Program-made: the position numbers and the translations under genes
Assembly (NCBI GenBank): GCA_945787505.1
Contig: CALZHC010000012.1
Location: 1 to 37,318 of the forward strand
Origin: an uncultured Alistipes sp.
GTDB lineage: Bacteria; Bacteroidota; Bacteroidia; Bacteroidales; UBA932
Direction: 5' to 3'
DNA length: 37,318 bases
Shown: piece by piece, positions 1 to 37,318 of the stretch
Position numbering within the stretch: position 1 is the stretch's first letter
Layout of the letters: each line of letters opens with the position of its first letter
Notes under the pieces: generated by a model
Seen by the model: the letters and a program-made list of their open reading frames with translations, nothing else
Told to the model about the DNA's origin: nothing
The model's database searches: none

Positions 1-51
1 GTTTTCAGGACATTACCCTTTAAATAACTGCTCTATTAGAATAAAAAATAC

Positions 52-90
52 AAAAAAGAGGGTGACCCACTTTAGAGTCACCCTCCTTTT
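52..90. terminator. Intrinsic terminator after kbl, probably bidirectional
   Basis: A perfect 9-bp stem pairs GAGGGTGAC (58-66) with GTCACCCTC (77-85) around a 10-nt loop. Read on the minus strand the stem is followed by six T residues (57-52), which suits termination of kbl, whose stop codon is at 108-110. On the plus strand the stem is followed by CTTTT, so it may also stop transcription entering from the left edge of the window. Confidence 0.85.
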
Positions 91-107
91 ATTTAATTAT
101 TAGGATG

Positions 108-1298
108 TTATTTGATAACACCGAGTTCTTTTCCGATCTTGGTAAATGCAGCAATACATCTGTCAAGATGTTCTTTTTCATGAGCTGCAGATACCTGTAC
201 TCTGATACGGGCTTCGTTTTTGGGAACTACAGGATAGTAGAATCCTGTTACATAGATTCCCTCTTCGAGAAGACGAGCTGCCATATCCTGTGACAGTTTG
301 GCATCATAGAGCATTACTGCGCAGATAGCTGATTCGGTGGGTTTGATATCGAAACCAGCCTCTTTCATTTTGGCTACGAAGTAATCGGTATTGCTGTGAA
401 GCTTGTCCTGAAGTTCGTTGGTTTCAGCCATCATATCGAACATTCTGCAGCCTGCAGCTGCAATCATAGGAGGAATAGAGTTAGAGAAGAGGTAAGGACG
501 TGAACGCTGACGGAGCATTGCGATGATCTCTTTCTTACCTGTGGTGAATCCACCTACTGCACCACCAAATGCCTTGCCAAGGGTACCGGTAAGGATTTCG
601 ATTTTGCCACGGAGGTTATATCTTTCAGTTACACCGCGACCGGTTTTACCAACTACACCAGCTGAGTGAGATTCGTCTACCATCACCATTGCGTTGTATT
701 TTTCTGCAAGTTCGTAGATCTTGTCGAGAGGACAAACATTACCGTCCATAGAGAATACACCATCGGTTACGATGAGGCGATGACGCTGAGCCTGAGCCAG
801 TTTGAGGCAGTTTTCAAGTTCTTCCATGTTGGCATTTGCGTAACGGTATCTCTGAGCTTTACACAGACGTACACCGTCAATGATGGAAGCGTGGTTCAAA
901 GCGTCTGAAATTATGGCATCTTCAGCTGTGAGGAGGGGTTCGAAAACACCACCGTTGGCATCGAAGCAAGCTGCATAGAGAATAGTATCTTCTGTTCCGA
1001 AGAATTCCGCAATCTTAGCTTCAAGTTTCTTGTGAAGGTCACCTGTTCCGCAGATGAATCTAACGCTCGACATTCCGTAACCGTGAGTGTCAAGAGCATC
1101 TTTAGCTGCCTGAATAAGTTCTTTGTTATCAGCAAGACCGAGATAGTTGTTAGCGCAGAAGTTAAGAACATCTTTGCCTGTGCTTACTTTGATCTGAGCA
1201 CTCTGGGGAGAGGTGATTACTCTCTCGTGTTTATAAAGGCCGGCTTCTTCAATATTTTTGAGCTCGTTCTGAAGAAAGGCCTGAAAATCTTTGTACAT
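108..1298 (-). CDS. kbl: Glycine C-acetyltransferase (2-amino-3-ketobutyrate CoA ligase)
   Basis: This PLP enzyme of the alpha-oxoamine synthase family interconverts 2-amino-3-oxobutyrate plus CoA and glycine plus acetyl-CoA, the second step of threonine breakdown in the cytoplasm. The 396-residue length matches the family. The sequence follows E. coli Kbl closely from the N-terminus, for example NFCANNYLGLA near residue 47, SVRFICGT near 87 and SDALNHASIIDGVRLCKA near 141. The PLP-binding lysine is K242 in ITGTLGKAFGG-type context (here ILTGTLGKAFGG), and the downstream RQRSRPYLFSN segment is conserved. The gene is monocistronic, with a terminator just after it and a divergent regulator gene upstream. 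Threonine dehydrogenase (tdh), the usual partner, is not in the window. A serine palmitoyltransferase is a relative, but the overall match favours Kbl. Confidence 0.95.
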   Translation of the reverse strand: MYKDFQAFLQNELKNIEEAGLYKHERVITSPQSAQIKVSTGKDVLNFCANNYLGLADNKELIQAAKDALDTHGYGMSSVRFICGTGDLHKKLEAKIAEFFGTEDTILYAACFDANGGVFEPLLTAEDAIISDALNHASIIDGVRLCKAQRYRYANANMEELENCLKLAQAQRHRLIVTDGVFSMDGNVCPLDKIYELAEKYNAMVMVDESHSAGVVGKTGRGVTERYNLRGKIEILTGTLGKAFGGAVGGFTTGKKEIIAMLRQRSRPYLFSNSIPPMIAAAGCRMFDMMAETNELQDKLHSNTDYFVAKMKEAGFDIKPTESAICAVMLYDAKLSQDMAARLLEEGIYVTGFYYPVVPKNEARIRVQVSAAHEKEHLDRCIAAFTKIGKELGVIK

Positions 1299-1326
1299 AT
1301 ATGTATAAATTTTTTAAAATCTGCCT

Positions 1327-1334
1327 CAAAGATA
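1327..1334 (-). promoter_or_regulatory. Putative -7 box for kbl
   Basis: On the minus strand the bases read TATCTTTG, a full match to the Bacteroidota -7 consensus TAnnTTTG. The box ends 28 nt before the kbl start codon. A clear -33 TTTG at the expected spacing is not visible. Confidence 0.5.
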
Positions 1335-1395
1335 CACAAATATTAGTTAAAGTGTACCTATGGCATAATAATTGATAAAAAGGTTTCCGTAAAAA

Positions 1396-1426
1396 TTTGA
1401 AAACTAATTTGGTTTTTTTAGTTTTG
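1396..1426 (+). promoter_or_regulatory. Promoter of the tetR-efflux operon
   Basis: TTTG at 1396-1399 and TAGTTTTG at 1419-1426 match the Bacteroidota -33 and -7 elements, with 19 bp between them. The -7 box ends only 4 nt before the ATG at 1431, so the predicted transcription start falls on or next to the start codon. Confidence 0.6.
1400..1416. promoter_or_regulatory. Candidate TetR operator in the promoter spacer
   Basis: The 17 bases form an imperfect inverted repeat centred on 1408: AAAACTAA, a central T, then TTGGTTTT. Seven of eight base pairs match; the exception is T1405 against G1411. It lies exactly between the -33 and -7 boxes, where a bound repressor would block polymerase. The region is A/T rich, so chance symmetry is possible. 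Confidence 0.35.
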
Positions 1427-1430
1427 CAGT

Positions 1431-2054
1431 ATGATTAGTAAACAACAAGTATTAGAAACCAGCCTGACTCTTTTTCTCGACAAAGGGTGCAAAATCACAA
1501 TGGATGAGATTGCCTCCGAGTGCGGTATATCCAAGAGAACTCTTTATGAGCTCTTCAAGGATAAGTCAGAGCTGCTTTTGGAATCCATGTCTTTCCATGA
1601 GGGAATCAAGTCGAATATGACTAAAGGACTGTACGATCCCGAGACAGGAGTTCTCGGAGTCTTCCTAAAGATAATAGATCAGGGAAACGAAAAGATGATT
1701 ACAGTTCATTTCCGCTTTCTCGCTGAGGTAAAGAAGTATTATCCGGAAGTCTACAGGCAGGCTATAGAGGAGATAAGGCAGAAGCAGTATTTGAACATAA
1801 AGACCCTTGTAGAGAAGGGGCAGGAAGAGGGTTTCTTCCTTGATGGAATCGATGTACCCAGTTTTACAATACTTTTCATGTCTATCGCCAAGGCTGTCGA
1901 GGATATTATGAACTACAACTTCATGGATGTCAACAAAAATTTTGTAATTAAACGCGGAATGCTCCTCTATCTAAGAGGAATCTCTACTGCTAAAGGTGTA
2001 GAGATGATAGACCATTATTTAAAGGAAAAACAAATAATTAAAATCATAAAATGA
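1431..2054 (+). CDS. TetR/AcrR-family transcriptional regulator
   Basis: A 207-residue one-domain regulator. The N-terminus shows the TetR pattern: a first helix with LETSLTLFLDKG, then the helix-turn-helix at about residues 24-45 (TMDEIASECGISKRTLYELF), followed by the DKSELL segment. The rest is a helical, divergent ligand-binding domain. It is the first gene of an operon encoding a tripartite RND pump and overlaps the next gene by 4 nt (ATGA at 2051-2054), so it probably represses its own operon and is released by a pump substrate; that is inference. The start at 1431 is fixed by the family pattern, because a later start would cut into helix 1. The inducer cannot be read from the sequence. 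Confidence 0.93.
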   Translation: MISKQQVLETSLTLFLDKGCKITMDEIASECGISKRTLYELFKDKSELLLESMSFHEGIKSNMTKGLYDPETGVLGVFLKIIDQGNEKMITVHFRFLAEVKKYYPEVYRQAIEEIRQKQYLNIKTLVEKGQEEGFFLDGIDVPSFTILFMSIAKAVEDIMNYNFMDVNKNFVIKRGMLLYLRGISTAKGVEMIDHYLKEKQIIKIIK

Positions 2055-3370
2055 AGAGAATAATTGCAATTCTGACAATCTTTACACTCTCGTGGGGTGT
2101 TTTGTCTGCACAGTCGTCCCCTGACGGCTCCGATTCCACGACTCTCTACTTTTCTTTGTCAAAGGCTCAGCAGTATGCCATTGAGCACAGTATCACGATG
2201 AAGAACTCATCTCTCTCCGAGAGACAGGCCGAGGCTTCACGCTGGAGTGCAATAGCGTCAATGCTGCCCCAAGTGAGTCTGGGATATGATTACTCAGATA
2301 TGCTTGGTTATCAGATGAACATGGCTGGTATGAAGATCGCCATGCCGCCATCCGGAACTTTCGGAGTTACTGCCGCTGTCGCATTGAGCGGAGCTCAGGT
2401 GGTAAATGCTCTCATGGGGACTGTAACTATGAAGATGTCCGACCTTCAGACCAAACTTAACGAGCAGCAGATTATGGAGCAGGTCAAACTTCTCTATTTT
2501 TCAGCCTTGATAAGTGACCAAATTCTGAATCTCCTTAAGGAGAACTATGTTACCCTTGAGAAACTTTACCAATTCTCCATGAAATCCGTTGAGGTGGGTA
2601 TTACAGAAAAGGTGGATGCCGACCAGATACTTGTTCAGCTTGCAACTATGCAGAACACCATCTCATCAACAGCCAGATCTCTCGAGATGGTTTACAACTC
2701 TCTCCGTCTGGCAATGAACATCTCTTTCGACAAGGAGATAGTACTGACTCAGACACTCGATGAGATATTTGATGTCGAAGGTACACTTAAGCTTTTGAAT
2801 GAAACGCTCATACCTGAAAACAATATCTCATACCAGCTTGCCCTCCAGAATACAGAACTTACCAAACAGCAGAAAAATCTGGCAGGATGGGCCTGGGGAC
2901 CTACAATGACTTTTGCCTATCAGTACAGTTCAAAACACTACTTCTCCAATGAGATGACAATGAACATGACACCTCCTAACATGATTGCCATAAAGCTCTC
3001 GCTCCCCATCTTCTCGAGCGGCAAGAATCTGGAAACTTTCAGGAAGGCAAATCTCGAATACAAAAAATCTCTCAATACCCTTGATGAGACGGAGAGGTCT
3101 CTCTATATACAGCACCGTCAGCTCAGGTACAATCTCACCTCAGCTTACGAAAAGCTCGAAACACAAAAAAAGAACATAGAGGTTTCACAGAGTGTCTTTG
3201 ACAACATCAGCAAGAAATATGAGTTCGGACGTGCATCAAGCTTGGATGTGACCAACTCTACCTCATCGCTGATTATGGCTCAGAGCTCATATATTCAGGC
3301 TGCGCTTGAATTTGTGAACGCCCAGATCGAACTTGAAAAACTTTTGAACAGAAATATCTACGAAAAATAA
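2051..3370 (+). CDS. TolC-family outer-membrane efflux protein
   Basis: A 439-residue outer-membrane channel of the TolC/OEP family. It begins with a signal peptide (about residues 1-20, ending LSAQ), followed by the long helical and beta-strand repeats of the family. Examples are LSKAQQYAIEHS near residue 37, a second copy of the OEP pattern after about residue 235, and the ending EFVNAQIELEKLLNRNIYEK. It would connect the RND pump in the inner membrane to the exterior. It overlaps tetR by 4 nt upstream and is followed 12 nt later by the membrane fusion protein, so the four genes are probably translated from one mRNA. The family is certain; the exported substrate is not known. Confidence 0.93.
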   Translation: MKRIIAILTIFTLSWGVLSAQSSPDGSDSTTLYFSLSKAQQYAIEHSITMKNSSLSERQAEASRWSAIASMLPQVSLGYDYSDMLGYQMNMAGMKIAMPPSGTFGVTAAVALSGAQVVNALMGTVTMKMSDLQTKLNEQQIMEQVKLLYFSALISDQILNLLKENYVTLEKLYQFSMKSVEVGITEKVDADQILVQLATMQNTISSTARSLEMVYNSLRLAMNISFDKEIVLTQTLDEIFDVEGTLKLLNETLIPENNISYQLALQNTELTKQQKNLAGWAWGPTMTFAYQYSSKHYFSNEMTMNMTPPNMIAIKLSLPIFSSGKNLETFRKANLEYKKSLNTLDETERSLYIQHRQLRYNLTSAYEKLETQKKNIEVSQSVFDNISKKYEFGRASSLDVTNSTSSLIMAQSSYIQAALEFVNAQIELEKLLNRNIYEK

Positions 3371-3382
3371 CGATATAAATAT

Positions 3383-4396
3383 ATGAAACTAAAAAGTCTT
3401 TTTGCAATAGGAATTGCATCTTTGCTTATGGCAAGCTGTTCCGGTCCGTCAAATCAAGGAACTGAGAATAAAGAAAGGATTGAAAAGGTAAAAAGCTCAC
3501 TGGTCGCAAAACAGGTGATGACCAGAAACATTGACCTGACTGCCTCTCTTCAGGGGTATGACAGAATGTCTGTAGCGCCTTCAGTAACAGGTAATATAGA
3601 ACATATCTATGTGCGCGAGGGGGACAGAGTGAAAAAGGGAGATACCCTTGTGAGAATGAATCAAAACCAGCTCAACAACACCCGTTTGACATTTGCCAAT
3701 CTTTCGATTGAGATGGGCCGTGTGGAAGAGCTCAGAAAGAGTGAAGCTATCTCACAACAGGTTTACGACCAGACAAAGCTAAGTTATGATCAGACAGAAG
3801 AGTCTCTCAGGTTCCTCGAGCAGAATACAATTGTGACAGCACCCTTCGACGGAGTGATTTCTGCCAGAAACTACGAAGACGGAGAGCTCTATTCAGGTCA
3901 GCCTATCCTCGAACTCACAAAGATCAAAGAACTCAAGTCAATGGTCAATGTTCCGGAATCGTTCTTCCCCAAAGTGAAGAAGGGCATGAAGGTGGTTCTT
4001 AAATCTCCTATTTATCCCGACAAGGAATTTCCTGCTGTGGTAGAGACAGTTTTCCCTACAGTGGATGCTGCATCACACACCTTTACTGTCAGAATCAAGG
4101 TTAACAATACCACAGAAGAACTCCGCCCCGGTATGTATGCCAGCGCAACACTCGATATGGGAAGTGAAGAAATTCTCGTGGTACCTTATCAGGCTGTCAT
4201 CCGTCTCATCGGTTCTAATGAAAGGTATGTCTACGTAAATGACAATAATGTGGCAAAGAGGGTTTTTGTCAAACTCGGAGACCGTTTTGATGAATATGTA
4301 GAGATACTTCCCGGCACCCTTAAGGAGGGTGATGAAATAATTACATCGGGTCAGGAAAGGCTCGTTGACGGTGTAAAGTTGAATATTGTAAAGTAG
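3383..4396 (+). CDS. RND efflux periplasmic adaptor (membrane fusion) lipoprotein
   Basis: A 337-residue HlyD/AcrA-type adaptor. It has a lipoprotein signal with lipobox LMASC, so Cys19 is the likely lipidation site. The first lipoyl half follows near residues 65-95 (GNIEHIYVREGDRVKKGDTL), then a short alpha-hairpin, then the second lipoyl half near 150-175 (TIVTAPFDGVISARNYEDGE). The beta-barrel and membrane-proximal domains complete the protein, with LRPGMYASATL near 250. It bridges the RND permease and the TolC-like channel. The permease starts 6 nt after its stop codon. The short hairpin is typical of adaptors in this phylum. Confidence 0.94.
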   Translation: MKLKSLFAIGIASLLMASCSGPSNQGTENKERIEKVKSSLVAKQVMTRNIDLTASLQGYDRMSVAPSVTGNIEHIYVREGDRVKKGDTLVRMNQNQLNNTRLTFANLSIEMGRVEELRKSEAISQQVYDQTKLSYDQTEESLRFLEQNTIVTAPFDGVISARNYEDGELYSGQPILELTKIKELKSMVNVPESFFPKVKKGMKVVLKSPIYPDKEFPAVVETVFPTVDAASHTFTVRIKVNNTTEELRPGMYASATLDMGSEEILVVPYQAVIRLIGSNERYVYVNDNNVAKRVFVKLGDRFDEYVEILPGTLKEGDEIITSGQERLVDGVKLNIVK

Positions 4397-4402
4397 TATA
4401 AA

Positions 4403-7400
4403 ATGAGTATATACAAAAGCGCTATTAACAAGCCGGTAACGACTATACTGATTTTCATAGCCGTTATTATCATCGGTATCTTCTCTTTTCTGAAGCTCCC
4501 GATTGACCAGTTCCCCGAGATGGAACCTCCTTATGTGACCGTGCTTACTACCTACCCCGGTGCAAGTGCTTCACAGGTCGAAACGAATGTAACCAAACTG
4601 ATTGAAAATGGTCTCAACTCAACTGATAATCTGAAGGAGATCACTTCCAAATCCAAGGACAACATGTCTGTGGTTACACTTGAGTTGGAGTGGGGAATCA
4701 ATATGGATGAAGTAATCAACGATATCCGTTCAAGCATCGATATGCTTAAGGATAACCTCCCGGACGGATGTATGACCCCGTTTATCTTCAAGTTTAGTTC
4801 AAGTGCAATGCCTATCTGTCAGTACTCGATTACTGCAGATGAAACTTACTCAGGTTTGGACAAACTCCTCAATGATGAGGTGATTCCACAGCTCAACAGG
4901 ATTAACGGAATCGGAAACCTCTCGCTGGCAGGTACACCTGAAAGGTATATTTATGTAAACATCAATCAGGAAAAACTCGACTCATACGGTATTCCCATGG
5001 AGACAGTCGGTCAGGCAATCTCTGCAAACAACCTGAACCTCTCTTCCGGAATCGTCAAGATGGATAAGGAACAGTATAACCTTCAGGTAAGAAGTGAATA
5101 TGTTGAGAGTGACGAAATCAAGAATATCGTAGTCAAGACTACACCTGCTGGCAAAAAGATATTTGTAAAGGACCTTGCCACTGTAAAGGATACCATCCGT
5201 GACCTCTCCCTCGATGAAAAGACAAACGGACGTGAAAGTGTAAGGCTTATAGTGACCAAGCAGACCGGAGCCAATACCGTACAGGTATGTAATGACTTGC
5301 GTGAAGAACTCGGAAGAATCAGTGAAACCCTTCCTTCAGACGTTAAAATCGAACCTATCTACGATTCTTCCGAAGAGATCAAGAATGCTATCAACTCCCT
5401 TGAAGAGTCTATTCTCTATGCATTGGTGTTCGTGGTACTCGTAGTGCTTGTCTTCCTTGGCAAGTGGAGAGCTACTATCATCATCGGTCTTACCATTCCT
5501 ATATCTCTCGTAGTAGCATTCATATATCTGATGCTCAGTGGTAGCTCGTTGAATATCATCTCTCTTTCTTCCCTCTCCGTAGCGATTGGTATGGTGGTGG
5601 ATGATGCGATTGTGGTTCTTGAGAATATCGACAAGCATATCGAACGCGGTGCATCTCCACGAGAAGCTGCGATTTATGCGACCAACGAGGTGTGGATCTC
5701 CGTGATTGCTACCACATTGGTTATCGTTGTGGTGTTCGTGCCTCTGACAATGCTCACAGGTATGGCAGGTATCATGTTCAAGGAACTTGGCTGGATCGTG
5801 ACAATAGTCGTATGTACATCTACAGTCGTGGCTATTTCACTTACCCCTATGCTATGTTCTAAACTCCTCAAATCCAAGAATGTCAAGATTAATGAACGTG
5901 GTCAGATCGAAGAGCTTGAGCCCAAGCATAACTGGTATCAGAAATATGTTGTCGGCACACTTGATAAGGTGGATGCTCTCTATGCAAAGGGTCTGAGATA
6001 TTGTCTTTCACATAAGAAGAGAACCATCGGTGTGATCTGTCTCTTGTTTATCGCCTCTCTTGTTCCTGTCGGATTGGGATATGTTGGAACAGACTTCATG
6101 CAGCAATCGGATAATGGACGTATGACAGTGACAGTCGAACTCTCCAGAAGTACCAGGGTTGAGCAGACTGCCAAGCTGGCACGTCACCTTGAACAGCGTT
6201 TTATAGCTCTAATACCTGAAATTCAGATTATTTCCTCATCTTGCGGTTCGAATGAAGATGGTGGTGTATCAGGACTCTTCTCCTCTACTACCAACAACTC
6301 CATTTCAATGACCATCAGGTGTAGCAAGAAATACGAACGTGAGAGAACCATCTTCGAACTTGCTGAGATAGTTCGTCAGGAACTCTCTCTCTATCCTGAA
6401 ATAGTCGACTACCAGTGCTCTACATCTTCAGGTATGGGATCCGGTGGTGGAAATACCGTGGATGTAGAAATTTACGGTTACAGCTTCGATGAGACCAATA
6501 TCTATGCACAGCAGGTAAAACAGGCTATTCAAGAGAAGATTCCTGCAGCACGTAACATTGACGTTTCACGTGAAGAGGACCGTCCTGAACTTAATTTGGT
6601 CCTTGACAAGGCTAAACTTGCCGAGCATGGACTCAATACTGCAACCGTTTCCACTTATGTAAGGAACAGGGTGAATGGTATGTCGGCCGGTTATTTCAAG
6701 GAAGACGGTGACGAATATGATATTATCGTAAGACTTGAAGAGGTTAACAGAAACTCTATCAACGATATTGAAGACCTTTCAATTCCTACTCCTACCGGCA
6801 AGATTATCAAGGTCAAGGAACTGGGTCACGTCGAAGAATACTGGGCTCCCCCTGTAATTGAAAGAAAGAGCCGTCAGCGTACTGTGAAAGTATCTGTAAT
6901 GCCTTACGGAACCTCTCTTGGAGAACTTGCAACGCAGATAAAGGAAGTGTTGAAGGACCTTCCTGAACCTAACGGAATATCTGTAAGACTGGGTGGTAGT
7001 TACGAAGACCAGCAGGATACTTTCGGAGATATGGGAATGCTTTTAGCTCTTATTGTCCTTCTTGTATATATCGTGATGGCTTCCCAGTTCGAGTCCTTCT
7101 CGAAACCTGCAATTATCATGATGTCAGTACCTTTCGCTGTCTCAGGCGTTATCATTGCCCTTTGGGTTACAGGAGTCTCTCTTGATATGATCGGCGCATT
7201 GGGTTTCATCATGCTGGTGGGTATCGTGGTGAAGAATGGTATTGTTCTTGTAGACTACATCAATTTGATGAGAGACAGAGGATACGAACTCAACGAGGCT
7301 ATCGCACTCTCAGGTGCATCACGTCTGCGTCCTGTCTTGATGACTGCATTTACCACCCTGCTCGGTATGCTTCCTATGGCTTTGAGTAGTGGTGAAGGTT

Positions 7401-7576
7401 CAGAAATGTGGCGTCCTATGGGTATCGTAGTAATCGGAGGTCTGTTGGTATCCACATTCGTGACACTCTTCATAGTTCCTGTGATGTACTCGATTATGTC
7501 AAGACATGGTGAAAGAGATAAAAAAGCCAAGAACAACAAGAAATTTATTTTCATGCAGCTCTCGGCTGAAGAATAA
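4403..7576 (+). CDS. RND-family multidrug efflux permease (HAE1/AcrB type)
   Basis: A 1057-residue inner-membrane proton-driven pump of normal full length. It has the duplicated RND layout: TM1 near residues 12-30, a large periplasmic loop, TM2-6, then TM7 near 535, a second loop and TM8-12. The proton-relay aspartates are D400 and D401 in GMVVDDAIVVLEN. The second half carries GFIMLVGIVVKNGIVLVDYIN. The sequence resembles hydrophobic/amphiphilic-efflux pumps rather than heavy-metal (CusA) pumps, since I see no Met-rich metal site. It is in a cassette with its regulator, channel and adaptor. Twenty-one bases separate it from the PII-like gene downstream. Drug, bile salt or fatty acid export are all possible. 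Confidence 0.95.
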   Translation: MSIYKSAINKPVTTILIFIAVIIIGIFSFLKLPIDQFPEMEPPYVTVLTTYPGASASQVETNVTKLIENGLNSTDNLKEITSKSKDNMSVVTLELEWGINMDEVINDIRSSIDMLKDNLPDGCMTPFIFKFSSSAMPICQYSITADETYSGLDKLLNDEVIPQLNRINGIGNLSLAGTPERYIYVNINQEKLDSYGIPMETVGQAISANNLNLSSGIVKMDKEQYNLQVRSEYVESDEIKNIVVKTTPAGKKIFVKDLATVKDTIRDLSLDEKTNGRESVRLIVTKQTGANTVQVCNDLREELGRISETLPSDVKIEPIYDSSEEIKNAINSLEESILYALVFVVLVVLVFLGKWRATIIIGLTIPISLVVAFIYLMLSGSSLNIISLSSLSVAIGMVVDDAIVVLENIDKHIERGASPREAAIYATNEVWISVIATTLVIVVVFVPLTMLTGMAGIMFKELGWIVTIVVCTSTVVAISLTPMLCSKLLKSKNVKINERGQIEELEPKHNWYQKYVVGTLDKVDALYAKGLRYCLSHKKRTIGVICLLFIASLVPVGLGYVGTDFMQQSDNGRMTVTVELSRSTRVEQTAKLARHLEQRFIALIPEIQIISSSCGSNEDGGVSGLFSSTTNNSISMTIRCSKKYERERTIFELAEIVRQELSLYPEIVDYQCSTSSGMGSGGGNTVDVEIYGYSFDETNIYAQQVKQAIQEKIPAARNIDVSREEDRPELNLVLDKAKLAEHGLNTATVSTYVRNRVNGMSAGYFKEDGDEYDIIVRLEEVNRNSINDIEDLSIPTPTGKIIKVKELGHVEEYWAPPVIERKSRQRTVKVSVMPYGTSLGELATQIKEVLKDLPEPNGISVRLGGSYEDQQDTFGDMGMLLALIVLLVYIVMASQFESFSKPAIIMMSVPFAVSGVIIALWVTGVSLDMIGALGFIMLVGIVVKNGIVLVDYINLMRDRGYELNEAIALSGASRLRPVLMTAFTTLLGMLPMALSSGEGSEMWRPMGIVVIGGLLVSTFVTLFIVPVMYSIMSRHGERDKKAKNNKKFIFMQLSAEE

Positions 7577-7582
7577 AATTGT

Positions 7583-7590
7583 TAATTTTG
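7583..7590 (+). promoter_or_regulatory. Possible internal -7 box upstream of the PII-like gene
   Basis: TAATTTTG matches TAnnTTTG and lies in the 21-nt gap after the RND permease gene, 7 nt before the ATG at 7598. No -33 element is seen at the right distance, because that region is coding sequence. If used, it would let the PII-like gene and sdaA be transcribed independently of the TetR-controlled pump. Confidence 0.3.
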
Positions 7591-7597
7591 TGATTCG

Positions 7598-7891
7598 ATG
7601 AAAAGTGTATTTATAGTATTCAATCAAGCCAATACTGAAAGGGTAGAGTATATGCTCGATGCCCTCAAAATCTCGGGATTCACATTCTTCGAACAGGTAC
7701 AAGGCCGCGGCACCAATGGTGGAGAACCACGCCGCGGAACCCATACCTGGCCGGAAATGAACTCGGCTGTGATGACTGTCGTTGAAGATCATCAGGTCCC
7801 CGAACTACTTCAGACCATCAAAAAGCTTGATAACCGCAATAAGGATGTGGGCGTCAAGGCGTTTGTCTGGAATATCGAGGCAGTAGTTTAA
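7598..7891 (+). CDS. Small PII-superfamily-like protein
   Basis: A 97-residue protein with the size and strand-helix pattern of PII/CutA-like ferredoxin-fold trimers: a first strand (KSVFIVFNQ), a helix (NTERVEYMLDALKISG), a short basic loop at about residues 36-54 rich in Gly and Arg (GRGTNGGEPRRGTHTWPEMN), then TVVEDHQVPELLQTIKKL and a final strand. From memory, similar proteins are conserved in Bacteroidota and often stand next to RND efflux genes. The canonical PII uridylylation tyrosine and the ATP-site motifs are not evident, so nitrogen sensing is not shown. It sits 21 nt after the pump gene and 1 nt before serine dehydratase. The assignment to the superfamily is by pattern and moderate; the function is unknown. 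Confidence 0.7.
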   Translation: MKSVFIVFNQANTERVEYMLDALKISGFTFFEQVQGRGTNGGEPRRGTHTWPEMNSAVMTVVEDHQVPELLQTIKKLDNRNKDVGVKAFVWNIEAVV

Positions 7892-7892
7892 T

Positions 7893-9092
7893 ATGGAAAG
7901 TATAAAGGAAATATTCAAAATTGGTAAGGGCCCCTCAAGTAGTCATACGATGGGACCCAAGAAGGCAGCGGAGATGTTCAGGGCACATGTGCCCGGAGCA
8001 TCTTCGTTCTTTGTAACCCTTTACGGCTCGCTGGCAGCCACAGGAAAGGGGCACTTGACAGATGTAGCTATCACCGAAGCTCTCGGGGATAATGTCGAAT
8101 TTGACTGGCGACCTAAGGAGTTTTTGCCGCAACATCCCAACGGTATGAAATTTAGGGCCTTGGATAGTGATGGCAATCTAATTGACGAGCAGATCTATTT
8201 CAGTGTTGGTGGAGGTGACATCAGTCAAAGTGGCAAGAGGGATTTTCAAAGGAAGGATATATATCCCCATACCAATATGGCTCAAGTTCTTCAGTGGTGC
8301 AATGACAGGAACTGTACTTTTTGGGAGTATGTAGCCACTTACGAAGAACCGGACATCTGGGATTATCTGGCCCAAAGGTGGGATGTCATGCAGCAGGCTA
8401 TAGAGAGGGGACTCGATGAAGAGGGGGTACTGCCAGGGGGACTCAATGTCAGACGAAAGGCCTATTCTTATTATCAGCATGCAAAAAGCTATCAGACCAC
8501 TATGTACAGAAGGGGGATGATGTTTGCCTTTGCGCTTGCCGTCTCTGAAGAGAATGCTGCAGGTGGTACTATTGTGACCGCCCCTACATGTGGTTCCTGT
8601 GGAGTGCTTCCGGCAGCCCTGAATCTGATCAAGACCAGCTACGATTATTCTGACAAGAAAATTTTGAAGGCCATGGCAACAGCCGGTCTGATAGGCTCCA
8701 TCATAAAGCAGAATGCTTCCATCTCAGGAGCTGAGGTGGGATGTCAGGGGGAGATTGGATCTGCTTGTGCAATGACCTCCGGAGCTGTTACACAACTCTT
8801 CGGGGGATCTCCACAGCAGATCGAATGTGCTGCATCTATCGGAATGGAGCACTTTTTAGGTCTGACATGCGATCCGGTATGTGGACTGGTCCAGATTCCA
8901 TGTATAGAGAGGAATGCCTTCGCGGCAGCTCGCGTAATGGATGCCACACAATTCTCGCTAATGTCTGACGGAAGACATATTGTTCCTTTCGATACCGTAG
9001 TCGAGGCTATGAAGCAGACAGGTCACGATCTTCCTAATTTGTATAAAGAAACTTCAGAAGGAGGACTCGCCTTTTTGGTAAAAAACAAATAA
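7893..9092 (+). CDS. sdaA: L-serine dehydratase, single-chain [4Fe-4S] type
   Basis: This cytoplasmic enzyme deaminates L-serine to pyruvate and ammonia using an oxygen-labile [4Fe-4S] cluster. The 399-residue chain fuses the beta domain (N-terminal KIGKGPSSSHTMGPKKAAEM) to the alpha domain. The three cluster cysteines are C284 (GCQGEIG), C326 (LTCDPV) and C337 (IPCIERN). Their spacings of 42 and 11 residues equal those of the Legionella enzyme (C343, C385, C396). APTCGSCGVLPA near residue 231 is the conserved alpha-domain loop. The gene starts 1 nt after the PII-like stop, so the two are probably translationally coupled. The enzyme feeds amino-acid nitrogen release, as expected for an anaerobe. 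Confidence 0.95.
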   Translation: MESIKEIFKIGKGPSSSHTMGPKKAAEMFRAHVPGASSFFVTLYGSLAATGKGHLTDVAITEALGDNVEFDWRPKEFLPQHPNGMKFRALDSDGNLIDEQIYFSVGGGDISQSGKRDFQRKDIYPHTNMAQVLQWCNDRNCTFWEYVATYEEPDIWDYLAQRWDVMQQAIERGLDEEGVLPGGLNVRRKAYSYYQHAKSYQTTMYRRGMMFAFALAVSEENAAGGTIVTAPTCGSCGVLPAALNLIKTSYDYSDKKILKAMATAGLIGSIIKQNASISGAEVGCQGEIGSACAMTSGAVTQLFGGSPQQIECAASIGMEHFLGLTCDPVCGLVQIPCIERNAFAAARVMDATQFSLMSDGRHIVPFDTVVEAMKQTGHDLPNLYKETSEGGLAFLVKNK

Positions 9093-9124
9093 ATAACTAT
9101 TTTCGCAGGATAAACTGGTCGCAA

Positions 9125-9613
9125 ATGAGAAAAAATGCGGTAAATATTACGGTAATCGCCATATTCTTCTGCCTTTTGTTATACCCCTTGAGCCTTGATG
9201 CTCAGGTAAGATACGGTATAAAGGCGGGGGTAGACTACTTTTCTGCCTCTTCGCTGGGCGGGAAGGTTGGTGCTACTGCCGGATTTGCTGTAAATATCGA
9301 CTTGGGGGCTGCCGGATTTTCGCTTCAGCCGGAGTTGGACTATGTGATGAAGAGCCCTGTTGGTGCTCATTGCGTGAATGTACCGGTTAATTTGCAGTGG
9401 GGACCTGACCTTATTCTTTTCAGGCCTTTCATAATGGTCTCTCCATTTGTCGGAGCCGCTTTCCGCCCTGAAAAGACCCTTTTCGATTATGGTGTGGGCG
9501 TGGGAGCCGGTATTGATTTTTGGAGAATGCAGCTGCAAATCAAGTACTCCTGGGATTTAGGGACACCTGAAAAGCTTGGAGGGTTGGATGTCAGTCTCCT
9601 ATACTTCTTCTGA
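9125..9613 (+). CDS. Small outer-membrane beta-barrel protein, PorT-like
   Basis: A 162-residue predicted outer-membrane protein. A signal peptide occupies about residues 1-26 (hydrophobic FFCLLLYPLSLDAQ). The next residues, YGIKAGVDYFSASS, open a series of alternating amphipathic strands ending in an aromatic residue (LLYFF), as in outer-membrane barrels. FSLQPELDYV and VNVPVNLQW are typical of the PorT/porin family in Bacteroidota. It is shorter than its neighbour at 9967 but shares the pattern, including the phrase FRPFIMVSPFVG against KPFVMVAPYIG. It may be the tail of the upstream transcript, 32 nt after sdaA. The specific function is unknown. Confidence 0.75.
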   Translation: MRKNAVNITVIAIFFCLLLYPLSLDAQVRYGIKAGVDYFSASSLGGKVGATAGFAVNIDLGAAGFSLQPELDYVMKSPVGAHCVNVPVNLQWGPDLILFRPFIMVSPFVGAAFRPEKTLFDYGVGVGAGIDFWRMQLQIKYSWDLGTPEKLGGLDVSLLYFF

Positions 9614-9643
9614 TTATATGTTTAACTTTTAATAATTACTACT

Positions 9644-9958
9644 ATGACACAGGTAAATGATTCAAATTTCGAAGAATTGGTACTCAATTCAAAAGTTCCT
9701 GTAATATTGGACTTTTGGGCTCCTTGGTGTGGCCCTTGCAAAATGCTCTCACCTATCGTTGACGAACTTGCAAAAGAATACGAAGGCAAGTGGTTCATTG
9801 CAAAATGTAATGTTGACGATGCTTCTGAAGTTCCTATGAAATATGGAATCAGAAATATCCCTACTCTTCTTTTCTTCAAGGACGGACAGCTTAAGGAAAA
9901 GATGGTGGGCTCTACTACAAAGGCAGCTATCGTTGCCAAGATGGAATCACTTCAATAA
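9644..9958 (+). CDS. trxA: Thioredoxin
   Basis: A 104-residue cytoplasmic disulfide reductase of normal thioredoxin length, with no signal peptide. The active site is WCGPC, with C29 and C32, in the context DFWAPWCGPCKM. The cis-proline loop is RNIPTLLFFKDG, and the C-terminal helix is present. It lies between two outer-membrane barrel genes, 30 nt after the first and 8 nt before the second. Its reductase gene, trxB, is also in the window at 30293-31219 but in a different operon. Confidence 0.96.
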   Translation: MTQVNDSNFEELVLNSKVPVILDFWAPWCGPCKMLSPIVDELAKEYEGKWFIAKCNVDDASEVPMKYGIRNIPTLLFFKDGQLKEKMVGSTTKAAIVAKMESLQ

Positions 9959-9966
9959 CAAATATT

Positions 9967-10623
9967 ATGCGTAAAATTTTCACAATTCTACTAGCTGTCG
10001 TTATGATGGCTGCATCGGCAGTAAGACTATCTGCTTCGGACAAATTTGTCAGTTTTGGTGTAAAGGCAGGTCTTGACTTCACCAACATGACCAAGTTTGA
10101 AGATATCAAAAAGGATGGTTTCTTCAAATCCTACACAGGATTCAATGCCGGCGTTCTTCTGAACCTAAACCTGCCTCTTGGCTTTGAAGTTCAGCCTGAG
10201 CTCCTCTATGTTCAGACAGGAATCAACTCAAAGGACTATAGCATTGGTTCATTGACAATTAGTGAAAATTCTGTATTAAGGACCGGTTCACTCCGTCTGC
10301 CCGTCAATGTAATGTGGGGCATCAATATTCTTGGAGTTGTAAAACCATTCGTAATGGTTGCTCCATACATAGGATGTGCTCTTTACACTAACGGAAAGCT
10401 TTTAGGAATTGACATCTCAAACTCTGATTTCAAGAGTCGTCTTGAATATGGAGTTGGACTTGGTTTCGGTGTTACAGTGTGGAAAATCCAGGCTTCTTTC
10501 AAATGGAACTGGACATTAAGTCCTTTCTTGGATTCTTCTAAATTCACAATTCCTGCTATTAAAGATCAGGTAGAATCTGCGAAACTTCAGGGAGGAGAAA
10601 TCTCTCTGGCATTCATTTTCTAG
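9967..10623 (+). CDS. Outer-membrane beta-barrel protein, PorT-like
   Basis: A 218-residue predicted outer-membrane protein with a signal peptide (about residues 1-24, hydrophobic AVVMMAASAVRLSAS). It then has FGVKAGLDFTNM, a standard first strand of the PorT family, GFNAGVLLNLNLPLGFEVQPELLYVQTG, and a terminal strand ending SLAFIF. It resembles the 162-residue protein at 9125 and may be a paralogue. It starts 8 nt after trxA and is followed 4 nt later by the polyprenyl synthase gene. Function beyond an outer-membrane barrel is not known. PorT itself acts in type IX secretion, but membership of the broad family does not imply that. Confidence 0.78.
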   Translation: MRKIFTILLAVVMMAASAVRLSASDKFVSFGVKAGLDFTNMTKFEDIKKDGFFKSYTGFNAGVLLNLNLPLGFEVQPELLYVQTGINSKDYSIGSLTISENSVLRTGSLRLPVNVMWGINILGVVKPFVMVAPYIGCALYTNGKLLGIDISNSDFKSRLEYGVGLGFGVTVWKIQASFKWNWTLSPFLDSSKFTIPAIKDQVESAKLQGGEISLAFIF

Positions 10624-10627
10624 TACC

Positions 10628-11620
10628 ATGACTGTTTTGGAGGAGATAAAGCTTAAGTTGTCGCCATTTTGGGGCGATTTTGAAAAACTGATGTCTTCGG
10701 CTTTGGTATCGAAGAGCAGTATGTTGAACACTATCAACGATTATCTTCTCGAAGCGTCTGGCAAACAATTGAGACCGATGCTGGCAATTGCTGTGGCAAA
10801 TGCCGGCAGCGGTCTTTGTAATGATAAGGTGGTTGCCTGTGCGGCTGCCTCCGAACTGATTCATACTGCGACTCTTCTTCATGATGATGTCGTGGATGAC
10901 AGCGACAATAGGAGGGGAAGACTGACTGTCAAGAAGGCCTTTTCTCCGGGTGCCTCTCTGCTTCTTGGAGACTATTGGCTTACAAAGGCGATAAATGTAC
11001 TTATATCCAGAGGGTGTCCCTCCGAGGTGTTGTCTCTCTTTGCCGGCACACTTGAGGCTTTGGCAGAAGGTGAACTCATACAGATGGAGCTTGCTGACTC
11101 CCTCAAGACCGGATATGGAGACTATGAAGAGATTATATCCCGTAAGACTGCCTCGCTGTTCGTTGCCTCTGTAAAGAGTTCGGCCATTGTATCGGGTATG
11201 TCTCCCGATGAGATAGAGGCTGTGAGCAGATATGCTTACAATCTCGGACTCTCCTTTCAGATGAGAGACGATATACTTGATTATTATCCTACCTCTGTCT
11301 CTGGCAAGGATTCAAATTGCGATATTGAGGAGAGAAAGGTAACTCTTCCTCTTCTGTGTGCCTTTTCAAACAATCCTGCAATGGAGAGTGAAATAAGGGA
11401 AAAGATGCGCGCTATCGACCCCATGAGTCCTGACAAAGAGAAAAACGCTGCAATTGTCACGGAGGTACGAAACTTTGTAATGAAAAACGGCGGGCTTCAA
11501 TCCGCTGCCGAGTTTCTTGGCAATAAATTAAAAGAGGCAGTTGATGCGCTCTCAGTGTTAGGGGATTCCTATTTCAAGGAGGCACTGGTCTCTTTGGCCT
11601 TGAGTCTCCAGAGAATATAG
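10628..11620 (+). CDS. Trans-polyprenyl diphosphate synthase
   Basis: A 330-residue class I prenyl chain-elongation enzyme that condenses isopentenyl diphosphate onto allylic diphosphates, probably to make the side chain of menaquinone. The first aspartate-rich motif is at residues 86-90 (HDDVVDD), with KQLRPML upstream. The second is in FQMRDDILDYY near residue 220, with GKD following. Length and motifs fit octaprenyl or solanesyl synthases (IspB/HepT type); chain length cannot be read from the sequence with certainty. It starts 4 nt after the barrel gene. Its last 52 bases overlap the 3' end of trmB on the opposite strand. Confidence 0.92.
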   Translation: MTVLEEIKLKLSPFWGDFEKLMSSALVSKSSMLNTINDYLLEASGKQLRPMLAIAVANAGSGLCNDKVVACAAASELIHTATLLHDDVVDDSDNRRGRLTVKKAFSPGASLLLGDYWLTKAINVLISRGCPSEVLSLFAGTLEALAEGELIQMELADSLKTGYGDYEEIISRKTASLFVASVKSSAIVSGMSPDEIEAVSRYAYNLGLSFQMRDDILDYYPTSVSGKDSNCDIEERKVTLPLLCAFSNNPAMESEIREKMRAIDPMSPDKEKNAAIVTEVRNFVMKNGGLQSAAEFLGNKLKEAVDALSVLGDSYFKEALVSLALSLQRI

Positions 11621-12267
11621 GTGATGGGCATCCCTTTTGCTAAGAACATCTGTTCGTAGAACGTCTGTACCTCTCTTACTTCTGATTCCATATCTCTTCC
11701 CGAGTTGTATATATCATTGTCAGCAAAGAGGAGTTCGTCTCCCTCTGATGCTATGGTCTCAAGGGTGTATTCGTGTAACAATATGCTGTCTGTCTTCAGA
11801 TGCATTAATCCATCGGCCTTCAGAAAATTCCGGTATCTATTCAGAAATAAAGGGCTTGAGAGTCTTTTGCGTGGTTTATGTGGCTGCGGGTCGGAGAATG
11901 TGAGCCATATTTCAGATACCTCGTCCCTTCCGAAGAGAGAATCTATGAACTCAATCCTTGTTCTAAGGAATGCCACGTTTTTCATCTGGTTCTCGGTCGC
12001 GTACTTGGCTCCCTTCCACAGTCGTGCACCTTTGATATCGACTCCTATGTAATTCTTTTCAGGGTGTCTCTTTGCGAGTGCTATAGTGTAGTCGCCTTTT
12101 CCGCATCCGAGCTCGAGTACAATGGGGTTGTCATTTCCGAAGATCTCTTTGCCCCAATTGCCTTTAAGGTTATGGTCTTTTCTCAGCACATCCTCTGTCT
12201 GAGGCTGGATAAGGTTGCTGAAGGTGAGGTTTTCCCTGAATTTTCTGAGTTTGTCTTTTCCTCTCAT
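11569..12267 (-). CDS. trmB: tRNA (guanine-N7-)-methyltransferase
   Basis: A 232-residue SAM-dependent enzyme that makes m7G46 in tRNA. Family signatures are LELGCGKGDYTIALAKRHPEKNY-type motif I (near residue 52), GVDIKGARLWKGAK, and TFSDPQPHKPRKRLSSPLFL near 125, which corresponds to the PDPWPKKRHHKRR region of E. coli TrmB. The C-terminal SDPQ-to-HLKTD segment is intact. It is the last gene of the ricT-gldH-trmB run and overlaps gldH by 4 nt (12264-12267). Its 3' end runs 52 bases into the convergent polyprenyl synthase gene, so no terminator can lie between them. Confidence 0.94.
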   Translation of the reverse strand: MRGKDKLRKFRENLTFSNLIQPQTEDVLRKDHNLKGNWGKEIFGNDNPIVLELGCGKGDYTIALAKRHPEKNYIGVDIKGARLWKGAKYATENQMKNVAFLRTRIEFIDSLFGRDEVSEIWLTFSDPQPHKPRKRLSSPLFLNRYRNFLKADGLMHLKTDSILLHEYTLETIASEGDELLFADNDIYNSGRDMESEVREVQTFYEQMFLAKGMPITYILWRLKAKETSASLK

Positions 12268-12719
12268 TTTCTGATTATAGGTATTTTTTCGGTTATTATT
12301 CCAGCTCCGGTCACTCTCTTCTCATCTTCAGGAAGTGTGAGCGATATCTGCCACATTCCTCTTTCATTTGGAATTATTCCCTCCCTGTAAGAGTATTGCA
12401 CATCGTAGTATCCTGCTCCGCATGAGTATTTGATTTTGTTCTTTTTTAGCAGGTTACGGGATGAGGGAAGTGTTACTGTCTCTGATGCTCTGACTGAAGT
12501 CGGGGAGAGAATAGTTACCTCTACAGGAATACTTTCTCTCTGTGTGAATGAGTTGTATCTCAACAATATGTACATATTGTAAGCGTACAGCGTATCGTTC
12601 ATGTCAACGCTGAACGAAATGCAGTCGGACTCTCCTCTTGTCTTGAAGAAATCGTAATCTGCACTGCGACTGCAGCTGCATGCAAGCAACGACAGTATCA
12701 GTAAGATGCTATTTTTCAT
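12264..12719 (-). CDS. gldH: GldH-like lipoprotein
   Basis: A 151-residue lipoprotein. The start at 12719 gives a clean lipoprotein signal with lipobox LLACS (MKNSILLILSLLACSCSR), and lipidation is expected at Cys14. An upstream extension to 12815 is rejected because it only reads the Lys-rich tail of ricT in another frame. The features FFKTRGESDCISFSVDMNDTLYAYNMYILLRYN and the ending TGAGIITEKIPIIRK resemble GldH of Flavobacterium, which is needed for gliding and attached to the type IX secretion system. Its position after ricT is also usual for gldH. It overlaps ricT by 11 nt and trmB by 4 nt. No other gld gene is in the window, and many non-gliding Bacteroidales keep gldH. Confidence 0.8.
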   Translation of the reverse strand: MKNSILLILSLLACSCSRSADYDFFKTRGESDCISFSVDMNDTLYAYNMYILLRYNSFTQRESIPVEVTILSPTSVRASETVTLPSSRNLLKKNKIKYSCGAGYYDVQYSYREGIIPNERGMWQISLTLPEDEKRVTGAGIITEKIPIIRK

Positions 12720-13875
12720 CTTTCTGTGCCGCCTCTTTTTTGGGCGAGTTCGGATTCTTCTTTTTCTTCTTCTTCGACTTTTTCTTCTTTTCGTCGAACC
12801 TGTCAATCTTGTCATCTCCTATAGCAGCAACGAAATCGACGCTGTCCTCCATCTTAGAGTCTTTCTGGATTGAGGGGCCTTTTCTTCCGTTCTTGTTTTC
12901 GTGAAGGATGTGTTTTACTTCGCTTGCCGGAACAGGGATCATTGATGACATGTTTCCTTCCTGATAGGTAAACCACATGATTCCCTTGAGGGTATCTGTT
13001 TTGACCAGATATGCGTTTCCGTCCACCAGATCGAGCGGACCGCTGACATGGGGAATGGTCTTGTGGGCATCTATGTAGATGGGGGCTTCGTAGTTGATGC
13101 AGCATTTGAGTTTCCCGCATTGTCCCGCAAGCTTTTGAGGGTTGAGCGAGAGGTCCTGACAGCGTGCAGCATGGGTGGAGATTGACTGGAAGTTGGTGAT
13201 GAATTTTGCGCAACAAAGCTCTCTGCCGCAAACACCGACTCCGCCGATGAGTCCGGCCTCCTGTCTTGCCCCGATCTGTTTCATTTCTATTCTGATGCGG
13301 AACTCTTCAGCGAATACCTTGATCAGTTGCCTGAAGTCGACCCTTTCGTCAGCGATATAGTAGAAGATGGCCTTGCTGCCGTCTCCCTGGAACTCGACAT
13401 CTCCGATTTTCATATCAAGATTGAGCTCCTGTGCGATTACCCTTGCCCGGATCATTGTCTGGTTTTCACGTGCAATGGCCTCCTGCCATCTCTCCAGATC
13501 GAGCGGTTTGGCTTTTCTATATATTTTACGGAATTCCTTGGTTCCGGGTGTGGAGTGGCAACGCAGCATCTGCCTGTAGACTACAGGACCTGAAAGGGTG
13601 ATTATTCCCACGTCGTGTCCTGTGGCAGCCTCTACCACTACCAGATCCCCCTGCTTGAGCAGCTGACCGGATGTGTTTTCATAGAAACCTTTGCGGGTAT
13701 TCTTGAAACGCACTTCATAGTAGTTTCCGAAGGCAGGGTCGTGTATTTTTGAAAGCCAGTTGAAATCCTTCAGCTTGCAGCATCCTGGCCGGTATGTTAC
13801 TATAAGTTCCTGCTGCTCAGTCCTTTCGGTTATACAACCTCTGGAGCAGTCGTATTTTATATTTTTTTCTTCCAT
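12709..13875 (-). CDS. ricT: PSP1-domain protein RicT (YaaT)
   Basis: A 388-residue PSP1/RicT protein. In Bacillus subtilis RicT forms a complex with RicA and RicF that binds [4Fe-4S] clusters and acts on RNase Y-dependent mRNA maturation; in Bacteroidota the role is not established. Cysteine pairs occur at PGCCKL, GVCGRELCCAKF, GQCGKLKCCINYE and an N-terminal CSRGC. The last 30 residues are a lysine-rich tail (KKKKSKKKKKKNPNSPKKEA), likely disordered and possibly nucleic-acid binding. The 13875 start is preferred because a -7 box at 13893-13900 places the transcript start after the longer alternative at 13911. It is the first gene of the ricT-gldH-trmB run. Confidence 0.9.
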   Translation of the reverse strand: MEEKNIKYDCSRGCITERTEQQELIVTYRPGCCKLKDFNWLSKIHDPAFGNYYEVRFKNTRKGFYENTSGQLLKQGDLVVVEAATGHDVGIITLSGPVVYRQMLRCHSTPGTKEFRKIYRKAKPLDLERWQEAIARENQTMIRARVIAQELNLDMKIGDVEFQGDGSKAIFYYIADERVDFRQLIKVFAEEFRIRIEMKQIGARQEAGLIGGVGVCGRELCCAKFITNFQSISTHAARCQDLSLNPQKLAGQCGKLKCCINYEAPIYIDAHKTIPHVSGPLDLVDGNAYLVKTDTLKGIMWFTYQEGNMSSMIPVPASEVKHILHENKNGRKGPSIQKDSKMEDSVDFVAAIGDDKIDRFDEKKKKSKKKKKKNPNSPKKEAAQKDEK

Positions 13876-13892
13876 AATATTCATTAAGATGA

Positions 13893-13900
13893 CAAAGATA
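13893..13900 (-). promoter_or_regulatory. -7 box for ricT
   Basis: TATCTTTG on the minus strand, a full match to TAnnTTTG, ending 17 nt before the ricT start codon. It faces the plus-strand box at 13913-13920 across 12 bp. No convincing -33 TTTG is visible. Confidence 0.55.
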
Positions 13901-13912
13901 AATAAAAACAAG

Positions 13913-13920
13913 TATATTTG
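13913..13920 (+). promoter_or_regulatory. -7 box for the 13942 membrane protein gene
   Basis: TATATTTG, a full match to TAnnTTTG, ending 21 nt before the ATG at 13942. Its -33 zone falls on the opposing ricT -7 box, so the two promoters overlap. Confidence 0.5.
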
Positions 13921-13941
13921 TGGTAAATAATAAAATTAGAG

Positions 13942-14484
13942 ATGAATAATAGTAAGAATCCGGTAGTAAAATACCTTATAAGAACAGTAAAATCGTTCGT
14001 TTTTTTCAATATAGTCTTTCTGGCTATCCTCTCGGTCCTGATATTGATAACACCTGAGTACAGCTTTGACATGATGTTCTCGAATGTGGGCGGAGTCCTG
14101 AGGGAGGGTTCATGGCCGAAGGTGATGGCACTCTTCTTCGTGGTGGCCCTACTCTATCCCAAGCTGACATATGTCAAGAAAGAGACCATCATATACGGTG
14201 ATTTTGAGGCCAACAGAAAGATTATCCTCGATGCCTTTGCTTCAAGGGGATATGAGTTGGTTAATGAAGATTCGGAAAGACTCTCTTTCAGGCTTTCCTC
14301 TGTCTTTAACCGTCTGATGAGGATGTTCGAGGACGAGATTAGTATAACCAAAGGGGAGTCTGTACTGATTCTTCAGGGTTCCAGAAAGGAGATCCTCAGA
14401 ATCAGCGGTACGATTACGTTCCTGTCAAAAAAAGAGAACGCTGACTCTTCAGATAGCGAGTCAGCAGAAGAGACTAATGAGTAG
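13942..14484 (+). CDS. Small inner-membrane protein of unknown function
   Basis: A 180-residue protein that I do not recognise. It has two likely membrane helices, at about residues 18-37 (FVFFNIVFLAILSVLILIT) and 59-73 (PKVMALFFVVALLYP). A soluble C-terminal domain of about 100 residues follows, with a strand-helix-strand look (IYGDFEANRKIILDAFASRG, then YELVNEDSERLSFRLSS). The tail (NADSSDSESAEETNE) is acidic. The topology suggests both termini in the cytoplasm. It is a single-gene unit with its own -7 box, divergent from ricT, and its last 11 bases overlap the convergent DUF3109 gene. Coding status is supported by length, promoter and codon pattern. Confidence 0.75.
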   Translation: MNNSKNPVVKYLIRTVKSFVFFNIVFLAILSVLILITPEYSFDMMFSNVGGVLREGSWPKVMALFFVVALLYPKLTYVKKETIIYGDFEANRKIILDAFASRGYELVNEDSERLSFRLSSVFNRLMRMFEDEISITKGESVLILQGSRKEILRISGTITFLSKKENADSSDSESAEETNE

Positions 14485-15064
14485 CTTCTGCTTTTGCAGC
14501 ATATTCCAAAGCAGCATAGAATTCTTCTCCAAAGGCCTCTATCAGAGGAACCTTTAGGAATTGGTACACTTTTATGTTCTCTTTCTTTCCCTTTTTGAAA
14601 GCATCTTCGCAGATGTTCCAGCGGTGGAGGTTAAGAGCTGTGGTACCGTTGGACAGGTGTGAGACTCTTATGGGATAGAGGCGGCACGAGATGGGCTTTA
14701 CGAATTTTGATTTCCCGTTGCACCATGAACGCTCTATTGCACAGTAGCATGCTCCGTTTTTTTCGAAATTGCAATAGGCACACTCCTCGCTGTTGCCAAG
14801 AAGTGGAGTCACGCAGTCTGAGTCGCTGTCTATTGTGAAGAATCCCTCCTCTTCTATCTTTGCTATTCCTTCAGGGCGCATGAAGGGTGTGATGAGGTGG
14901 TAGTTATCCTCGATCATCTGTGGTTCGGCTTCTTCCATAGGAGCTCCGCTGTCCCCTATAATACAGCAGGCTCCGGCACATTTTTCATAATCGCAGGCAA
15001 AGTATTCGTCCAATATTTCACCGGAGACGATGATGTCGTCTATCATTATGGGCATATTATTCAT
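14474..15064 (-). CDS. DUF3109-family cysteine-rich protein
   Basis: A 196-residue cytoplasmic protein of the DUF3109 family (recognised by pattern). Eleven or more cysteines are grouped as CDYEKCAGACC near residues 24-34, DCVTPL, ECAYCNFEKNGACYCAIERSWC near 93-115, and SCRLYPIR near 126. This layout resembles the Fe-S or zinc CxxxCxxCC clusters of YkgJ-like proteins, so metal binding is likely, though the metal is not known. The core phrase VKPISCRLYPIRV is strongly characteristic. It overlaps the M16 gene upstream by 8 nt, which suggests co-translation. Its 3' end overlaps the convergent membrane-protein gene by 11 nt. Confidence 0.88.
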   Translation of the reverse strand: MNNMPIMIDDIIVSGEILDEYFACDYEKCAGACCIIGDSGAPMEEAEPQMIEDNYHLITPFMRPEGIAKIEEEGFFTIDSDSDCVTPLLGNSEECAYCNFEKNGACYCAIERSWCNGKSKFVKPISCRLYPIRVSHLSNGTTALNLHRWNICEDAFKKGKKENIKVYQFLKVPLIEAFGEEFYAALEYAAKAEATH

Positions 15065-17792
15065 CTTTCTGTGGTTTTATTATCTGCCACGAGATAGTGA
15101 CGCTGTCAAGTATCTCTGAAAGCAGTTCGTTCAGGGTTATCTCTGTAATAGAATCAAGTACGTTTTTTTTCTCTTTAAGGAAATCTTTCTGATCTATATA
15201 TCTCTCATTGAAAATTGACAGCCAGTATTCCGGATTGGTGGCGGCATTGTATTCATCCATAAGTACCAGAATCTTCTTTGATGACTCCGTTTCAGCGTGG
15301 GATATTCCTGTGGCTAAGAGCTCATGGATTACGGTCATTATCCTATCCTCTGCATCGAAGGGGATGTCGCAGGTCATCATAGTGAACTCCAGTATTGCCG
15401 ACTCCTTGGGAAAACGGTTGAATCTCAATGATGAGGATGCCATTATTCCCTCCCTGTAAAGCTCGGTAAGCACTCGTTTTTCTATGATGGAGCACAATAC
15501 CCTTGCTGCAAGCCTGTCGTTTATCTTCATAGGGCTTGGGAAGAGAATCTTCAAGTTATGGTACTCTCTGTCGAAATTCATACTGATGGGGACAGAGGAT
15601 CTTTTGTCGTAGGGTGAAAATGAGAGGCTCTTGTTTTCATTCACTATTCTGACAGTGGGTTTGGCAGGAAGGACTCCTATAGTTCTTATGGCAGAATTGG
15701 TCAGTTCCAGATCATCAGTATCTCCAACGAAGAAAAATTGAAAATCTGCAGGGTTACTGAAAAATCTGTTTATTGTGCCAATCATAGATGTATACTCCTG
15801 ATATGTGGGGAGTGACTCGTTCCTTTTCCTTTTCTTTTCAAGTATGAACTGCCGGGTATTGGTAGAGAAGTCTGTTGCCGGATTCTCCCTCCAGATCTTC
15901 AGGAAGTTTTCGAAAGCCAATGTGTCGGGTTTCGTTTCTTTAAAGTATGCTGAAACCAACGTGAGAAATTCGTCTGAATAATCTTTGTGAAAATGTCCCC
16001 TTATAATCCTCTGCTCCATTGTAACCTCTCTTTCGATGGTACAATGGGCACCGCGCTGAATTTGCGAAAAGCGATACTTATCCATGCTGTCTACTATGGA
16101 GATGTTGCAAAGATGGTTGAGGTACAGGTTATAACGTCGTATGTTACTGTCAAGGAGCGAGAGTCCGCCCTTGGCTGCCGCTTCAAACCATATCCAACCC
16201 GACTTGTTTTTCATCTCCTTGAAGTGGATTCTCACTCCGTTGGGAAGTTTTCTGGATGTGGAACCGATTACAGGATTGACACTTTTGGCGGTAAATGTCG
16301 ATTTGGTCTTGTATTCGGGAACTTTGGCAACTTCTGCCGCATAGAGGAGGGTGTCGGATGCACAGCTCTCCAATGTAGGTATGACCAGCGAGTCCAGCGT
16401 GCCTTCGCTTGCGCTTGAAAGGACTCTGTAACTTGTTCGCAGTGTATCGGAGAGAACCCCTCTTATGTAGTCGTTGATGCGGACGATGTCACTCTTGCGG
16501 TCTGCCACCTCAAGATAGGCTTTGTAAAGCGATGGACTGAAGATGCCGTATCCGTTTACATAATTGTCAATGCACAGGCGCGTGAGGTGGCTGTTCTGTC
16601 CGGAGACATTCTTTGTGTAGAGATAGTCTCTTTCGAAGTATGACATCTCCTTTGCTCTTGAAAACTCTTGCTCAAGTGCTCCCTCACGGCACAGAAGGTT
16701 CAGTTCGGAGGAGAGAAAACAGTAGGCATCGGCGAGATACCTTTCCGGTGTCTCTATTCTGATTATGAACGAACCGGTTCCTTTATGCCTGATTGGCTCT
16801 GCCTTCAGGCTGATGAATGGAATATTATCTCTAAGTATATGTCTATGAAGTCTTTCGTATAGAATGTTCAGCGTAAGGTCTCTGTAATAGGTGGCCACAA
16901 AGGGGAATGCAGTCCTTCGTAGTGCCGGATGGATATCTTCCGTTATGTATTCAAATGTTATAGATGGGGTATGTGCTTCAGAATCCGTGGTATATATGAT
17001 TGCCGGAGCAGCGGCGCGCGCAGAGCCTGCGGCTGTGTCCACAGAGACTCCCATAACTGATTCAGCTGATACTACAGGCGTGGGGCGGCTCGGTTTAGGT
17101 ATTGTCTGGAACAGTGCCTCTATCTTCATTTGGGCCTCTGAAGGGTTGATATCGCCGCATATTATTATGGACTGGACATCGGGCTTGCAGTACATGCCGT
17201 AAAAATTTCTTACATCCTCTGTCCCTATACTGTCAATCTCCCTGCAAAGGGAATCGAACATAATGCCGGAACCCGGAGCAAGCCGGGAGGCAAGAAGATT
17301 TTTCAGAAGGACCTTGCCTCTGCCGACAGTCCTATCATTTATCTCGACAAATCCTGAAATATTGTAGAGGGCCAGAAGCATTGAGTCCACGACTTTGCTG
17401 TTCTTCTTGACAGGGATGTTGGGGAAGTGGAAAGATATGGCACCGTTCTCTTCGGAGAGTTGAATACCTTTGTTTATTTCTACTCCCATACTGGCGAGGA
17501 AGGCCAAAATTTCACCATCAGGAAAATTTCTGCTTTGTGTCAGAGACATGGTCTCAATAAGTGCTGGAATAGTCTTCTGGCAGGGGCTGTTATTAATATC
17601 AACTTGTTTTATAACAAGAGAAAAATCTGCAAATCCCTGTATGGTATTATTTTTGATAACGTAGTATGTCAGACCGTTGTCCATTTCTTTCTTAAGCACT
17701 GAAGGATCGTTCTCAATGACCCCTACGAACTGTGCATTCACTGAAAAAATGGAAGCCAAAAACAAGAATAGAGTTAAAAATATCGCTTTCAT
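15057..17792 (-). CDS. M16 peptidase-family protein, catalytic motif lost
   Basis: A 911-residue two-module M16 (pitrilysin) family protein with a signal peptide (about residues 1-20, LFLASIFSVNAQ), so probably periplasmic. The N-terminal DNGLTYYVIKNN is the standard M16 opening. The zinc motif HxxEH should lie at residues 77-81, but the bases encode ALIET: both histidines are gone and only E80 remains. The downstream glutamate segment (EEWR type) is also replaced (RGKVLLKNLL). It is therefore unlikely to be a zinc protease. M16 proteins often work as an active plus an inactive subunit; no active partner is in the window. The gene is full length with no frameshift, so it is a preserved pseudo-enzyme rather than a pseudogene. 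It overlaps the DUF3109 gene by 8 nt. Confidence 0.88.
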   Translation of the reverse strand: MKAIFLTLFLFLASIFSVNAQFVGVIENDPSVLKKEMDNGLTYYVIKNNTIQGFADFSLVIKQVDINNSPCQKTIPALIETMSLTQSRNFPDGEILAFLASMGVEINKGIQLSEENGAISFHFPNIPVKKNSKVVDSMLLALYNISGFVEINDRTVGRGKVLLKNLLASRLAPGSGIMFDSLCREIDSIGTEDVRNFYGMYCKPDVQSIIICGDINPSEAQMKIEALFQTIPKPSRPTPVVSAESVMGVSVDTAAGSARAAAPAIIYTTDSEAHTPSITFEYITEDIHPALRRTAFPFVATYYRDLTLNILYERLHRHILRDNIPFISLKAEPIRHKGTGSFIIRIETPERYLADAYCFLSSELNLLCREGALEQEFSRAKEMSYFERDYLYTKNVSGQNSHLTRLCIDNYVNGYGIFSPSLYKAYLEVADRKSDIVRINDYIRGVLSDTLRTSYRVLSSASEGTLDSLVIPTLESCASDTLLYAAEVAKVPEYKTKSTFTAKSVNPVIGSTSRKLPNGVRIHFKEMKNKSGWIWFEAAAKGGLSLLDSNIRRYNLYLNHLCNISIVDSMDKYRFSQIQRGAHCTIEREVTMEQRIIRGHFHKDYSDEFLTLVSAYFKETKPDTLAFENFLKIWRENPATDFSTNTRQFILEKKRKRNESLPTYQEYTSMIGTINRFFSNPADFQFFFVGDTDDLELTNSAIRTIGVLPAKPTVRIVNENKSLSFSPYDKRSSVPISMNFDREYHNLKILFPSPMKINDRLAARVLCSIIEKRVLTELYREGIMASSSLRFNRFPKESAILEFTMMTCDIPFDAEDRIMTVIHELLATGISHAETESSKKILVLMDEYNAATNPEYWLSIFNERYIDQKDFLKEKKNVLDSITEITLNELLSEILDSVTISWQIIKPQKDE

Positions 17793-17796
17793 ATTA

Positions 17797-17829
17797 CAAA
17801 AGTACCATATTTTTATCTACTTTTGCCAA
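17797..17829 (-). promoter_or_regulatory. Promoter of the M16 gene, possibly leaderless
   Basis: On the minus strand TACTTTTG occupies 17804-17797, and TTG at 17829-17827 may be the -33 element (22-bp spacer). The box ends 4 nt before the ATG at 17792, so the mRNA may start at the start codon. Confidence 0.5.
17818..17825 (+). promoter_or_regulatory. -7 box for the TPR-protein gene
   Basis: TACTTTTG, a full match to TAnnTTTG, ending 36 nt before the ATG at 17862. It forms a perfect 8-bp inverted repeat with the opposing box of the M16 promoter, 13 bp away. Confidence 0.55.
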
Positions 17830-17861
17830 GTTGTTGAAAAATTATTAAACATAAATACTTT

Positions 17862-18800
17862 ATGAAAAAAATTCTAACACTCGCTTTTTCTCTCTTTGCA
17901 GTAGTGGCTTTGAACGCACAGGATCTCGAAAGTGCAACCAATACCTACAATGAAGCTGCAAACGCCCTTAATGCAGGCGACAAGGAATCCGCACTCAATT
18001 ATTTCAAAAAGGCTCTTGCTGATGCTGAAGTTATCGGACCTGAAGCAGAAGAGCTTGCAAACAATTGTAAGAAGTACATTCCTGTAGTGACATTCTCCAT
18101 CGGTAAGGAAAAGGCTGCCAATGGTGACTATAATGGAGGTATTGCCCTTATGTACGAAGCAGCTGAAATCGCTGAAGAATATGGTCAGGACGACGTAAAG
18201 GCGGAAGCTCTTGATCTTATTCCTCAGGTATATATGCAGCAGGGAAACCTTTGTTTGAATAATAAGTCATACGCTGAAGCAGTTGAAAACTATAAGAAAG
18301 TTGTAGAAATCAAGCCCAATGATGGAAATGCATGGCTCAGACTCGGTCAGGCTTCTTCTCGTATTGGTGACGAAACATTAGCTGTAGAAGCATTGCAGAA
18401 AGCAGCTGAATTCGGACAGAAGAATGCAGCTGAGAAGGCCCTCAACTCTTTCTATGTAGGAAAAGCAAATGCATGCCTGAAGGCTAAAAACTATACAGAT
18501 GCATTGGAAAATGCTGAAAAATCTCTGCAATATGCTGATAATGCTGCAGCCCATCAGATTGCCGGAACAGCTGCTGTTCAGCTTAAGAACAGTGCTTCAG
18601 CAATCGAACACTTCAAGGCATTCCTCGAACTCTCACCCAACGCAAAGAATGCAGATCAGATCAAATATCAGCTTGCAACATCATACGAAGCTCTTAATGA
18701 TAAGGATAATGCATGCCTCTATTATAAGGCTATCCTTAACAATCCTCAGTTCAAGGAATACGCTAAACATAAAATCGAAAACGAACTTAAATGCAAATAG
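17862..18800 (+). CDS. Exported tetratricopeptide-repeat protein
   Basis: A 312-residue protein with a signal peptide (residues 1-19, FSLFAVVALNAQ), likely periplasmic. Multiple helical TPR-like repeats follow: NTYNEAANALNAGDKESALNYF (near 28), AEAVENYKKVVEIKPNDGNAWLRLGQAS (near 140), ENAEKSLQYADNAAAHQIAG (near 222) and SAIEHFKAFLELSPNAKNA (near 247). The PNDGNAWLRLG and LSPNA turns are classic TPR features. It probably acts as a protein-interaction scaffold; the partner is unknown. The gene overlaps the U32 gene by 10 nt, which suggests joint translation. Confidence 0.85.
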   Translation: MKKILTLAFSLFAVVALNAQDLESATNTYNEAANALNAGDKESALNYFKKALADAEVIGPEAEELANNCKKYIPVVTFSIGKEKAANGDYNGGIALMYEAAEIAEEYGQDDVKAEALDLIPQVYMQQGNLCLNNKSYAEAVENYKKVVEIKPNDGNAWLRLGQASSRIGDETLAVEALQKAAEFGQKNAAEKALNSFYVGKANACLKAKNYTDALENAEKSLQYADNAAAHQIAGTAAVQLKNSASAIEHFKAFLELSPNAKNADQIKYQLATSYEALNDKDNACLYYKAILNNPQFKEYAKHKIENELKCK

Positions 18801-20656
18801 CATTAGAGCTTCTTGCTCCTGCTGGGAATAAGGATATCGGCATTGCAGCTATTGACTGCGGTGCCGATGCTGTATATATTGCAGGCCCGTCATTCGGAGC
18901 AAGGGAGGCGGCCGGCAATTCTTTTGATGATATAGCAATTCTTGCAGATTATGCCCACAGGTTCGGTGCAAAGGTTTACCTAACGCTCAATACCATCCTT
19001 TACGACAGTGAGCTGGAGGATGCCAGAAGAAGCCTTTTCAGCGCTTATGATGCGGGATGTGATGCTGTCATCGTGCAGGATTTGGGTATTCTGAAGATGG
19101 AGATTCCTCCGATAGAACTTCATGCTTCCACTCAGTGCAATATCAGGACCCTTGACCAGGTGCGTTTCCTCGAGTCACTGGGTTTTACCAGGGTGGTGCT
19201 TGCAAGGGAACTCTCTCTTGACCAGATCGCACAGATACGGCAGGGAACAAAGTGTGAACTGGAGAGCTTCATTCATGGAGCTCTGTGCGTCTCTTATAGC
19301 GGCCAGTGCTATATGAGCCAGTATCTCTCGGGAAGAAGCGCAAACAGGGGACGATGTATCCAGGCGTGCAGATCCAGATACGATCTTACTGACATGGACG
19401 GAAATGTTCTGGTGAAGAACAAGTCCCTTCTCTCGCTTAAGGATTTCTCTTTGGAAAAGAGGATAGGGGATATGGCCAGGGCGGGTGTTGTCTCGTTCAA
19501 AATCGAGGGACGTCTGAAGAATATTTCTTATGTAAAGAATATTGTCAGGATGTACCGGCAGGAGATTGATGCACTCATTGCATCTGAACCTGAAAAGTAC
19601 CGCCATAGTTCCTACGGTATGGTGGAGGGCGGTTTTACTCCATCTCCCTCAGCAACATTCAGCCGTGGTTATACTACCTATTTCATTGACGGGAACAGGA
19701 ACAATGCCCCCTGGAGTTCAATGGATACGGCAAAAGGTGTCGGTGAGCTCGTAGGCAGGGTGGGGAAGGTTGCCCTCTTGCCTGATGGACTCTCTGCCAT
19801 TACAGTGAAATATGACAAGAGTTTCAAAAAAAAGCTTGCCAATGGTGATGGCCTCTGTTATGTGAGCCCCTCAGGGCAGGTGCAGGGTGTCAGGGTAGAG
19901 ACCGTTTCCGGAGATAGGGTATGTGTCAAAAGTGACAGGTCTCTCAGAGAGGGACTTCTCCTTTTCAGAAACTATAACAGGCTCTTTGAAAAGGAACTGG
20001 AAAGAAATATGCCCAAAAGGCTCATAGGTGCAAAGGTCACTATTGAGTGCCCGGGCGGTGGAGATATGGTCGTTAATGCAGTTTTGCCGGATGGTCGTAG
20101 TGCGACCGGGATTATCTGCGGTCAGGTAGCGGAAAACAGAGAACAGGCTCTCAGAAATATTGTCACCTCCTTTTCAAAGACCTCATCAATATACAGATTT
20201 TCTGTAGAAAAGATTACAGGTGAGGATGTGCCGTTTATTTCATCCTCGTCACTCAATGCTCTCAGGAGGGAACTTGCAGTTAAGTTTGAGCCGGGTGTTA
20301 AAGATGATGACCAAGTGCCGCAATATATTCCTTCAGTTCCACTCGAGAGGGTATCTATGAGGGATATCCATATTCCGCAAAGGAGGAATTATCTCAACTG
20401 CTCGAATCATCTTAGCAGGGAACTATATGAATCTCTGGGTATCACCCCTGATCCGGCATACGAACTTGAGGCTGACCCCCGAACAGAACTTATGAGGACC
20501 AAATATTGCCTTAGGAATGAACTGGGAATCTGTCCCAAAATCAAAATGGGAGTGAAAGCCTCTCCTCTTATTCTTGTCAATAATGGAAAGAGAATGAGGG
20601 TGGATTTTGACTGTCGGCAGTGTGAAATGAGTATCAGACCGTATACAAAAGATTGA
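18791..20656 (+). CDS. U32 peptidase-family protein (RlhA/YegQ-like)
   Basis: A 621-residue U32 family protein. N-terminal ELLAPAGN (near residue 5) and the hallmark ESFIHGALCVSYSGQC near 158-174, with CYMSQYLSGRSANRGRCIQACR following, identify it. The cysteines of that segment bind an Fe-S cluster in relatives such as RlhA, TrhP and UbiU/V, which act in RNA hydroxylation or quinone hydroxylation rather than proteolysis. A second region of about 250 residues and a C-terminal zone with YCLRNELGICPK and CRQCEM follow, as in longer forms carrying a DUF3656 domain. The start overlaps the TPR gene by 10 nt. The stop lies within a 23-bp overlap with the convergent holB. The exact substrate cannot be read. 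Confidence 0.88.
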   Translation: MQIALELLAPAGNKDIGIAAIDCGADAVYIAGPSFGAREAAGNSFDDIAILADYAHRFGAKVYLTLNTILYDSELEDARRSLFSAYDAGCDAVIVQDLGILKMEIPPIELHASTQCNIRTLDQVRFLESLGFTRVVLARELSLDQIAQIRQGTKCELESFIHGALCVSYSGQCYMSQYLSGRSANRGRCIQACRSRYDLTDMDGNVLVKNKSLLSLKDFSLEKRIGDMARAGVVSFKIEGRLKNISYVKNIVRMYRQEIDALIASEPEKYRHSSYGMVEGGFTPSPSATFSRGYTTYFIDGNRNNAPWSSMDTAKGVGELVGRVGKVALLPDGLSAITVKYDKSFKKKLANGDGLCYVSPSGQVQGVRVETVSGDRVCVKSDRSLREGLLLFRNYNRLFEKELERNMPKRLIGAKVTIECPGGGDMVVNAVLPDGRSATGIICGQVAENREQALRNIVTSFSKTSSIYRFSVEKITGEDVPFISSSSLNALRRELAVKFEPGVKDDDQVPQYIPSVPLERVSMRDIHIPQRRNYLNCSNHLSRELYESLGITPDPAYELEADPRTELMRTKYCLRNELGICPKIKMGVKASPLILVNNGKRMRVDFDCRQCEMSIRPYTKD

Positions 20657-21767
20657 CAAGGTGGCAAAAGGCTATTTTTGAGTTGGCATTGCTCTCAATA
20701 TCCGATGTTGCCTCCTCTATAGCAGTTACACTCTTCTGGATGGTGGTGCGTGAAAGAACTTTGCAGGCCTGAGTGACAATCGGCTGCTCGTTGGGCAGGG
20801 TATCACAGATGGAGTGGAGTCCGATTCCCTCCATCAATATTTTACGATAGAAGCCGGTGAGGTAGCGGCAGAACTCTTTCTGTCTTTCCCTTCCCAAATC
20901 CACAATAGAGTCTGTACACTCCAACATTCCAGGAAGGTCTCTGGAGATCCTGCACTGTATTAATCTTTGGACAATAGGGTAGAATATGGACCCCTCTTCA
21001 GCCTCCTTACACAGTTTTATGGCTTTTCCAACGCTTCCTCCTGAGGCTCTTGCGTATATTGCCGCATCGTTTTCCGTGATTCCGAATCTTTGGCACAGTT
21101 CCTCGGATATGAGTTTAGGCTCTATTCCGAATACCTTCATCATAAGTGTTCTGGAACGGATGGTCTGAAGAACCTTTTCCGGTGTGTGTGTAATGAATAT
21201 GAAATATGTTCCAGGCGAAGGTTCTTCCACTATCTTGAGAAGTCTGTTTGCGGCCTCTTCATTCATCCTCTCCGGAAGCCACACTATCATATATTTGTTG
21301 AATCCCTCATACGATTTGAGGGAGAGTTGTGCGAGTATCTCTTTTGCTTGTGCGACATTTATGTTCCCGCTCTTTTCCTCTATCTGAAGGTGGGAATAGA
21401 GATCGCTCTCCGTAAAGTACGGATTTGTGGAGAGTAGTTCCCTGAAGGGCTCCGCGAAATATCTGCTGATCTGCTTTGGATCGCTCTTTTGGGCTGAAAG
21501 GGGAGATGAGTTGACAGGAAAGACATAATGCAGGTCCTGGTGGAATCCTCTTGCAATCTTTTTGCATGTGGGACATACACCGCACGAATCTTTGCCTGGA
21601 ATACGGTTCGGGCATGCCATGTATTGGACAAGGGCTGTGGCCAGTCCGATTGCCCCGCATCCGGGCTGTTCGACCAGCATGATGGAATGACTCATTTTTC
21701 CGGAGTCTGCAATCTCCATCATTTTTTGTTTTAGCTCATTATTTCCTGAAATCTCCCTGAATTGCAT
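20634..21767 (-). CDS. holB: DNA polymerase III delta' subunit
   Basis: A 377-residue clamp-loader AAA+ protein. N-terminal FREISGNNELKQKM and SHSIMLVEQPGCGAIGLATA correspond to the P-loop region, but GKT/S is absent, as is normal for delta' rather than gamma/tau. The zinc module has C52, C62, C65 and C68. LKSYEGFNKYMIVWLPERMNEEAANRLLKIVEEP is the typical DnaX/delta' Walker B and sensor zone, and TLMMKVF-like text follows. It loads the sliding clamp together with gamma/tau and delta. It is divergent from the coiled-coil gene at 21836 and has a 23-bp 3' overlap with the U32 gene. I found no good TAnnTTTG box upstream on the minus strand. Confidence 0.92.
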   Translation of the reverse strand: MQFREISGNNELKQKMMEIADSGKMSHSIMLVEQPGCGAIGLATALVQYMACPNRIPGKDSCGVCPTCKKIARGFHQDLHYVFPVNSSPLSAQKSDPKQISRYFAEPFRELLSTNPYFTESDLYSHLQIEEKSGNINVAQAKEILAQLSLKSYEGFNKYMIVWLPERMNEEAANRLLKIVEEPSPGTYFIFITHTPEKVLQTIRSRTLMMKVFGIEPKLISEELCQRFGITENDAAIYARASGGSVGKAIKLCKEAEEGSIFYPIVQRLIQCRISRDLPGMLECTDSIVDLGRERQKEFCRYLTGFYRKILMEGIGLHSICDTLPNEQPIVTQACKVLSRTTIQKSVTAIEEATSDIESNANSKIAFCHLVNLLYTV

Positions 21768-21805
21768 AATTTTTGTATTTTATCCGTTTAACATGAAATA
21801 ATTGC

Positions 21806-21813
21806 TATTTTTG
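21806..21813 (+). promoter_or_regulatory. -7 box for the coiled-coil gene at 21836
   Basis: TATTTTTG matches TAnnTTTG and ends 22 nt before the ATG. A -33 TTTG is not evident. This would serve the 21836 gene and probably hemW. Confidence 0.45.
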
Positions 21814-21835
21814 AACTGATAAAACAATCATTTGT

Positions 21836-22714
21836 ATGGAAAACGAAAACAAAAATAACAAAAATCTGAAAATTGCAGTGGTGGTCCTTGCCGTTGCCGC
21901 TGTAGCTCTCGCTGGTGTATTTGCTTACGTGTGGTTTGACAGGCAGTCTCTTATTAACGATCTTACTGTTGAAAAAGAGGAACTTACCGAAGATCTTATC
22001 AATTTGCAGGGAGAGTATTCCCAGCTTTCGTCAGACAATGACACTCTTAATCATCACCTGGAGGTGGAAAGGGAGAAGGTAGCCCAGCTGCTCGACAGAA
22101 TCAAGAAGACAGATGCAGCGAACCGTCAAAAGATTAGGGAGTACGAAAAGGAACTTGGAACATTGCGTTCTATAATGAAGCATTATATTCTGCAGATCGA
22201 CTCGCTGAATATGGTCAACATAGCTCTCAGAAAGGATGTTGAAAAGGCAAGAAACGAAGCGAAGGAGTCCAACAAGAAGATTCAGGAACTTACCAAGACT
22301 TCCGACGAATATGCCAAGCTGGTGGAAAAGGGCTCGGCTGTCAAGGGACGAGGCATCTCGGTCATTGCAATCAACAAATCCAACAAGCTCACAGACAGAA
22401 GCAGCAGGGCTGTCAAGATGAAGACATGTCTCTATCTGGTAGAGAATGACATAGCTAAGCGAGGTCCAATGAGAGTCTACATTCGTGTGAAGGATCCTGA
22501 CGGAATACTAATGACCAACAACGCCACCAATATAGTTGAGGTGGGTGGTGAGCAGATTGTCTACACAGAGTCCCGTGAAGTCGATTATCAGGGAGAGGAG
22601 GTAGAGGTATGTATCTACTTCGCTCCAGAGCAGGGATTCGCAAAGGGTCTTTACAATGTTGAGGTCTTTACACTTGGAGGCGAAATAGGAGGCAGTGAGT
22701 TGCTTCTCAAATAG
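21836..22714 (+). CDS. Single-pass membrane protein with long coiled coil
   Basis: A 292-residue protein that I know only as a type common in Bacteroidota. It has a short charged N-terminus, one membrane helix at about residues 13-33 (IAVVVLAVAAVALAGVFAYVW), then a long heptad-rich coiled coil from about 38 to 165, as in DLTVEKEELTEDLINLQGEY and YEKELGTLRSIMKHY. A C-terminal beta-rich domain of about 115 residues ends in GGEIGGSELLLK. The coiled coil and C-domain are probably periplasmic. It could be a spacer or scaffold in the envelope. It is 9 nt upstream of hemW and likely in the same transcript. No catalytic motif is visible. Confidence 0.75.
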   Translation: MENENKNNKNLKIAVVVLAVAAVALAGVFAYVWFDRQSLINDLTVEKEELTEDLINLQGEYSQLSSDNDTLNHHLEVEREKVAQLLDRIKKTDAANRQKIREYEKELGTLRSIMKHYILQIDSLNMVNIALRKDVEKARNEAKESNKKIQELTKTSDEYAKLVEKGSAVKGRGISVIAINKSNKLTDRSSRAVKMKTCLYLVENDIAKRGPMRVYIRVKDPDGILMTNNATNIVEVGGEQIVYTESREVDYQGEEVEVCIYFAPEQGFAKGLYNVEVFTLGGEIGGSELLLK

Positions 22715-22723
22715 TTGCAGTGT

Positions 22724-23857
22724 ATGATTTATGTTCATTTCCCTTTCTGCAGGACTTTCTGCACTTATTGTGACTTCTATTCCGTTACGGACAAGGGAAA
22801 GGAAAAAGAGTATAATGAGGCTCTTCTGGGTGAGATATCTGCCCGGAAGAGCTTCTTGGATTTGATGAGCTCTTCATCCTCTGATGTGAAGACTCTGTAT
22901 GTGGGTGGAGGCACACCCTCTCTGGCCGGAGGCAAATTCTTTGAAATAATGGCATCTCTTGCAGCCCGCTACTGTGTCGGGGAATTTACCGTTGAGGTGA
23001 ATCCTGATGATGTGACACCACGGCTGGTCTCTCTACTGCGTGAGTGCGGGGTCAACAGGGTGAGCATGGGGGTGCAGTCATTTAATGATGTATCTCTCAG
23101 GTGGATGAACAGAAGGCACAATTCAGCCGGGGCGATCCGTGCATACAGATTGCTCAGGGAGGGTGGCTTCGACAATATTTCTTTGGATCTTATTTTCGGT
23201 TACGACCCCGCACCCTCGGGTACTTCCGATGAGGCGGATCTTTTGTCACTCTGGCGAGAAGATCTGACCCGGATAATTTCGCTGGAGCCTGAACATATTT
23301 CTGCATATCAGATGGGCATTGAAGCAGAATCCCTACTCGGATGCCGTGCGCAGCGGGGTGAGTATAACGAACCGTCTGATGAGCTTTGTGCGGCTCAGTA
23401 TGAGATGTTACAACAGATGCTTGAGTATGCCGGGTACTGTCAGTATGAAATATCCAATTTTGCCAAAAAGGGATTCCGTTCAAAGCATAACAGTGCCTAT
23501 TGGGAGAGGGTCCCATATATAGGTCTGGGGCCTGGTGCCCACTCTTTCGACGGTCGGTGCAGAATGTGGAATCTGTCTGATATAGAAAGATATATTGCGT
23601 ATTACCATTATAATGACCACTCTGTTCTTCCCTTTGAGAGTGAAGAGCTAGATAGTGAGGACATCAGGGTAGAAACCATCATGCTTGGCCTAAGGCGGTG
23701 TGAGGGAATGGAACTCTCTGTTCTCAATGACCTGGTCAGCGACAGGGAGAGTTTCAACCGATTGTGCTCTTGTGGAGCTCTTGCAATAGAGGGAGACAGG
23801 GTCTTCATACCCAAAGAGAGACTCTTCGTCAGTGATAGTGTGATACGCGAATTGTGA
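22724..23857 (+). CDS. hemW: Radical SAM heme chaperone HemW
   Basis: A 377-residue radical SAM protein with the cluster motif CRTFCTYC (C9, C13, C16), and HFPFC ahead of it. The later SKHNSAYWERVPYIGLGPGAHSFDG region (near residue 250-274) is the HemW/HemN hallmark, and VEVNPDDVTPRLVSLLRECGVNRVSMGVQSFND is the standard second block. HemW inserts heme into target enzymes, unlike coproporphyrinogen dehydrogenase HemN, and the CxxxCxxC spacing with FY/DF context favours HemW. The start at 22724 (MIYVHF) is preferred over 22715 because family members start just before YVHFPFC. The gene follows the coiled-coil gene after 9 nt. Confidence 0.92.
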   Translation: MIYVHFPFCRTFCTYCDFYSVTDKGKEKEYNEALLGEISARKSFLDLMSSSSSDVKTLYVGGGTPSLAGGKFFEIMASLAARYCVGEFTVEVNPDDVTPRLVSLLRECGVNRVSMGVQSFNDVSLRWMNRRHNSAGAIRAYRLLREGGFDNISLDLIFGYDPAPSGTSDEADLLSLWREDLTRIISLEPEHISAYQMGIEAESLLGCRAQRGEYNEPSDELCAAQYEMLQQMLEYAGYCQYEISNFAKKGFRSKHNSAYWERVPYIGLGPGAHSFDGRCRMWNLSDIERYIAYYHYNDHSVLPFESEELDSEDIRVETIMLGLRRCEGMELSVLNDLVSDRESFNRLCSCGALAIEGDRVFIPKERLFVSDSVIREL

Positions 23858-23866
23858 TATCAGTGC

Positions 23867-23897
23867 TTTGAAACTTTGAAAAGTTCGTTTATCTTTG
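23867..23897 (+). promoter_or_regulatory. Promoter of pyrH-frr
   Basis: TTTG at 23867-23870 and TATCTTTG at 23890-23897 fit the -33 and -7 consensus, with 19 bp between them, the same spacing as in the tetR promoter. It lies in the 48-nt gap after hemW. Confidence 0.65.
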
Positions 23898-23905
23898 TAG
23901 GATAA

Positions 23906-24628
23906 ATGAATTATCGTATGAACTATAAAAGAATTCTCCTAAAACTTAGTGGCGAGAGCCTCGGTGGTCCCGACGGAAAGGGAATCGACGAAAATGTCCT
24001 TTCTGTATATGCTGAAGAGGTCGCATCAGCAGTGCGTTCAGGGGTCGAGGTTGCTATCGTTGTGGGTGGCGGAAACATCTTCAGAGGACTCTCTGGTGTG
24101 GGTAAGGGTTTTGACAGAGTAAAGGGCGATCAAATGGGAATGCTTGCCACTGTTATAAACAGCATAGGCCTCTCTCTGGCTATCAAAAGTGCCGGGGTAG
24201 ATGCAGTTGTCTTTACATCCACTCCAATGAAGCCAATCGCAGAGTATTACGACAGGGACAAGGCTGTCGAGGCTATGAAGGCCGGTTCTGTGGCGATTAT
24301 TGCAGGTGGTACCGGAAATCCTTTCTTCACTACTGATTCAGCTTCTGCACTCAGGGCGTGTGAAATAGGTGCAGATGCACTGCTCAAGGGAACTCGTGTC
24401 GATGGTGTATATACCGCAGACCCCGAAAAGGATCCTACTGCAGTGAAATATTCATCCCTCTCATACGACAAAGCTCTTGCAGATGGTCTGCGTATTATGG
24501 ACAGTACAGCTTTTGCTCTGTGCAAGGATAATAATATGCCAATCGTAGTGTTCGATATGAATGGTAAGGGAAATCTCTCACGTCTTCTTTCCGGCCAGAA
24601 TATAGGAACAATCGTAAAAGGTGAATAA
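23906..24628 (+). CDS. pyrH: UMP kinase
   Basis: A 240-residue cytoplasmic amino-acid-kinase-fold enzyme that phosphorylates UMP to UDP in pyrimidine biosynthesis. Signatures are YKRILLKLSGESLGG at the N-terminus, VVGGGNIFRGL near residue 53, and TGNPFFTTDSASALRACEIGADALLKGTRVDGVYTADPEKDP near 134-175. A start at 23918 (MNYKRILLK) is an equally plausible alternative. The gene has its own promoter-like signal and is followed 22 nt later by frr, a pairing common in bacteria. Confidence 0.95.
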   Translation: MNYRMNYKRILLKLSGESLGGPDGKGIDENVLSVYAEEVASAVRSGVEVAIVVGGGNIFRGLSGVGKGFDRVKGDQMGMLATVINSIGLSLAIKSAGVDAVVFTSTPMKPIAEYYDRDKAVEAMKAGSVAIIAGGTGNPFFTTDSASALRACEIGADALLKGTRVDGVYTADPEKDPTAVKYSSLSYDKALADGLRIMDSTAFALCKDNNMPIVVFDMNGKGNLSRLLSGQNIGTIVKGE

Positions 24629-24650
24629 CAATAATTTAACAATACTTTAT

Positions 24651-25214
24651 ATGGCTGAAAATTCAAAAGATATTATCGCGGGTGCTGCAGCGAAGATGCA
24701 GGATGCGGTAGCTTTCCTCGAAGAGGATCTCAAGACCTATAGAGCAGGTAAAGCCAATCCTGCTATGTTCAACAATGTAATGGTAGACTACTATGGCAGC
24801 CCCACACCTGTTCCTCAGGTGGCAAGTATTACTGTTCCTGATGCACGTACAATCCTTATCCAGCCTTGGGAAAAGAATATGATTGCCAAGATCGAAAAAG
24901 CCATTATGGATGCCAACCTCGGTGTTACTCCTCAGAATGATGGTGTACAGATCAGAATAACCATCCCCCCTCTTACAGAAGATAGACGTAAGGATCTCGT
25001 TAAGAAGGTGAAAGCAGCTGGTGAATCTGCCAAAATCTCTATCCGTAACGCACGTCGCGATGCCAACGACCAGTTCAAGAAGGCTCAGAAAGACGGTATG
25101 CCTGAGGATGAAGCAAAGGATTCTGAAGCAGTTATCCAGAAGGATGTCGACAAATTCAATAAGAAGGTCGATGAAGTTATCGCTGCTAAGGAAAAAGAGA
25201 TCATGACTGTCTGA
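24651..25214 (+). CDS. frr: Ribosome recycling factor
   Basis: A 187-residue protein of normal RRF size that splits post-termination ribosomes with EF-G. LKTYRAGKANPAMFNNVMVDYYG near residues 29-51 and the ending with RDANDQFKKAQKDGMPEDEAKD near 133-154 are standard. The start is ATG at 24651 (MAENSKD); the GTG at 24621 upstream would add ten non-conserved residues and overlap pyrH, so I reject it. The gene is cotranscribed with pyrH. Its last 14 bases overlap the 3' end of the convergent DAHP synthase-chorismate mutase gene. Confidence 0.96.
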   Translation: MAENSKDIIAGAAAKMQDAVAFLEEDLKTYRAGKANPAMFNNVMVDYYGSPTPVPQVASITVPDARTILIQPWEKNMIAKIEKAIMDANLGVTPQNDGVQIRITIPPLTEDRRKDLVKKVKAAGESAKISIRNARRDANDQFKKAQKDGMPEDEAKDSEAVIQKDVDKFNKKVDEVIAAKEKEIMTV

Positions 25215-26256
25215 CCTGATTCTTCATTGATTCTTCGTGAATCAGTGTAAAGATCTTTTCTATAAACGATGTGTCGAGTGAGTGTTCCTTTGCGTGGACA
25301 AGCGCACTCTCAAGCACGTTGTTCCATCTTTGGGGTTGCAATACAGGCAGCCCCATTTTTCTTTTCAGACTGCCGATACTTCTTACAGCATCCATTCTTC
25401 TGGCCAGAATGTCGATTAGCGTCTCGTCAAGTGAATCGATAGTGCTTCGCAACTCTTCCGCCATCCTGTCAAAGTCTTTCTCCTTGTCTGTCGAAACCGG
25501 AATCTTCAGGTGGGATAGTATCTCGCCCAGCATTTGGGGAGTTACCTGCTGGCCGGCATCGCTAAGGGCGCGTTCGGGATCCGGGTGACACTCTACCATA
25601 AGTCCGTCAAAGCCGAAAGTAATTGCCTGCTGAGCAATCTCTTCCACCAGTCTTCTGTCTCCGCATATATGGCTCGGATCGCAAATGATTCTCATCTTCG
25701 GAAATCTCCTTCTGAGTTCAACGGGAATGTGCCACATGGGTGGATTTCTGTAGATTCCGTCTGTATAGCTGTAAAAACCCCTATGGAGTGCTGTGATATT
25801 GCTTAATCCAGAGCGTGTGAGCCTCTCGATTGCTCCGCACCAAAGTTCTATGTCGGGATTGAGGGGGTTTTTGACCATTACGGGAATGTCAGTTCCAGAG
25901 AGTGCTGATGCTATTTCGGATACCATAAACGGATTTCCGGTGGTTCTGGCTCCAATCCAAAGTATATCTATTCCCCCTTTTAATGCTGATTCTATATGTT
26001 TGGGATTTGCCACCTCTGTGGCACACTTGAGTCCGTACTTCATGGCTGCTTCTTTAAGCATCAGAACTCCGGCATCGCCTATTCCCTCAAATGAACCTGG
26101 ATGTGTTCTGGGCTTCCAGATTCCGGCACGGAGAACCTCTATCCCCAGCTTGCTTATTCCCTCCGCACACTTGAGAATTTGCTCTTCTGATTCCAAAGAG
26201 CATGGACCTGCTATTATATATGGTCTATCATTCTTCATTTTTGTCAAAAAACGCAT
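25201..26256 (-). CDS. Bifunctional DAHP synthase / chorismate mutase (AroQ type)
   Basis: A 351-residue fusion of the shikimate entry enzyme with chorismate mutase. The N-terminal about 265 residues are type I-beta DAHP synthase: IAGPCSLESEEQ, GIEVLRAGIWKPRTHPGSFEGIG and DPSHICGDRR. A C-terminal AroQ domain (about residues 268-345) begins LRSTIDSLDETLIDILARRM, with the conserved Arg and RSIGSLKRK. From established work on relatives in Porphyromonas and Prevotella, the mutase domain also mediates feedback by prephenate. No other aromatic amino-acid gene is in the window. The start could also be 26238 (MKNDRPY); 26256 is chosen because relatives carry a comparable N-terminal extension. Its 3' end overlaps frr by 14 nt. 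Confidence 0.93.
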   Translation of the reverse strand: MRFLTKMKNDRPYIIAGPCSLESEEQILKCAEGISKLGIEVLRAGIWKPRTHPGSFEGIGDAGVLMLKEAAMKYGLKCATEVANPKHIESALKGGIDILWIGARTTGNPFMVSEIASALSGTDIPVMVKNPLNPDIELWCGAIERLTRSGLSNITALHRGFYSYTDGIYRNPPMWHIPVELRRRFPKMRIICDPSHICGDRRLVEEIAQQAITFGFDGLMVECHPDPERALSDAGQQVTPQMLGEILSHLKIPVSTDKEKDFDRMAEELRSTIDSLDETLIDILARRMDAVRSIGSLKRKMGLPVLQPQRWNNVLESALVHAKEHSLDTSFIEKIFTLIHEESMKNQVRQS

Positions 26257-26267
26257 AAACTTGTGAA

Positions 26268-26298
26268 CAAAAGTATTTAAAGATTATGAAAATTACAA
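26268..26298 (-). promoter_or_regulatory. Promoter of the DAHP synthase / chorismate mutase gene
   Basis: On the minus strand TACTTTTG at 26275-26268 is the -7 box, and TTG at 26298-26296 lies 20 bp upstream as a possible -33 element. The box ends 11 nt before the 26256 start. Confidence 0.55.
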
Positions 26299-26307
26299 GC
26301 AAGGAGT

Positions 26308-26315
26308 TATCTTTG
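26308..26315 (+). promoter_or_regulatory. -7 box for the cytochrome b gene
   Basis: TATCTTTG, a full match to TAnnTTTG, ending 26 nt before the ATG at 26342. The -33 zone reads TATG (26285-26288), a weak match. It is divergent from the DAHP synthase promoter. Confidence 0.5.
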
Positions 26316-26341
26316 CCAAACAAATCAAATTTTTTAAAGAA

Positions 26342-27037
26342 ATGGCTAATATTTTTACTTCTTCTATCGGAAAGAAGGTAATCATGAGCGTTACCGGTCT
26401 GTTCCTGATACTTTTCCTTCTCTTGCACGGCACTATCAATGCTTTGTATATCTTCAATCCTGAATGGTTTGTTTCGGGTTGTGAGTTCATGGCATTGCCG
26501 ATTGTGACCATTATGGTTCCGGTTCTTGCTGCCGGATTCATTATCCACATCATCTATGCATTCTATCTCTCTTACACCAACCTGAAGGCTCGTGGAAATC
26601 AGAGATATGCAGTAGCCAATAAAAGTGCAAGCGACGGATGGGCAGCGAAAAATATGCTTGTTCTCGGTATCATCGTTCTCGGATTCCTTGCATTCCACCT
26701 TACACACTTTTGGGCTGAAATGCAGCTTAAAGAATTCATGGGTGTCGCTCATGAGGATCTTATCAGCCCTGTAACCCTTATGGAAACAACCTTCAAACCA
26801 TGGTGGGTTACCCTTCTTTATATTCTCTGGTTTGTAGCTGTATGGTTCCACCTTACACATGGTTTCTGGAGTGCTCTCCATACTTTCGGATGGAACAATA
26901 ACAAATGGATTGGAAGGCTCAAATGTATCTCCTACATCGTTGCAACCATCATTTTCGCTATCTTCGCTGCAGTTGCTATCGTTGCATTTATCCGTGCTAA
27001 CGGATTTTGCTCTTGCTGCTGTACCGGCTGCTGCTAA
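26342..27037 (+). CDS. Fumarate reductase/succinate dehydrogenase cytochrome b subunit
   Basis: A 231-residue five-helix diheme membrane anchor of the Bacteroidota/Wolinella FrdC type. It begins SSIGKKVIMSVTGLFLILFLLLHG, the standard first helix. Candidate heme-ligand histidines are H29, H69, H119 or H122, and H170 or H173. It passes electrons between menaquinol and the flavoprotein/Fe-S subunits. Those subunits (sdhA/frdA and sdhB/frdB) normally follow directly, but here a terminator comes 30 nt after the stop and pgk lies beyond. The last nine residues hold six cysteines (C223, C225-227, C230, C231), which is unusual. With five helices and a cytoplasmic N-terminus the tail would face the periplasm. 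Confidence 0.9.
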   Translation: MANIFTSSIGKKVIMSVTGLFLILFLLLHGTINALYIFNPEWFVSGCEFMALPIVTIMVPVLAAGFIIHIIYAFYLSYTNLKARGNQRYAVANKSASDGWAAKNMLVLGIIVLGFLAFHLTHFWAEMQLKEFMGVAHEDLISPVTLMETTFKPWWVTLLYILWFVAVWFHLTHGFWSALHTFGWNNNKWIGRLKCISYIVATIIFAIFAAVAIVAFIRANGFCSCCCTGCC

Positions 27038-27066
27038 TAGGAATCATTAATCCATATACATAAAAT

Positions 27067-27119
27067 AGACGGTGACTAAAAAGTCTTTATTGACTGATTA
27101 GTCACCGTCTTCTTTTATT
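27067..27119. terminator. Bidirectional terminator between the cytochrome b gene and pgk
   Basis: A perfect 13-bp stem pairs 27067-27079 (AGACGGTGACTAA) with 27098-27110. The loop holds a second 4-bp stem (AGTC 27082-27085 with GACT 27092-27095). The plus side is followed by TCTTTTATTATT, and the minus side by TATTTTAT, so both converging genes can end here. Confidence 0.88.
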
Positions 27120-27158
27120 ATTATCAACTATTCTATTTATATATAAAGAATGGTGGTT

Positions 27159-28409
27159 TTATTTGCGAATTGCTTTGATGCCGGGAAGCTCTATTCCTTC
27201 GAGATATTCGAGCATTGCACCACCTCCTGTCGATACATAGCTTACTTTGTCTGCGTATCCCATTCTGGTTACTGCTGCTACAGAGTCACCACCGCCAACG
27301 AGGGTAAATGCACCCTTTTCAGTAGCTTCAGCAAGGATTTCAGCGATTGCATCTGTTCCTTTTGCGAAGTTGGGCATCTCGAATACTCCTACCGGACCAT
27401 TCCAGAGGATGGTCTTGGAAGCCAAAAGAACCTCTTTCCATTGTTCAACTGTAGAGGGGGCAGCATCCATACCCATCCAACCGTCAGGGATAGCATTGTT
27501 CTTAACTATTTTACTGTTTGCGTTGTTGTCGAATGCATCTGCAATTACCACTTCATCCGAAAGCAGAATCTTCACGCCTTTTTCCTGAGCCTTGGCAAGA
27601 ATTCTCAAAGCGGTCTCCTGCTGGTCTTCTTCGAAGAGGGAGTCTCCGATTGAACCGCCTTGTGCTTTTCTGAAGGTGTAGACCATGCCTCCTCCGATAA
27701 TCATGTTGTCAACGCGGTCCAGAAGATGTTCGATGATACCTATCTTTGAAGATACTTTTGCACCTCCGATTATTGCTGTGAGGGGGTGCTGGGGAGCGTT
27801 GAGAACTTTGTCTATTGCATTGATCTCTCCTTCCATCACATAACCGAACATCTTGTCATTGGGGAAATATTCAGCGATAAGGGCTGTAGAGGCGTGTGCA
27901 CGGTGTGCTGTGCCGAAAGCATCGTTTATGTAGCAGTCTGCATAGCTTGCCAGTGTTTTTGTAAAGGCTTTCTGGCTCTCTTTGACAGCAGCTTTGGCAG
28001 CCTTCTTTTCCTCTTCAGAGGCATCTTCAGCAAGACCTCTGGGTTTGCCCTCTTCTTCGGCATAGAATCTGAGGTTCTCCAGAAGAAGTACGTCTCCGGG
28101 TTTGAGCGCTGCTGCCTGCTGCTGGGCTTTCTGACAGTCATCTGCGAATTGAACAGGGGTGCCCAAAAGTTCTTCCACTCGGGCAATGATGTGTCTTAGC
28201 GAGAATTTGTCAGCGGGTCCCTTGGGACGTCCCAGATGTGACATTATAATGAGTGAGCCTCCCTTTTCCAATACTTTTTTCAGAGTGGGAATGGCTGCTC
28301 TTATACGAGTGTCATCTGTTATTTCAAATGCCTCGTTCAGGGGAACATTGAAATCGACTCTGACAATAGCTCTTTTGCCTGCAAAGTCGTATGTGCTGAT
28401 GTTTTGCAT
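27159..28409 (-). CDS. pgk: Phosphoglycerate kinase
   Basis: A 416-residue glycolytic enzyme of normal length that transfers phosphate from 1,3-bisphosphoglycerate to ADP. Signatures are [10 protein letters not shown] near residue 17, [12 protein letters not shown] near 54, [14 protein letters not shown] near 108, [13 protein letters not shown] near 165, and the nucleotide-binding [13 protein letters not shown] near 373. A charged stretch ([20 protein letters not shown]) near 127-146 is typical of Bacteroidota pgk. It is monocistronic, ending at the shared terminator and starting divergently from the methyltransferase operon. Confidence 0.97.
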
Positions 28410-28447
28410 AATATTGAAAATTAAAAGTTGCGAGTAGATATTTTCTA

Positions 28448-28455
28448 CAAAAATA
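28448..28455 (-). promoter_or_regulatory. -7 box for pgk
   Basis: TATTTTTG on the minus strand matches TAnnTTTG and ends 38 nt before the pgk start. It faces the plus-strand box at 28468-28475 across 12 bp. Confidence 0.5.
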
Positions 28456-28467
28456 GTGTAAAAATCC

Positions 28468-28475
28468 TATCTTTG
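28468..28475 (+). promoter_or_regulatory. -7 box for the methyltransferase-lgt-trxB operon
   Basis: TATCTTTG, a full match to TAnnTTTG, ending 37 nt before the ATG at 28513. No clear -33 TTTG is present. It probably drives the long plus-strand run to the window edge. Confidence 0.5.
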
Positions 28476-28512
28476 TATTTAGGTTTCAAATATATAATTT
28501 AAAATTTTGAAG

Positions 28513-29421
28513 ATGATAACAGAATCTCCCTCCACCGGGTGGAAAGATTACGAACTGATAGATTCAGGAAATTTTGAAAAGCTGGAGAGATTCGGGCCGT
28601 ACATTATGATACGCCCTGAACCTAAGGCTTTGTGGGATAGGCATTTGTCCCATGATAAATGGAAGCAGATGGCGCATACTCTCTTTACTCAGGGAGCAGG
28701 TTTTTCAAAGGCAGGAAAGGAGGAGAGCGGAGTATGGAACATGCTCAAAAGGATGCCTGAGCAGTGGGTTATCTCATACGGTGATATGAAACTCCGTCTT
28801 GGTCTCACCTCTTTCAAGCATGTCGGGGTATTTCCCGAACAGGCTCCTAATTGGGATTATATTGTTACACAGGTAAACCGTCTCAAGGAGAATAACCTGA
28901 AAAAGTCGGTTACCGACCCCCCTCGTGTTCTGAATCTATTTGCATACACGGGTGCTGCTTCGCTTGCTGCTCGCATGGCAGGGGCGGATGTAACCCATCT
29001 GGACTCGGTAAAGCAGGTGATCACATGGGCTCGTGGCAATATGGAACTCTCGGGACTTGACAATATTAGATGGATTCTCGAGGATGCGATGAAATTCGTC
29101 CAAAGGCAGGTCCGCAGAGGTGTCAAGTATGATGGCATAATCCTTGATCCCCCCGCGTACGGCAGAGGTCCTGACGGGGAGAGGTGGAAACTGGATGAGT
29201 CCCTTTATGAACTTCTTAAGGGCTGTGCGGCGATTCTTTCGCCCATGAATGCTTTTATGGTTCTGAATCTCTATTCCAATGGTTATTCTGCAATGCTCGC
29301 CGATACCCTTGTAAAGTGTGCCTGTGGTGAGTCGGGGCGAAGAATTTCCGGAGAGCTGATTCTTCAGGATAACTTCGGAAGATGCCTCCCTTTAAGTGTG
29401 TTTACAAGACTTGAAAGATAA
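28513..29421 (+). CDS. Class I SAM-dependent rRNA methyltransferase-like protein (RlmI/RlmK family)
   Basis: A 302-residue methyltransferase. Motif I is NLFAYTGAASLAARMAGADV (near residue 138), followed by THLDSVKQVITWARGNMELSGL, and the catalytic-type motif ILDPPAYGRG near 213 with LYELL after it. This matches the RlmI/RlmK group of 23S rRNA methyltransferases; the PUA domain of RlmI is absent. The ATG at 28513 (MITESPS) is used because the TTG at 28507 adds only two residues. The lgt gene starts 5 nt after the stop. The exact target is not known. Confidence 0.85.
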   Translation: MITESPSTGWKDYELIDSGNFEKLERFGPYIMIRPEPKALWDRHLSHDKWKQMAHTLFTQGAGFSKAGKEESGVWNMLKRMPEQWVISYGDMKLRLGLTSFKHVGVFPEQAPNWDYIVTQVNRLKENNLKKSVTDPPRVLNLFAYTGAASLAARMAGADVTHLDSVKQVITWARGNMELSGLDNIRWILEDAMKFVQRQVRRGVKYDGIILDPPAYGRGPDGERWKLDESLYELLKGCAAILSPMNAFMVLNLYSNGYSAMLADTLVKCACGESGRRISGELILQDNFGRCLPLSVFTRLER

Positions 29422-29426
29422 TAGAT

Positions 29427-30272
29427 ATGATTGATTTGCTTTACATCAACTGGAATGTCTCTCCCGATATATTTTCTATTGGGGGGTTCAGCCTTAAATG
29501 GTATTCTCTCTTTTTTGTAGCGGGTTTCTTCCCGTTGGGTTATTGGATTATGGGCCGCTTTTTCAAACACGAAGGGTTGCCTGATAAACTGCTCGACCCT
29601 ATGCTTTATGCTCTTCTTATTGGAGCTCTCATCGGGGCCAGACTCGGGCATGTGTTTTTCTATGACTGGGCATATTTTAAGGTTCATCCTGAGGAGATCC
29701 TTATGACCTGGAAAGGGGGACTTGCATCGCATGGTGGGGCAATAGGGGTTCTGTTGGCCATGTGGTGGTATGTGTGGAAGTACGGCAGGAAATATGGATT
29801 CAACTATATCCAGATACTGGACAGGCTTATTATTCCGATCTGTTTTGCCGGAATGATGATAAGGTTCGGAAATCTTTTCAATTCAGAAATTTATGGTTAT
29901 GAAACCACTCTTCCATGGGGATTTATTTTTGAGAGGAACGGAGAGACAATGCCTAAACATCCCACCCAGCTTTACGAAGCTTTTTCATATCTGTTGATAG
30001 GTCTTCTGCTTCTGTGGATCTACTACAAAAAGCTCGACAAGGTCTACACCGGTACTATTTTCGGACTTTTCCTCGTGCTGCTCTTCGGTGTGAGATTTTT
30101 AGTTGAATTCGTGAAACAGCCTCAAGAGGCTTTTGAAGAGTCAATGATTATCAATATGGGACAGGTCCTGAGCCTTCCTTTCATAATAGCCGGAATAATA
30201 ATTATCTTCTTGAGTTACAAGAAGAAGAGTCCGGCACGCATAAAGAGTAATGTCAAACCTACAAAAAGATAA
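29427..30272 (+). CDS. lgt: Prolipoprotein diacylglyceryl transferase
   Basis: A 281-residue multi-pass inner-membrane enzyme that attaches diacylglycerol to the lipobox cysteine of lipoproteins. H102 in SHGGAIGVLL and R146 in MIRFGNLFNSEIYG correspond to the essential H103 and R143 of E. coli Lgt. GARLGHVFFYDWAYF near residue 70 is also characteristic. Lipoproteins in this window, such as the adaptor at 3383 and GldH, would be its substrates. It is the second gene of the operon; trxB follows after 20 nt. Confidence 0.95.
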   Translation: MIDLLYINWNVSPDIFSIGGFSLKWYSLFFVAGFFPLGYWIMGRFFKHEGLPDKLLDPMLYALLIGALIGARLGHVFFYDWAYFKVHPEEILMTWKGGLASHGGAIGVLLAMWWYVWKYGRKYGFNYIQILDRLIIPICFAGMMIRFGNLFNSEIYGYETTLPWGFIFERNGETMPKHPTQLYEAFSYLLIGLLLLWIYYKKLDKVYTGTIFGLFLVLLFGVRFLVEFVKQPQEAFEESMIINMGQVLSLPFIIAGIIIIFLSYKKKSPARIKSNVKPTKR

Positions 30273-30292
30273 AAAAATTGGAGACTGAAAAT

Positions 30293-31219
30293 ATGGAAAA
30301 AATTGATTTGTTGATTTTAGGAAGCGGTCCTGCAGGTTATACCGCTGCAATCTATGCTTGTAGAGCAAATATCCAGACTGTTGTTTACGAAGGACTTCAG
30401 CCGGGCGGCCAGCTTACCACAACTACTGATATTGAAAACTTCCCCGGATACCCCAATGGCATCTCCGGACAGCAGATGATGGAGGAGTTCAAGGCTCAGG
30501 CGCAGCGTTTCGGCGCTGATGTTAGATTTGGTTTTGCCACCAAAGTAGATTTCTCAGAAAGACCTTTCAAGGTGCTGATCGATGATGAAAAATGGGTGGA
30601 GGCAAATGCGGTAATCATTGCTACAGGTGCCAATGCAAAATATCTTGGCCTCGAATCTGAAGAAAAGTTCAGAGGACAGGGTGTCTCTGCCTGTGCCACA
30701 TGCGATGGCTTCTTCTATAGAAAGAAAAATGTGGCTGTAGTGGGTGGAGGTGATACAGCGTGTGAAGAGGCGTCATACCTGGCAACTCTTTGCAATAAGG
30801 TCTATATGATCGTCCGCAGAGATGTTCTGCGCGCTTCAAAGGCAATGCAGGAACGTGTTCTCAATACCCCGAATATCGAAATTCTCTGGAAACATCAAAC
30901 AAAAGAGATTGTCGGAGATGATATGGGTGTGAATGGTGCAATTCTTGTAAGGGACGGCAAGGATGAGGTCAAGATAGACATTGACGGATTTTTCCTCGCC
31001 ATAGGACACCATCCCAACTCAGATATTTTCAAAGAATGGGTGGATACTGATGCAGAGGGTTACATCATAACTCAGGGCAAGAGCTGCAGAACATCCCGTG
31101 AAGGTATTTTCGCTGCAGGTGATGTACAAGACCCTACATACCGTCAGGCAGTGAATGCAGCAGCAGCAGGATGCCGTGCCGCTATGGATGCAGAGAAATA
31201 TTTGTCAGAAAACAGATAA
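30293..31219 (+). CDS. trxB: Thioredoxin-disulfide reductase
   Basis: A 308-residue FAD/NADPH enzyme that reduces thioredoxin. FAD-binding GSGPAGYTAAIYACRA at the N-terminus, the redox pair C134/C137 in ACATCDGFFY, the NADPH motif VVGGGDTACEEASYLA near residue 149, and GIFAAGDVQDPTYRQAV near 275 are all present. The ATG at 30293 is preferred to the TTG at 30278, which would add METEN. cyuA begins 1 nt after its stop. Confidence 0.96.
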   Translation: MEKIDLLILGSGPAGYTAAIYACRANIQTVVYEGLQPGGQLTTTTDIENFPGYPNGISGQQMMEEFKAQAQRFGADVRFGFATKVDFSERPFKVLIDDEKWVEANAVIIATGANAKYLGLESEEKFRGQGVSACATCDGFFYRKKNVAVVGGGDTACEEASYLATLCNKVYMIVRRDVLRASKAMQERVLNTPNIEILWKHQTKEIVGDDMGVNGAILVRDGKDEVKIDIDGFFLAIGHHPNSDIFKEWVDTDAEGYIITQGKSCRTSREGIFAAGDVQDPTYRQAVNAAAAGCRAAMDAEKYLSENR

Positions 31220-31220
31220 T

Positions 31221-32522
31221 ATGGACAGCGTAGCTTATAATCATATACTTGAGTTGCTCCATCGTGAAGTAAAGCCTGCACTGGGATGTACTGAACCGGT
31301 GGCAGTAGCTCTTGCTGTGGCTAAGGCATGTTCACTTTTCCCGGGACAGACCCCTGAATTCGTGAATGTGGCAGTCAGTGCGAATATTCTCAAGAATGCA
31401 ATGGGTGTAGGTATCCCAGGAACTGGCATGGTCGGACTCCATATCGCAGTGGCTCTTGCAGTTACTTGCGGAAAGGCGGAATATGGCCTTGAGGTTCTCA
31501 AGGATCTCAATGACGAGGCTGTTGCCAAGGCAAAAGAGTATGTCGCAGCAAACAAAGTGACTATTACACTTGCCAAGACCGACAAAAAGCTCTACATAGA
31601 TGTTGAGGCCATTTTCGAAGGTGGTCATAGGGCAAAGAGTGTCATCTCGGACAATCATGACTCCATAGTATTCGTACAGAGGGACAATGAGGTTATAGAA
31701 GACTACATGACGGGCAGTTGCGGTGGTTCTGAGCAGCCTGCCGGCCATACTACTATCGATTACGGCATTGATATGAAGAAAATCTACGAGTTCGCCTGTA
31801 CCGCCTCAATGGATGACATATCCTTTATTAAAGATGCTGCATCCATGAATATGGCTCTTGCAAAGGAGGGACTCAAGAACGAATATGGTCTTCAGGTAGG
31901 ACGTACAATCCTTGACAATGTCAATGACAAGATCTTCGGTGAAGGCCTTCTTACCCACTGTATGTCATTGACGGCAGCTGCATCCGATGCGAGAATGGCA
32001 GGATGTACACTCCCTGCGATGAGCAATTCCGGCAGCGGTAATCAGGGAATTACAGTCACAATGCCTGTTGTGGCTGCTGCACAGATGTTCGGATCGACAG
32101 AAGAAGAGCTCATCAGAGCACTTATCCTGAGCCATCTTACTGCAATCCATATCAAGAGCCATCTGGGTAAACTTTCAGCACTTTGCGGATGTGTGGTAGC
32201 ATCTACCGGATCATCTGCAGGTATCGTAATGCTCAGAAAGGGATCATTTGAACAGATTTGCTATAGTATAAAGAACATGATAGGAAACATCACCGGAATG
32301 GTCTGTGATGGAGCCAAGGTCGGCTGTGCCCTCAAGGTGGCATCAGGTGTATCCTCTTCAGTGCAGTCTGCTCTGCTGGCGATGAACTACAGGTATGTTA
32401 CTGCCAATGATGGAATTATTGACAACGACATCGAAAAGTCGATCCGTAATCTCGGAACTATTGGCAGCAAGGGAATGCAGGTGACCGACAATATGATACT
32501 TGATATAATGGTTAATAAATAG
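31221..32522 (+). CDS. cyuA: L-cysteine desulfidase-family protein (CyuA/YhaM, UPF0597)
   Basis: A 433-residue member of the [4Fe-4S] serine-dehydratase-alpha-like family that breaks L-cysteine into pyruvate, ammonia and sulfide. KPALGCTEPVAVALAVAKA (C23) near the N-terminus, MTGSCGGSEQPAGHTTIDYG near residue 163 and LSALCGCVVASTGSSAGIV near 317 are typical of the family. The start at 31221 lies 1 nt after the trxB stop; the longer reading from 31155 lies inside trxB and is rejected. Activity as cysteine desulfidase is known for archaeal and E. coli relatives and is inferred here. The tricorn-like gene starts 7 nt later. Confidence 0.85.
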   Translation: MDSVAYNHILELLHREVKPALGCTEPVAVALAVAKACSLFPGQTPEFVNVAVSANILKNAMGVGIPGTGMVGLHIAVALAVTCGKAEYGLEVLKDLNDEAVAKAKEYVAANKVTITLAKTDKKLYIDVEAIFEGGHRAKSVISDNHDSIVFVQRDNEVIEDYMTGSCGGSEQPAGHTTIDYGIDMKKIYEFACTASMDDISFIKDAASMNMALAKEGLKNEYGLQVGRTILDNVNDKIFGEGLLTHCMSLTAAASDARMAGCTLPAMSNSGSGNQGITVTMPVVAAAQMFGSTEEELIRALILSHLTAIHIKSHLGKLSALCGCVVASTGSSAGIVMLRKGSFEQICYSIKNMIGNITGMVCDGAKVGCALKVASGVSSSVQSALLAMNYRYVTANDGIIDNDIEKSIRNLGTIGSKGMQVTDNMILDIMVNK

Positions 32523-32529
32523 CAACAAT

Positions 32530-35500
32530 ATGAAGTTTAAAAAATTAATTTCAGCAGCATTGGGTCTGATGGCTTTCTCATCAGTAATGTCTGCTCAGAA
32601 TGACGCTCCTTCATGGATGCGTTATTGTGCCATCTCTCCTGATGGTACGACAATAGCCTTTACATACAAAGGTGATATTTACACAGTACCTGTTGAGGGT
32701 GGACTTGCTCGCCAGATTACCACTAATCCGGCCTATGATTCTAATCCCGTCTGGAGCCCTGACGGAAGTAGAATCGCATTCTCATCAAACAGAATGGGAA
32801 GTAATGACGTGTTCATTGTCTCTAAAGATGGCGGAACAGCTGTAAGACTTACCACACACTCTGGTGGTGAAAGGCCTATAGCTTTCAAGGATAACAACAC
32901 TCTTCTCTTTTCGGCTTTCATTATGCCTGATGCCGAAAGCATGCAGTTTCCCTCATCACAGTTTTATCAAATATACTCAGTTAATACTCAGGGAGGAAGA
33001 CCTCAGATGTTCTCGTCACTTCCTCTTGAAGATATCTGTTTCTCACAGGATGGAAAATATTTCCTCTATCATGACAAGAAAGGTTACGAAGATAACTGGC
33101 GCAAGCACCATACATCTTCCATCACCAGAGATATCTGGCAGTGCTCTCTCAAGGGGGATGATGTAAAGGATGCTTCATTCCTCAAGCTTACCGGATTTGA
33201 AGGTGAAGACAGAAATCCTGTTTTGGTCAATAATGACAAAGGTTTCTACTATCTGAGCGAAAAGAGCGGCTCTTTCAATATCTGGTACAGAGACCTCAAC
33301 GGAGATAACGAAAAGCAGATTACTGAATATAAGAGCCATCCTGTACGTTTCCTCTCTGCATCTGACAAGGGAGACCTCTGCTTCGGTTATGATGGTGAGA
33401 TTTATACTATCGTAAATGGCAATCAGCCACGCAAGGTAAATGTACGCATCGTTGCGGATGACCTAAATAAAGAGGTGACAAACTGGAATGTTAGGAATGT
33501 CGGCAGAGATATGGCTGTCAGCAAGGATGGCAAGCAGATTGCCTTTACTTTCCGTGGAGATGTCTATGTTACATCTGACAAATATGCCACTACAAAGAGA
33601 ATTACCAACACTGCAGCTCAGGAGAGGGATCTTGACTTCGCTCCCGACGGTCGTTCACTCATATATTCATCTGAAAGGGATGGCGTATGGCAGGTCTACA
33701 GAGCATCCATCGTAAATGAAGATGAAAAGTTCTTCACCTATGCTACAGAAATAAAGGAGGAAAATCTTATCAACAGCGACGAAGCTTCATTCCAGCCTCA
33801 GTTCAGCCCTGATGGAAAAGAGGTTGCATTCCTGGCGAACAGAACTGAAATCCGTGTTCTGAATCTCGATACCAAGAAGGTTAGAACTGTAATGGAAGCA
33901 AAATACCAATATTCATATGTGGATGGCGACCAGTGGTTCCAGTGGTCACCCGATGGCAAGTGGATTCTATCTAACTGCATCTTCGATGGAGGTTGGAACA
34001 ATACAGACGTGGCACTTATCCCTGCTTCCGGCAAGGGTGAGATGATAAACCTTACCAACAGCGGCTACTCTGACTCCTCACCTAAATGGGTTCTTGGAGG
34101 AAAGGCTATGATTTGGGCAAGTGACCGTGCAGGTTACCGCAGCCACGGCAGCTGGGGCGCAGAATCCGATGCCTACATAATGTTCTTTGATCTCGAAGAG
34201 TATGAAAAGTTCAGAATGAACGAAGAGGAGCTCGGACTTTACACCGAAGCTAAGAAGGCTAAGGAAGAGGCTGACAAGAAGGCAAAAGAAGAGGCAGACA
34301 AGAAAAACAAAAAGAAAGATAAAAAGGGAAAGAAAGATGAAGAGAAGGCTGATGCTAAGCAGGAAGAGATCGTTCTCGATATCGAAAATGCAAAATATAG
34401 AGTATTCAGACTTACCAACCACTCTTCACACCTTGTCGATGGAGTCCTCAATAAAGAGGGAGACAAGTTCTACTATCTCTGCTCTTTTGAAGGCATGCCT
34501 GACCTTTGGGTACGCGATCTGAAGAAGGGTGATACCAAAATTCTCGTCAAGGGAGCCGGTTCCAGCGGACTTGTCATGAACGAAAGTGCAAATGCCATCT
34601 TCATGGTACAGTATGGCTCACCTGTGAAGGTTGACCTCGCAAGCGGAGCAGTGACACCTATCGCTATTAACGGTAGCTTCGAATACAAACCCGCTCAGGA
34701 GAGAGAATATATCTTCAACCACGCATGGAAACAGGTACTTGATAAATTCTATGTTGAAGATCTCCACGGTGTCGACTGGGATTTCTACAAGAAAGAATAC
34801 AGCAAATACCTCCCTCACATAAATAACAATGCCGATTTCGCAGAAATGCTCAGCGAAATGCTTGGAGAGCTCAATGCTTCACATACCGGTGCGAGATCAT
34901 ACTCGTCCTCAAATGTTGAACCTACTGCATCACTCGGCGTATTCTATGACGATACATACGATGGTGACGGACTCAAGATAAAGGAAATTCTCAAGAGAGG
35001 TCCTCTTGCCGTTATCAAGTCTGATGTAAAAACAGGAGCTATAATCAAAGCTATCGACGGAGAAAAGATCGTTAAGGGAATGGACTACTATCCTCTCCTT
35101 GCAGGCAAAGTTGGAAAGAAGATCAGACTTACAATAGAAAATCCTGACAAGAAGGGAGAATTCGTAGTGGAAGTCAAAGGTATAAGTCAGGGAGCAGAGG
35201 GTTCATTGCTCTATTCTCGCTGGGTTGAAAGAAACCAGAAGATAGTGGAAGAGGCTTCAAACGGCAGAATCGGATATGTTCATATTGAGGGTATGGACAG
35301 CCCCAGCTTCAGGGAAATCTATAGTGATATTCTCGGAAAATTCCGTCATGCAGATGCAATCGTTGTCGATACACGTCACAATGGCGGTGGATGGCTTCAC
35401 GAAGACGTTATTTCACTCCTCACCGGTGAGCTTTATGCTCAGTTCAAACCCCGCGGACAGTATATTGGTGATGACCCTTTCAACAGATGGTACAAGCCTT

Positions 35501-35853
35501 CATGTATGCTGATCTGTGAGGACAACTACAGTAACGCACACGGTACTCCATGGGCTTACAAAGAGCTCGGAATAGGAAAACTTGTCGGAGCTCCTGTTCC
35601 CGGTACCATGACTGCAGTATGGTGGGAATACCAGATTGACGGTTCGACCGTATTCGGTATTCCTCAGGTAGGATGTATGGATATGAAGGGAAGATACCTC
35701 GAAAATCTCCAGCTCGAGCCCGATGTTGAGATCTATAATCCCAACGAAGAGGTTCTTAATGGTCACGACAGCCAGCTTCTCAAAGCTGTTGAAGTGCTCC
35801 AGAAGGATGCTGATGAATTTTTCAAGGCTCATCCTGAAATTAAGAGAAAATAA
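32530..35853 (+). CDS. Tricorn-like S41-family protease
   Basis: A 1107-residue exported protease (signal peptide 1-22, ending VMSAQ). The N-terminal half holds WD40/TolB-like beta-propeller blades such as [19 protein letters not shown] near residue 72 and [18 protein letters not shown] near 368. It then has a charged insert (about 573-613, KAKEEADKK-type repeats), a second propeller, a PDZ-like region near 800-890 and the S41 core. By motif, S784-H785 (NASHTGA), nucleophile S1001 (NYSNA) and E1058 (LENLQLEPD) match Tricorn S745-H746, S965 and E1023, with H-to-S and S-to-E spacing of 216 and 57 residues against 219 and 58. All catalytic positions are therefore intact. smpB starts 5 nt after its stop. 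Confidence 0.9.
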
Positions 35854-35858
35854 TACTG

Positions 35859-36314
35859 ATGCCTAAGGCTAAAAGTAAAGTAGAAATTAAAAACAGGAAA
35901 GCCTCCTTTGAATATGAGTTTCTGGAGACTTTCACAGCGGGTATAGTCCTTTCCGGCACTGAGATCAAGTCGATCCGTGCCGGGAAGGCTTCTCTGCCCG
36001 ATAGCTATTGCTATTTTATCGGCAATGAACTCTATGTGAGGAATATGCATATTGCCGAATATTGGTGGGGCTCATTTAACAAGCATGACCCCAAGAGAGA
36101 CAGGAAGCTCCTTCTGAACAGGAAGGAACTCAGAAAGCTCGCCAGAGCTATTAAAGAGAAAGGTCTTACCATTGTCGCCACCCGTCTGTTCATTGCTGAT
36201 AACGGCTATGCCAAACTGAATATTGCCTTGGCAAGGGGAAAGAAGGAGTACGACAAGCGCCATACAATCAAAGAAAACGATATCAGGCGTCAGGAAGACC
36301 GTTATTTGAGATAA
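35859..36314 (+). CDS. smpB: SsrA-binding protein SmpB
   Basis: A 151-residue RNA-binding protein that partners tmRNA in rescuing stalled ribosomes. [20 protein letters not shown] near the N-terminus, [33 protein letters not shown] and the tail [19 protein letters not shown] are all standard. The ssrA RNA gene is not in the window. The gene lies between two S41 proteases, 5 nt after the Tricorn-like gene and 10 nt before the next. Confidence 0.96.
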
Positions 36315-36324
36315 TGGTGTTATT

Positions 36325-37318
36325 ATGAAGAAGTTTTTAAACTCAATTGCAGCTATTGCCGTTGTTTTCCTTTGTCCGATCAATCTGTCGGGCCAGTCCA
36401 GAAACTTCGAAACCGGACGTATGATGGAAATTCAGGCTATGATTCTGAGAACTCTGGAATCACAATATGTAGACTCTATTCAGATTTCAAAGTTGCTTAA
36501 GGTCGGTATAGACAAGATGCTTGAGACATTGGATCCATATACAGTCTTTGTCCCCGAAGAGGATGAAGAGGCACTGGAGATGATGTCAACCGGCAGCTAT
36601 GGCGGTGTAGGGGCGATGATTCAGAAAACTCCTTCAGGACCAATTATGATTACAGAGGTCTATGCAGGTTCAGCAGCTATAAAGAGTGGGCTTGAACCCG
36701 GTGACCTTATATTGGCGGTGGACGGAACCTCTACAGACTCTCTGACCGTATCGCAGACCAGCAGTATGATGAGGGGCAGGGCATCCACAAACGTGAGATT
36801 GAAAGTTCAAAAGGGACGCACAGGTGTGACAGAAGAGTTGGCAGTCACACGTGATGTCATCCACGTCAGTGATGTTGTATATGCAGGTATGATAGATGAT
36901 GTTACCGGCATCATTACGATCGGTGGTTTTACATATGGAGGAGCAAAAGAGGTTCGTGAGGCTGTTATCTCTCTAAAGGAGAGAGGAATGAAGAGGCTTA
37001 TTCTCGATCTTAGAGGAAATGGAGGAGGTCTGATGGCTGAAGCTGTGGATATTCTTTCGATATTCCTGCCTAAAGGGACTCTTGTGATTACTTCGCGCGG
37101 AAAGAATCCCGAAATGTTTCATGAATATTATACTGAAAAGCAGCCTGTCGATACCGATATTCCCCTGATGGTCCTTATTGATTCTGGTTCTGCCTCTTCT
37201 TCAGAAATAGTTGCAGGAGCATTGCAGGATTTGGACAGGGCAGTTATCGCAGGTTCTAAAAGCTATGGAAAGGGGTTGGTTCAGAGCATTTCGGCCGTAG
37301 GCTACGGAAGTTCCTTGA
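36325..37318 (+). CDS. S41-family C-terminal processing peptidase, 3' end beyond window
   Basis: The reading frame is open from the ATG at 36325 to the last base, so the gene is partial (331 codons seen). It starts with a signal peptide (about residues 1-23, AIAVVFLCPINLSGQ). A PDZ domain follows at about residues 90-165 (GPIMITEVYAGSAAIKSGLEPGDLILAVDG). The S41 core has ILDLRGNGGGLMAEAVDIL, then DSGSASSSEIVAGALQD with nucleophile S291 and general base K316 in SYGKGLVQ, 25 residues apart as in E. coli Tsp (S430, K455). It is probably a periplasmic tail-specific protease. It follows smpB by 10 nt and probably shares its transcript. Confidence 0.9.
   Translation, partial: MKKFLNSIAAIAVVFLCPINLSGQSRNFETGRMMEIQAMILRTLESQYVDSIQISKLLKVGIDKMLETLDPYTVFVPEEDEEALEMMSTGSYGGVGAMIQKTPSGPIMITEVYAGSAAIKSGLEPGDLILAVDGTSTDSLTVSQTSSMMRGRASTNVRLKVQKGRTGVTEELAVTRDVIHVSDVVYAGMIDDVTGIITIGGFTYGGAKEVREAVISLKERGMKRLILDLRGNGGGLMAEAVDILSIFLPKGTLVITSRGKNPEMFHEYYTEKQPVDTDIPLMVLIDSGSASSSEIVAGALQDLDRAVIAGSKSYGKGLVQSISAVGYGSSL

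Follow-up and report, generated by a model that had tools for sequence, protein, structure and literature searches.

A recurring cysteine-rich C-terminal tail on the fumarate reductase cytochrome b of an uncultured Alistipes sp. and related Bacteroidales

The diheme cytochrome b (FrdC) encoded by an uncultured Alistipes sp. ends ...RANGFCSCCCTGCC, with six Cys among the final nine residues, and Cys-rich ends of differing form recur among its orthologues. As a type-B Sdh/Frd diheme subunit FrdC is otherwise ordinary, its unusual part being the tail. The tail is real; that it recurs, that it is confined to residues beyond 217 and that the protein belongs to the family were established directly. 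The recurring but differing tails, which seemingly arose repeatedly, suggest a job such as metal binding outside the membrane. The window, which is the whole stretch of 37,318 nucleotides that was analysed, includes the following features.

26342..27037, + strand: diheme cytochrome b of the frdC/sdhC type, 231 aa, TIGR02046 (NCBIfam profile and AF2 fold)
26426..26428, + strand: His29, candidate distal-heme ligand in the second half of helix I (invariant in 39 sequences; analogy with Wolinella His44)
26546..26548, + strand: His69, candidate proximal-heme ligand near the middle of helix II (invariant in 39; analogy with Wolinella His93)
26696..26698, + strand: His119, candidate distal-heme ligand near the middle of helix IV (invariant in 39; analogy with Wolinella His143)
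26849..26851, + strand: His170, candidate proximal-heme ligand near the middle of helix V (invariant in 39; analogy with Wolinella His182)
26900..26998, + strand: helix VI, the last membrane helix, residues 187-219 (AF2 secondary structure)
27005..27034, + strand: Cys-rich tail FCSCCCTGCC, residues 222-231, predicted periplasmic (sequence and AF2; DNA identical in the sister species)
27017..27034, + strand: CCTGCC, a CCxxCC (tetracysteine-like) motif at the extreme C terminus (sequence; same form as CCSGCC in L139, from another family)
27035..27040, + strand: tandem stop TAA TAG (sequence; same in L002)
27068..27119, no strand given: inverted repeat GACGGTGACTAA/TTAGTCACCGTC and a T-rich run (read by eye from the sequence)

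The NCBIfam profile search matched residues 7-217 of FrdC to TIGR02046 (cytochrome b558 subunit, Sdh/Frd) at 185.8 bits against a cut-off of 96, and a Pfam search with the 231-aa protein at E 0.001 returned no family. The AF2 model of FrdC, at a mean pLDDT of 80, shows five long helices, with residues 187-219 forming the last, and matched both Chloroflexus SdhC with Z 20.5 (9lay_C) and Wolinella FrdC with Z 15.2 (1qlb_C; model residues 1-227 to chain residues 19-243); by the model and these matches, the five-helix fold of type-B anchors is present. FrdC thus resembles these cytochromes in its five membrane helices, conserved candidate heme-ligand His and fold (Z 15-20), and differs from them in a Cys-rich tail that lies outside the profile match, which ends at residue 217, and in a gene unlinked from frdAB. 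Tail residues 225-231 have pLDDT under 50 and no confident structure in the AF2 monomer. The window neighbours of frdC, assigned by reading ORFs, are a DAHP-synthase-like gene and pgk, and the inverted repeat is likely a terminator between frdC and the convergent pgk. An antisense ORF of 217 aa (26228-26881, - strand) covers most of frdC and is probably spurious.

The N terminus of Wolinella FrdC lies inside; with helix I running outward as in Wolinella and with five helices, the C terminus of FrdC would be periplasmic, and homology places the tail, past helix VI, on the periplasmic side, which is the distal-heme side. The candidate heme-ligand His were matched to those of Wolinella by their order along the chain. 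H29, H69, H119 and H170, together with H173, are invariant in the 39-sequence alignment, and the candidate proximal ligand is H170 or H173. According to the available part of PMC10739449, the Wolinella distal heme is bound by His44 and His143 near the periplasmic quinol site, and the proximal heme by His93 and His182 toward the cytoplasmic surface.

The six tail Cys had been placed correctly in the original prediction (C223, C225, C226, C227, C230 and C231), with codons at 27008-27034 and the stop at 27035-27037. At 1.1-1.5% Cys, the binomial chance of at least six Cys in nine residues is 1e-10 to 1e-9 per protein, and the chance of six of nine genome-wide is about 1e-6 over 1400 genes, a round figure for gene number. 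The prediction had also asked that a frame change at the gene end be excluded, and no sign of one was found. In the sister species (G001) the reading frame is the same as that of frdC and 30/30 tail bases are identical. The DNA of another region of the Alistipes genome is 90-94% identical to that of G001, so that the two are different genomes and separate assemblies, and 11 alignment columns differ between the frdC contig and G001 over the 100 bases from 27042 on. A sequencing or assembly frameshift as the origin of the tail, which would suit the short TGC repeats at the end of frdC and the lack of the exact tail in most orthologues, is highly improbable and was rejected: the second species' assembly has the same frame and DNA, the frame stays open up to the tandem stops, related but different in-frame Cys tails occur in other species, and the alternative-frame end DFALAAVPAAANRNH is unlike any orthologue end inspected. 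The prediction had named tail-less orthologues together with a read-supported frameshift as what would count against the tail; tail-less orthologues are many, but no trace of a frameshift was seen.

Between frdC and its G001 counterpart, 9/231 codons differ, all of them outside the tail and 4 of them synonymous. The frdC DNA is unusually conserved between the two, and a nearby gene differs locally by up to 17 bases per 100. Because the whole of frdC is so conserved, the unchanged tail in G001 confirms the frame and says little on selection.

Orthologues were drawn from family and order genomes, together with named genome contigs (the best 80 among the matches listed). The sample covers part of 138 matched family genomes and part of 113 matched order genomes, and the fractions given here apply to that sample. 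A total of 201 orthologue ORFs yielded 161 distinct sequences, 19 of which lie outside the home family. No orthologue ORF was obtained from L142 or from L020 and L062, both truncated by contig ends, and these three were left out. The tail was defined as the residues aligned past FrdC residue 217. Among the 161 distinct orthologues, Cys made up 120/1128 tail residues (10.6%) versus 389/35003 (1.1%) in the rest of the protein; at least one tail Cys was present in 53/161 and at least two in 29/161. The original prediction knew of no diheme b-subunit with such a feature; this recurrence of Cys-rich ends in related diheme b subunits shows that the tail is no singular case.

In 22 of the 29 tails with at least two Cys the terminal pair is CC, and the Cys count is odd in 10/29, each of which has three. 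Recurring ends in the home Bacteroidales family are CCC, CACC, CGCC, CCACC, CCGCC, CCCC and CGCGHxH. Individual examples are DICCF (L003), LICACC (L019), VICC (L125), NCGCC (L127), NGCCACC (L061), FCGCC (L064), ICCC (L060), LLCCGCC (L083), YCCCC (L109), LCGCC (L076), EACC (L106) and ECGCGHIH (L130), the CGCGHIH/CGCGHAH form being found in L130 and L133. One orthologue (L086:3001-3894, JABUTQ010000042.1) carries a long extension past helix VI that is rich in Lys, Glu and Gly, contains 12 Cys and is metallothionein-like; it had no Pfam match. A FrdC from another Bacteroidales family (L323, G210:C91:79700-80700) has a separate 7-Cys tail with DKPC repeats, which use differing synonymous codons. 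Near relatives are tail-less: L004 ends IVPIPVA, and the same-genus sequences L006-L018 have 0 Cys past residue 217. In the order-level sample, 89/90 loci were matched, and five genomes present twice left 84 distinct sequences (two from one genome). Of these sequences from outside the home family, 5/84 (L139 with CCSGCC, L266, L267, L268 and L287) show at least two Cys among the final nine residues and L323 carries its 7-Cys tail, whereas the other 78/84 lack a long Cys tail and contain at most one Cys among the final nine. Seven loci with titles pointing to digester, soil or site samples (L069, L073, L085, L087, L091, L097 and L115) have 0-1 tail Cys, and habitat follows the tree.

A tree of 161 rows was built from the protein body without the tail by a quick method, with 49/157 inner branches weak. 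On it, no fewer than 15 changes are required to explain the state of at least two tail Cys, and starred branches force 8 of these; the count does not distinguish gain from loss. Shuffled labels need 27 changes, so that the trait is also clustered on the tree. At least two Cys in the last nine residues occurred in 33/85 FrdC versus 2/466 other ORFs of the same loci (Fisher p about 1e-27, overstated because the rows are related). The 466 control ORFs are neighbours in the collected loci, many of them mutually homologous and some possibly spurious, and are not a random proteome; their last nine residues contain 1.1% Cys against 1.3% elsewhere, with no C-terminal excess. General Cys richness of the tailed proteins was rejected: over the 120 rows with at least 55% identity, the body contained on average 2.52 Cys in the 27 rows with at least two tail Cys, 3.0 in the 19 rows with one and 2.55 in the 74 rows with none.

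A scan of the own 1.5-Mb assembly gave five matches to CC-(0 to 6 nt)-CC-stop, of which two, frdC and sufD, end an open frame of more than 39 codons, and CxCC-stop had nine matches, none ending a frame of more than 33 codons. A genome-wide Cys-tail habit was thus rejected for the CC-x(0-2)-CC and CxCC forms, with sufD as the sole other long-frame match. SufD is a cytosolic protein; in this genome (L223:511-1518, G000:C35) it ends DCRKCCKNCC and scored 209.6 against TIGR01981, below the cut-off of 222. The genus members compared have close counterparts, several other Bacteroidales have Cys motifs of shorter length, and the Cys spacing of SufD (CRKCCKNCC) is well kept in the genus, unlike that of FrdC.

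Codon use bears on the possibility that the tails come and go without function, by drift tolerated under weak constraint past helix VI, where Cys would be costless in a reducing milieu and TGC repeats could slip; this explanation is somewhat doubtful. It is in keeping with the great turnover of tail length and pattern and with the lean of tail Cys codons to TGC (105 TGC and 15 TGT, versus 284/389 TGC in the body), TGC-TGC being the commonest neighbouring pair (27/38). Eight close pairs also show no clear purifying selection, with 4 synonymous changes, 2 non-synonymous changes and 3 gaps at tail Cys codons and 12, 5 and 8, respectively, at other tail codons; both non-synonymous Cys changes fall within the pair L083/L093, the sole pair of the eight that aligns Cys with another residue. 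These pairs therefore do not tell selection from drift. Drift, however, should not favour Cys about 10-fold at the tail alone, nor give so many CC ends, and nothing similar was seen in other ORFs nearby. Mixed TGC/TGT neighbours (11/38) are about as frequent as independent codon choice predicts, and TGC slippage would not readily give the tails with His or the long, hydrophilic ones.

Linkage of frdC to its partner genes was surveyed in the 29 home-family genomes with both frdC and frdA above the family cut-off. The two genes lie within 0.7 kb of each other in three (G023, G024 and G025), on one contig at 32-145 kb in five (G007, G020, G021, G026 and G027) and on separate contigs in 21; G021 and G027 are single-contig assemblies in which they are far apart. 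FrdA and FrdB searches of the own assembly (G000) found no partner, only a 134-bit relative, which is probably NadB, and a 19-bit fragment. FrdA and FrdB are present in the sister species, where the frdAB stretch (L039) aligns as far as its base 6785 with the full 6241 bases of G000:C60, and from its base 16348 onward with G000:C34, starting at the first base of that contig. The intervening 9.5 kb of L039, which contain frdAB and an mdh-like gene, thus fall between the end of one G000 contig (C60) and the start of another (C34); an assembly gap is the best explanation for the seeming lack of frdAB, and true loss is unsupported. The description of frdC as an orphan gene therefore holds for its separation from frdAB, which is seen in the majority of the family genomes surveyed, but not for the missing partners. 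Searches with FrdA and FrdB did not find frdAB in 4/19 genus assemblies (G000, G003, G006 and G008), and this was traced to a contig gap for G000 only. In the sister species (L039:8307-14825, G001:C3) frdAB lies near a malate-dehydrogenase-like ORF (13884-14825), an arrangement seen in the four family members compared, where frdC is located elsewhere, a split respiratory operon. Bacteroides/Prevotella FrdCAB belongs to the same enzyme class and the same order; in the available part of PMC5210497, B. thetaiotaomicron FrdC has two heme sites and its genes form an frdCAB operon, from which the separation of frdC and frdAB here differs.

The reading considered most plausible, and held tentatively, is that the tail is thiolate-rich and binds soft metals or other thiophiles. 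The C terminus would exit helix VI on the periplasmic, distal-heme side and carry the thiolate-rich tail as a short and flexible end; the organism being a strict gut anaerobe with a reducing periplasm, the tail thiols would be reduced, its ligands would be soft, thiophilic Zn, Cu, Fe or As-type metal ions, and the benefit may be that metal ions are buffered or held near the enzyme. The roughly 10-fold tail Cys excess, the ordinary body Cys content of the tailed proteins, the repeated changes of state, the frequent CC ends, the low-Cys control ORFs and the absence of VKOR from the genomes searched count in favour of this reading, and so do tail forms suggestive of ligand chemistry, namely CGCGHIH/CGCGHAH, the CCxxCC of FrdC and L139, the 12-Cys L086 and the 7-Cys L323; ligand binding in particular is favoured by CGCGHxH and the long Cys tails. 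Counting against it are the unconserved Cys spacing, the tail-less near relatives, the close pairs that do not tell selection from drift, the lack of metallothionein matches for L086 and L323 and the large tail-less majority of orthologues outside the family. Because Cys spacing and number vary among species, a single fixed site seems not to be formed, and a short, flexible, membrane-anchored tail of variable spacing appears more in keeping with the binding of soft metals or thiophiles than with a relay, a single disulfide or a structured site.

The tails share the Cys density of metallothioneins and Cys-rich metal-binding tails, and those of L086 and L323 are long, hydrophilic and repeat-like, although neither matched metallothionein models at E up to 1. 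The FrdC tail differs from metallothioneins in being only ten residues long and membrane-anchored and in having no profile match. Engineered tetracysteine tags are of the CCPGCC type, and CCTGCC in FrdC and CCSGCC in L139 have the sequence form of such biarsenical-binding CCxxCC motifs.

The original prediction had proposed that a periplasmic tail could form disulfides or bind metal. Its position past helix VI is periplasmic by homology, and metal or disulfide chemistry is the leading class of explanation. A disulfide or protein contact, by which the tail would crosslink FrdC in a QFR dimer or dock a periplasmic partner, is unlikely. C-terminal CC pairs could form intermolecular bonds, and the Wolinella QFR is a homodimer in crystals, as given in the available part of PMC10739449; the odd Cys counts, the varying spacing, the lack of confident tail structure in the monomer model and window neighbours that offer no evident partner argue against such a contact. 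The disulfide-forming enzyme VKOR was absent from 39/39 genomes searched, the own included, which also speaks against it and weakly supports free tail thiols.

C-terminal dithiols act in mercuric reductase and high-Mr thioredoxin reductases and provide a model for a redox or sulfur relay, in which vicinal thiols would carry sulfane sulfur or take electrons from menaquinol or the distal heme, giving the enzyme a side activity as a reductase of disulfides or polysulfide in the periplasm. The predicted position on the distal-heme side and the vicinal CC ends of 22/29 tails are consistent with a relay, yet spacing is not conserved and the long 7- and 12-Cys tails are unlike a relay, and the proposal is judged quite improbable.

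Literature searches at the level of titles and abstract openings, with most subscription papers outside their scope, gave no account of a Cys-rich tail on a Frd cytochrome b, and the available parts of PMC10739449 and PMC5210497 do not mention a Cys-rich FrdC C terminus. A broader proposal built on the thiolate reading is possible, if short of likely: the periplasmic C terminus of FrdC may have repeatedly become a metal- or sulfur-handling thiolate tail in gut Bacteroidales, ranging from a terminal CC to metallothionein-like forms with 7-12 Cys, and may physically couple fumarate respiration to the handling of metal (or polysulfide) in the periplasm. The tail is small enough for deletion, grafting and measurement, and the natural CCxxCC end might permit biarsenical-dye labelling of the native complex. 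If the tails reflect drift, they would be a clear example of how the ends of proteins evolve with a bias in strict anaerobes. Fumarate reductase is central to the energy metabolism of gut Bacteroidales, and a thiol-rich tail that changes state many times at one spot of it points to an unrecognised function at the periplasmic face.
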